A stretch of DNA of 64,000 nt from assembly GCF_026151205.1 (NCBI RefSeq), contig NC_087079.1, forward strand, positions 2,761,730 through 2,825,729, written 5' to 3'. Below the pieces are notes generated by a model, which did no database searches, was not told the DNA's origin, and worked only from the letters and a program-made list of their open reading frames with translations. This stretch comes from Bolinopsis microptera (taxonomy: Eukaryota > Ctenophora > Tentaculata > Lobata > Bolinopsidae). The position numbers were made by a program, and so were the translations under genes. Within the stretch, counting starts at the first letter, position 1. Every line of letters starts with the position of its first letter. This document shows positions 1 through 64,000 of the stretch, piece after piece.

Positions 1-3000
1 AATTAGATAGTTGTGACGTGTTAGCTGGTTACCTAGCGACCGAGACTAAAATTAGATAGTTGTGACGTGTTAGCTGGTTACCTAGCGACCGAGACTAAAA
101 TTAAATAGTTGTGACGTGTTAGCTGGTTACCTAGCAACCTAGACTAAAATTAGATAGTTGTGACGTGTTAGCTGGTTACCTAGCAACCTAGACTAAAATT
201 AGATAGTTGTGACGTGTTAGCTGGTTACCTAGCAACCGAGACTAAAATTAGATAGTTGTGACGTGTTAGCTGGTTACCTAGCAACCTAGACTAAAATTAG
301 ATAGTTTTGACGTGTTGGCTGGTTACCTAGCAACCTAGACTAAATTAGATAGTTGTGACGTGTTAGCTGGTTACCTAGCAACCTAGACTAAAATTAGATA
401 GTTGTGACGTGTTAGCTGGTTACCTAGCAACCGAGACTAAAATTAGATAGTTGTGACGTGTTAGCTGGTTACCTAGCAACCGAGACTAAAATTAGATAGT
501 TGTGACGTGTTAGCTGGTTACCTAGCAACCTAGACTAAAATTAGATAGTTGTGACGTGTAAGCTGGTTACCTAGCAACCTAGACTTAAATTAGATAGTTG
601 TGACGTGTTAGCTGGTTACCTAACAACCGAGACTAAAATTAGATAGTTGTGACGTGTAAGCTGGTTACCTAGCAACCGAGACTAAAATTAGATAGTTGTG
701 ACGTGTAAGCTGGTTACCTAGCAACCTAGACTTAAATTAGATAGTTGTGACGTGTTAGCTGGTTACCTAACAACCGAGACTAAAATTAGATAGTTGTGAC
801 GTGTAAGCTGGTTACCTAACAACCGAGACTAAAATTAGATAGTTGTGACGTGTAAGCTGGTTACCTAACAACCGAGACTAAAATTAGATAGTTGTGACGT
901 GTAAGCTGGTTACCTAACAACCGAGACTAAAATTAGATAGTTGTGACGTGTAAGCTGGTTACCTAACAACCGAGACTAAAATTAGATAGTTGTGACGTGT
1001 AAGCTGGTTACCTAACAACCGAGACTAAAATTAGATAGTTGTGACGTGTTAGCTGGTTACCTAGCGACCGAGACTAAAATTAGATAGTTGTGACGTGTTA
1101 GCTGGTTACCTAGCAACCGAGACTAAAATTAGATAGTTGTGACGTGTTAGCTGGTTGCCTAGCAACCGAGACTAAAATTAGATAGTTGTGACGTGTTAGC
1201 TGGTTACCTAGCGACCGAGACTAAAATTAGATAGTTGTGACGTGTTAGCTGGTTACCTAGCGACCGAGACTAAAATTAAATAGTTGTGACGTGTTAGCTG
1301 GTTACCTAGCAACCTAGACTAAAATTAGATAGTTGTGACGTGTTAGCTGGTTACCTAGCAACCTAGACTAAAATTAGATAGTTGTGACGTGTTAGCTGGT
1401 TACCTAGCAACCGAGACTAAAATTAGATAGTTGTGACGTGTTAGCTGGTTACCTAGCAACCTAGACTAAAATTAGATAGTTTTGACGTGTTAGCTGGTTA
1501 CCTAGCAACCTAGACTTAAATTAGATAGTTGTGACGTGTTAGCTGGTTACCTAGCAACCTAGACTAAAATTAGATAGTTGTGACGTGTTAGCTGGTTACC
1601 TAGCAACCGAGACTAAAATTAGATAGTTGTGACGTGTTGGTTACCTAGAAGTAGCAACCGAGACTAAAATTAGATAGTTGTGACGTGTTAGCTGGTTACC
1701 TAACAACCGAGACTAAAATTAGATAGTTGTGACGTGTAAGCTGGTTACCTAGCAACCTAGACTTAAATTAGATAGTTGTGACGTGTTAGCTGGTTACCTA
1801 ACAACCGAGACTAAAATTAGATAGTTGTGACGTGTAAGCTGGTTACCTAGCAACCGAGACTAAAATTAGATAGTTGTGACGTGTTAGCTGGTTACCTAGC
1901 AACCTAGACTAAAATTAGATAGTTGTGACGTGTTAGCTGGTTACCTAACAACCGAGACTAAAATTAGATAGTTGTGACGTGTAAGCTGGTTACCTAACAA
2001 CTGAGACTAAAATTAGATAGTTGTGACGTGTTAGCTGGTTACTTAGCAGTAGCAACCGAGACTAAAATTAGATAGTTGTGACGTGTTAGCTGGTTACCTA
2101 GCAACCTAGACTAAAATTAGATAGTTGTGACGTGTTAGCTGGTTACCTAGCAACCTAGACTAAAATTAGATAGTTGTGACGTGTAAGCTGGTTACCTAGC
2201 AACCTAGACTTAAATTAGATAGTTGTGACGTGTTAGCTGGTTACCTAGCAACCTAGACTTAAATTAGATAGTTGTGACGTGTAAGCTGGTTACCTAGCAA
2301 CCTAGACTTAAATTAGATAGTTGTGACGTGTTAGCACTTAGCTGGTTACCTAGCAACCTAGACTTAAATTAGATAGTTGTGACGTGTTAGCTGGTTACCT
2401 AACAACCGAGACTAAAATTAGATAGTTGTGACGTGTAAGCTGGTTACCTAACAACCGAGACTAAAATTAGATAGTTGTGACGTGTAAGCTGGTTACCTAA
2501 CAACCGAGACTAAAATTAGATAGTTGTGACGTGTAAGCTGGTTACCTAACAACCGAGACTAAAATTAGATAGTTGTGACGTGTAAGCTGGTTACCTAACA
2601 ACCGAGACTAAAATTAGATAGTTGTGACGTGTAAGCTGGTTACCTAACAACCGAGACTAAAATTAGATAGTTGTGACGTGTTAGCTGGTTACCTAACAAC
2701 CGAGACTAAAATTAGATAGTTGTGACGTGTAAGCTGGTTACCTAACAACCGAGACTAAAATTAGATAGTTGTGACGTGTTAGCTGGTTACCTAACAACCG
2801 AGACTAAAATTAGATAGTTGTGACGTGTTAGCTGGTTACCTAACAACCGAGACTAAAATTAGATAGTTGTGACGTGTTAGCTGGTTACCTAACAACCGAG
2901 ACTAAAATTAGATAGTTGTGACGTGTAAGCTGGTTACCTAACAACCGAGACTAAAATTAGATAGTTGTGACGTGTAAGCTGGTTACCTAACAACCGAGAC

Positions 3001-3030
3001 TAAAATTAGATAGTTGTGACGTGTTAGCTG
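1..3030. repeat. 49-bp satellite/minisatellite array, about 62 units
   Basis: Tandem 49-bp units run from the window edge (so the array is cut off on the left) to about 3030. Each unit carries TTGTGACGTGTTAGCTGG followed by TTACCTAGCAACC and GAGACTAA. A few units are 48 bp or carry small insertions (near 1640, 2045, 2335). Variant letters (TTAGC/GTAAGC, CTAGC/CTAAC, ACCGAG/ACCTAG) come in blocks. Rare variants recur at a fixed distance: AATTAAATAG at 99 and 1274, GTTTTGACG at 304 and 1479, both 1175 bp apart, which shows a 24-unit higher-order repeat. No open frame is kept. Function unknown. Confidence 0.98.
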
Positions 3031-3210
3031 GGGGATACGTAGAGAATATTGTGTCAGGAGTGAGGAGGGGCATGCATTTTCGATTTTGTTGCCTTCTTTG
3101 ACATTGAATGAAATTTATAATTCTATTTAGATCTTAATTTATATATAAACGTAGGCGACGACACATTAACTGATCATCTGGGACCATCAAACAAAGTATT
3201 AATCCTGTGG

Positions 3211-3453
3211 TAAGAAATCTAGCAAGAAACGGAGAGAGCAAACCTGGTGGGTAAGAAATCTAGCAAGAAACGGAGAAAGCAAACCTGGTGGGTAAGAAAT
3301 CTACCAAGAACAGAAAGAACAAACTTGGTGGGTATGAAATCTAGCAAGAACAGAAAGAACAAACCTGGTGGATAAGAAATCTAGCAAGAACCGAAAGAAC
3401 AAACCTGGTGGATAAGAAATCTAGCAAGAAACGGAGAGAGCAAACTTGGTGAC
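3211..3453. repeat. 40-41-bp tandem repeat, six copies
   Basis: Units begin with TAAGAAATCTAGCAAGAA at 3211, 3252, 3293, 3333 (as TATGAAATC), 3373 and 3413, and end in AAACCTGGTGG. The first two steps are 41 bp, later ones 40 bp. The flanks 3031-3210 and 3454-3619 show no gene. Confidence 0.93.
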
Positions 3454-3619
3454 CCAATCCTCAAGAACACAGGGGGACAGACAGCGCCATTGTAACTGAA
3501 AGGCATGTAATGTAGTAAGGAGAAAGCTTATTTGATTTCTTTATGGAGATGGTACTACAAATCCAGCGCTATAAATCGTTAAAAAAGGGCAAATTGCCTC
3601 GGTCGGCTGGAGCTGGGTG

Positions 3620-3961
3620 TCAGTGTAGATCATTAGAAGATATTTGAGGTGCTACACTTGTATACCACTTACAATGCACTGATCCCGCCACATTAAAAGC
3701 ATAAAAACGTCGGAGGCTTGTATAGGCATGTACCGTGATTGTTTTTTTGGAGAGTGTGTTCACAGGATTTTTCACAGATGCAACAAAATTAGATTGTGCG
3801 TTAAGTTCTATTTTGGGTTTAGGATGAACGTCATACGTCCATATTTCAGTTTGAAAAAGAAATAAATCTGGAGCCTCGATGCGGGTTTCTGTATATGAAT
3901 TAGATTTAATGGTTTGTCTCCTGAAAAGTTCAAAGGGCAGATTCCCTGGCTTGTCTGCCAT
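3620..3961 (-). CDS. Hypothetical 113-aa protein, single exon
   Basis: An ATG-started open frame on the minus strand, beginning MADKPGNLPFELFRRQT. It is mildly basic, has no membrane segment or signal peptide, and I do not recognise the family. Its composition (balanced polar and aromatic residues, no low complexity) is more protein-like than other short ORFs nearby. It lies between the minisatellites and AT-rich intergenic DNA. No clear splice acceptor is seen just upstream of the ATG. It could be one exon of a larger gene or a chance ORF. Confidence 0.35.
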   Translation of the reverse strand: MADKPGNLPFELFRRQTIKSNSYTETRIEAPDLFLFQTEIWTYDVHPKPKIELNAQSNFVASVKNPVNTLSKKTITVHAYTSLRRFYAFNVAGSVHCKWYTSVAPQISSNDLH

Positions 3962-4436
3962 TGATTTCAGATCGGCGGCGGCGTTTAACGAATTTACAAT
4001 TTAGAAAGTATATGATAATGTAGTTTGGAAAGTATATGTAGTTTTGCTTGTCAGTATTATTAGTTCAAAAACAAATTAAGACAAATATATTTAAAACTAA
4101 AATAGTAACTATTTATTTTAAGTAAGGTATTTATTTGGATGAATTCTCGGGTGTACGATTTTAACTTTCTGAAGTTAATTTAGATGTTACATAATAAAAT
4201 GTAACCGCGTCATCCTAGGTGCTTCAAAAACAGTTATTATGGATTTAAATTTGGCAGTATTGGAAGCATATTTGCTTAATTATTTGGTTTACTAATTTTA
4301 ATTTTCCAACAAGAAAATTGAAAGGGGTAGGGAGGGTAGGGACCCAGATGTCGTTTCTAACTCAAATTAACTTTAATGAGGCTTCTCATCAGTCATCAGT
4401 AGCCGTACCTCCTTACTCGGTTTCTGAACTGGAATT

Positions 4437-4655
4437 CTATGGGCTTCCAGGCGGCCAGAACGAGTATTGCCATCCCATCCCTCTAGAGTTCATCACAAGT
4501 AACACCCATCTTGAAGATTTTTGACACACAAACACACCCCATTGGCGAACAAACTTTGGATATAATCTTACATGCTCCCGAAGGAATCCCTGGTTTATGG
4601 TCTTTCTCATCAGCTCATCGTCACCAGCACTTTCACCAGAGTCACTACAACTCAT
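4437..4655 (-). CDS. Hypothetical 72-aa ORF, possible first exon
   Basis: ATG-started minus-strand frame with an acidic, serine-rich start (MSCSDSGESAGDDEL) followed by a basic and aromatic segment. No family recognised. It is short and stands alone, so it may be an exon whose partners I could not find, or chance. The stretches 3962-4436 and 4656-4970 around it hold nothing else I can support. Confidence 0.2.
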   Translation of the reverse strand: MSCSDSGESAGDDELMRKTINQGFLREHVRLYPKFVRQWGVFVCQKSSRWVLLVMNSRGMGWQYSFWPPGSP

Positions 4656-4970
4656 TTTGATAATAATAATACTCTAATAGCTAAATTTAATCAGTAACAT
4701 TGACCAGGAAATGATTTTGCAACAAAAATACTTGGTCTTTATTTCTCGAATTTTTACCAAAAATGGTAAAAATGAGTGCCCCTGGTCTGTAACATAAAAT
4801 CGTATACAATATATATTGCAAGAGAAAGTACAATACCATTATTACAATTGTGTAATAACCTTATTACAAATCTATTGCATTTATTGAGGACGATACAGAA
4901 GAAATACATGTTATGTAATCCAAGGAGTCCTTATCCTCCTGCTTGCAGCCTAAAATGATTTTTATCAGTA

Positions 4971-5480
4971 TACCTTACAAGACATATTTATAACGTACGA
5001 AATGTGGCGGTTTTCCGAAAATTTCGCCATATTTTCGGACCGCCAAAATTTCGGTCGTCGTAATAAAATCCGTCGCATTATCTTTTAGCTTATTTCAATG
5101 ACTGTGCCTTCACTGCTTTATTTTGTTTCTAAAAAGTAATACCAAGTAAAATAAATAAATAAATTCTGGCATCTTGGGAAAATTATTACCACACCAATGA
5201 CGAATTGAATGTCAAGCAATACAGTTTAAAATTGCATTAAAATACATTTATGTGCTAACATGAAAGTCTTACAGTCTTAATACAGACTAAGTTTGAACAT
5301 GATTTTACCGAATTTCAGAAATTTCCTTACTGCTTACTGTCACAAAAAAAGGTGGAAAAATACCCTTATTATCTGTAACGTCCGAAATTTGACAGTTTTT
5401 GTTCAATTTCGCCATATTTTCGGACCGCCAAAATTTCGGTCGTCGCAAATTAGGCCGCCATAAACATGTCTTGTAAGGTA
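4971..5480. mobile_element. 510-bp MITE-like element, TA target duplication
   Basis: The ends are inverted repeats, TACCTTACAAGACAT at 4971 and ATGTCTTGTAAGGTA ending at 5480, so with the TA counted as target duplication the element reads CCTTACAAG...CTTGTAAGG. Inside each end lies the same 70-bp block in direct orientation (4991-5060 and 5376-5445); its inner 40 bp (5021-5060 and 5406-5445) are identical. No transposase is encoded. The TA duplication suggests mobilisation by a Tc1/mariner-like or similar transposase (inference). Confidence 0.75.
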
Positions 5481-5948
5481 ATATAATGAACTCGCGAGGG
5501 CAAATTGAAAGGGGTAAACTCGAAATAATGTGTTTAAATTCTCAATTCCAAGATTGTTTTATTTTATAAGATATACCATTAAACCCATTTAATATAGAAT
5601 GAAATGGAAGTTAAGTTATGTATAGACAATAATAAAAAAGTTGTATGTACCGTAGACAATAATAAAAAATAAATAAGGCAATAATAAACCTACAGAATTC
5701 TCGAAATATCTTCAAGTATAAATGATCTTAAAACCTCAGACAAATCAAGTCCAGTGAGCAATTTCGATGACCGCCATTTACGAACGCACCAAAATACTGG
5801 ACCCATTCGGGACGCAGACTAAAACTAAAAGAAAGTTCTGACGATGATTGCATTTCGTCACAGACAAGACACGGTCGGTCACGTGTGGCAAATTTATTGC
5901 ATAGCTAGCCTAGTTCGATAATAGTAAACCAAATTACATAATGCTCCT
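5481..5948. other. AT-rich intergenic DNA
   Basis: No gene, repeat or regulatory element that I can support. Confidence 0.5.
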
Positions 5949-7214
5949 GGAGAGGGAGAGGGAGAGGGAGAGGGAGAGGGAGAGGGAGAGGGAGAGGGAG
6001 AGGGAGAGGGAGAGGGAGAGGGAGAGGGAGAGGGAGAGGGAGAGGGAGAGGGAGAGGGAGAGGGAGAGGGAGAGGGAGAGGGAGAGGGAGAGGGAGAGGG
6101 AGAGGGAGAGGGAGAGGGAGAGGGAGAGGGAGAGGGAGAGGGAGAGGGAGAGGGAGAGGGAGAGGGAGAGGGAGAGGGAGAGGGAGAGGGAGAGGGAGAG
6201 GGAGAGGGAGAGGGAGAGGGAGAGGGAGAGGGAGAGGGAGAGGGAGAGGGAGAGGGAGAGGGAGAGGGAGAGGGAGAGGGAGAGGGAGAGGGAGAGGGAG
6301 AGGGAGAGGGAGAGGGAGAGGGAGAGGGAGAGGGAGAGGGAGAGGGAGAGGGAGAGGGAGAGGGAGAGGGAGAGGGAGAGGGAGAGGGAGAGGGAGAGGG
6401 AGAGGGAGAGGGAGAGGGAGAGGGAGAGGGAGAGGGAGAGGGAGAGGGAGAGGGAGAGGGAGAGGGAGAGGGAGAGGGAGAGGGAGAGGGAGAGGGAGAG
6501 GGAGAGGGAGAGGGAGAGGGAGAGGGAGAGGGAGAGGGAGAGGAGAGGGAGAGGGAGAGGGAGAGGGAGAGGGAGAGGGAGAGGGAGAGGGAGAGGGAGA
6601 GGGAGAGGGAGAGGGAGAGGGAGAGGGAGAGGGAGAGGGAGAGGGAGAGGGAGAGGGAGAGGGAGAGGGAGAGGGAGAGGGAGAGGGAGAGGGAGAGGGA
6701 GAGGGAGAGGGAGAGGGAGAGGGAGAGGGAGAGGGAGAGGGAGAGGGAGAGGGAGAGGGAGAGGGAGAGGGAGAGGGAGAGGGAGAGGGAGAGGGAGAGG
6801 GAGAGGGAGAGGGAGAGGAGAGGAGAGGGAGAGGGAGAGGGAGAGGGAGAGGGAGAGGGAGAGGGAGAGGGAGAGGGAGAGGGAGAGGGAGAGGGAGAGG
6901 GAGAGGAGAGGGAGAGGGAGAGGGAGAGGGAGAGGGAGAGGGAGAGGGAGAGGGAGAGGGAGAGGGAGAGGGAGAGGGAGAGGGAGAGGGAGAGGGAGAG
7001 GGAGAGGGAGAGGGAGAGGGAGAGGGAGAGGGAGAGGGAGAGGGAGAGGGAGAGGGAGAGGGAGAGGGAGAGGGAGAGGGAGAGGGAGAGGGAGAGGGAG
7101 AGGGAGAGGGAGAGGGAGAGGGAGAGGGAGAGGGAGAGGGAGAGGGAGAGGGAGAGGGAGAGGGAGAGGGAGAGGGAGAGGAGAGGGAGAGGGAGAGGGA
7201 GAGGGAGAGGGAGA
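5949..7214. repeat. GGGAGA hexanucleotide tract, about 1.27 kb
   Basis: Almost pure purine repeat of GAGAGG/GGGAGA with only a few single-G losses (near 6541, 6817-6828, 6902, 7181). The polypurine strand with a GGG run in each unit could form triplex (H-DNA) or G-quadruplex structures. The open frame through it (Arg-Glu, then Arg-Gly dipeptides) is an artefact of the 6-bp period. The true length in the genome may differ from the assembled length. Confidence 0.98.
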
Positions 7215-7234
7215 TTTACAAAAATTTTAAATTT

Positions 7235-7560
7235 ACAACATTAAGCAATTTTAATCCACGTTGATACGGACAGCCATTCCGATCGCATATTTTTATACAA
7301 ACATTATTGTAATAATATAAACATCGTCCTTTTAAAATAGTTATGCCACAAATCAAGTAGTTTCGATGGTCAAAAATCACGCACACAATTATATATTACA
7401 CTTGTTCGACCATGTAAAGAGATTTCTATAAGCAATTTTAATCACGGATCGGACAGTCGTGATATTTTATACAAATTGTAATAATAACTCGTCTTTTAAA
7501 ATAGTAAGCACATCAGTCGTTTCGATGAAAATAACGGACAAATTCATATTACTCGACCTG
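7235..7560. repeat. Imperfect local duplication (7235-7412 and 7431-7560)
   Basis: Both halves start AAGCAATTTTAATC and share, in order, GGACAG, ATTTTTATACAAA, TTGTAATAATA, CTTTTAAAATAGT, GTTTCGATG and an ATATTAC segment, with many indels. The right copy overlaps the 3' end of the LIM-CAP reading frame, so the last ~30 codons of that frame come from duplicated sequence. Confidence 0.7.
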
Positions 7561-8506
7561 TACGTTACCTTAGAGTACGGTCTGTGGAATGAAGGCGGAG
7601 TCAGGACACACTCGGTAGATAAAGAGAATCCCTCTACCCTCTCTTGTCGGTTGGAGTCCTCATTTTCTAACATTTCCCGAATCATTTCAACATTTCCAGG
7701 GGGAAAGTAAAATGCCACGATGAGAGCCTGCTGACCCTGCCACATGAGACATGCTCCAACCCTTTTAGAATCCCGCCATACCATCTGAGTGAAGGAAGCT
7801 GCTTGCGGGTTCACTGCATTGTTGCCAACAGCAAAGTGCTCCCCGTCTCGTACCACTGCCCACACACTTTCTCAGCCATGCTGGAGGGTGCCGGTTTGGT
7901 CATCGCAGAGATGGTGCAGCACGTTTGACCCAGTCCACTCTTCTCAGCCCCCGACTCCCCTGCCAACAGATTAGTGTCCCCATTTCGCCTGCTCTCGGCG
8001 ACTAGATGAATCGCCCACTTCCGTGCCTTAGCGGTCAGCTTGTCCGACCACACAAAGTGCTGAACTTTATGGCGAGCCCTATACTTGTTGTGGCACTCCA
8101 AAAACACCCTCTCAAACTCACACAAATCCCCCGAGCTGACTGGCGGCTCCTTCTCGTACTCAACTCTGCTTCTCACGGACAAACTCTCCTCCCGCTTCAA
8201 ACTCACTTTATAGTCATTAGACCCGAAGTTCTTCCTCAAACACTGTCCACACACCATCTTCCCACTGTTATCCAGGAGACTGCCATCCACCTGCTTCTTA
8301 CAGTGGTGGCACTGCACACAGGTGGGGTGGTAAGTTTTGTTCTTGATGGTTACCAACCCGCTCGTCGTCGCTATTATTTCCTCCCCGCAGAAGTCGCACG
8401 TGTGGAGGTTGCAAGTTCCTGAGGAGGTTTCAAAGTTGGTTTTAGTTCCCGAACATTCTTCTGGGGCTGTTACTTTAAGTCGCAGGGACAGTCCTTTGCC
8501 AGTCAT
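7467..8506 (-). CDS. LIM domain + CAP (GAPR-1-like) protein, broken by one frameshift
   Basis: Residues 37-89 form a canonical LIM zinc-binding module (CX2C, then HX2CX2CX2C, then CX2C). Residues ~130 on form a CAP/SCP domain: FLECHNKYRARHKV is CAP motif 1 and WSDKL follows. The frame starting at 8506 runs to 7811, passing AEKVCGQWYETG; the rest of the CAP domain (SFTQMVW, VAFYFPPGNV) lies in another frame, 7865-7467. The switch occurs at the G4 run (CCCC at 7841-7844), where one base appears to be missing. The usual His of the HFTQMVW motif is Ser. No signal peptide is seen, as in cytosolic GAPR-1 proteins. A polypyrimidine/AG acceptor (TTCCTGTCTAG) lies 19 nt before the ATG. Role unknown; family members bind lipids or sterols. 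The frameshift is either a mutation or a base-calling error. Confidence 0.85.
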
Positions 8507-8525
8507 GGTTGTGGTGGTGTTTAGG

Positions 8526-9536
8526 CTAGACAGGAAGTAGAATAAGAAACTGGAAAACTTTGGTGCAATTTGAAGCTTTTTTACACTGTAACAAAGTTGA
8601 TATTATACAGATGGCACAAAAAAAGCTTTGTTAACTGAGTAGTGAGCAAGGGGGTAGCAACAATTTCACAGACAGGTTGTCAAATGTGCGTTCAACCGGA
8701 AAATGAATTCCAGAAGTGACAGTTGCAGGCTGGGTAAGCAGGATATAATGAGTTAAGTGGATTAGTTGTTTGCGACAAACAGAAGCACGCTCTGCTTATT
8801 ATATTTATCTATTGGGCGTTTCATCGAAACTGTGATTCAGTTCTCCTGACCGAAGTTCTAAATATGAGTTATTATTGCTGACAACTCGTACACAGCTAAC
8901 ATTTATACATATTTACAGATACAATTGCCACAATTTACCACAGTAGTAACAGTGTGGTCTGGCATACAAACCATATTTACTTCTAGTTCTTCAATAAGTA
9001 TTATTGGCTTCATTTACAACTCTATGTTATGCATGGTCATGCATAACTATACATGTATAAAGTCCGTCTATAACTATATTCTATTTATAGACAGTAGACA
9101 ATTAGCAGTAGACAATAATTGACATATCTGCACCTCAGCAGATTTTATGAGTGGAAGTAACTGGAAGTGGAAGTAACCGGATAGGACGCATGAAATCTGG
9201 GAATCAAGTAAATCAGGGCTCCTGGTGATTCTGTTAATTAATAGGTATACATGAACATAATCTTCAATTTAAATACTGATTTCTCATTCATTATTTATAA
9301 CTTTTATATGTCCATGCTTCAACTTTCCGTGTCCTTCTGTTGTTTATTTATAAAAAGGATACAGCATAACAATGGTTGCCTATAAATGTTAGCTTTTTAA
9401 TTATTTCGCAGTTTCCAAACCTGCAATAGCACCATCAGTGGGTGTTTTTCCTAGTTCCCTGTTCCACTGATTCTTCAGGTCACGAAGCAAACAATCACAG
9501 AATGTTATCGTGTATGTCCGCTCCTCGTCGCCCTTG
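8526..9536. other. Intergenic, no gene seen
   Basis: AT-rich DNA upstream of the LIM-CAP gene. Short ORFs only; no repeat or RNA gene recognised. It may hold that gene's promoter, but no element can be named. Confidence 0.4.
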
Positions 9537-9609
9537 CCTTACATGGCGCGTCATGCCTCACGCGTGAGGATGTTATGCCTCACGCGTGAGGATGACGCGC
9601 CATGTAAGG
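9537..9609. repeat. 73-bp compound palindrome
   Basis: Outer arms of 18 bp, CCTTACATGGCGCGTCAT (9537-9554) and its exact complement (9592-9609), enclose two copies of the perfect 14-bp palindrome CCTCACGCGTGAGG (9556-9569 and 9578-9591). The whole sequence is self-complementary apart from a one-base offset. It is GC-rich within AT-rich DNA and could extrude a cruciform. Origin unknown: fold-back element core or regulatory site. Confidence 0.9.
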
Positions 9610-12600
9610 AATAATTACTATACTCCGCAAGCATCTCTTTATACCGTGGGATCAGAAGTTTTTGGTGAGGCGCGTGTTCGAATATGTTGCTATTTGGTTT
9701 TGAGTAGGTTCCCATATTCTCATATTTGTGTAACCTAGACACATCACATATTATGTGATTATGTTTTCTGAATTAATGATTTGTCGAGCTATGCCTTTAG
9801 CGTGAATTTAGCTGTAAAATGTGCTATGAAATATGCTATTTCAAATGTTTAATTGCATGAGGATCGAATGTTAGATGTTAAATGATACTCAGCAGCCAGC
9901 ATGCTATTGAGTAGATTGAGTAGATTTTATTTCCTTTTACTCTTTGCTTGTCGTGCTGCTAATCTTTAAAGTTCGCTTTGTAAGTTGCGGAGATGTCATT
10001 GTCTCATCTATAATGTGTGTATGTAGTACACATCATTACGTCCCTCCTGGTACTTGGTAGGTACAGCTCAATGTGTAGATTCCGGGTCTACAGTTATTAT
10101 TTAATAGTTCCTCGATACATTCTCTGTTTAGTGTTTACTCGCTGTTTGGCAAGCTGCCAATATTCTACATTCTGTTGTTCACGACACTGGCTAGTGAGGT
10201 GTTTTTTGTTGCTTTCAAAGTTTCTTTTCGTTAGTTATCTGATTGTGTCGTAGTGATAATTCCCCACTATATCAGTATATTATAACAGTGTTGCATAATA
10301 CATATTATGATAATATTATTATCCACGTATTATTATATGTGGAATATATTATTGCTGAGGGTTTGATAATAATACCACACTGTAGGGGCTACATGGAGAT
10401 AGGTAGTTGGACAAACTCAACAAAATGGCTCTTGTTTGTAAAAATACATCAGCTAACCAATCAGGCGATCATCGCTTTCGTAAAATTAAATTGCGATCAC
10501 ATTTTCTACCAAAGTGAGTGGCAGGCCCGAGAACAATAGAATGAGCCATGACATATTGGTTGCTGTGTTAACTGCGACCCTGTGTACATGAGTTTATTGT
10601 TCTGCGAAATATTGGTAATTTTCAATGTGTACAGCTATTTTGTCATTTACACGTATTATAGTGCCGTTTTGAGTCCTTGTTGAGGAACCTTTTGTTTGTA
10701 CTATAGTACTATAGTATATATCACTTGTAATACGAGGCCGTCAATACGTTTATAGTCGTTAGTTATTAATTAGATATCGTCCACTCTCACCTTCTCATTA
10801 ATTTATTGAGTGTCATACAGTTCGTGGTGCACTATTTCCTAGATTACATTAGATTTCATGAGCAGCTGTGCCACTGTTCCCCCCCCCCCTCTAAACCTTG
10901 CTAAAACCTCCAAACAAACATTAATACGTTATTGAAGGTGACAGGTTGTTAAGTATTGAAGGATGAAAGTAGCTGATCCTATAAGGCCTATTAGGAGACA
11001 TACATATTACATTAATTAAAGTCTCACAACTTCGTTATCTACTACATCCAGGAATAGAAGGAATAGAAGTAAAAGGGAAGGAAGCAATATATAAAGCGAA
11101 AGTAGCCGGTTTCGGGTCTCTCCGTCACATTACCAGCATTCCAGAGAGACAGGTTATATAGCCGATGGTACCCTTAAAATCATGTAATACGAGATGATCC
11201 CTTATTTCTGTAATCCTTCATCTCTCTAAGTCTCTACGATTATTATTTTATGTGTCTTCAGTGTCACTGTCGATCATGTTGATTTTAGTACAGTGTCTAT
11301 CTTTAGGCCACGAATGTAGTTGTTTCGCACGTTTTTCAGGCACATTTTCCTGATATTTAATTTATATTATACCTAGAAATAATACAGCCAAGCGCTCTAG
11401 CGCTGGTATAACTTAAAGATCAGGCATTTGTTAACTTTAATCTGCCAAGTGCAAGCCAATTAAGTAGTGTAGATTAAAGCATATCCATAAGGTTATTAAA
11501 ATATATCACGTTATTGCTGTTAACCTTCATATCAAGTTTCATTGCGGCTGACAAACGTGTTCTTCGTCTCAACGTTATAAAGATTTTTATCGTTGTGCAA
11601 TTTATTAATTCATTTCATCATTTTAATAGCTTATTGTATTTTATTTATTGCTTTCTATTTCGGAAATATAAAGCAATATTATTTCCTACTTTGTAACTTT
11701 GTACATCATTAGTCAGTCTCCATCGTGCATAATAGTCGAAAGTAAGATGTTTCAGAGCCATAAAATGAATATAATTAGAGGCAATGTGGGTGACGCGGAC
11801 TATAGTAACCACAGCAACCATCACAATAATAGGAATCATACATTTTATTTCTTTAAATCTCACATTTAATTGAATTTCACGATGTCATATTTCACAGTGT
11901 TATGGTCACCTGGTCACTTTACTAGTTAACATGTCTAATATATACACGCAGCACATCTAACCTAGCTAATATCTCAATATATATACCTAGTGGTGCTGTA
12001 TCAAATATCACTGCTAATCCTGATCCAGCTCTAAGACTTGTTTCTTCTTGTTTCTTCTCTTTTGTTGATCAGATGGCGTTTTCTTGTCTTGTTACATGAT
12101 TTTCTATCTTATTTACGCGTAGTTTGCTGTCAAAATGCTGTTTGTTGTTACTTGTATTATAGGCTGATATAACGAAGTTTATTAAAATCAACTCTGTCTC
12201 CTGCTTTTACTCCCTACCGCAATAAGCACAATACTTTTGAATTTTTCTGATCGTTCTGATAATTAGCCAAAAAAAAGGATCAAGTTTAAGGCACCTTTTT
12301 TTTGTTCAAACTTGTCAGTTGTGTACAACACAGTTGCGCTAATGAATAGTATAATTTATTGTATTCAGCTTAATTAATGTATCCAGTTTATTACATATTG
12401 TATTTAGTTTATTACACTGTACTCAGTTTATTACATTGTATTAATACATTGTGCCAACTATAACTATTATATCGTTTCACAGATTTATACGATAACACTT
12501 AATCCGTAGTAAATTGAACTTGTAGTTGCTCTTTATTTTCTGAATAATGTTATAAATTATATGTTGGCGTTCAATTTCAATTCAGGAATGCTATATATTA

Positions 12601-14099
12601 ATCAAGTAACGGTAAGAGTTATGGGACTGGTTTTTCAGTATATTGCAGACAAAACTTTGAGGAAGCAAAATAACTAAAGTTTTTTTAAATCGGCCAATGG
12701 TAAATGGTTTAATTGGTGCCTTTTGCATTTATTTTGGTCACTGCAGTATAGCTCTATCTGAAATATATACGAGGTCTAATTTGATCACGACACTGATTCT
12801 CTCTCCCACGTTAGTCACGTTTGACTTTAGTTCCTTCTGGTGATTTTGTTTTACAGATGTATCTTGATCGCTTGACAATTTTGTTTTGGGTTTCGTCTGA
12901 GCGTGCTCATACTTTTGCAACTTTTAACTGCAAATTACAATAGTGAAATCCCGACCGTATTACACTGTAACTTATCGAATTTTTTATTAGATATTATATC
13001 ATCTGGGTGATGACGTGATTAATAACAGGACTCCGCCCCTACAAGGTGAGTTACATAGGTACCCTTTTATTAATTAAATTAACTACGATTAAATTTGTTT
13101 TTATGATTATTTGGCTGATTATTTGGCTGTTACCACATAGAAGTTTTCTGACAGCTCTACGCACGCTTGCTAAACATCTGTCATGTAGATTGTAGAAGAA
13201 ACACAATTGCAGAGAAAATAAAGTGACAAAAGATTTTGTCGACGTGATATTATCAAACCAAAAAGCCGGCCAAATAGCAAGAGAAAGGAGTTTTAGTCTA
13301 GTAATCCTGAACTATCTTGATCATGGCAAGTGCTCCGGTGCAGCATCTATCAGTTACAATCTTTATATAAATTCTCTTTTGTTTGATTTGGCTGATGGTC
13401 TGATATCAAAGCTACACATCCGTATTCGTATTCTTCTATTGTATTGTTATAGAGCGTTAATAAACAGCACGTGTTTCATAGCCATTCTTAAAGCAAGGTT
13501 CGTTATCTCTCTTTGACATCACATTGTCTCTGATGATAGAAATGTACACAAGCACAAGTTTAATATTGAGAGGTAATAGTAGCCTCAATTTATTACAGTT
13601 AATTAGAGTTAAGTGCCCTCAATTTATCAGTTAAGTTTTAACCTTCTTACCACGTAAACTGTTCCACGTAAACTGTTCTTTTTACCGTGCTGCTGTTTCG
13701 CTTCTTTGTTTTTAGTAAACACTGAGTATATTATTAAAAGTGCATATCAAAATTATTAAACTGATCAGGAAACTATTGGCTACACTATAAGCTACTTTTA
13801 GCTACAAGTAGAGCACCATAAAGCTTGGTTTCGATTACGGTGATTTGGCATATTCACACTTCACAGGCCTTAGTTTGTTGGTCAAATGCTACCTCGAATT
13901 CAAGATTCGCAACAAATCAGGGTGAATCCTCGGCCCCCTTCTCCCTTAAGCTGAATGATAAAAGGGTAGGGAAAGGCTAAAGATAGATAGCTTAATCAAA
14001 TCAAATGACCGATGAGTAAGATAAGACTGGGACCGCTGCGATTGCATCAGTCCCACTAAAAGTAAATCTCTCCCCAAATGTTTACAAATATTGTTGATA
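9610..14099. other. 4.5 kb without a recognisable gene
   Basis: AT-rich sequence with only short ORFs whose translations look random, plus small simple runs (C9 near 10880, A/T tracts). No exons with convincing splice pairs, tRNA or mobile element found by eye. Confidence 0.4.
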
Positions 14100-14230
14100 G
14101 GCCCTGAGGGTATGCAAGTAACGTCAATCGATCTATTTTTGGACGCTGATTCCGAATCACCCCCATGACGTAGGGTAAAAACGCTTCCCTGAGGAGTTAT
14201 GAGCATTGAGCAAGAACTGTTTTGGTCACG
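14100..14230 (-). repeat. Dispersed repeat, copy A
   Basis: Carries GACGCTGATTCCGAATCA, then CCCCCATGACGTAGGGTAAA, then AGTTATG and GTTTTGGTCACG. The same ordered blocks occur at 25660-25760 and, inverted, at 33289-33431. Probably an uncatalogued interspersed element. It gives rise to a spurious 104-aa minus-strand ORF. Confidence 0.75.
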
Positions 14231-14517
14231 CAAAATAATACGAGTCCAATCGCATGGCACCGGAAATTTTTCTCACGTATTGTGACTTCTATTATAATAT
14301 TTTTAATGTATGCATAATTTATTTTGAGGACAATTTTTAGAAAAAATATCGTGCTGACTTAAACATTTGTAATAGCAATTTTTATTGATTCCAGCGATTT
14401 AATTTTAGAGATATTAGCGTAATAAGGTCGAACCTACCACTAACTTTTAGTTCAGCCTACTCCTTGGCACTTCAGCCTTTCAACCGGTAGTGTTTGACAA
14501 GAATATTGTTTCAGAAG

Positions 14518-17500
14518 ATGTTTTACGAGGCTGTAATCGGGGGACTGGTAGGTCTAGCTACCTACATGTACCTTCACTATCTCAACAAGTCTAAACAGAG
14601 ACAGCAGATTGAACAGGTGGGAAAATATTTTTATGTTTTCAAATTTATTTCCGTTTTAACATTCTGCGTTTATTATTCGATATGATTTTTTAACCTCATC
14701 CTGAAAACGCATTTCTATTAATTCGTTGCTCCTATTTTTAGAATGTGCAGCAACAAGCCGCTAAGAATGCTAACGAGAAATCGACAGATACCGAAAGCAT
14801 GCAGTGGTTAAACTTCATAATCAAACATTGGTTAGTCATTTTTAAATTGAGTTTTACAACTTTTAGAAAATAGAGATGTAAAGCAAACAATTAAATTAAA
14901 TTTAAAAATCTATCATGCTTATACTGTTAATACCTTTGGAACCCACGGATTTCATCGCAGCTATTTGTCCAATAGTTGAACAGGTGCACATCCTCGCAGG
15001 TACCTGGCAGTGGACCAGAAGTTGCAACAGAAGATCAAGGAGCTAGCCCAACCCACCCTCGACTCCCTACAACTCCCTTCACCTGTTACAGGAGTGGTGT
15101 TGGAGAGTGTCTCCTTCGGGCAGAATCCCCCTTACATTGAGGGGTGCCGGACTTTCAGGGAAAAGTGGGCTGATAACCGTGATCTTGAGGTGGGAGTGAT
15201 TCTTGTTAATTCGTTAGATTTACTCGGCGATTGTAACTTTTCTCTGATAACTTAGCTCTTGATTTTAATTCACTATACATATTATATTTTCCTTAGTTTT
15301 TTTTTCATTATTGTGTGTAACGAATATATAATTTGTTTTCAATTGAGTAAGTAGTTTTTATTCCAGACACTAGAACTGGTTCTTGGACCCAGGATTGATT
15401 CGAAAGAGTTTGAAGTAAAGATTCATCTTAAAGGTCTGGGACATGTCAGTCTCACAGGTTTCAAGTTCACCGGCCAACTCCAGGTGAAGCTTTACAAATT
15501 TAGTAATTTTCTATTCCTTGGTCGCGGGAAGTGTTTATGTTTTAAGGACTCTTTGTTCACGTGTTAGCATATTTTAATTGTTTTTAATATTAGAATATTT
15601 TAAATATTTTACGAAGATTTTTATACAAATGGCTTAAATTCTGAAAATAAAGTTTCTGTAAATTTTCAGGTTTCTATTCTAATGGATAAGTCGCTCCCCT
15701 TTCCTTGCATCAAACATGTTTACTTCACATTCAGAGAAAGACCTGACATTAAATTCGACCTGAGTCTTGGAGTGATCGGTGAGAAATTTTGAAATTAATT
15801 ACAAGTATTACAAGAATTACAAATTAGAAGTTTTATATTACAATGGTAATTATTCACGGGGCTTGACGACAGCAAGGAGATGAACAAACTCATGCTGGAT
15901 AGACAGATTTGGAAAAAAACTATCCCTGTTCGGACGTTGAAACCGCCCTAAGTCGAAGTAAGTCGTCGTAATTATTTACAATCTATTACAAATGGTAATA
16001 TTTGTATTTACTCCTTCAGATGTGAACCTGCTGCCGAATGTAAAATCCTGGCTACAAGACACAATAGAAGAGTTACTATCGGACTCTCTAGTGGACCCGG
16101 GAAGATACCTGATAGACATGACCCAGGAGGAGATGAAGATGATGCTCATCTTCGGAGTCAGGAAATTGAAGAGAACTGTCCTGCATCTTCAGGTAATGAG
16201 GATTTGTCTTGGTATACTTGAAGAATATTCTTGACCATAGTTTTTGCCGGCCGACTATTCTATATTATAAAATTATAATACTTTACGTACATGTAATAAA
16301 AGCTTATCCTACCAAGGTATGAAGTTGATATGCAATAGAAATGAACTTGATAAGACGCCGAAATTGTGCCTTCATCCACCATTGTGATTCTAATTTTTAA
16401 ATCCCAGGTCGATATCCGAAAGGACAAACTTGAACAACACAACGACAAGAAACGAGATATTGAGTGTATTCTTAACACAGGTGGTAAAGATTTCAAATCA
16501 GAAGTAGAATTTTACAGGACCCAGAAAACTTGTCACGTTTGGTTCCCACTTGCAGTTCTTCAGCAAGAGGTAGGGATGCTTTTAGGTAGCAAAATGATTG
16601 TGATAATGGCTCGGTGCTCAATAGTAGATCGTATGTTCTAAAAATAGATTGATCTTAATTCATATTTTAGACGTGTAAAAGGCGATGCCCTGGGGCTAAT
16701 TGCGTAAAAGAGGTAGTGATAATCGTGTGAATGGTTGTATAATGTATTGCACTTCAAGGTTTTATTTGGGATTGACTTGTATTTTTGTTCACCGTTCAGT
16801 GGCGTAACTATTCAGTGAGGTAGGGCTGGGATATCTTGGTAGGTGAATTGGTACAGTGAAGTGTTATCAGGTATGGTGAAAAACGCGAGGTTTTTCTTCG
16901 GAACGCAGAAATCATTTATATTAGACAAATCTGCTTTCTCGAAAGCTTTGTCCGTCCGAAAACAAATTGAAGCACATTTTCCTGCGATATTGGGTGATGG
17001 GAGGTATACAAGTTATAGTTACGCCACTGTTACCATTTTCTAAAACACTGCTCAAAGATGTTATTATATCCTCTTAGTCTTAGTCTACACTCCTAGTCTT
17101 AAACAGACTCTCCAGTGGGTTCTACGTTTTACCCGGAGCACTTTATTTTTTCTTGTTGCCTTAATAACCTTTTGAATGTCGCAGTGTGAGATATGAGTAT
17201 ATATATATCCTTTTTAGATATATTCGGCAGTCCGGACAATACAAATGACAATTCGACAAACTGAAGCCCTATATGTACTTCGCTTCTTACAATGAAATGC
17301 AATGAGTCTTGAGTAGAGTAATATTTAGGGGTCTCGAACTCCAAAGCTTTGAAACTAACAACACTCGTTCTGTTTCAGATTAATTTCTCGGTGTACATAC
17401 CACACACGTTTGGGAAGGACGACAAGCTCGCAGAGATGAAAATAGACGTTAACGGTCTGATTCGAGAGAAAACAGTGAGTTTTGTAATGTAGTTTTAAAC

Positions 17501-19163
17501 TGTTACTTTTCTTGGAGTGAGTTCGGAGCACACTCCCGCGTGGAATTCTCTGTGGATTTTCCATGATTTGGATGCTTCCTGCATGGTCTATTATTGTGAC
17601 AGAGATTAAACCTCCGTTTGTTTCAGAAGGAACTTCACAGATCAGTGAGACATAACGAGAATATTCTGCTGGTCGTCAGAGCTACAGCATACGAGCTTCC
17701 TTACATCCCCATACGGCAGAGTGGCACTGAGGTTAGCTGGAATTTCAATTATTAATATAATATAATATTAGCTGGAATTAGTAATTGTGAAATAGAAGAA
17801 ATGTGGTCGGAATCCAACAATTTTCCCTGCAAATTTGTTAAGACTGCTTGTGTTGTTCAACAGTAATGTCTCCCATTGATGAGCGTGAAATTCCTCGTCC
17901 CAAAACACTGTACAAGGGACTTCTGTGAAATAACTTTGAATTTCCCTCAGGTTACAGATTATATAAAGTATTTCCACATTCCTGAGCTCACTAGGGAGGA
18001 CGTGAACAGATGCTCATCTGGCCTGGTGTACCTTCACATCCACAGGTTACTAATTTTACACCTATTTTGTAGTGTATTAGTTAGCACCACTATAATTATA
18101 ATCTTTAGTAAAAACCTAACTAAATATGCTGATAGGTACGGTTTTTAATCTGGATTATCTTAGCTTTTGCTTGATTTAATGGATACAAATACCTTATCTT
18201 CAGTTCTTCACTCAAATTTACAATTCTTCTATTCCATGATTATTTATATCATTTTAATATCCATTTTAATCTGGCAGAGCTACTGGACTGCCTGCTATGG
18301 ATACTCGCGGTAAGAGCGACCCTTACTGTAAAGTGAAATTCAACGGGGAGAAACTTTTCAAGACACCGGTGAGCATTTTGAATTTAAACATTTGCCAAAC
18401 ATTAATATTTGACTGCTTTGCAGTTATTTATTTACTTCTCCAGTTTCCACTATCATTTTTTAGTTCCGTTTGAAAGTGAAGATCTTAAAATCTTGGACCA
18501 TTAGACTAATTTTAATTTTTAGGTCGTATACAACAATCTGGACCCTGTCTTTAACCATTTTGAAGATTTCTTCGTCCGCAACATAATAGAATCAGATGTG
18601 ACTCTAGAGATGATGGACTATGATGCTGCATCAGGAAATGACGAAATGGGTAAAGTTAGACTCAACCTAAATGACGTTGCACCCAAAGTAAGTCGTTTGC
18701 GAGTAGTTAATTCTTAATTAAGATACTAGCTACTGTATTTCATATTTGGAGACCTTCAAATCCTTACTGGGCATCTGAGCATGTACTAAACTCATCTTGA
18801 ACATATTTATTGATTTTAGTACTTTGAGGGTTTCTCAGTGTAAACAATAACCGGTAGAACAATACACGATTAGTACACATACTACATTACAAATAGTAGT
18901 CGGGACCCGGGTCTAGCTTATCAGCGAACTGAAATAAGATTAAACAACCTTCAAAAAAATTAATGTTGTACCATTTAAATTTGTTAAATTAACTGTTTAA
19001 ATTCCAGATGGTTGACCAAGGATTCGATATCATAACTAAAGATGGCAAAAAATCGGGCATCCTGTACCTCACAGTTATCTTCAGACCTGTCCAGCTACCA
19101 CCCACCTCCGCCGATATAAGCAATACATTCCACAACAACCTCGGGGCTGTCACCGTCCTTTGA
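14518..19163 (+). CDS. Extended synaptotagmin-like protein A (TM-SMP-C2), 14 exons, ~562 aa
   Basis: Exons: 14518-14616, 14742-14830, 15000-15189, 15367-15483, 15670-15778, 16020-16192, 16408-16569, 16671-16712, 17379-17474, 17627-17731, 17951-18045, 18278-18368, 18523-18687, 19008-19163; all junctions are GT-AG and in phase. Residues 1-33 hold a hydrophobic anchor (AVIGGLVGLATYMYLHYL). Residues ~50-258 are an SMP lipid-transfer domain, introduced by the E-Syt-like WLNFIIKHW. A divergent C2-like region follows (~259-395), interrupted by a 42-nt Cys exon (CKRRCPGANC). A C2 domain at ~405-545 keeps the Ca2+ aspartates D434, D440, D488, D490 and D496. Family role: tethering ER to plasma membrane and moving lipids. 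It is shorter than vertebrate E-Syts because it has fewer C2 domains. An acceptor (TTGTTTCAG) ends 3 nt before the ATG. Confidence 0.92.
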
Positions 19164-19167
19164 GCTT

Positions 19168-19425
19168 CTAGCAGTTACCGTGGGTACCATGGTTACCATG
19201 GTTATCATGGTTACCAGTTAGATAAGACGTTACTCGTTTCAGATTTATTGGTTTAGTACTGCTAGTGTTACTCACCCGTGGGGTTGTACTAAGTGATTTT
19301 TGGTCCATCATGTCACTCGAGTGCCTACTCGTACTCCTTTGTAACCCACTTTGACTTTTCTCGGTTTTCATTACATTCTGACTGATGCTCTGGGCTACTT
19401 CACCAATCAGCATGCTTAAGTTCAT
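19168..19425 (-). CDS. Hypothetical 85-aa Ser/Thr-rich ORF, convergent with E-Syt A
   Basis: ATG-started minus-strand frame (MNLSMLIGEVAQSISQNV...), Ser/Thr-rich with a His-Asn-Gly tail encoded by a local ACCATGG-type repeat. It lies 5 nt beyond the E-Syt A stop. A possible acceptor (CATTTTAG) is 10 nt before the ATG. No family recognised; it may be a single exon or chance. Confidence 0.25.
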   Translation of the reverse strand: MNLSMLIGEVAQSISQNVMKTEKSQSGLQRSTSRHSSDMMDQKSLSTTPRVSNTSSTKPINLKRVTSYLTGNHDNHGNHGTHGNC

Positions 19426-19818
19426 ACCTCAAAAACTAAAATGAGTACAAAACTAGTTATTGACAAGTTGATTCAAAGATAAGTTGGACATTATTCATTA
19501 AATTAGGGTGCGAACATTTGGGTTTCTACTAACTTACTGCATATCAAAACCTTGTCCTTTAAAATCACGAGGAATACCTTCCCTTTTTTATTTTCAGATG
19601 CTAATTATTTAAGCTTTATTTTTTCATTGTGAATGACTTGAAATTTTTGATTATCAGATTTAAATCCATTGATATTTTGGGGTATATAACACATTGCACA
19701 TGTTTACAGTGACACGATCATAGAATTATTATTTTATGAGGAATTGTGTTTATACTTTGTTATAACTCAAGTAAACTGCAATAGTCTTTTCGGTGAATAT
19801 TATGTGTTTATCAGTTGC

Positions 19819-21495
19819 ATGGGTTTATGCTTAAACTCTACGTGTCCTATTCAAGACACTTTTTTAGAACATGATTCATGTCCTGGTCAGTATCCTGGCC
19901 GAGTCAAAACTCTGGCAAACAACAATAACCTGACTTTTGTGTCAATGTCCGATGTAGGTGAATATGAAAATACAATTTTCCAATGTAAGAATACTAAATG
20001 TATAAAGTACAGCCAAGTTTGCGACCTTGTTGATGACTGTGGTGACATGTCGGATGAACGAAACTGTACAAATCATATAGTTTGTGAGAATACAAACAAC
20101 CGGACAGATCAAGTAAAAGAGCACTTGATATCTCATTCCCAGAAGTGCGACGGTAGATTTGATTGTTTTGATCTTTCAGATGAATGCAATCTAGAGTGTG
20201 GCAAGGAAATCCTCCAAAACTGGTTCTTGAAACTTTATTGCTGGTTGTTGGGCCTCTTAGCAGCAATTTTTAATATCATCACCGTGTGCAAAGTAGCGAG
20301 TTGTATTAAAGACTCTGAAACAAGAAGCAATTTATACACTACAGTACTAATTTGTGTAATCGGAATTGGTGATTTCCTAATAGGAGTCTACTTGATCGCA
20401 CTATCAGTATTCGACAGCATTATTTTCGGAAAGAATTATTGCAGGAAGCAAGCTGAGTGGTTATCGGGGAATTCTTGTTCTGTTCTTGGAGTTATCAGCA
20501 CTGCGGGATCACAACTTTCTTTATTTTCGATGACTCTTTTAAGTTTGATCAGGATGTGGGGAATTCTGAACAGCTCTCTTAGCATTCCAGCCCGTGTCAA
20601 TAAAAGAGCAATAGCAAAATTAATTGGGATCGTTATTGGAATCGTTACTGCTTCGATATCAGTAGCAATCATACCATTGGTCCCCGCCTTAGATGACTAC
20701 TTTGTGCAAGGTTTCTTCTATGATCCACTCTACAAGCTATTTATCGGATTCCCGAACAAAATGAAACATATTAAAATTCTTCAAGCATACTACAAAACTG
20801 AAAATTTGTTGGCGAATACAACTTGGGCTGAGATCGGCGAGAAAGTTGATGGAATGTTCAACCAAAGCTTGAGTAGAAGTGCAGTGCACTTTTACGGAAA
20901 TGATGGTGTGTGCCTCTTCAAATACTTTGTTCGTAGTGATGATCCTAGAAGAAACCGCATAACATCGGATATGAAAACAGAAATGATCGACGTGAAAGGA
21001 AATATGATAGTTTGGCTTATGTTGGGCGTCAACCTTTTCTGCTTTGTGGTGATAACCGTGTCCTATTTGATGATCAACATTATATCTCGGAAATCATCCA
21101 GAAATTCTGGGCAAAATAGCAATCCAGATGCTGTCCGCAGAAACCGAGCAATTATACAGACCAGGATTGCGCTGGTCATAGCCACAGATTTCGCCTGTTG
21201 GGTTCCATTTATGATCATCAGTGGGCTCCACAATCTCGAAACAATCGATGCTACAGATTGGTACGTAAGCTTCGCTATGATAGTTTTACCCCTCAATTCG
21301 GTCATCAACCCTTTGCTATATGATAACACTCTCAGAGAGTTGTTTGGTGAGGCATTCAGAAATTTTGCTGCTAGATGTTCAAGAGGCGCTACATGTTTAA
21401 GATTGCAAGTTACTGCTGTAGAAATGGGAGATCAAATAGAGGGAGCATCGCAAGTAAGAGCAAACGAGGATATCATCGCAGAAACGCCAATTTAG
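19819..21495 (+). CDS. LDLa-containing rhodopsin-class GPCR (relaxin/LGR-like), intact
   Basis: About 558 aa if translation begins at 19819; the frame is open further upstream, so a 5' exon could supply a signal peptide. Two Cys-rich LDLa-like repeats (CIKYSQVCDLVDDCGDMSDERNC; then CDGRFDCFDLSDEC) precede seven hydrophobic segments. TM2 contains GDFLIGVYL, close to the DFLMGVYL of relaxin-family/LGR receptors; the Cys in TM3 (NSCSVLG) is conserved; DRY is replaced by IRM; TM7 has NPLLY. There are no leucine-rich repeats, so the layout recalls LDLa-only receptors such as snail GRL101. A long second extracellular loop holds a Cys (GVCLFKYF). Acceptor-like TTTATCAG ends 4 nt before the ATG. Ligand unknown. 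Confidence 0.9.
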   Translation: MGLCLNSTCPIQDTFLEHDSCPGQYPGRVKTLANNNNLTFVSMSDVGEYENTIFQCKNTKCIKYSQVCDLVDDCGDMSDERNCTNHIVCENTNNRTDQVKEHLISHSQKCDGRFDCFDLSDECNLECGKEILQNWFLKLYCWLLGLLAAIFNIITVCKVASCIKDSETRSNLYTTVLICVIGIGDFLIGVYLIALSVFDSIIFGKNYCRKQAEWLSGNSCSVLGVISTAGSQLSLFSMTLLSLIRMWGILNSSLSIPARVNKRAIAKLIGIVIGIVTASISVAIIPLVPALDDYFVQGFFYDPLYKLFIGFPNKMKHIKILQAYYKTENLLANTTWAEIGEKVDGMFNQSLSRSAVHFYGNDGVCLFKYFVRSDDPRRNRITSDMKTEMIDVKGNMIVWLMLGVNLFCFVVITVSYLMINIISRKSSRNSGQNSNPDAVRRNRAIIQTRIALVIATDFACWVPFMIISGLHNLETIDATDWYVSFAMIVLPLNSVINPLLYDNTLRELFGEAFRNFAARCSRGATCLRLQVTAVEMGDQIEGASQVRANEDIIAETPI

Positions 21496-22292
21496 ATGGA
21501 ATCATAGAACATCTAATGATAAGGTAGGATTTTACAGATTTACATAGAATCTTTGAATAAGCAGGATATATGCTTTATTAAAAACTGTTATCATCAAGAT
21601 GAATGTACATTTTACATTATAAAAAATAAATTTACATGATATAGATTCCCATAAAAATGATGGCTGAAAACTTTCATCAACAGTTTATAAGTCTTAATTG
21701 GTTTATTAGTGATTAACATTTCTACTCTCAGGGTGATATTACGTAATGGACAGCTAGAACGAGCTTATGGAAGATAATAAAGTCGATGGACACTATTTCC
21801 TTTCAAGCTCCACAGCATGACCACAACAATGAACAATATTGACTTAAATGAAGATGTTGAAAATATTGGTACCCGCACAGGAACTGTAAAGCTGTAATAT
21901 TAAATGACTGCTTCTTCTTTATTTCAATACTTTTATGATCCACGAATTTATAGTCATTAGTTTTTCAAACAATCCATTTTTAGTTTGAGCAGCTACTGTA
22001 AGTTGATGTATAGATGTGGATCCTGGAGGGGAGGTGAAGCATATGTTTTGACACGTGACAGACATTAACCAATCAGAATCGACTATTCAAACCCTGAAAT
22101 CGCGGCCATGTGTCACAAAAAATGCTTCACCTTTTGTTGTTGGTATTTTGTGATTTCTCACTGATTAGTTATATAATATATTACGCTTTTACAGTTATTT
22201 TCTTGGCTGCTTGATTATTAATGTTATCTTTTTTTTCTTACTAAGGCTAAATTCTTCTGACTGTTATTTTTAGTACTAGGATATATTTACTC
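21496..22292. other. 3' flank of the GPCR gene, then intergenic
   Basis: AATAAA in the AAAAAATAAATTT context near 21623 is a candidate polyadenylation signal. Nothing else can be supported up to the transposon. Confidence 0.45.
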
Positions 22293-22296
22293 TTAA

Positions 22297-24975
22297 CCCA
22301 TTAGGGACGACGAGTTTTAAAGTTTGCCGATTTTGATGCCGTTTAACACACTAGGTCACTTTACAGCAAAAATGAGATATCCAAAAAAGCTAATCTGTAT
22401 CTCGTTTACTTAAAAAGATACAGCTATGGTCGCATACGACCCACTCGTCCGGGTCGCAAACGACCCATCACAGTTTTTCGGCTTTAACTTCTGAAACAAA
22501 GACGTTAGGATAAAATAAAATAAAAAGCATAAGTTAAAAACATATGGTCAATACTGTGTGACTCTAACTTTTAAAAAATAAAGAATTTGGGTCATTAACG
22601 ACCCACTCGGCTCACTTGCTTATTACTACATATGTCCATGTAACTTCTTGAATTCAGCCTAAAGCATGACATCATAAGTTCAAAATCGCCTCTCAGCAAG
22701 TGATAATCATCATAAACTGCGAAAAATCGGTTAAATGGGTCATTAGCGACCCACTAAGACCACAAAATTGATTAATTAAATATAATGTTGTAAAACTTTT
22801 ACAAATATTAGTATAAAAACATGTTATATCTTGGTCATTACTCCTGTACGTTGATTTAAATTTTAAAATCGATCAACTGGGTCAATAACGACCCACTCGG
22901 AAGTTGAACCACGACATTAATCATCAGTATCATGTTGTTCTATACCATCAAGAAAGACACTCGTAGGTCTTAATTCCACGCAAACCACGGGTGGCTGACT
23001 ACTAGCCCTTCTGAGATCTGGAGTCTCACGGTAATCTGCAGATAACGTCACCCAATGACTGACGAATAATGGGCAGAATTGGATTGATAGGTAGGTGAGT
23101 TTATCAGCTGTTAGTACACGACCGTAAAGTCGTGAGACAGCAAACAACATGCCTATCTTTTCCCGATTCCTAGAACGTCCAAGAAGAACTATACAACTGC
23201 TGGATTCAGATTTCAGATGGCTGCATCTACTCTCTTCGCAGCTCCCTTTCTTTACTTCTTAGGGGCGGTTCATATATTACGTAATCACTTATTGGACAAT
23301 TTTTACGCCCCCCCCCCCCCACCACATAGCTATTATGTCAAAATTACACAAGCTTAATCATTTGGAAACTCCCCTCCCTCTCGGCCGATTACGTAATACT
23401 TGTTTTCGTTTTGAAAGCTGCCTCGTTGTTGCAGGGTTTGTTACCCAAAACGAGGTAGTTGTCTGAGAGATTGCAGGTTGCAAGACCGCCAGCCAAATGG
23501 GGGGGGGGGGGGGGGGGGGGGGCTTTTTCCTTGTCCTTCTATACAGAGCTGTAGATGTAGCCATCTGAATGCAGCAGTTGTTTAGTTATTCTCGTACTTT
23601 CTAGGAATGAAAAAAACATATTGCCATGTTGGATTAGAATATGCAATTTGACCACTCGTCTTTCAGTATTTACCCAAGGTTACATGATATCTCGTATACT
23701 TCGTTCAGGGGATTTTTCTTGAGTGACATGATCTGATCACCGTAGGACCCTGGATCTCAAGCGGTGGGTTGTAGCAGGTCGTTTACCAAGATTCGAAATT
23801 GACGAAAAAGGTAACAGAATCTAATAAGCAACAACAACAGCATGGCTATTACCTAGCAAGTTAGGAACGAGGGCCGATTCCTTTTCTTTTGCGGCACGGC
23901 CACGGTCCTTTCGGTACAGATTTCCACGCACCATAGTATTATAGTCAGGACGCAACTCCAGGCATATGCAGTAGTGTTATTCTCGCAGCTCTTTGATGAG
24001 TGATGACGGCCCTTCAGTTGGCCCTGGATCTCAGAAGGGCTAGTAGTCAGCCACCCGTGGTTTGCGTGGAATTAAGACCTACGAGTGTCTTTCTTGATGG
24101 TGGAACAGCATGATACTGATAATAATTGATGAGGTGGTTCAACTTCCGAGTGGGTCGTTATTGACCCAGTAGATCGATTTTAAAAGTTAAATCAACGTAC
24201 AGGAGTAATGACCAAGATATAACATGTTTTTATACTAATATTTGTAAAAGTTTGACAACATTATATTTAATTAATCAATTTTGTGGTCCTAGTGGGTCGC
24301 TAATGACCCATTTAACCGATTTTTCGCAGTTTATGATGATTATCACTTGCTGAGAGGCGATTTTGAACTTATGATGTCATGCTTTAGGCTGAATTCAAGA
24401 AGTAACATGGACATATGTAGTAATAAGCAAGTGAGCCGAGTGGGTCGTTAATGACCCAAATTCTTTATTTTTAAAAGGTTAGAGTTACACAGTATTGACC
24501 ATATGTTTTTAACTTACGCTACAGTTTTTATTTTATCCTAACGTCTTTGTTTCAGAAGTTAAAGCCGAAAAACCGTGATGGGTCTTTTGTGACCCGGACG
24601 AGTGGGTCGTATGCGACCGCAGTTAGTAAACAGCGTTTAGCTCTGTTTGTGAACATCTGATTATCACGGGCTTTTCATATGTCTCAAGGAAATCGTTGCC
24701 CGCAACTATTTTGTCCTCAACAAAATAAGCCTACATAAAGTTTTAATGTCCCAATCAAGGCAAGAAGTAAAGTGGAATATTTTCCAATTATGACGACTAA
24801 TTAGCCTAATTATTTAGTTGTTAGTAATTAATTGGGTCTCGACTGGAAAGTCAATAATGTAGCCCAATAAATTTTGAGCATATGTGCGAAAGATTCGTTG
24901 CGTTTAGTATTATGGTTTGTCCTCTATAGGCTCTAGAAAAGGTGGGTCGTAAACGACCCTATCGTCCCTAATGGG
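22297..24975. mobile_element. Non-autonomous piggyBac-like element, 2,679 bp
   Basis: The terminal inverted repeat CCCATTAGGGACGA is flanked on both sides by TTAA (22293-22296 and 24976-24979), the target site typical of piggyBac. Long subterminal inverted arms (22428-23018 and 24027-24618, ~590 bp) contain many small palindromes of the form GGGTCNTTANNGACCC. The central ~1 kb (23019-24026) has C13 and G24 runs and ATTACGTAAT motifs, perhaps a nested fold-back insert. No transposase frame is present, so movement would need an enzyme encoded elsewhere. Confidence 0.9.
23308..23522. repeat. C13 and G24 homopolymer runs inside the piggyBac-like element
   Basis: C run 23308-23320 and G run 23499-23522 could pair as hairpin arms. 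Run lengths in an assembly are unreliable. Confidence 0.85.
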
Positions 24976-24979
24976 TTAA

Positions 24980-25659
24980 GCAGAAGAGCTATTTTTGTTT
25001 TCAGTGAAAAGCCTGGAATTTATTGTATTGAGTGGTTTGATTGCTTTCTAGTTTCTGGTTTATGAAATTGTCTCACTTGTCTCGAGCTTGCACAATTTAA
25101 CGTTTTATAATATTTTAATAAAGACTTAAAAACATAATAGGGAGCTCCTTAACTTTAATAACACAGTGTTTATGATTATAATTATAAGGGACACCTAAAT
25201 ATAAATGCGGTATCATTTCGGCTCACATCATATTTGACTGCCAGGCCAGAGTATCCGTTATTTTACCATAATATTTTGGTAGGAATTGAGTTACACTTAC
25301 TGAAATTAACGAAAGTTAGTGCAAAATATAGTTCATTTTAGTTTTAAGAAATAAATTAAGTCTTCGCAAGTAACCACTTTAACATGAGACTGATCTACTC
25401 TATTACTATTTTACAAATAAAAGTTAACATTAAAAGTTCTAGTAGTATACTTGAGACCGAGCGCGGCCGACAAACGACCATTAATATTATACGACAGTTG
25501 GTGCGCGTGCAAGTATATCCACGTGCTAGCTTGCCAATAGTAATATCATGAGCTAAGTTTTTCCACGGGTCCCCATTTTGACCAGTTTCAGATTGGTTTC
25601 CACAAAAACCGAGCGTACTAAATCACTCTACAGTCGATCTTCGATATTTTTCTAAAAGG
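24980..25659. other. Intergenic, no gene seen
   Basis: AT-rich; no supported feature. Confidence 0.4.
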
Positions 25660-25760
25660 GCCCCTGACAATTTAAATCTATTCTATGTATTTTTGAACGC
25701 TGACTCCGAATCACCCCACATGACATAGGGTTAAAATTTTCCCCTTGTACTCCAGTAGCA
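25660..25760 (-). repeat. Dispersed repeat, copy B (diverged)
   Basis: Shares GAACGCTGACTCCGAATCA and ATGACATAGGGTTAAA with copies A and C, with several substitutions. It sits just upstream of another duplication (25946-26260), so both may belong to one unknown element. Confidence 0.65.
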
Positions 25761-25945
25761 GGGAATAGTTGAGCGTGCACTTCGATGTACACGATTTCTG
25801 ACAACACAGGGTTGTTTGTTAGATCATTCTTAACCAAAATCGTTTAGGTACACAATTTGTGTCGCTAGACATAACCCTATAGGGCAAATTTTCTAAATTA
25901 CCCTCAGTCGCGCATACGAGATTTTTGTATTTCAGCTCCTAAAGG

Positions 25946-26260
25946 GCATAGAGACTTACATTTTAGCTTAAAATTACCGCAATGGCCACATTTATATACA
26001 AGTTATGAAGCAATATAAGGTCTCCAGTGGTTCGTTTTAGAGATATTGACAAAAAACTGTTTTTTGGCTCAGCGAACCAAAAATGGCAATGAATTTTGGT
26101 AACTTGAACTAGGAAGGTCGTAGAGACTTGAATTTTAGCTTAAAATGACTGCAAACATCATATTTATATACAACTTATAAAGCAATATAAACCCTCGAAT
26201 GCTTATTTGTTAAGATATTGACAAAAATCAGTCATTTTGGCTGGATTTGGAAAAATACCA
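25946..26260. repeat. Imperfect tandem duplication, period ~172 bp
   Basis: Both halves contain TAGAGACTT, ATTTTAGCTTAAAAT, ATTTATATACAA, AAGCAATATAA and AGATATTGACAAAAA in order (key block at 25961 and at 26133). Confidence 0.8.
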
Positions 26261-26825
26261 AATTGGGCAACTACTTTAGTCTTTTTTTGACAAGTTTTGT
26301 ACTCAAGTTATTAAAATGTGCTTTGCAGTTGTAGATCGGGTGTTTTCTTCCAATATGGGTTTCGGTATAAATTCGGAAGCAACCGGTTCATGGGTGATAG
26401 GGGTTAAAAACCCTGAAATGTCAGGCGATGGGCGAGACAATTGTCTGAATTTGGTTATAAAATCACTCTTTGCTAGTATAGGGTTTGTTCTTTTCCGCTA
26501 CATCGATCCGATTTCTAACTACTAATCATCCCCCTCTACATCATTCTCTTTTAGATACATGATTTCTATAAGTTCTTGAAGGTACATCCGGCATGATGTA
26601 AAGTCTATATCAAAGCTAAAGCATTTTAATGTGGTCTTAACAAGTTGCAAGATATTCAAGTTCACTAATAAAACAGAGATTGTAGGATATCCTTCTTTTA
26701 CATATTGAGTAATTTTCAACATTCACAATCCTGGAGAATGTTCCAGAAAATGTCCTATAGAAACAATTCTAGAATCCTGTAGGTGTCATCTGAAAGTCTA
26801 AATCAAAACTCCGGTGTAGTTAGAG
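26261..26825. other. Intergenic, no gene seen
   Basis: Two short ORFs on opposite strands; neither looks like a real protein. Confidence 0.4.
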
Positions 26826-27239
26826 TCACGGAGGTGGGATAATTGTGTTCCCATTTCCAGCTAGAGTAGACTCTCCTATTACTTCCAATACTGCCTGAAA
26901 CAACTGGTATTTTTTGTCTCTGCGGGTGTAACGAACAATCTTCATTACCCATAATATATAATATTCATAAATTCAATTGTGTTTATTGTGTTTATTTATT
27001 AGTGGGAAGAGGGATTTTCCAATCTTAAAATAACATTTTCTTGTCCAATTTAAATCGGACAATTTAAACGTCAGCATGAAACTGCAACAATGAAGCCCAT
27101 GACGAACCTGGGTTCGCAAATTATCAAGACCATTAGCAGCATCGTTCTCAGACTTATCTCCAACTCCATTATCAGTGGATAGAAGCGGAGTAGCTAGAGA
27201 GCTAGAAGATGTGTGGGGGCCCACTACTGAGTACTGCAT
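26826..27239 (-). CDS. Small two-exon hypothetical protein, ~66 aa
   Basis: Exon 1, 27239-27108 (44 codons, MQYSVVGPHTSSSSLATP...), ends CCCAG|GTTCGT in phase 0. Exon 2, 26894-26826, begins after TTGTTTCAG and reads AVLEVIGESTLAG... to a TGA, also phase 0. A CAGTTACAG acceptor ends 2 nt before the ATG. The protein is polar, Ser/Asn-rich, with no TM segment or known domain. Extra exons in the 213-nt intron cannot be excluded. Family unknown. Confidence 0.4.
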
Positions 27240-27370
27240 CTCTGTAACTGGGGACTACGCCCGGGATGTTCAGTCTGCAAGGCAGGTCCTCTACCTGATA
27301 GGTGGAATGTTGAGGGTGAGATAGAAATGTTGGATTAAGATTATATTTCTACACATCGAATTATGTCTTT

Positions 27371-28575
27371 AATAATAACTAGGGGTTGTACTGTAACTAG
27401 GGGGTTATACTGTAACTAGGGGTTATACTGTAACTAGGGGTTATACTGTAACTAGGGGTTATACTGTAACTAGGGGGTTATACTGTAACTAGGGGTTATA
27501 CCGTAACTAGGGGTTATACCGTAACTAGGGGTTATACAGTAACTAGGGGGTTATACTGTAACTAGGGGTTATACCGTAACTAGGGGTTATACTGTAACTA
27601 GGGGGTTATACTGTAACTAGGGGTTTTACTGTAACTAGGGGTTATACTGTAACTAGGGGGTTATACAGTAACTAGGGGGTTATACTGTAACTAGGGGTTA
27701 TACCGTAACTAGGGGTTTTACTGTAACTAGGGGGTTATACTGTAACTAGGGGTTATACAGTAACTAGGGGGTTATACTGTAACTAGGGGGTTATACTGTA
27801 ACTAGGGGTTATACAGTAATTAGGGGTTTTACTGTAACTAGGGGTTATACTGTAACTAGGGGTTATACTGTAACTAAGGGTTTTACTGTAACTAGGGGTT
27901 ATACTGTAACTAGGGGTTTTACTGTTACTAGGGGTTTTACAGTAACTTGGAGTTTTACTGTCACTAGGGGTTATACTGTAACTAGGGGTTTTACTGTAGC
28001 TAGGGGTTATACAGTAACTAGGGGTTATACAGTAACTAGGGGTTTTACTGTAACTAGGGGTTTTACTGTAACTAGGGGTTATACTGTAACTAGGGGTTAT
28101 ACAGTAACTAGGGGTTATACAGTAACTAGGGGTTTACTGTAACTTGGGGTTATACTGTAACTAGGGGTTATACTGTAACTAGGGGTTTTACTGTAACTAG
28201 GGGATATACAGTAACTAGGGGTTATACTGTAACTAGGGGTTATACTGTAACTAGGGTTTACAGTAACTAGGGGTTTTACTGTAACTAGGGGTTTTATTGT
28301 AACTAGGGGTTTTACTGTAACTAGGGGTTATACTGCAACTAGGGGTTATACTGTAACTAGGGTTATACAGTAACTAGGGGTTTTACTGTAACTAGGGGTT
28401 TTATTGTAACTAGGGGTTTTACTGTAACTAGGGGTTTTACTGTAACTAGGGGTTTTACTGTAACTAGGGGTTTTACTGTAACTAGGGGTTTTACTGTAAC
28501 TAGGGGGTTATACTGTAACTAGGGGGTTATACTGTAACTAGGGGGTTATACTGTAACTAGGAGTTTCACTTTAAC
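27371..28575. repeat. 18-19-bp minisatellite, about 65 units
   Basis: Units of GTAACTAGGGGTTATACT with 4 or 5 G, and TTTTACT/ATACAG variants. Every unit has a G4-5 run, so the plus strand is a candidate G-quadruplex former. Not a telomere repeat. Confidence 0.97.
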
Positions 28576-28601
28576 TATATTATAATTATATAATGGAGAA
28601 A

Positions 28602-29099
28602 CTAACGGTGAGTCCACTCTACGAACACTATTTGGTAGGTCGGCATGTCGATTGCCGAGACCTCAGACGTGGTTTGTCGGTGTGGATGGTGTTCGCCTGT
28701 CGCTGCTGATTTCTGGGAGGCGAGTTGTACGTTCTTCTCTTTCGTGCGCAGTAAGAGTCCCATGGGAGTGGAGATGTAGGACTCTCTGGTGCACTTCCGA
28801 GGTTTGCATAAGTGCGACACCGATCCAGTCGAACTGAGGCATTCGTGGAAATTGTACTGTAATTCGTGGCACGTCATAGCTCGTCTGAAAGTCGGGCACT
28901 CTCGGGGCGTGTTTAGGACGAACCACTGTCCCTTCTGGTACAAAGCGTACGGAGGTGCTTCGAAACTGAGGCACGTAGTGGAGTTGTCGTACTGGTGTTG
29001 GGCTTCAAATCCAACTTGTCGAATAGCGAAGAAAGGTGCCAGTGTGGTGGTGTCCATATAGTAGTAGTATATCAGTTCTAACGATGACCGTTTAGACAC
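28602..29099 (-). CDS. GC-richer ORF island, coding strand unresolved (165-aa minus-strand ORF)
   Basis: About 470 bp of distinctly higher GC than its surroundings. The longest frame is this minus-strand ORF (Cys/His-containing, no known motif). A competing plus-strand frame at 28789-29061 encodes a Trp/Cys/His-rich peptide and is open further upstream past one stop. Island GC and long opposing frames suggest decayed or real coding sequence. I cannot choose the strand and recognise no family. Confidence 0.3.
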   Translation of the reverse strand: MSKRSSLELIYYYYMDTTTLAPFFAIRQVGFEAQHQYDNSTTCLSFEAPPYALYQKGQWFVLNTPRECPTFRRAMTCHELQYNFHECLSSTGSVSHLCKPRKCTRESYISTPMGLLLRTKEKNVQLASQKSAATGEHHPHRQTTSEVSAIDMPTYQIVFVEWTHR

Positions 29100-31240
29100 T
29101 GAGCATAGTTTATCCTATTTTAATGGGCGCTTACCATTAGTTTAGCATATTAAGATTTGTCCCTCTCCTGCATGCAATGCTGGCCGGACCCGAAACTAAC
29201 CCCTTTCGGAAAAATCTTCATGTTGGCAGAGTAAATCAGTTCTAAACGGTCAACGTTAAGACACGTTAAACAATGATTGCATCGGGCTACAAGGAAATGA
29301 TACAAAATGAGTATAACATAATAAATTAATTCGACAAATCTCGTGAGCTTGGCTCTCACATTGCATACCTCCCCTGCAGTTTTTACTACCTGGCTGGTTA
29401 GAATCTTAATGTTTAAATTATTTGCTGTTAGTTTAAAAGAGAAATTAATATTTTGTGACAAGGCGGAGGTCGGATTTTTGATGATTATGAGCTTTTATGT
29501 CAGGCACAAGTTTCTCATTCTCGCACCAAACTTGTATTATTGGCATTTTGTTAATATTTGCAAGTTAATAGTGTATTTCATATTGTCAGTGTCTCTTTTG
29601 AGTCTCCATATGAGTTTGGATAACACGGTTGATGTTTCGTAGAACTCATTCTTTAAGCTTTGGCAATAATTTGACCAACGCTTTTTGAAAGCGTTTCAGT
29701 CAGACCTTATATCTTTATATGTATAAATATGATGCTTTGCCTTCCGATAATACATTGGCCTGGTAAACAGTTGATTTGATCTGACATTTTCACGGCAATG
29801 GACAATTTGTTTTGTTTCTACAGTTGCAAGTTGCGGAATCTTGGTCGGTGGAGTCGCCTTGTGAGCTTATAGTTATAAATTCGGCAACAGTATTTTATTT
29901 TATCGTGTTTATGTTGGTGACTTTGTGGAGGTGCTTTAGGAAATACTTGTCTGGGATGTTGAAGAACTTCTTCCCAATATTAGTTTCCTTATTTGATATA
30001 ATATGTATATATATACGCTTTGACAGTCAATTACTTATTCTGTGTGTGAGTTTTTGGGACACCTTTTCAGTATGTGATCTATTGTTGAATTCTTGTCGCC
30101 AAGCAGACAAGTGCTCAAAGATGAGCTCTTTATTAAACAAATCCCTAGTCCCATGTCAACGCACCTATCCGGAATAAAATTTGCTCGCACAAAACCTGGT
30201 TATCATGAATATGGAGCATAGTACTCAGCCTCCTGAGGGCCAATAACGGACATGGAATCAAGTCACGTGATTCAGTGATAAGGTTTTATTGGATATATAT
30301 TCTTAATACTTCAATTGCGAGATGGGCAACCTCCCCCAGTTAAAATTCATGCCAAAACGTCCTAATACTTTAAATATCCTTGACGGTTTTAATTGCCCAA
30401 TTCGACCTGGTTAATGAATAAAATATTCAAAGTGACATCCTTCTGACTCCCCTGGACCTTGAGTATTGTGTATTTAGGACTTTAGGAGACGTGCAGTATG
30501 ATGGGGTGTACTGCCCGTTACTCACTTTGACTACGGTATGCCCATTACAAGTTTTTTTACTATTAAAACCCCTATCTCGGATAGTTAAGTAACATTCCAG
30601 GTCTTTTGGTTCGGATCCTAAGGTCTAATAGCAGGTGCTTGGTACAACATTCATTATTTTATAGGATCTGATTTAATTTTTCCAAACACTCGTTTTATAG
30701 TACCCAGGGACTAACTAAGTTCCCTTTAGACTTCTTCCCTTGTGACGTTTCCTTCGTATCACTCCCTGAGATATGGGTTTAGCTTCACGTGACATATTTT
30801 GTATGTGACGGGTAGAAATTAATTCCAGTCAAATCTCGTTAACGCTTTTATTTTCGCAATTTCCAGAAGAGCAATTTATTGAAACTTTAGAAATTATAGG
30901 GAGTTTTATCAACTATGGCCATAATTAAATTGAGATGAAGTGTTTTAATTAAGATAAAGCTGCCGAGAAGAATGCATGGATTGCTATTACTTACAGAATA
31001 CAGTAGCATGCATATTGGACTGATGTTTAAGTTATGCAAGTGTATTTGTGAAGATTGACAAGTCATACTGCGAGACTCAATAATTTTCAGAGCCAAAAAT
31101 CAAGGGAAAGGCTAGCATACAAAAAAGGTCACCATCACATACTATAACACACTAAAACAAGTGACTAGAACACACTAGAACACTAGAACACACAATCTGA
31201 ACTAACCATGCAGAGCTCTAAACTCACTTTTACCACCTGT
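29100..31240. other. 2.1 kb without a supported gene
   Basis: ORFs of ~100-120 aa occur at 29343-29642 and 29812-30177 (+), but their Leu/Phe/Cys-rich translations look like antisense or random sequence. The minus strand near 30050-30170 has a faint RT-tail-like look, too weak to annotate. Confidence 0.35.
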
Positions 31241-31788
31241 CACGTGCTTATCACGTGGGCGTTTCATATTTTATACCCACAAGTCACAACCTGACACATG
31301 CATCTAAACCCAAATCTGGGTGCGATTACGTGAAAATACCACAGGAAATAATAATCTAATAATAAATAAAAACCCCGAATAATTTGTTTTTGTCTATACA
31401 TATAATAAACTTCCGCTCTATCATCATGTCCCGTTACACCTGCTGTCATAAAATCACGTGTCATTATCACGTGTCATTTCCACTCACCATCTAGCTCGAT
31501 ATCGTCTTGAGACAGGTCAACAATCTCCGAGCTACTCCAAGAGTTGAGGTATGTAATTTGAGGATGATATCAAACTTTCAAAATTTGCAGCAGATGATAT
31601 TGAGTTTCTGTTTGAGTCTCTGTTTGAGAAATATTTTTTACAATCCGAGGCTGAGGTTTTAATAATTGATAAAATTATAGATTCTCGTGATTATAATCCC
31701 AGATAATGACATCAAAACGTAGAATTGGATCAGTATCATGATAGATTCACGTCTAAAATAAAGTCCAAATAAAACACCGGTCACTAAC

Positions 31789-32732
31789 CGAAGCTCCCCA
31801 CATCGCCATTAGCTCCACCGTTAATTTCCTTAGCAACATCCTCTTCCGGAGGATGTAGACTCAGAAGGTCAGCAAACGATTCCTTCAACTCCCCATCAAG
31901 TGAATCAACCTTAGGTTGTGATGTCTGAGTCAGACTGTTAGCGGAGGCAAGCTAAAACAGATTGGTGGGATCTTTAGGTGGGGTTCAGGGAGTGATGCGG
32001 GGTCATGTCGAGACTTAAGGGGAGGGGTTTAATGGCACATATAATTCCACTGTAAAGAATTTCTAGATAAATAATCAATCCTTATATAGTTATAATCAGT
32101 TTACAAATACAACATGAAACCTAATAAATAAAAAGCTTCAAATAAACATGAAATGTCATTATCCAAATGATATAAAATTGACGAAAATTATAAGTGGCAA
32201 ATGTAAACCAAAGGAAAAAAATGTAAAATGAACATGGTACCAGTCCAAAAACCACGTATTAACAAAGTCACAGTTTTATATCTGTTTTATATCTGTTGTG
32301 AATATAAGGGCAACGGTTATGCTTGCCAGCATTGTGATAAACTATTATCAGCTGGTCTAAAATCCAGGAGCCATCATTTCAAACCATTGCACACTTTTAA
32401 TTTTCGTCGCTTTCTCCTCAGCGATTAAAGTAGTATGCTTCTCCGCACTCTAAAATAGGAACATTGACTTGAAATTATATTTATATGACCTAACATTTTA
32501 ATTATTCCATTAAAAACGTAGAAAAACTCAATCCAACTATTCTAGCAAAATTATAGGGAAATAAGAAATGAAATAAGTCAAATTCAGAAACGTAAATCAG
32601 TTTAAAAACAAAAAATATGTCAAATTTCCTCACTTGCTTGAGCTTGTTCGTCATTTCAGAATGTTCCAGATAAAGAAGGTACGAATAGGTAATTAGGCAT
32701 ACCACCCCTCCTATTAAAATCTGAAATAACAT
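31789..32732 (-). CDS. Third extended synaptotagmin-like gene C, 5' fragment
   Basis: Exon 1, 32732-32634, is 33 codons, exactly the length and phase of exon 1 in E-Syt A and B: MLFQILIGGVVCLITYSYLLYL resembles their membrane anchors. It is preceded by a T-rich acceptor (TTTTTTTCAG) 5 nt before ATG and followed by GTGAGG. A possible exon 2 at 31951-31789 (acceptor CTGTTTTAG, donor GTTAGT) encodes an acidic segment ending EEDVAKEINGGANGDVGSF. That segment does not resemble exon 2 of the paralogues. SMP and C2 exons were not found downstream. Either a truncated duplicate or a different protein reusing the anchor exon. Confidence 0.55.
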
Positions 32733-33288
32733 ATCTCCTGAAAAAAACGTCCTTGTGAAACAAAATTTTTAAATTAATTCTTTAACATGAATTACAGAAC
32801 TTTTCAAAAATCAAAAATGTAATACCTTAATAATAAAATCCGTTTTCAAACTCAAAGCGGTGATACTACACTAATTGGGACATTTTAACACAAAATTAGA
32901 ATAATCATAGGGGGTACCTTATAAGTACTTAGTAAAGACTGAGGAAAGATTTAAGTGTAATCGAACAAACAGTTCAAAAATGGAGCCGTGGAAATAAATA
33001 AGTTGAATTTGATCAATACTATTTTTCGCACTATTCAATGTTGAATGTTCCATTTGCCGTTATCTATTACGGCACTATCAGTATAATAATTGGCTGATCT
33101 TACTAATTCGCTCGCCCAAAAAGTTCACGTGACTTTGGTTTTTATGGTTTTGCAGCCGTACAAAACGGTTTTACATAAACCCTATTCCCAACCCTAACCA
33201 TGACCCCGAAGCTATCCATAACCGGCCTTACCACAACCCTAACCTTAAGTTTAACCCGAGCCCTAAACAATCGAACTTATGTTTTACT

Positions 33289-33431
33289 AGCTTGTCACGT
33301 GACCAAAACGGTTTTTTTCCCATAACTCTCCAGGGACGCATTTTTACCCTACGTCATGGGGGTGATTCGGAATCAGCGTCCAAAAATACACCGATTTGGG
33401 GTTAATTTCATACCCAAAGGGCCTTTTCACA
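33289..33431 (+). repeat. Dispersed repeat, copy C (inverted relative to A and B)
   Basis: Contains TTTTACCCTACGTCATGGGG, GTGATTCGGAATCAGCGTCC and CACGTGACCAAAACGG, the reverse complement of copy A in order. Just upstream (33180-33280) is a degenerate CCCTAAC-rich stretch. Confidence 0.75.
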
Positions 33432-34950
33432 AGAATTTTCTTAAAATTTGGGCGAGCGATTTAGTAGGACTAGGAGTAGGAGCGATAATAATTAGCAGTT
33501 TATTGCAATCCCTATTAAAAATTCTGTATATCAACAAGATGAACATGAACACCGAAAAAAGTAATTGCTCATTGAAAAGAGGAAAAAACAATCTCCGAAT
33601 TAAGCAAACTAAATGTATCTAATGACCAACTGATATACATGTACGTGTATTATATAAAGCAATCATCATGGAATTACAAACGTTCTTTGTTGTCCTAGTA
33701 TACATACTACCGTACCCTTTGTATGTTTCAATTTCATCCCGGGAGATCGACTAAATGTTTGCGGTTTCCCTTTATCCATATCTACAGTATCTCTGTCATG
33801 GAAATCACTAACAGAATCTGCAGTGCACTTAGGGCTAGTGCAGTTATTTAACATGTAATGACGGTGCAAAAGTAGTGCACTAAGGACTAGTGCAGTGATT
33901 GTAACATGTAATGTCGGTGGCCGTTCCACCTACTCCTCCCGCCAGGCCAATACCATTAGAGGCCTAAGCATATTCCGTTTCTCCGAAGTACTCTTTATCA
34001 ATGAGAATGTAATACTAATAGGAAGCCATACAGATACTGCTGATGCCAAACAATTGAACTTGACAAAGATGTTGGTCACAGAAACTACCATCATATTTTT
34101 TCTGTAAAAGCATCCCTGCAAAAATATCCACATTGAGGATAGTACCAACTTGAACATAACGAAATAATTTCCACCGGTATTTTGTCGAGCTGAAAATCCT
34201 ACACCCTTTGAACATCCTCGTTTTGCTTAAATCTCAAAAATAGCGAACATGACACACGCCTAAACTGCTTGATTTTATAGATTCAAAACCAATTTTCGAA
34301 AAAAATTCCGACAAGTCGTTCGATGCTCATGCTTTACAGGTTAACTGACATTACGGAAGTAATCACTAAACACTTTACAATAAACACCCTGTTTTACCGT
34401 GAACTTGTATTTATTGCGCCAGTTTCCTTTCCCCCAACTCCGGGTTTGATAGGGTTAATTTTAGTGTAAATTGTTGTTATAACCTTGACATTTTTACTGT
34501 GATCACGGTTGAGTATCATACTCATTACTCATAGCGGCATGGATCGATTTCTTGCGACCTTCTTTTATTGGTTACAAAAATAGTAAATTCTTGTTTTGAA
34601 AATACATTCTTGAGAGAAAAAAACACCATTAAATTTAAATATCGCAGAAAAAGAGTATATTTATTTTAATATTTACCTTCTCTAGTTAAATTTACTGAAA
34701 ACTCTACTGACTTTTTCGACGCAGCCAATTAATTCTGCCCAAAAAGAACATCAACAAACAATAATTTGAGACGATATTGAGACCAATACTATTTTACGAA
34801 TTTGAACGTAGGTGAAACATTTTTCTTATTCAAAGCTTTGTAACCTGCATTATAGGCTCGCTAGTTTCTGTTTTAAGATGATTTATTCCCGCATTTAACT
34901 TTGATAGTTTAATATTTTAAGTTCTGCGTTGGTTTCCACTGATCATACCG
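33432..34950. other. Intergenic, no gene seen
   Basis: Only short ORFs. Contains a small local duplication around GGACTAGTGCAGT (33830-33900). Nothing else supported. Confidence 0.4.
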
Positions 34951-36581
34951 CTACCATGATTTATACCAGAAACGCGGGAGAAAAAGGCACACATGTCCTG
35001 AAAATTTTGTGAACAGTGTGCTTATTGTGTCATCATAGATCAAAGGGTTGACAACAAAGTTAATGGGAAGAAAAATGATTGAAAAAAATCCGTAGTACCG
35101 AGTACGATGTTTCGTCAAATTGCCCGTAGTAGTGGAGACAGCACACAATGATGAAAGGCACCCAAGTAAAAAAGTCAGTTAATATGATCAGACCTATCTT
35201 TCTTTCCAAGCCATTGGATTTGTTTCTTTGTATTAACCTCGAAGCATAATTTGAAGAGAAATAAATGGCAATGTATGAGACAGACATGACGAGACAAAGA
35301 CTAAAGTTAACTGAGAGCATTGACATTTGACAAGGAGAATAATCGCTGAGGGTCCAAATCCGTTACAAAGTACTTGAAAACACAAACACCAGAATTGCCG
35401 TAAAAGTTTTGATTTGACCCTGAAATCCCACCGTGATCGTTAGTGAACATATCGGCAACAATATTTCTGATAACATGCCAAGAAACAAAAGAATCTCGGA
35501 GCCGTCCGTTGTATTTTTCTAAAATATTGATGTGTTCTTGTAAGGATGGTGCACCTATGAACAAGGTTATGTTAAGATTTTAGTATATGCCGTTCAGGAA
35601 GTAATCCTCATAATGGAGAATTGGAATTAAAACGACCGCTAAAACGCAGCAACAAAGGAACAAGAGAAAAATTGCGGTAAAGCATACAAACGAGCTGGAG
35701 AGTTCTCTTGAGGAAAAAAGATGTCTGATGCTATAAATCCTGTAAACACTAAGACATGACATGGAGGAGATGGAGAGAAGAGATCCAGTGGTGCTGAGGA
35801 CGCCCGGAGCAGTGCAGTACCAACTATTCAGCCACTCAAACCTCAATCTGCAGAAGATCAGGCTAATACTTGGTACTCCGTAAACGTTTTCATCAACTGC
35901 TTTGTAGGTTTTAACAGCACATTCTCCCTGCATTCCAGGAAGGCACTGGTAAGACAAAATATACCTTGATGGAGTTCTTGTATCATCAATCGCTTTTGTT
36001 AACAGACTTACCATTCCCCGAGAGTCTCTGCAGATGGAATTTTCACCTGGGCACTCTTCTATGTAGTCGAGGAGATTCTGAATTTGAATTTGCACTCTCC
36101 GTGCAAGTTTCTGTTTTCTCGATACATCTAAAGCCTGACTTAGTGACTTATCACTTCCACAAACATTCCACTGGCTGGTATCCTCATCTATTCCATCAAC
36201 ACAGTCAACCTCGCCGTCACAGAAACACGCTTTTGGGATGTTTTTAAAGGAACCGGGAGCAAAACTCACCTTTCTAGCACACTTTTTAAATGTCATGTCC
36301 TCGCAAATGTGAGTTATTTCGTCCCCCTGAAACTCACAATCGTCAACACCATCACAGAGTTGGTGTTTGTGGAGGTAACAGTCATGTTCCGCCAGCAAAC
36401 ATCTCTCATCAAACTTGTCGTCACAAATACCATAACCCTTACAGAGATCATATTGAGAGACAGTAGTTGTGTGGCCACCAACTTGACACGTAAGAGCAAT
36501 ATCAAAGCAGTTCAGCTGGTCTCGTCCGTCGTCGCAAACTTTGTAGTCAAGTAAGGCTTCCCCAACGGTTGGATGGCACAT
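34951..36581 (-). pseudogene. LDLa GPCR pseudogene, paralogue of the 19.8-kb receptor
   Basis: The first frame (36581-35580) has several LDLa-like repeats (CDGVDDC, CDGEVDCVDGIDED), TM3 (FEWLNSWYCTAPGVLSTTG) and TM4, then an in-frame TAA at 35580-35582. Homology continues in the same frame (FIGAP..., FYGNSGVCVFKYF; 35564-35307). TM5 and TM6 follow in a shifted frame (35326-35060), and TM7 with NPLIYDD in another (35148-34951). TM1-TM2 are missing compared with the intact receptor. One stop, two frameshifts and a deletion show it is dead. It is the same receptor class as the intact gene, on the opposite strand. Confidence 0.88.
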
Positions 36582-36846
36582 CTGGTTTGGTTTTATATAC
36601 CTAGTTCCATCATTTTCCCCACTCTGTCTGCATCATCTTCCTCTTTTTTGGACTATTGAATCCTTTTGTGTTTTGTATTGATAATGATTAATATAGTAAA
36701 TTTTAATTTTTTTTTTTTTTTCTTTTTTCTTTTTACTGTCAGCCAATATTATTTAATAATGTCTCTAACACTAATGCACCGCAAAGCAGCTGCAATATGA
36801 CAGTTCTAAGTTGAGTCCACATCAGAATATTACACATCATACTGCT

Positions 36847-38173
36847 TCATATGACTGAATTTACTCTTCTCGATTGTAGTGACGTTCTGACAAAACCCTT
36901 GAATGAGCTGCTGATCAGAAGGAATGAGACAGCATCAAATGAGGACTGTACAAGTGGCAGTCCACAAGCTTTGGTAAACTCAACAAAGTCCCAAAAGGAA
37001 CTCACATTTTTTGTGCTGAATGTTTTCAAATAAATAGAGTAACTAACATTTATTACCAAAATCAAAACATTGAAAACGTTCATAGCAACAATAGCTTGAA
37101 TACTTTTGTCAATGTTTCTACTGGACACTTCTGATGATGCAGTATCCGAATTTTTGAGATGAATTATCGTAAGTGTGCTGAATAGGCCTCCAAATAGCAA
37201 AAGTAAACAGTTTAGAGAAATAGTAATCATCGGCAATGTTCTTGCTACCGGTATATTTGCTGTTGAAACACCATCGAAAATCCTATAGTAAGCGACTGGC
37301 TTCCATTGAACCTCAATTATTCTGGAACATATCTTTAATAGTCCCACGATAAAGAAAAAAGCACAAACAACCCTGTCACAGAAGAAACTGCAAGTGTTGT
37401 AAAATGATCATGAATAAGGACTCCATCACATCAAATGGCAAAAAGATCAAATCAGCCCCTGGTTGTTGCAAGACCTATAACATCATCTATCTTGTACAGT
37501 GTTCGATTTGTAAGAAAAACTATGTGGGTAGGACTATTAATAGCTTGCATAAAAGGATGGACGGACACAGGTCCAAATTTTATGAAATCGTTGATGGTAG
37601 AGCATTTGATATTACTAGTGATGAGTATAGCCTAGGAGTTCACTTGATTGACCACGGTTTAGGAGTACATACAGATTTTAATGAAACTTTTAGAACTTTT
37701 ATTTTAGAGAATTGCAGTCCCAGTACACTTGAAGTAAAAGAAAATAACTACATACATTTGCTTAATTCTCTTAGACCTTTTGGCCTTAATACTGTCAATC
37801 CCTTTGGATTACCTATATTCCATAAACCTTAATATGATCTTTTTACCTTTTTCGGATTCTTAATTTTGTAACGGTTTGAGTTTCACTAACCTTTTAACAT
37901 TTTTTAGGTTCAATGTCACTGGAGATGACTACAATCGAAATATATTTGGCAAGAATCTGAATGTTTTCAGTGTTGAAAGTTTAGTTTCTTAAATCCTGGA
38001 GTAGTCATTCGTGTCCCTGATATTTGGGTTAATTCTAACTCTCCTGCACAAACAACATTTTTTCTACTAGCAGAAACGATAGGGTCTTTGATATGGATGT
38101 AGCGTAAAACACAAAGTAAAATCAACAAATCGATTTCCAAATCGTATGCAATCAAGAAGGCACTGTTAGCATA
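36847..38173 (-). pseudogene. GPCR gene (TM3-TM7 region) split by a Penelope-like element
   Basis: Segment 38173-38046 encodes a TM3-like stretch ending VLRYIHIKDPI (DRY-region-like) and then SRKNVV. Segment 37371-36847 encodes TM4 (FFFIVGLLKICS), TM5 (LPMITISLNCLLLLFGG), TM6 and TM7 (PLVQSSFDAVSFLLISSSFKG). The insert 37372-38045 separates them and is flanked by the 11-bp duplication GCACAAACAAC (37361-37371 and 38046-38056). Removing the insert and one duplication joins the two halves in frame at the start of TM4. The 5' exon(s) with TM1-TM2 were not found; an acceptor ACAG near 38163 may start this exon. The rhodopsin-class subfamily cannot be told. Confidence 0.8.
37372..38045 (+). mobile_element. 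5'-truncated Penelope-like element with GIY-YIG domain
   Basis: The reading frame runs from the insert start to 37832. It opens in the PLE linker Cys cluster (PCHRRNCKCC), then has the GIY-YIG endonuclease core (NIIYLVQCSICKKNYVGRT) and the PLE C-terminal signature RPFGLNTVNPFGLP. The RT part is absent, as expected of 5' truncation during target-primed insertion. Target duplication GCACAAACAAC on both sides. Inserted antisense to the GPCR. Confidence 0.93.
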
Positions 38174-38775
38174 TTAGTGCTTTTCATTCAAAGAAGTAAA
38201 ACCGAATCTTTTATGTCATGTTTCCAGGGTTTGGACTGGAATTGCCAGCTTAAAGAACTTCCATCGCATTACATTACATAATTTTCTGAAACATATGCTA
38301 CATTTACAATAAATTATGCAATATCACAACAGAATAAAACAAATATTTCAGAATAAAACAAATATTATATTCAAATCTCTTTATTCAACAATATTAAATC
38401 ATTATAGAACCTAATTTGTGGCTTGATCGTTATGTTAGGGCTATTCTGTTAGCTGATGCTGACAGGCACTGCATGGGGCAGAGACTTAGGACCATTACGC
38501 TGGAGGCTTACAATGACCCTTTTTGAACCCCATGGCAGTGCTAGTTTTATTATGGTACAAATTGTAAATCGAAGTTATGAAAACGATCAAGTCACTCCTG
38601 TTTTACACTATCAACAGCTACTTAAAACAACCTAGATTGTACAACTCACTTTGAAGATTAAACTGTTAAGTGATGAGTGATTGGGCTCATTAAACATTTT
38701 AGTAGCGGAGACATGCGGATCAGCTTCTTGAGGTTCTAATAGTTCATTCAGACAAGAAGTTTTATTTTTTCAAAT
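38174..38775. other. Spacer between GPCR pseudogene and LINE
   Basis: Probably includes the LINE 3' UTR at its right end; an 18-bp direct repeat CAGAATAAAACAAATATT occurs near 38335-38370. No gene. Confidence 0.4.
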
Positions 38776-40569
38776 TTAGTCGTTCAAGCTGCCTGAGTTC
38801 AGAAAGTTTGCCAAAGGGGCCCAGGTATTCTTGTCACCTTTACCCTGAGACGAGAGAATGACTTTTTTTACCTTTGATTTGAATACACCATGAGTGATTT
38901 CAAGGTCGTTCAGTGCCAACATCTGACGGAATGAATTCCAAAGGCAACTAGATTTGTAAACGAAACTGTTTGAGGGCATGGTTGTTATAAGAAGAGTTTC
39001 TTTGCCGGGTCTTTTAGACAAACAGAAAAGTTCAAATAGTGCAATTGGTGTTCGATATTTAAAGACTTTAAAAAGTTCATTGCAGCAGTGATACGTGTAT
39101 AAATTATGCAATGTCATGAGTGATTGACGGGCAAAAATTGGCTTGGTGTGCTCTCTCTCAAAGAATTTGCTAGTAAGTTTCTGTTCACTGATAGGTCTAG
39201 TCCTAGCACATGTCATAAATTTATCAAGGTATGCTTTTTTGTCACCAAACATGATACGAACACACTTTTTCTGGGCTACAAATAGTGGTTGAAGTTTATT
39301 ATTACTTGCACCTCCCCAAACGGTAATGCCATAAGATAGGTGACTTTCAAAAAGTGTGTGGTACAGGTCCTTATGGATAGATGATGGAATTTTATCCTTA
39401 ATCATGTATAGCCTCCCAGAACAGGACGAGAGTTTTCTAACTAGTTTGTCTCTATAGGGATTGAAAGTTAGGCCTTCGTCGACAATTACTCCCAGGAATT
39501 TCGTTTCCTGCACCTTTGAGAGAGGTAGGCCGTTGAGGTAAAGTCTATTTTCAATTAATAAAGATTGATCATCAAGTTTTCTTTTAGCTGTATTGAATTC
39601 TATGTAGCAACTTTTCTTGGCGTTAACATGTAATTTATTAGCCAATGTGTACTCGTGGACTGATCGTAGGACCCTATTTGCATTATTGTAGGCCTCTGCT
39701 CTAGTTTTGGCAACTACAAATATGTTTGTATCATCAGCAAATAGGACATAGCTAGTGTTATCGAGTTGAGAGTTAGTTAAGTCATTTATGTATATTAAAA
39801 ACAGGAGAGGCCCAAGGCAGCTCCCCTGTGGAACGCCATAGAGAACAGGAAGTCTGTCTGATACTTCGCCCAGGACGGACACACACTGCTCTCTGTCCGA
39901 CAAGTAACTTTCCAGTAACTTAAGTGGCACTCCTCTAATCCCATATATTTCAAGTTTCTCAAGCAAAATTGTGTGGTCTATTGTGTCAAAGGCCTTGCTT
40001 AGATCAATAAAAATTCCTAGAACATGAAGACCTTGCTTTAGGGCCTTTTGGATGTGAAAAACTGAGTAGTTAAGTGCATGTGATGTTGAGTGACTCTTTC
40101 GGAATCCGAATTGACTGTCGTGAAGGATTCCTTGACTAACCAAGAAGCTGTAAAGACGTTTGTATATTATCTTTTCAAAAATTTTACCAAAAATTGGAAG
40201 TGTGGAAACAGGCCTGTAGTTCTCAATCAGTTCTTCGTTATCTTTTTTGTATATTGGGGTTATTTTGCCAAGCTTCAGAACTGACGGAAATATCCCTTGA
40301 GATATTAGGCGATTAAATTGAACAACAAGAGTTGGGCTAAGAATACCCGATAGTTTTTTGATTACTCTTATGGGAAAGTCGCTAGCTTTCCCACTCTTCA
40401 AGTTGGCTATAATCTCCGAAATTTCATCTTCACTACAGTCATGGAAGTAAATTGAATCGAGAGTTTTTGGTGGCATGAATTCGAGGAAAGAGGGAAGAGG
40501 TTCTAAAAGAAGGCCATTATGAGTATTTTCATTCATTTTTGAGGCAATAGAGGCAAAGTACTCATTAAA
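38776..40569 (-). mobile_element. 5'-truncated non-LTR retrotransposon (LINE) with reverse transcriptase
   Basis: An open frame of at least 586 codons carries RT motifs in order: YRPVSTLPIFGKIFEK (~107-122), FIDLSKAFDTIDH (~176-188), PQGSCLGPLLF (~236-246) and the catalytic FADD (266-269), followed by LINE C-terminal sequence. Upstream, FNEYFASIASKM is in frame to 40569, where homology stops at an A-rich stretch, so the endonuclease domain is missing. Jockey/CR1/L2-like superclade by motif style; exact clade not decided. The frame is intact, which suggests a young copy. Confidence 0.92.
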
Positions 40570-40910
40570 AAAAAAAACAACATTACAATCAACAAAATAA
40601 ATTTAATCACAGAATCTCAAACACAAATAATCGTAAATTAAACACAAAAAACAAATTAAACAAGCAATAAATGAATATACAAATGCGCATCTTTTGACAA
40701 CTTACTCCTTCATAAAATAAATTTTTGACAAAAATTTTTTTAGACTTCATAAAATAAATTTTCGACAAAAATTTTTTTAGACGGTAATATAATTGTTACT
40801 AATTTATAAGTCACAAATAATAAATCAATACAAATTAATCACAAATACTAGAATAATTAATAGATATTAGGTAACTTATATAACTGAAAAACGATATATG
40901 TCGATACAAA
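40570..40910. other. AT-rich spacer with a short tandem duplication
   Basis: A ~37-bp unit (CTTCATAAAATAAATTTT...ACAAAAATTTTTTTAGAC) occurs twice, ~40709-40781. No gene. Confidence 0.6.
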
Positions 40911-41990
40911 TTACAAAATAATATTAGGTGATTGAAACATTTCAATAAATTCATCATAAATATCACTACCATATTTACCCCAAATATTTAATCTTGATTT
41001 ATAAAACTTGACAAACTTGTTGCGCAATGCAGCTAACTTAAATCCTTGTGCAACCAATTTACCTAAAAGTTCGGTAACACAATTTTTAAAACCCTTAAGT
41101 GTCGAATTAATTCTGGCTAATCGTACTAATTGAGAAATAAATATTCCATAAGACAAATTATTTGGAACGTTTCCATCCAAAAACGGATAAGATATAACTT
41201 TAAAATTATAATCTTTTCTTTTATCATATAATGTCACTCTAGACTTCCCTTGATAAATACTAATGTTTAAGTCTAGATAGCAACATTTACGAGCCGAAAT
41301 ATTAGTATTATTTACTATCATTTCCTTAGGATAAATATCTTCTAATACATTCTGTAATAAATTGAAATCATTAAAAACTATCAAATCATCTTGATAACGA
41401 AATGTGTCTTTTAATCTTTTTAAATTTTCTGTATCCCCTTTTTCTATCAAAAGTTTAATATATTTATATTCGTAAACATGTAAATAAACATTAGCTATTT
41501 GTGGTGCTGCATTGGTACCCATTGGTATTCCAATAACTTGTCTATAAATTTGACCCTGATAAGTAACATAAGAATTATCAATCAAATAATTAAGACATTC
41601 CAAAAGTGTATCTTTAGAAAACTGAACTTTATTTTTACTAACATTGTCAGAGAAATAGGCCTTCTTAGTATAAAGATTAGGAATAATATAAGACTTATCT
41701 TTAAAATCAAATACTCTTTCTACAAACATACGAAGATTATCCTTCAATTGAATATGAGGAATAGATGTATATAAAGTTGAAAAATCATATGTACTGACAG
41801 ACTTTAAACCCTTCTGGGTATTATCATTACTAAGAAAATCTAAGATAGGTTCATTATTATCAATAACAAAATAATCATTTCTAACGTGAAATTTATTATC
41901 ATATATAGATTTATTTTTAGCTGAGTGAAGCATAGATTTAATACAAATGCTAAGATAGACTGATATGATATCCAAGATATGGAACTTAGA
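40911..41990 (-). mobile_element. Reverse transcriptase fragment, Penelope-like type without GIY-YIG
   Basis: A 354-codon frame holds TYDFSTLYTSIPH (motif A, D64), GIPMGTNAAPQIANVYL (motif B, ~149-165) and FRYQDDLIVF (catalytic YQDD, 194-197). These motifs match PLE-type RTs and differ from the LINE at 38.8 kb. In frame the sequence extends to ~41990, then meets a stop, so it is 5'-truncated. No GIY-YIG follows the stop at 40911, suggesting an endonuclease-lacking PLE or a 3'-incomplete copy. It lies directly downstream of a small membrane-protein gene on the same strand. Confidence 0.8.
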
Positions 41991-42090
41991 TTTTCATCTA
42001 CGTAGTAGCTTGTCTCATTGATTGACGATAGAAGTTTAGGAACCAGAGCAATCGGCGAGTAGATACTTTTTAATAAATCGATTGAGCTTA

Positions 42091-42769
42091 TCAGTAGGAA
42101 CAAGATTGTTGGCAGGGATTTCTTCTGTGTTGAATGATAATAATAGGATACAGCGTTATTCCAATAATGAGACAACAGATAAACAGTGCTGCGAAGAAGT
42201 AGTTGAAGAATACATCCCAATCATTTCCAGCTCTAAAAAAAAGAATTTCACTATCATTGTTCCTGACTGTAACGTTTCCAAAAATTGCCATCACTATAAT
42301 TAAAACCAAATATTTAATTGTATTATAGGGATTATAGGTGTCTTATAAAAATATGAGGATCAATAAATGCAATATGAAAGGTGAAGGGATCTAAAATATA
42401 GTCCTGTATATTAGCTTCATCATGACAAAATCTCTTAAAACGTTGACCGTCTCTGTTACAGATTTAAAACGGGTGTACCCAACGCATTTCTGTGCCCCAG
42501 CTTTTGCAAAGAATTCCAGTGGTATGGTTGCAGCTCAGTATGTATGTTGAAATTTTGAGTCGCAAATGATAATATCCTTTTCAGAACGCAAAATTAATTT
42601 TGTAATGTTCATCAGGTTACTCACCAGATATATCTGTAGTGCAAGTAGGACTTTTATAGTCATTGTTTCCAAAAGTACAAATTCTGCTGTCCAGAGATGA
42701 TGTGGTATAAATCAGAGTCAATAAAACAATAGCAAACATCACGATGATCCGCGTAAATGAATTTTGCAT
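42091..42769 (-). CDS. Small single-pass membrane protein, two exons, ~115 aa
   Basis: Exon 1, 42769-42625, encodes a signal-peptide-like start (MQNSFTRIIVMFAIVLLTLI) and a short Cys-containing ectodomain, ending at GTGAGT in phase 1. Exon 2, 42293-42091, begins after TTAATTATAG, reads GNVTVRNNDSEILFFRAG, then a strong TM segment (FFAALFICCLIIGITLYPIIII) and a short basic, Cys-rich tail. Phases agree. No domain recognised. Middle exons in the 331-nt intron are possible, in which case this is the end of a larger receptor. Not clearly broken. Confidence 0.45.
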
Positions 42770-44623
42770 GGAGAGAGCGAGGTTTTTGGTTTTTTTCCAG
42801 TGATAAAAGAACAGCAACACAAACTACCTCTCGCGAAACCAGCTGGTACATATCCTGCCAACTGAAGCTCTAAATACTTCGTAATAGCCTATAAAGTTAT
42901 GAACGACCTATACATTATACAATTAGCTTCATTTTGGCTCTATTATCAACAATTACGGCAAAAACCACAAAGGTTATCAAATTGTAGGAGAATGAACCAA
43001 GATGCAACATTTTGAAGATGTAATAGAATAATTGACAATTGTATCACAGGTGTTTTTATAAAGGAGAAATTTGACAAATCCTTCTAGTACTTTTACTGTT
43101 GAACTTTGTTTCTAACAATTAACACTGATCGCGTCTGATCGAGGTCTGATCGAATAATTTTCAAGACTTGATGTCAATTTATTATCGGAGAAAAAGACGA
43201 TTTATGAAGGAGCAACCTTACATAATTAACACTTCTATAATGAGGTCTGATCGTCATCTTCTTACAGCTTTCGATGTTTGCGTGAAGGTAAAATGGTGAC
43301 ATCTTCTGGATCAGGCAGAGGTCGAGTGCTATCGGGATTACTTCTGTAGTAGTTGTACAGCAATACTAAGGTAATGGGACTACTGCAGACCATTTACCGG
43401 CCAAACCTTGTTAACAAAGCCGCAGTCAAGGTTCGGTGAACGGTAGTTAAAAGCGCTCAAGGGACATAAGTCAAAGTGGTAGAACAACATCATGTAGTGG
43501 ACATTTTGAGAAATGAGTAATAGGTAAAATCCTACGATTCTGTAAAAATGATTTTTTTTTAAACTGATACTTTTTGAGTTATAGGCATTTTAAGCCTTAA
43601 ATCTGTCATTTTTGGCCCTTTTTAACATGAATTTTACTAAGTCCTTTGAGACCAGATTTTATACCTTAAAACTCAAATTTGAGAGAAATCATGTTTTAAA
43701 AAGTTGGATATGATCATCAGCTACACTCACAAGAATTTTTGAAGCGATATCTTATGACCTGGGTGATTGATAAAATGTACAACTTCAATAGTAGGCAAAA
43801 ATTTCAATTTGCTTCTCTCGACCTTGTTCGGTCTGTATAACTTTGTCATTTATTATTCAATTGTATAATCCTTTGGAGGGTTTCTTGTACGGATAGTAAG
43901 TAATGTTCAGCAAAACAATTAATCGTTAATTGTTTTACAAAACCAGACGACCAAGAATAACCTTAGCTTGTTGAACTAAAAATCAGTCTAAACAATTAAT
44001 GAGAAAATGCAGGTTCCTATTATCAGAGACTAACCTCCTAACTTCCTAACCACTTTGGGGCGTGTTGTTCTTTGGTTATAATCCGAGCTAAACTCAATTA
44101 CTAGCGAATCAGAGGATTTTAATGATTTTGTGTCAATACAGACATGTACCACACGTTTAAAACCTCAAAATATCGTGTCTAATTTTCATGAACCCCAACT
44201 TTATTGCGATTAATACAATTATGATGATTTGTGCTCATGTTAAACATGAAGCGAAATTTTAAAAACATATGTATTTATATATATATTATATAACCGAGGG
44301 GTTCCGTTCAGGCCCTTCACACTTTGTTTCTGTCTGGTTCTAATGTACCGTCACAATAGTGACTTTAATATATCTTACTGAGTTATGAGCCTTGAGCTCC
44401 GTTCTCCGTTACTAAGGACAAGCTGACTAACAATTTAACCATTGCCTTGCTATGTGGACCTTATGAAGTGGGCTGAGAGGCCTTGTGGTTTCTCGCCACC
44501 TATCAGGAACCAAGGACAAGATCAGGCCTCACCCGCAGAACAACAGAGTATAGCCATCCTGATGAGTATACGTGATGGTATTGTGCTTTATGATTATGAA
44601 GGAAGCTTGTGACGTGATGACAT
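42770..44623. other. 1.85 kb without a supported gene
   Basis: AT-rich, no long ORF, no repeat seen. Confidence 0.4.
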
Positions 44624-44803
44624 TTTTAAAAGTAGCAAAATCAATACCATTAGCAGATTAATGATATAGACCCACATTCCTTGAGCCATCGGCTGCAAAC
44701 CATTACATACAGCCTTTAAAAGTAGCAAAATCAATACCATTAGCAGATTAATGATCTAAACCCACATTCCTTGAGCCATTGGCTGCAAACCATCACATAC
44801 AGC
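44624..44803. repeat. 90-bp tandem duplication
   Basis: Two adjacent copies (start ~44624 and ~44714) share TAAAAGTAGCAAAATCAATA through CTGCAAACCAT(T/C)ACATACAGC with four or five differences. A 26-bp direct repeat around CAGTTAACAGC follows at 44850-44890. Confidence 0.88.
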
Positions 44804-45059
44804 TTCTTCTACCGTGCTATTTTGTTAAGAAAAGCTGTACCTAGTTAACAGCCTCAAATGCTGGGACCCAGTTAACAGCTGCAAATGCTGACAATTTTAA
44901 ATTTCCCTGACTTTCTGTCACATTGAAAACAAATACATTATTGTTAGGTATTTTCAGTTTAAAGGTCTTATTCAGAATTCTGCTTCGAATTTCATAACGA
45001 TCCCATGAAAGAGTAAATGATACTAACCGTGTGTCCGTCACAAAGTACTTACTTTGATA

Positions 45060-45420
45060 CTTTGATGAGGTTTAGCAAGAATATCAGGGCCATCGTACAT
45101 CACGTACACCGCCTGACTGGAAGTTCCAGTCTATATAGGAGAGTTGTTGGATTGTCAGGAACTTTGTCGTTGAATATTCTTAGAGCTGACTTGAACAGTG
45201 AAAGATCTTCGATAGTGTTACTGTTAGCTGATTTTGACAGTAGGTTCCAAAATTTTGCAGCTTTGACAGAAAAAGAGTTCTCATACATGGTTTATAAGTA
45301 GGAAGGGCAGTTCCTAGCAAGTGGAGGTACTGATCATGCTTTGGTTCTTAGGCGATCATTTAGATAGCACTTGACACATGCTGCAACTTCTTTTGATCGC
45401 GCGCGGCTGCCGGCCGGCCG
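45060..45420 (-). mobile_element. Decayed LINE 3' fragment
   Basis: The minus-strand frame 45288-45100 (YENSFSVKAAKFWNLLSKSA...LFKSALRIFNDKVP) matches the typical C-terminal tail of non-LTR RT proteins, in which an F/W-N-S/L-L-P motif is followed by FKS-K-L. The preceding ~100 bp shows related sequence in broken frames. Too short to classify. Confidence 0.5.
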
Positions 45421-46622
45421 GCATACAACGTGTGACAAAATGGTACTTCATTTCTATGTCAGTTGAGATTTTGCCATTGAGGATTTTCCAGGCATTTATT
45501 TACATTTATAATGGTATATCTCTTTCGTCTTCTTTATAGGGATGGGATGTTGAGGAGTGTTAGCCCCTCCCGTTAGTTTTAGTTTTGGCAGCCTGATATC
45601 CTGCGAGTGAAGAATCTTTGAACTGCAGTTCCAGTGTTTGGATTTCCTGTACTTGATGATTAAGAAAATGTTTTAAAATCGATGATTTTTGCTCTTAGAA
45701 CTATCCTAATGACTATGCTGGACCTTTTATAAATCCCCGTACGTGACTCGCTTTGGTCTTTATTCCATTTCTGTTAAATTCGCTACCACCTGCTGGGGTG
45801 ATAAGCAGCTTTTTACGAATGCGACGAAGGATCGAGAGGAATAATAACATTAAATTTGAATTTTAGAGCAGACCAACTCTATCCTGATTCAAGTTACAAA
45901 GGAAATTAGAAAGCCCGACATATGGACTGTACCATTTAATAGTTAAATCATCACAAGCACCTGCACACTATGAGATTAACCTTGCATCAGTTTTAGATGC
46001 ACGCTTTATTGGTGCTAGCAAGGAATATTTCTTGCGAGCTTTTCTATTCTCTCTATCCAACCCCAATAAATTGTCAGGGTAAGGAACATAATTTATATTT
46101 ATAAAATATGTTCTAGTAAACCGCTGCAGTAGGTCCTTTGACGTTTTCAGTGCAGATTTATAATACAGTTAGTTAAAATTCATCAAAAACAAGATAAGAC
46201 GAATTATTGTGAATTAGTTACGAAAATTATCACCGACAAACAGGAGTAAATTTGATTTAGACGTCATTTGCGAGAATGCATTTTGATTTTCATCCGTTTT
46301 CACTCGAGAGCTTGCTATTACTATTAGGTTTTTAGTTTAGACGAAAGTGTATATCAGGAGCTAATGTGAACGAAAGCCATGTCAGCTGAGTTCAAATCCT
46401 TCTTTAATGTGCGTTTATAAACGTTGGATAATGTTCAGTTTTATGAGTGCTGTTACTGTTATTTAATGTTGGTTCCTGTAATTGACCTGTTCTTATCATA
46501 CTGATTACTGATACTCTTCGTACCTCAGTACCTTTAGTAATACCTACACTCAGGATCCACACCACCTGACTTATGTACTTGTGAACGTTGTATGTTAAAA
46601 ACTAAAGCTATTCTGTTGCAGG
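45421..46622. other. Intergenic upstream of the F5/8C-like gene
   Basis: Begins with a GC-rich GCCGGCCGGCCGGC motif near 45408. No other feature. The last bases before the next gene are a splice acceptor, TATTCTGTTGCAG. Confidence 0.4.
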
Positions 46623-47963
46623 ATGAATCGTTCAATCAAACTGTGTACTGTGCAATGGTTAATCGGTTTTCTTGTAGTCACTCAATCACAGCTTACAGGT
46701 GAGCTAATCGTCTTATTTATAGTGGTCGATGCGATATTTTATTTATTGATGTCATAAATGAATAGAAACTTAGATTACAACAAATTGGGAGTTGAATGTA
46801 TCTATCTGATATCGGGTCTAATATATTATCGATGTAGAGCCAAAGTCAGAGGAAGCAGAAATAACTCCGACGACAGTTACACAAGGACGGACGAAGGAGA
46901 ACCATTTTGCAATACTTGCAGTCGATAAGAAACTTTCGACAGTAGCAATTACTGAACCTGATAACGGAGCAAGCTGGTTGAAGTTAGAGTTTGATAGAAC
47001 CTATTTCATTCACAAGGTCGTTATCTATTTCCCATTCTACAAAAAATACTACAGGAGTGGTTGGTGTACACAAAGTAAAGATAATTTCGAGGGATGCGTG
47101 AACAAACGTACCAACATAGATGTGTCAGTGTACCAGGGAGAGGTACAGCAGAAATCCTGCGGAACACTCCAACTATCATACGGACTAGAGCAGGCAGACC
47201 AGATCTACACACTGATCTGTAACATTGAAGGAGATACTGTAAAACTCAGTAAGACAACAGAAAATTTGGTGTTAAACGAAGTTGTTGTGACTGGAACAGG
47301 TACTTCAACAAAAAAAATATACACTTTTAAAATAGTTTGTCACTTAATTCTAGGAATCTACTTAAATCATTGAACATCTTTTTCATAATCATTCTGACTC
47401 GTACGTAAAATTAATAAATTTACAGTAATATTCTAGCAGAAACGAGCAATCAAGCTAGCATTTAGCAATTATAACTTCGTATTTCAGTTCGGAGACGAGA
47501 AATATTCGAGATAAATCCAACAGGAGTTACACACGGAAAAACGTACAGGAGCAATGAGGAAAGTTATTCAGCAGCACATGCAGTTGATAAAGACCTCTCA
47601 ACTGTAGCAAACACTGTCACTGATACCGGAGCAGGCTGGTTAAAACTATCGAGTTTGACAGAATCCATTTTATCCACAAGGTTCGAATCTACTACAAGTT
47701 CTACACTAACTGGTACCAACATAGTCAGTGGTGTGCACTCAGTGAAGATAACTTTAGGCAATGTGTAAACAGCGATAACAACGTAGATGTGTCAGTGTAC
47801 CAAGGAGAGGTAAAACAGAACTCCTGCGGAACACTCCAACTATCATACGGACTAGAGCAAGCAGACCAGATCTACACACTGATCTGTAACACTGAAGGAG
47901 ATACTGTGAAACTCAGCAAGAGTACTGGAAACATAGCGGTCTATGAAATTGCAGTGTTCACAG
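46623..47963 (+). CDS. Secreted F5/8C/fucolectin-like domain protein, two domain exons, frameshift in the second
   Basis: Exon 1, 46623-46698, encodes a signal peptide (MNRSIKLCTVQWLIGFLVV). Exon 2, 46838-47299 (154 codons), and exon 3, 47488-47963, each encode one galactose-binding-like module: AVDKKLSTVA and WLKLEFDR...HKVVIY, then conserved Cys (GWCTQS, GCVN, SCGTLQLSYG, LICN). Both exons are phase 1-1, typical of shuffled extracellular modules. Exon 3 is 476 nt, one short of a codon multiple, and its frame changes near 47650 (AACTATCGAG), so it is mutated or miscalled. An acceptor ends 1 nt before the ATG. Terminal exons were not found; the gene may be incomplete or interrupted by the PLE at 49.2 kb. 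Likely carbohydrate or cell-surface binding. Confidence 0.75.
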
Positions 47964-47975
47964 GTAATTGGTCTC

Positions 47976-48589
47976 TTTCGTGGATCGCGCATTTGAGCAA
48001 GCTCTGGCCTGGCAAGCTAGCGTGGCTAAATTTAATAAAATAGTCAGTGATGTTTTCATCACGTAAAGTTCGCTGGGATCATAATGCCTTTAGTAAGACA
48101 TACTAACACGTCACAGAGCATGGGTGACAGGCGACATGGTTATTTTCCATGTAATCCTCTACTACGCGACTGAACATGATGCGGCCAACGAAATGTACAC
48201 ACTTAATCAACCATTAACTTAGATATCAAATTAATAAAATATCTTCCCCATGGTGCTGAAAAACGCTCAGTCGAATAAAATAAATGACAAAACAACGTAC
48301 TGAATCTCTTTTAATCGAAAATATTTTCTTAAATAACAAATAAACGAATTCAATTCAATCATTTAAAGACCATCCTAGTGTTATGTCAAACGATGCTATG
48401 CCTATAAAAAAATGGTTAATTCTTCCAGTCATAGCGTTCCTTTCAAGGGGGCAGGGGGGTCTTTTAAGTGCAATTATTTTTCTCCTCCTTCGCCAAGAGA
48501 GCAAACGAAGGTATGAAAATCTACATTCAAGGCACGCAGATAAATAAAAGGAACAGTGTACGGGAAGTACCTACCAACTGAACATCTAG
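47976..48589. other. Intron or intergenic between exon copies
   Basis: AT-rich; no exon recognised. Confidence 0.4.
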
Positions 48590-48775
48590 GTAAAACAGAA
48601 CTCCTGTGGAACACTCCAACTATCATACGGACTAGAGCAAGCAGACCAGATTTACACGCTACTCTGTAACACTGAAGGAGATACTGTGAAACTCAGTCAG
48701 AGTACTGGAAACATAGCGGTCTATGAAATTGCAGTGTTCACAGGTAATTGGTCTCTTTCGTGGATCGTGCATTTA
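48590..48775 (+). pseudogene. Partial duplicate of the lectin-like exon
   Basis: 48590-48743 repeats the last 154 nt of exon 3 (47810-47963) with few changes and continues ~30 bp into the intron (GTAATTGGTCTCTTTCG in both). A new AG (CATCTAG) sits exactly at the 5' edge and the old donor is kept, so it could be spliced as a short in-phase exon or be inert. Confidence 0.85.
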
Positions 48776-49234
48776 ATCGCGCATTTAACTTTAATCATGG
48801 TGAGGAAAATAATTCAATAAAACAATTATTCAATAAAACAATTATTTAATAAAACAGTTATGTACCAATCATGCGGCAGCTGCTTCGCAATAAACATATG
48901 GTAGATAAATCAGTTAGCTTAAATCTTGAGATTTCGCCCTACTGTTTCCTAGCTTAGCACAATTATTGAGTTCGCTCATTTTTGTGAGAATCAAGTTTAA
49001 GTTTTTGGAGGTTCTAAAAGTGAAACTTTTCTATCATCACGTTTTTAGGAAACAACATTTTCCGAACATTTGATTTGACGAAGGAGTAAACTGCTATTCT
49101 GCAATATTTGAAAATGTCGTGTATTATGTCGATATCTGTTCTGAATTGTTACCGTGCTTTGTTAATATTCTGGATCATTTGTAATTATTCTAGCTTTGCA
49201 TCAGAAATGTTTCGTAATACCCTACAAATGCTCG
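48776..49234. other. AT-rich spacer before the PLE
   Basis: A short AAAACAATTATT repeat near 48815-48850; nothing else. Confidence 0.4.
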
Positions 49235-49257
49235 GTCATACATCCTGATCCCGATGG

Positions 49258-49465
49258 CATTGTCGCGGCACTCTCGTGGCACTCTCGTGGCACTCTCGTG
49301 GCGCTCTCGTGGCACTCTCGTGGCACTCTCGTGGCACTCTCGTGGCACTCTCGTGGCACTCTCGTGGCACTCTCGTGGCACTCTCGTGGCACTCTCGTGG
49401 CACTCTCGTGGCACTGTCGTGACACTATGGCGGCACTGTCGCGGCACTATGGCGGCACTCTGGGG
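49258..49465. repeat. 11-bp minisatellite inside the left PLE repeat
   Basis: About 19 copies of GGCACTCTCGT, with GTCGCGGCACTATGGC variants at the right end. The matching right-hand PLE repeat (52390-52440) has only a few unexpanded units, so the array grew after the element formed. All frames stay open because 11 is prime to 3, giving spurious ORFs on both strands. Confidence 0.95.
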
Positions 49466-49839
49466 GCACAGTACCAACTTTTAATCACGTGCATATCACG
49501 TAGGTATTAACTTGACGTAAGGACGTGAGGTGTGTCATGTGAATGCTACGTTGTACCTCGCAATAATTTCACAGAAGATGGCATATAAGACGAGCTCCAT
49601 AGGTAAATATCATGAGTTTAAATTCCCAAATAGTCAGACTGAGCAGGTTGAGCTGTAGTAAAACACAGTACTGAGGTGTTAAAACATTTTCATTACTATC
49701 TTCAGTAACATCCTGAATCAGAAACTCGGTTAATATCAGTTCCTACAAGGTGTAACATTGGAAATGAAATGACACAACTAAAAACGATATGAATATTTTT
49801 AAAAACATAACTCTTGTGCCCCAATGCAATGGAAAACCT

Positions 49840-51918
49840 TTAAGATAAATCCAATAATGGAATCCCAAACGGGTCCACGGCATTGAGCCCCAATGGACGT
49901 ATAGTTCTCAGTTTCTGAATATAACGGTGTTCATCCACTTCGAGAGTTCTTGGGCTACTATTACTGAGAATTGACACTTTATAAGCCTGGTTGAAATTGT
50001 CACGCTGTTTCATGTTATGAACTTCTACAAGGTGTTTACCCAAGCTGAATCCGTCGTCGTTTTCTTCAGGGACAAACGTATTGTCCGAAATGAGTTTGTA
50101 GTAATGGGCGCGATGTTCGTTTACTCGTGCCCTTAGGGGCTGCACCGTTCTTCCTACATAACACATATTACAAAGTTGGCAACTGAAGATGTATACAACA
50201 TTGTAGCTGACACATGTACCAGACACTGCTTTGGCTCGCTGTCCGTTGACTGTTATTGATGGATGTGGAGATATGATGTTACAGGTACCGCAGTGTCTGC
50301 CCCCACATGGTCTTGTGTGAGGTTGGGTTAAGTCATCCGCAAACTGTTTTGCTTTGACTAACTTCCTTCTAAATGATGTTCCAGTACGTCTGACGAATTT
50401 GAAGATAGGGCGTGATGTACCGGCTCTAGATGATATTGGGGAGCCTGGGGTGTTTCCACTTGTATGGGAACCAGATAATCCTGAGAAGCTCCTGGTTCTA
50501 CTGAGCTCTGGTTCCAATCTTTTTACCGATTCTACTAACTCTTGATCGCTACCAAATGTTGAAATAACGCGGACTGCTGGTTCTGGAGACTTTGGGACCA
50601 GGACATTGCTGTTTGAGTTGTCCAGTGGTTTGAGGCATCTTTCAAAGCCTTTGACTTTTTCACTGATGTTATCTACCATAGTTTTAGGGTAGTTGGATTG
50701 GAAGAAAAAGGTTTTTAATTCATCAATTTGTTTTCGGAGTCTGTCGTTATCATTGATGATTCGCCGGAGTCTCAGGCATGCACTATAGACTATGCTGCTG
50801 AATGTATGGTTCGGGTGGTGGGAACCGAAGTACAGGTAGGAGCGAGCATCTGTCTCTTTAACATGGAGGTCTGTCTGAAGATCACCTGCGGTGTCGAAAC
50901 AAAATTTTATGTCTAAGAACGCCACATAAACATTGTTATCTTCTATGATGTTCTCATCAATGTTGAGGCCAAGTTCTGCTAGCCTTGTATTGACAGTCGC
51001 GATGAATTTTGAAAACTGTCTTTTCGTACCATGGAATACTCCACAGCCGTCGTCTATGTATCTCTTGACCGATTTTACAGGTTCCATTAGTTCCGTGTCT
51101 GAATAGACTTGCTCACGCATGACATGGTATACTGCTATGTTTGCAAGTTGTACACAGATACTGCCTCCTGTCGGTACTCCTCGTTTTTGTCTGTACCACT
51201 CTCCGTTAAATTTGCCTATAGACGACTCATAGCTGAGTTCAACACTTCTTATCAACCACTCCTTGAATTTGGCGGACCATTCAGGTCTCTTTTCTTCCAT
51301 GGCCACCTTCAAAGCTTGGAGTGTGAGGTGGGGACTCAATGAATCATATAAAGCTTTGTAATCAAATGTGAATGCTTTAATGTTGCTTTTGAGTTCTGTG
51401 TCCAGGGTATTGTTGATGTTGTCGAGCCAGACTAAGGCGTCTCTATTATCAATAAGAAGGTCTTCGCAAAAATCCCTTTCTAGTTGACGTAGGTATTTAT
51501 CAGCTAGGAAGACATCCGGTCGTCTGCTGGCTCCTTCGTGGAGGGCGGTAATGAGTCTTGCTGGTGGTTTGGCCCCTGGTATGAGTTCTTCTTTTTTCAG
51601 CTTATGAATTTTAAAAGCAGGGTAGAAATACGGCTGGCCAGGGCGATAGTGAGGGAGGGTACTGGGGCGGTTTGTGGGTCCAGTTTGGTCTGCTCTGGTG
51701 TTGTCAGAAACACCCATCACTTCTTTCGCATCCCTTGCTAATATCAGTCCTTCTTCTTTTCCCTGTACCCAGTGCTTGAAGAGTTTCTCATACAGCTGTT
51801 GGGTAGGGTCACACTTCCCGATCTTTCGAGTATGCCAGCGACGAGGCCAGGTCATGAGATTTTCAACAGAAGCTAACTGCATGATACAACTATACCTACT
51901 ACAGCAGCTATCGTTCAA
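49840..51918 (-). CDS. Penelope-like RT plus GIY-YIG endonuclease, 692 aa
   Basis: RT motifs: PAFKIHKLKKEELIPGAKPPARLI (~100-123), TFDYKALYDSLSP (catalytic Asp ~186), RGVPTGGSICVQLAN (~246-260) and YIDD (287-290). A Ser/Thr-rich linker leads to the CGGRHCGTC cluster (~538-546), then the GIY-YIG core NVVYIFSCQLCNMCYVGRT (~574-591) and the C-terminal signature RPLGLNAVDPFGIP. The frame is uninterrupted, so the element may be recently active. Annotated PLE proteins are often longer, and the 5' end may be truncated or the start may lie upstream in a non-ATG context. The GIY-YIG domain matches the truncated PLE at 37.4 kb in layout but is a different family. Confidence 0.95.
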   Translation of the reverse strand: MNDSCCSRYSCIMQLASVENLMTWPRRWHTRKIGKCDPTQQLYEKLFKHWVQGKEEGLILARDAKEVMGVSDNTRADQTGPTNRPSTLPHYRPGQPYFYPAFKIHKLKKEELIPGAKPPARLITALHEGASRRPDVFLADKYLRQLERDFCEDLLIDNRDALVWLDNINNTLDTELKSNIKAFTFDYKALYDSLSPHLTLQALKVAMEEKRPEWSAKFKEWLIRSVELSYESSIGKFNGEWYRQKRGVPTGGSICVQLANIAVYHVMREQVYSDTELMEPVKSVKRYIDDGCGVFHGTKRQFSKFIATVNTRLAELGLNIDENIIEDNNVYVAFLDIKFCFDTAGDLQTDLHVKETDARSYLYFGSHHPNHTFSSIVYSACLRLRRIINDNDRLRKQIDELKTFFFQSNYPKTMVDNISEKVKGFERCLKPLDNSNSNVLVPKSPEPAVRVISTFGSDQELVESVKRLEPELSRTRSFSGLSGSHTSGNTPGSPISSRAGTSRPIFKFVRRTGTSFRRKLVKAKQFADDLTQPHTRPCGGRHCGTCNIISPHPSITVNGQRAKAVSGTCVSYNVVYIFSCQLCNMCYVGRTVQPLRARVNEHRAHYYKLISDNTFVPEENDDGFSLGKHLVEVHNMKQRDNFNQAYKVSILSNSSPRTLEVDEHRYIQKLRTIRPLGLNAVDPFGIPLLDLS

Positions 51919-52455
51919 CTATCCTCTATATCTCCACTTAAATCGATCAATCTGTTCCAGAATCCAGAGATCCTGAAGACTGAGAAAATAATATCTCGCA
52001 GAACCATATTCTGTGACATGATTGCAAAGTACAATGTAGCATTCACTTGATATGACACACCTCACGAGTCACGTCCTCGCGTCAAGTTAATTAATAATAA
52101 TATTTTAATACGTCATACTAATCCAGATTATAAAACAACTGAACATTGCTCGTGGGACTTGTTATGTGATACCTAAGTGTATCCTGCAGGAATGTTATCA
52201 CAACGCCCATAAGCTGATAACATGTGACACGTCACCAGATCAGGATTGCAAATCACAAGGTTTCGACAATAAGGCTAGTAGGTAAATAAAGGGTAATTAT
52301 GCTTTTATGACATCGTGGTTATTGCCAAAAGATAATAATGAAGGTATAATGATCGTCTTATGCTTTTGAACGAACATTATTAAAAGTTATGGCACTGTGC
52401 CGCCAGAGTGCCATAGGAGTGCCGCGACAGTGCCATCGAGATCCGGATGTATGAC

Positions 52456-54240
52456 CCTTTTATAGATATAACTGTCCTAATTATTCAGGATGATACAGAG
52501 AGGATAATATACTTAATGTAGTTCGGGGAGTCTTCAACCCTAAATATCCTCCTCGCATCCAACTCCAATAGACTATTGGAGTGTGGCGTTTTGTTTCAAG
52601 TATGGGAGGAATCGATGTATCCATTATAGTGGTAAGTTCAGCAAGAGCAAACGGGATGCTGCTTCCCACCATCCTAACCACGGTTAAAAATTGCTTTTGT
52701 ATCACTGCTTTTTTATTTTGTTAAATCGGGAAGCAAGCTACCGATTTCATTTTCAGTGTCATTTGGGGACGGTCATTTGAGTTTTTTTAAAGAAGGTCCA
52801 CTTTACCCAAATTTTGAGTTTTGGTTAAAACAACTTATTTGGCTTTTTGGTCAGACATTACATGTGCACTGTAAAAGGTTCAGCGTCCACTTTATTTCCT
52901 CCCAAATTAGATTCCATAATTCACATAATCGCCTCAAAATTAAGGTCCAATAAGACAAATTGAAATAGGACATTCGAGAATATGTTTAAAAAAGTGTACT
53001 TCCTTTCCGGCACTGTATACTCCTTAACCTTGAAAATGTTTCGCTGCTTCATATTTGGTTGATATCTCGAGCTTTGGAGGCCCTGATTTTCAGATCTCTA
53101 TCTGAATTTTAACATTGTTTTTTAGGCACCTAAATAGTGAATATGGCGATTTTTAAAAATGCTCTATTTCAAAGCAAAATTCATAAAAGTTTTAACAAGG
53201 ATATTTTCCCTGTCATCATTTAAATTGAATTCCGCCTTTTTTTCGAACTTGTCCTGCCCATCTAATTATAAGAATTTGTAAGCAATTTTCGAATTATATT
53301 ATTAAATTATTACATAACTAGAAAGCCCGTGGTCACAGGGAGGAAGGTAATAGTATTCTTTGGTAGTCAGTTTTTATTGCATCAAAAATTAGTTCCATTA
53401 AACCCGGTTCATTTACTTTATTTTGTATTCGTCATGATAAGATAGTTGTTATTCACAAATGCAATATTGGCCACATCAGGCATGGAGATGCAACGTGTAT
53501 AATGTATATAGCGCTCATTGCGTCATGGTGCATTGTTAATGAACACGCGGTAATTGATACTAAAAGTAGGACTAATTTTGGTTTCCCAAAAGTTGTCAAC
53601 TGCATACAATCAGGTCAATCAGGAGCATTATATTTCAAACGAGTGAAACGATCGAAATAGGCGGACAGACGATCAATTGTATTGTTCTTTCTATGACTAT
53701 ACCATGAATTGATTACATTCTATGTATTATAAGTTGTAGACAAAGGCACATTTAACGGTGATGTGGTACAACGTAGCAGCGTAACTCTGCTTTGGTTCTG
53801 ACCCACTCGTATATTCATTATCTACTCCAGGTACTTACACATCTCAGTTGCTTGTAGAAGTCTATTTTTACAGTTCAAAACTGAGTTTCTTTTTGTCGTG
53901 AGAAGAACGCTCCATCGATTTTCTTATTTGCCGACGAGGTGCTCTTTTTGAATTTCTTTACACCTTCGAAATTGAAATTGAAATCACAAATATTCGTTGG
54001 TCCATTGTCAGAAATATTGTATATTTCAATTCAGTAAACCTGATAGTGATATGAAATGTAACTTTAAGAAGTGATTATATTGGCGTAATCACTGTATAAT
54101 ACTTAATAGTTAATATAAGTTTTCTACAAGCTGCATCTACATTCAAGCAATCGCTCTTTTTAAATTGCTGTGATGCAACCGCTGCTGCAATTTAACGCCC
54201 ACCTCCTTCAGAACAAATACCTGTCGTAACGTGGTATAGC
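52456..54240. other. 1.8 kb without a supported gene
   Basis: AT-rich; short ORFs only. No splice-paired exons seen. Confidence 0.4.
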
Positions 54241-54256
54241 TGTCGTAAATTTGGGT

Positions 54257-54605
54257 AAACGTACTGTAGTGCGACATGTAATGTAGTCCAGGTAGCGTAC
54301 TGAAGTGCGACATGTAATGTAGTCCAGGTAGCGTACTGTAGTGCGACATGTAATGTAGTCCAGGTAGCGTACTGTAGTGCGACATGTAATGTAGTCCAGG
54401 TAGCGTACTGTAGTGCGACATGTAATGTAGTCCAGGTAGCGTACTGAAGTGCGACACGTACTGTAGTCCAGGTAGCGTACTGAAGTGCGACACGTACTGT
54501 AGTCCAGGTAGCGTACTGAAGTGCGACACGTACTGTAGTCCAGGTAGCGTACTGAAGTGCGACATGTAATGTAGTCCAGGTAGCGTACTGAAGTGCGACC
54601 GTGTA
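54257..54605. repeat. 36-bp minisatellite, ~9.5 units
   Basis: Units GTACTG(T/A)AGTGCGACA followed by TGTAATGTAGTCCAGGTAGC, starting at 54261, 54297, 54333 and so on. Flanking bases 54606-54730 hold inverted bits (TGTCGCACTTGAG, TGTCGCACTACAGTACGG) and a hairpin around GTAGCGTACTCATGAAGTGC. The 36-bp period keeps three frames open, giving spurious ORFs. Confidence 0.96.
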
Positions 54606-54729
54606 GGACTTGGAAATTCTCTGTCGCACTTGAGTTCATGTCGCACTACATGAGTAGCGTACTCATGAAGTGCGACAGTGTCCATCTTGGAGGTTTTCGC
54701 ACTAGGGCACGTGTCGCACTACAGTACGG

Positions 54730-55434
54730 GAATCATAAATTTGTACTCGTATGACACGTACAGGTACGACAGTTTTAACTTTTACTGAAATACATGTAGT
54801 ACGACATGCGTACCGTCTTAATCGTATTTACGACAGTCCACTGCTGATATTGATACTACCGGGTGTAAATTATGAACGGGTGTACGCGTATGTAATCCGT
54901 TTTCCTGCGAAAACGGACAAATATTGCGTATATATACTTGTAAGCATGCAGTAAGTGATAAGCCCTTAGCCCATCACTTTAGTATTTGAGTAATTGGCCT
55001 GATTTTGTGGAAGTATGTGATAACCCGACCCATTTTTCTTCTAAAGACCATCTCCAAGATTGAATTTAGCCCATTTCCGTTCACAGAATAAATAATGAGG
55101 AGATTTAAGGCCACAAATCATATTTATCATCTAATAAAATTATATTCAAGAATTGATGAAATTCAACCTATACACTTACCTACAGTATTACCGTGGCTAT
55201 GTCATAGTCAATTTCTATGTCTAAATCAATATATCGTTCCCATTTTCCGGAACAACATTGCCACGTTTTGTTTACCTTTGATTCCTATATCCGTCCTGGG
55301 ACGTTGGATTCTTTGTTTTTGAAAATTGATTTTTTGAGTATTTCAAGTTTTTTTGAGAGGGGCACTCTTACTCTATGGTAAGAAATGAGTCAGAGAATAT
55401 TGCCTTGTGTTTGACTAGGACTTCGTTTCAGACG
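54730..55434. other. Upstream region of E-Syt B
   Basis: No gene. CTCTATG|GTAAGAA at 55372-55384 looks like a splice donor 53 nt before the acceptor TTCGTTTCAG that precedes the E-Syt B start, so a very short 5'UTR intron is possible. Confidence 0.4.
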
Positions 55435-58400
55435 ATGATTTTCGAGATTTTGATAGGAGGGCTAGTAGGTCTAGCTACTTACACCTACCTTCATTATCTA
55501 AACAAGTCTAAAAAGATAAAAAAGCTTCAGCAGGTGCAGAATATACTCAATAAATTTGTAATAAGTTTGTCTATTACGTTTCTGTCTTCAATGTGATGTA
55601 TTTTCTTTGATTAAATCATTAAGTTTCACCCGAACTTCTACTTTTACTATTAGGGTCTTTTAACAATGATACAGTGGCCTGGGGTATTCAGTATTGCTTA
55701 TTTGATTCTTGGTTGCTCATGAATATCATCACTTATTCGATGTTTCTATTACAGAAAGTAGAAGTGCAAACTGCTATAAATGCTGACGAGAAATCGACGG
55801 ATATTGAAAGTGTGCAGTGGCTTAACTTCGTTATCAAGCATTGGTAAGTTATATTTAAATGTGTGGTAAGACTTGGTTGTAACCATTAATTATTGCGTTC
55901 CTCCTTTTTTAAATTCATGGAATTGAGCACAGCTAAATGGTCTACTTGTTCAATACCAAGGTTAAACTTAATCCAACACATGATCGAGAACCCTGACGCA
56001 GGTATCTGACAGTTGACCAGAAGTTGCAGGAGAAGATAAAAGAGCTAGCCCAACCTACCCTGGACGCCCTAATAGTCCCTAAACCAGTCACAAAGGTCAT
56101 ACTAGAAAGTGTCTCCTTCGGGCAGAGTCCTCCCTACATAGAGGGGTGTAGAGCTCTCAGACAGAAGTGGCCGGATAATCCTAATCTTGAGGTGTGACTC
56201 CCTTGCAGCTTGCTTGCAAGCTGTTATTTAAGTTAAAAAGCAAAGTTCGATCTCGATTTATTTTTACTATAGAAGAATGTTCTTCCATAACAGTAAGTAG
56301 TGTATGTTAACAATAATCAGGGGTATTGTTATTACAGACGCTTCAACTGGTGCTTGGACCCAGGATTGAGTCAAAGGAGTTCAAAGTTAAGATCCAACTT
56401 AAAGGTCTGGGTCGTGTCAGTCTCACAGGGTTCCAGTTCAACGGTAAACTACAGGTGAAATAAGAATAATCTAAATTATACTATCTAAAATGATAATTTT
56501 CTATTCTTTAGATGATGATATTTTGGGGCAAATGATTTTTTAAACACTAAATTCGCATAGTAATAGTTAATTAAACTTGCATTTTCATCCAGTAGTTTCA
56601 AGCTTGCAACAAACAATCGTGTACCGTCAGCTTAGTTTACTATGCAAGTATTTTATTGAAGCCTAATTTGCAGGTGTCTATTCTAATAGACAAGGATCTC
56701 CCGTTCCCTTGCATAAAACATGTTTACTTCACATTTATAGAACGACCAGACATTAACTTCGATCTAAGTCTCGGAGTGATCGGTAAGACATTTCAAAATA
56801 CATCTTGCTAGTTTGTCGTATTTTTAAAGCAATATTGGTAAATAAAATGTTTATTTCCAACGGCTATTGTAAATTTCTCGTATTTTCGAACCAGATTTGA
56901 CACTGACAGAAACACTATTCCAATTTCTTTTACCATAAATATCACTTTATTTCTTCAGACGTGAACCTGCTACCAAATGTAAAGTCATGGCTTCAAAACA
57001 CAATAGAAGAGTTATTCTCGGACTCTTTAGTGGACCCGGGAAGATACCTGATAGACATGACCCAGGAGGAGATGAAGATGATGCTAATCTTCGGAGTCAG
57101 GAAATTGAAGAGAACTGTCCTGCATCTTCAGGTAATGATAGGTTTTTTTGTTATAGTTTTTGCGACCTGGTTAATCTTAATTCGAATTCTTTACATACGC
57201 TTCCAACTGTTTGAAATTGATACACCTGTGCTTATAAAGAAGATTATAACCCTTATATTACAGATAGATATCAGCAAAGATAAGGTTGAGCAAGACAACG
57301 GCAAGAAGCGCACCATTGATTGCCTCCTCAATGTAGGCGGTAAAGATTTAAAAGCAGAAGTCGCGTTTTACAGCACTCAGAAAACATGTCATGTTTGGTA
57401 TCCCATTGCGGCTATTCAAGAGGAGGTATATTATTAATTTATTATTAAATTCAAGATAATTTATTGTTAAAGTAATCCTAATTTAACTTTGCTGTCGTGG
57501 TCAACAGAAGTTTTTTCTCCTAAAAGTGACATTTTCAATCTGAATCATAGCATTTTATAGATGTGCAAGAGACGATGTCCAGGTGCTAGTTGCCTCAAAA
57601 AGGTAAAAATAATTGTTCGATTGAATTCGATTAATTGTTACATTTAGTAACTTTGTGAATGTGATCTTTGTGTTTCTTTTATATGAATGCCAAATAAGAT
57701 TGTCCTGCTGATATATTTTCCCTACTGTGTATACTGGTGTCACTGAAAAGCAACCAGTCCTCTTTAACAAGAATATTAGATTTAGGGGTAGTATAATGAA
57801 ATTCCCGGATTTTATTTGAAGTTATTAAGTTACCACTGGTCTGATCATCCTGTTTCAGATTAATTTCTCCGTGTCCATACGGCGTTCATTTGGGAAAGAC
57901 GACAAACTTGCCAAAATGAAAATCGACGTTAAGGGTCTGATTCGAGATAAAACAGTGAGTTATTAATATTATGATGTAATCGGGCACTGAGTTGATACTT
58001 TAACTTTAAGGGAGTATGCTATAACGACACTCCACCTAGATGGCGCCATTTCTTTATTTTGCAAGTCTGAGTATCAATTAGTTCTAATATTTAAGTTGAT
58101 TTTGATATTTTCTCTCATCCATAGTTGTGAAATAAAATAAATCTAGACCGGTTTCAGAGTATACTTCACAAATCGTCGATCCAAGGTGAAAACATTTTGC
58201 TGAACGTGGAAGCTGTATCCAACGAACTTCCTTACATCCCTATACGACAGAATGGAATTGAGGTTAGTGTGAAGGACAAGGCGGGGCGGAGGGTGGACAG
58301 TGAAGACTTGATAATTATTAGTGTGGGAGGAGGGAGGAGAGTGAAGGCTTGATAATTGATAGTGGCGGAGGAGGGAAGTGGTGGAGAGTGAAGGCTTGAT

Positions 58401-60735
58401 AATTGATAGTGTTGGAGGAGGGTGGAGAGTGAAGACTTGATAATTGATAGTGGGGGAGGAGGGTGGAGAGTGAAGGCTTGATAATTGATAGTGTGGGAGG
58501 AGGGTGGAGAGTGAAGGCTTGATAATTGATAGTGGGGGAGGAGGGAGGAGGGTGGAGAGTGAAGGCTTGATAATTGATAGTGGGGGAGGAGGGTGGAGAG
58601 TGAAGGCTTGATAATTGATAGTGGGGGAGGAGGGTGGAGAGTGAAGGCTTGATAATTGATAGTGGGGGAGGAGGGTGGAGAGTGAAGGCTTGATAATTGA
58701 TAGTGGCGGAGGAGGGAAGTGGTGGAGAGTGAAGGCTTGATAATTGATAGTGGGGGAGGAGGGAGGAGGGTGGAGAGTGAAGGCTTGATAATTGATAGTG
58801 GGGGAGGAGGGAGGAGGGTGGGGAGTGAAGGCTTGATAATTGATAGTGGGGGAGGAGGATGGAGAGTGAAGGCTTGATAATTGATAGTGGGGGAGGAGGG
58901 TGGAGAGTCAAGGCTTGATAATTGATAGTGGGGAGGAGGGTGGAGAGTGAAGGCTTGATAATTGATAGTGGGGGAGGAGGGTGGAGAGTGAAGGCTTGAT
59001 AATTGATAGTGGCGGAGGAGGGAAGTGGTGGAGAGTGAAGGCTGGATAATTGATAGTGGCGGAGGAGGGAAGTGGCGGAGAGTTAAGGCTTGATAATTGA
59101 TAGTGGGGGAGGAGGGTGGAGAGTGAAGGCTTGATAATTGATAGTGGGGAGGAGGGAGGAGGGAAGTGGTGGAGAGTGAAGGCCTGATAATTGATAGTGG
59201 GGGAGGAGGGAGGAGGGTGGAGAGTGAAGGCTTGATAATTGATAGTGGGGGAGGAGGGAGGAGGGTGGAGAGTGAAGGCTTGATAATTGATAGTGGGGGA
59301 GGAGGGAAGTGGTGGAGAGTGAAGGCTTGATAATTGATAGTGGGGGAGGAGGGTGGAGAGTGAAGGCTTGATAATTAATAGTAGCCGTTTAAAAACCCTG
59401 TTTTATAAACTTCTTTACTGTGTTTAGACACCCAAACAAAATGTCTTTGCTAAAGGAGATCTGTATAAGCCGATTGTCAAATTTTATATCAATCTCGCCG
59501 TAAATTTTGCAATCGCCCGCTGTTTTCAGCCTATAACAAAGATAGGACGAAACAATGACTAGGGTTTGAATTTCCCTCAGGTAACAGATTATGCCAAGTA
59601 TTTCAACATTCCTGAGCTCACTAGAGAAGACTTGAACAAGTGCACTTCTGGCCTGGTGTACCTTCACATTCACAGGTTACTAACTTGTTCAGTGACTTTA
59701 AGTTTATACCCAATAAGGTATATTCATAGAAACATATTGATCTGGCAGCTGATACAATCGCAATGTGTTTTTAATCTCGGTTATAAATGCCCTACCATAA
59801 GTGATAACTAATATTGTAATATTTTTAAAGCCCACAGTCATAAATATCTATAATCTGTCATACTATTTTATTGTAATATTCAATTTTACCCTGGCAGAGC
59901 AACTGGGCTTCCCGCTATGGACGTTCGTGGGAGCAGTGATGCTTATTGTAAAGTTAAAGTAAACGGGGAGAAACTATTCAAAACACACGTGAGCACTAAG
60001 CATTGTCTAATTTTAACCATTCGCCTAAGACGTGAATTATGGACTGTTCGTCTACGGAGTTATTTATTCACATCTTTAGTTGACTTTTTCAGACCGATTG
60101 AAAATTGCATTTAGATCTTAAATTGTAAATTGTATGCCATTGAGCTTACTTTAATTTTCAGGTCATAACCAGCAAAAACCCCGTTTTCAACTATTTTGAA
60201 GATTTCTTCGTCCGTAACATAATAGAATCAGATATGTCTTTGGAGGTTATGGATCATGACAAAGGGTCTGTGAATGATGAGATCGGGAAAGTTAAAATCG
60301 ACCTAAAAGACGTGGCACCTAAAGTAAGTCCTAAGCGAGGAGTTAATTTTAAATTATATACTGGAATCTGGATACTGAATGTTATAATTAAAATGTAGGA
60401 CTTGAAGAAAATTATCCGTGAACCTTTTCATTGTGGACATAACTCGTCGCGGGCATAATTGTGCATTTTGAAGGCCCCTGTTATTAAATAATGACCGATA
60501 AGGTAAATAAATAGTCAAGCGATATTAATTAATACAACACAAATTATATACAACCTAATTGATAAAATTTCAGATGGTGAACCAAGGTTTCGATATCATA
60601 GGTAAAAATGACAAACAGGTTGGAATTCTGTACATTACAGTGATATTCAGACCTATTCAGCTGCCACCTACCTCGGAGGATATCAGCAATACTTTCCACA
60701 ATAACCTCGGGGCCGGCACTGTTAAAGCAGAGTGA
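55435..60735 (+). CDS. Extended synaptotagmin-like protein B, 14 exons, ~563 aa
   Basis: Exons: 55435-55533, 55755-55843, 56002-56191, 56338-56454, 56674-56782, 56959-57131, 57264-57425, 57561-57602, 57859-57954, 58158-58262, 59581-59675, 59898-59988, 60162-60323, 60574-60735. Lengths and phases match E-Syt A exon by exon except the last two (one codon shorter, two longer). Layout: anchor EILIGGLVGLATYTYLHYL, SMP domain introduced by VQWLNFVIKHW, divergent C2-like region with the 14-residue Cys exon (MCKRRCPGASC), and a C2 domain keeping D434, D440, D487, D489 and D495, with SDPY changed to SDAY. Same proposed ER-plasma membrane lipid-transfer role as copy A. Intron 10 has grown to 1.3 kb through a minisatellite. 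Acceptor TTCGTTTCAG ends 3 nt before the ATG. Confidence 0.92.
58265..59385. repeat. 41-bp purine-rich minisatellite in E-Syt B intron 10
   Basis: About 26 units of GTGGAGAGTGAAGGCTTGAT plus AATTGATAGT and a G5/GGAGGAGG block, some units with an extra GGAGGGAGG. It starts ~5-20 nt after the donor and ends ~200 nt before the acceptor. The matching intron in E-Syt A is only 219 nt and lacks it. Minus-strand ORFs across it are artefacts. Confidence 0.96.
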
Positions 60736-61604
60736 GGACACAGCTGATCTTTAGTGAGGGGTCCGTTCGATTTTGTGTTTGGTTCGGTTGTGCGGCTCCA
60801 GATTCCATTAGTTATTCAATTGAAGTCGCGCAATTGAACCGAACTTAGAATCATTATATGAACTCATCAGTTCAGCAGAATGATAAGTTTTGACGTAGCA
60901 TCACGTTAATTGTTTATTTTGATTTTAGATAGGAAATTGGGAACACTAAACTCTGACAGTTGATTGTGAATTTAAAAATTATCAAAATACAGTATACTAG
61001 TCGTAGTTATAGTAAACTGGGTAAATAAATTGATATGAAATAGATTATCTTAAAATATATCGTCCTTTATAATATAATGAAACATTTTCATCGGAAAAAT
61101 AATAAGCCAACAATGATAAAAGCATTACATTATTGATATCAAAAATTTGAAAGTGATGATTTGTCTCACACGGTGTTCAGTGTGCATGAGTGCTCTAGAG
61201 ACTAGATAACAGCATTTTTCCTCTAGAATTAGAATATTATATAAGAACAATATGTCCCTCTATACGACGAGCCCCTCTGCAGTCTTCACCACAATTTATG
61301 CAGTTTCAATACATGGTTTAAAACAGCCATGTTCAGTCCACCATTACTGATTTTTGTCATCTTAACATGAAGCACGCAGAGAGTAACTGATTGTGACTGT
61401 ATTCTCCTAAAACATATGAACAGATTCTGTAGTTGATATGAATTGTGGGAAAGAAAATATCGTTTCTGTTTCTCGTTCCTCGTCTCACGTGGTAACCTGC
61501 AGTAAGATAAACGAACGCACAAGTTTTGCAAAATGTACGGATCAGAAGGAGAGTTACTCTACTCAGAAGTAGAGTTACTCTACCCTTATCAATCTCTTCT
61601 TATC
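60736..61604. other. Region between convergent genes
   Basis: Candidate poly(A) signal AATAAA near 61023 for E-Syt B. A short direct repeat CAGAAGGAGAGTTACTCTAC / CAGAAGTAGAGTTACTCTAC lies near 61543-61582. No gene. Confidence 0.45.
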
Positions 61605-62535
61605 TCATGTATCTGTTGGCGCTGATTTTTGCAGTTCTAAACTGATTTTCTGGAGCTGTTTTGCAGTTTCTAGTTCCTCTTGGGTGTACGTTCTTGTAGT
61701 CCTGGTGGTCGAACAGCTTTTGTCTGAGTGTTTAGTGCGTCGTTGTGTTTTTGTTTCTGTTTGTTTGTCGTTAGATGAAGGCTCCTTCGCTTTTCTTTTC
61801 CCTGACGAGGTGCATTTTTCGCATTCTTTAGCACCCACCAAAGCTTCTTCGCACACTGGGCAACTGAAACGAATTTGCAATCATTTTGGGAACCATAAAT
61901 ACAAGTAGCACTAGCTAAGTATAATTATCTGGGAAAAGGAAATTGACCTATCCCATTCATTGCATAAATACTAATCCCAAGCGTGCATGGTGTTATCTCG
62001 ATCCATATACTACCGGTAAAATTTATTTAAAAAAACACATTCTCAAACAAAAATGAACATTGTTGATTGTGGAACTCACTTTTTCTCGAAGAAGTCATCG
62101 TCACTGTCAGATAGGTCGGTGGGAAAGTGTCCGTTAATATCTGGCACCACGTATGTTTCACTCACAGTAAACCTAAAACGCAGTACCATTAATAAATTTT
62201 AAAATATTGCTGTACTGTGAAAGAAAGATTCAGAATTCAGATATATAATATATAATAATTAAAAACATGAGAATAATTTTTAGTAAAATAAGCAATAAAC
62301 ATCATTAGTTAATAAATAGACAAATAAAGATGGGATACCTTGTAGATTGTGCTATTAAAGCACTGCTCTCCTCTTCTTCCTCACTACTGTTACCACGACA
62401 ACCTATCGTTAAGTCACTGGCTGATTGAGGTTTTGACCTCCTGAACATGTTTAGGAGCATATCCAGGGTTTCGATTTTGAGGACTTCTGCTAAATTTATT
62501 CCTAATTTGTAATTTTTTTCTCTCAACCGAATTTT
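61605..62535 (-). CDS. Three-exon zinc-ribbon-like hypothetical protein (possibly 5'-incomplete)
   Basis: Exon a, 62535-62339, reads EKNYKLGINLAEVLKIETLD, then an acidic EEEEES stretch, donor AG|GTATCC (phase 2). Exon b, 62172-62080, after CGTTTTAG: TVSETYVVPDINGHFPTDLS then DSDDDFF, donor AA|GTGAGT (phase 2). Exon c, 61863-61605, after CGTTTCAG: CPVCEEALVGAKECEKC (CX2CX9CX2C, zinc-ribbon-like), a Lys/Arg/Ser/Thr-rich basic stretch and a short helix (QEELETAKQLQKISLELQ), then stop. The phases match at both joins, which supports a real gene. No family recognised; acidic plus zinc plus basic regions suggest a nuclear or nucleic-acid-binding protein (inference). The start is unclear and upstream exons may exist. 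Confidence 0.65.
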
Positions 62536-63291
62536 CTGTTCTCAACTAAAACTGTATCACAAGAAAAGTTTTTTTCGACAGTTTATTTCACGTAAATTCC
62601 CTCGTTCTGTTGAAACTGTCGAATTCTACGAATTAGTATCCGTCTCCAGTAGGAACCTCACAACTCGTATATTGACGATTTTAATCCAAATTGATTGACA
62701 GTTTCTCAGCTTCTTTCTCTAACTAAGGTTTCCTCTTTTGCATTCCTTTCTTTCCGGAGTGTTTGCTTCCCTAGATCAACAATTTCTGTTAGCTAAAATT
62801 TAAGATGCAACGAATAAGATGGACGAATAATCGATAAAGTAACTGCATCGTTGGCAGTTGAGAGACCAATTGTATAACGAACATCAAAAGAATGAACAGC
62901 AGAATGTGATTCAAACTCCAAGTTTATCTTCAGCATCTGCTAGTGTAATTACAACTTTTAAAAGTTAGCTCGAAATTGTCTCACTCTTCAAAGAAAGGAG
63001 TATGGTATTTAAAGGTTCAGGTTTACTATGATCTAGAAAGTATGTATATGATTGAATATTTTCTCCGGATAAAACAATGAACCAACCACAGACGTAGGGT
63101 TTTAAAAGAAAGGATCTGTATGTAAGAACACAGTATCAGTTATAGATTTATCGATTTTAAAGTTCAAAGTAGCTGAAATACGTCATGACTTGTCTAACAT
63201 ATTTTAAATACCGGGAGTAAATTTATTAGTTGAAATAGACGAAATTCCTGCGGACGATCGCAGATCCGGAGTCACAATTAGGTGGTGGAAA
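62536..63291. other. Upstream of the zinc-ribbon-like gene
   Basis: AT-rich; no further exon could be joined with confidence. Confidence 0.4.
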
Positions 63292-63620
63292 ATTTGACCA
63301 AAACCCATAATCATGGGTAGAGTGTACCGCTGCCAGTGTCTCTCTTTTCCAAACAAAAGGAAATGATATTAATTTGAGGAACCGTCCGCTAATGCAAAAT
63401 GATACCGAGAATGAAATCGGTCGCTCGCTTTTCCCATTCATTCACGGCTTACGAATTGTAATAAAGCTTATTAAATGGGAAAAGCGAGCGACCGATTTCA
63501 TTCTCGGTATCATTTTGCGTTAGCGGACGGTTCCTCAAATTAATATCATTTCCTTTTGTTTGGAAAAGAGAGACACTGGCAGCGGTACACTCTACCCATG
63601 ATTATGGGTTTTGGTCAAAT
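63292..63620. repeat. Near-perfect palindrome, 147-bp arms, 35-bp loop
   Basis: Left arm 63292-63438 and right arm 63474-63620 are reverse complements with one mismatch (GCTAATGC versus GCTAACGC). Outer ends ATTTGACCAAAACCC/GGGTTTTGGTCAAAT; inner ends TTTTCCCATT/AATGGGAAAA. No target duplication or coding content is evident. It could be a fold-back transposon or a recent inverted duplication. Such hairpins can be collapsed or created during sequencing and assembly. Confidence 0.97.
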
Positions 63621-64000
63621 ATCATCTCTTTTTGATTATAATGTCAGGATAATTTACACAGTCGAAACTTCATTAACATAATTATAAATAAGGAGATAAT
63701 TTCAACGATTTCGATATTCTGCCTTTGAAAACTTTTCCTTGTGTTTAGGTAGGTATATCTGTCGATAACCGACTGAATATGGCAATTTTTACTCATTTAG
63801 GTTGGCATTAAATTCATATATAATGCCATTTAAATATCGTGGAAAGCAGAATATATTCGAAATCACGAATGAGCAAAATTCTCACCTTTCGCACGTGCAA
63901 ACTTTGAGCGGACGTTGCGTGCGCATACAATATTGAATCACCGTAAATTTTTGCATAGTGGTATTTAATATATAGTTTGATAAGCATGCAAAGTTTCAGA
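63621..64000. other. Right edge, no feature seen
   Basis: AT-rich sequence without ORF or repeat. Confidence 0.4.

Follow-up and report, generated by a model that had tools for sequence, protein, structure and literature searches.

A spare duplicate of a receptor gene in the comb jelly Bolinopsis microptera has very probably been dismantled recently by mobile elements, with the insertion of a Penelope-like element (PLE) being one of several lesions in the gene rather than a clean receptor switch. The gene copy lies in a 64,000-nucleotide stretch of DNA, referred to here as the window (C8:2761730-2825729 of the 264.65-Mb genome, which is assembled in 232 contigs). In the explanation that we favor, the gene that was hit would be a dispersed copy from a receptor family, probably rhodopsin-like, that has expanded in tandem, and into this copy a recently active PLE would have placed a 5'-truncated copy of its 3' end, 674 bp long, at the start of TM4. 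Independently, another retroelement would have entered between TM2 and TM3 and later been hit by a LINE, and a 7-bp deletion would have shifted the reading frame in TM1. The order of these events is inferred.

Results

The two copies of GCACAAACAAC that flank the PLE are separated by 674 bases (Table 1). This 11-bp sequence occurs exactly twice in the 64-kb window, compared with a chance expectation of 0.05, and none of 100 shuffles contained two occurrences. The edges of the insert rest on more than the repeat, because the 3' edge is the family-wide Penelope terminus (...AATTCTAACTCTCCT or one-base variants) and in the alignment with paralogs each edge lies no more than 1 base from a break. 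At the 5' edge there is an ambiguity of 3 bases (AAC), as the target and the source element both read AAC at this point. The insert corresponds to positions 2645-3318 of a 3318-bp unit, its last 674 bases, with matching that begins at 2642 through the 3 shared bases. An initial annotation of the region had proposed a 674-bp truncated PLE between identical 11-bp copies, with both ends fixed to the base. The repeat count, the family 3' end, and the paralog alignment bear out this description, apart from the 3-base ambiguity at the 5' edge.

Table 1. Coordinates of the receptor copy and its lesions, numbered from the first base of the window.
Feature	Position	Strand	Details
Receptor copy, TM4-TM7 and stop codon	36847..37371	-	DNA similarity to three paralogs extends to 36671
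Target-site duplication copy 1, GCACAAACAAC	37361..37371	.	11-bp direct repeat
5'-truncated Penelope-like element	37372..38045	+	674 bp; linker end, GIY-YIG endonuclease domain, 3' UTR
Target-site duplication copy 2, GCACAAACAAC	38046..38056	.	11-bp direct repeat
Receptor copy, TM3 segment	38046..38173	-	96% to C11:1642143 and C1:23481252 paralogs
Outer RT element, 3' remainder	38174..38331	-	0 mismatches in 160 to C7 copy
Nested LINE-like element	38330..40569	-	RVT_1 E=1e-34; 3 mismatches and 1 gap in 2240 to C11:156824-159062
Outer RT element, 5'-truncated	40577..41962	-	2 mismatches in 1389 to C7:12633704-12635241 copy
Receptor copy, start codon (42291) through TM2	41963..42291	-	DNA similarity to C1 paralog extends to 42401
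7-bp deletion (frameshift)	42130..42145, near 42140	-	Relative to 5 aligned paralogs; breakpoint ambiguous by a few bases

The insert and one repeat together comprise 685 bases, shifting the frame by 1 (mod 3). Removal of the element with one repeat, predicted earlier to unite the receptor halves in one open frame, does so on the minus strand, where the frame from 38173 to 36847 is stop-free up to its natural end. In the C11:1642143 paralog, the insertion point corresponds to residues 150-153, where TM4 begins. Translation of the insert on the plus strand gives a GIY-YIG domain (PF01541, E=0.001) that at 19.8 bits scores below the curated cut-off of 22.6, and over 152 aligned positions in the endonuclease part the insert is 40% identical to a 692-aa open frame at 49840-51918. 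The latter frame belongs to a different Penelope-like element, with a Pfam match to RVT_1 above the cut-off and to GIY-YIG below it.

The protein joined across the PLE (210 aa) matches ten loci in an array on C11 (1.64-1.69 Mb) and one on C1, followed by weaker relatives. Nine of these 11 close loci have open frames that match at 81-89% over nearly the whole 210-aa query. The other two are broken: C11:1688513 aligns over positions 6-208 of the query and has a shortened frame of 230 aa, and the match at C11:1662379-1663001 falls into two parts, one of which contains a stop. All 11 loci (10 on C11, 1 on C1) carry a single uninterrupted target site with 10 of 11 bases matching. The three receptor pieces in the window follow the same order as in the paralogs, the alignment being interrupted where the two insertions lie, and the piece that had been called the TM3 half starts at 38173 only because the second, larger insertion ends there. 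A receptor gene beginning at TM3 was rejected as a candidate, with the missing TM1-2 found at 41963-42291.

These comparisons bear on whether the halves come from different genes, or were brought together by a rearrangement, with the 11-bp repeat a product of chance. The window copy is located outside the main C11 array, and what it has in common with the C1 copy is the gene itself and not its flanks (9.9 kb compared), as might be expected from such an origin. However, the paralogs run continuously through the junction, the inserted DNA is a defined element that has target repeats and ends at the 3' terminus seen across its family, and an 11-bp repeat has a low probability of occurring by chance. 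We consider this origin exceedingly improbable and rejected two unrelated gene halves as a candidate; the halves are pieces of one gene, as initially annotated.

The Penelope family is present in many copies. We found at least 42 matches to the insert in the genome, itself included, at about 40 places, with two copies giving two matches each; this count is a lower bound, with the best 40 of 88 candidates scored. The insert differs by 1 base from each of the seven best-scoring other copies, although polishing of a long-read assembly can make repeat copies seem more similar than they really are, and other matches among those listed go down to 90% identity. This near-identity suggests that the family copied itself recently in the genome. 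The single base of difference agrees with the earlier proposal that the insertion is recent, as does the presence of one empty site at each of the 11 close paralogous loci.

Full 3318-bp units that each abut a partial copy occur at least four times (on C10, on C4, and twice on C12), giving the partial tandem organization known as a pseudo-LTR, with the tandem copy on C10 having a 3318-bp period. With the 3318-bp unit as the query, the best 40 of 118 candidates have 5' ends that are scattered from position 1 to about 2930, and 41 of their 48 matches end at 3315-3318, with the other seven ending earlier. A solo element of fixed 674-bp form was rejected in view of the variety of 5' ends among the other copies. 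Terminal direct repeats were found in 11 of 13 chosen Penelope copies (5/5 and 6/8) and were absent from the remaining two; the repeats measure 9-16 bp including chance extensions, from a search in which either junction could be offset by as much as 6-7 bases. A pair of copies on C1 among the 13 has one common repeat and looks like a single duplicated insertion. At C1:22029606-22039406, two inverted Penelope copies (L005 and L006) with the same target repeat are part of an inverted duplication that extends beyond them (98.9% over the 3.7 kb covered). The family thus combines 5' truncation, a common 3' end, and target-site duplication.

The tandem copy L050 adds no support for recent activity, its RT region being split over two frames. 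Pfam detected no RVT_1 in these two frames at E<=1, and a search of solved structures with one of them returned no matches; the motifs YIDD and DKG, which we take to be RT-like, are visible in the frames. Hammerhead ribozymes are common in Penelope pseudo-LTRs, although not universal. Rfam gave no hammerhead matches in L050 at E<=1 or in the window at gathering scores, and a hammerhead ribozyme in the tandem copy was rejected on this result.

The second interruption of the receptor gene is a 3789-bp nested insertion at 38174-41962 that separates TM1-2 from TM3. The target repeat of its outer RT element is about 3-4 bp and ambiguous, and the 5' junction shows a short microhomology (TAT). The 5' junction of the nested LINE contains seven T residues (40570-40576) that have no counterpart in this LINE or in the outer element. 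The outer element has a weak RVT_1 match (E=0.0073) in the window frame 40911-41993. A longer copy (L064:791-3001), with a frame of at least 736 aa, has neither RVT_1 nor GIY-YIG at E<=1, and a search of solved structures with one RT frame of the outer element found no matches. A search of the literature on the permuted Penelope clade gave no family assignment for this element.

The third lesion is the 7-bp deletion in TM1/ICL1, the breakpoint of which is ambiguous because of a short repeat. The resulting frameshift leads to stops about 15 codons downstream. This lesion bears on whether the gene pieces remain in use, either through splicing of the insertions as introns or through separate expression: the pieces are in open frame on both sides of the Penelope fragment, but the deletion brings stops within the first piece, and we assign continued use next to no probability. 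Lesions aside, the 319 codons compared contain no stop, and thus the receptor copy may have died recently.

Relative to the C11:1642143 paralog, the window copy has a dS of 0.073 and a dN of 0.055, compared with a difference of ~0.13-0.15% between the insertions and their nearest copies. Therefore, the receptor duplicate is far older than the insertions. The dN/dS ratio is 0.59-0.87 for the window copy against nine paralogs and 1.08 for C11:1642143 against the C1 copy, values that give little indication of strong constraint among these receptors.

The receptor is probably a divergent rhodopsin-like (class A) GPCR, a label drawn mainly from one profile search. A profile of 18 family members, chosen from 23 listed frames with five left out, matched class A receptors among solved structures over positions 35-314 (best E=1.3e-6). 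Of the 48 distinct chains matched at E<=1, three are not receptors: OPG140 (E=0.037) and two cytochrome c oxidase subunit 2 chains (E=0.53 and 0.69). None of the 18 members matches Pfam 7tm at E<=1, and the two window receptor pieces scanned with Pfam match nothing. The hydropathy of the C11:1642143 paralog shows six hydrophobic helix-like regions at the chosen cut-off, with the TM7 region below it. The family profile also failed to match the LDL-receptor-type GPCR that Pfam recognizes in the window (probability 0.7%).

That LDL-receptor-type GPCR adjoins the receptor copy at 35005-36632 on the minus strand and runs over shifted frames with a stop. It is 29-48% identical, by pieces, to an open 601-aa relative at 19690-21492, and its TM1-TM2 stretch does not appear hydrophobic by eye. 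It is probably another pseudogene, in which introns are possible. Elsewhere in the window are tandem arrays of a 49-bp unit (1-3031, about 62 copies) and of the hexamer GGAGAG (5949-7214, about 212 copies), a LIM domain and a CAP domain joined in one open frame (7811-8602), and two consecutive open frames that are alike by eye (46822-48043), the first with weak Pfam matches to Sde182_NH-like and F5_F8_type_C_2.

Discussion

The initial annotation treated the Penelope insert as the divide between a working and a broken receptor and suggested a simple presence/absence polymorphism. Neither proposal is sustained by the analysis: the same copy holds two further lesions, and removing the Penelope element alone would still leave a broken receptor because the 7-bp frameshift and the 3.79-kb insertion remain. 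Since the order of the lesions is not readable from the sequence, the Penelope insertion could have preceded the other two. The copy would be a pseudogene whichever lesion came first, and we infer its lack of function from sequence.

One could instead regard the Penelope insertion as the primary inactivating event in a working gene, with the empty allele still encoding a functional receptor. The insertion is very young and the coding pieces are stop-free apart from the listed lesions, both of which suit this alternative. However, on the same assembled chromosome this reading frame is also interrupted by the 7-bp frameshift and the 3.79-kb nested insertion, so that a functional allele must be without all three lesions, and we judge it very unlikely that the insertion played this part.

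A second allele was not seen in the assembly, where the left flank (36640-37371) matches only itself at full identity and the other 16 matches are at most 92% identical. According to excerpts of its published description, this assembly had haplotigs removed and was polished (PMC10232365), and for that reason the missing empty-site allele is weak evidence. The Penelope insertion itself may still segregate. It is unlikely, although less so than the alternative above, that all three lesions are recent and still segregating, with some animals having an intact working copy; if true, the receptor copy would be seen midway through its loss to several young families of retroelements.

Loss of a spare duplicate to mobile elements, the explanation that we prefer, would fit a familiar setting. 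Tandem arrays of chemoreceptor-like GPCRs with pseudogenized members are known, and the receptor family resembles them in having many close copies in a row, some of them broken (2 of 11 here). It differs from them in that the window family has no Pfam match.

The Penelope insert also has known relatives. Canonical PLEs with a C-terminal GIY-YIG domain include the Pen families of Adineta vaga (PMC3846280) and PAc of Anolis (PMC11167929), and the family described here shares with them, as far as excerpts of these reports describe, the GIY-YIG end, the tandem or partial-tandem layout, 5' truncation, and short target duplications. Target duplications of 8, 9, and 10 bp are given in these excerpts (PMC3846280, PMC11167929), which also draw a hammerhead ribozyme for Anolis PAc (PMC11167929). 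In contrast, the repeats of the window family measure 9-16 bp, counting chance extensions, Rfam detects no hammerhead in its tandem copy, and the host is a different one. One PLE case in the same excerpts (PMC3846280, PMC11167929) resembles the window insert in having a 5' junction formed by microhomology; that case lacks a target duplication, whereas the window insert has both.

The mechanism of insertion was likely target-primed reverse transcription, given the shared 3' end, the varying extent of 5' truncation, the duplicated target, and the 5' microhomology, as well as published accounts of these elements (PMC3846280, PMC11167929). Staggered cuts would have given rise to the 11-bp target duplication, and the 5' junction would have formed at the 3-base microhomology.

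A Penelope-flanked gene insertion in Adineta vaga was compared with its empty site in a portion of an earlier report (PMC3846280). As in that case, the target repeat here lies on both sides of the filled site and occurs once at the empty site. Unlike the allelic empty site of Adineta vaga in that portion of the report (PMC3846280), the empty site here is paralogous and so is uninformative about segregation. A search of the open-licence literature returned nothing comparable on Penelope insertion polymorphism in chemoreceptors or on Penelope elements in ctenophores. Nothing in the evidence is outside known kinds.

The insertion does not establish a functional receptor polymorphism. Instead, one spare receptor copy holds young insertions of three retroelement kinds. 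The Penelope insert provides a well-bounded case of Penelope-like retrotransposition in a comb jelly, with target repeats, 5' microhomology, and a common 3' end, and its near-identical, multi-copy family could serve the study of how Penelope-like elements integrate.
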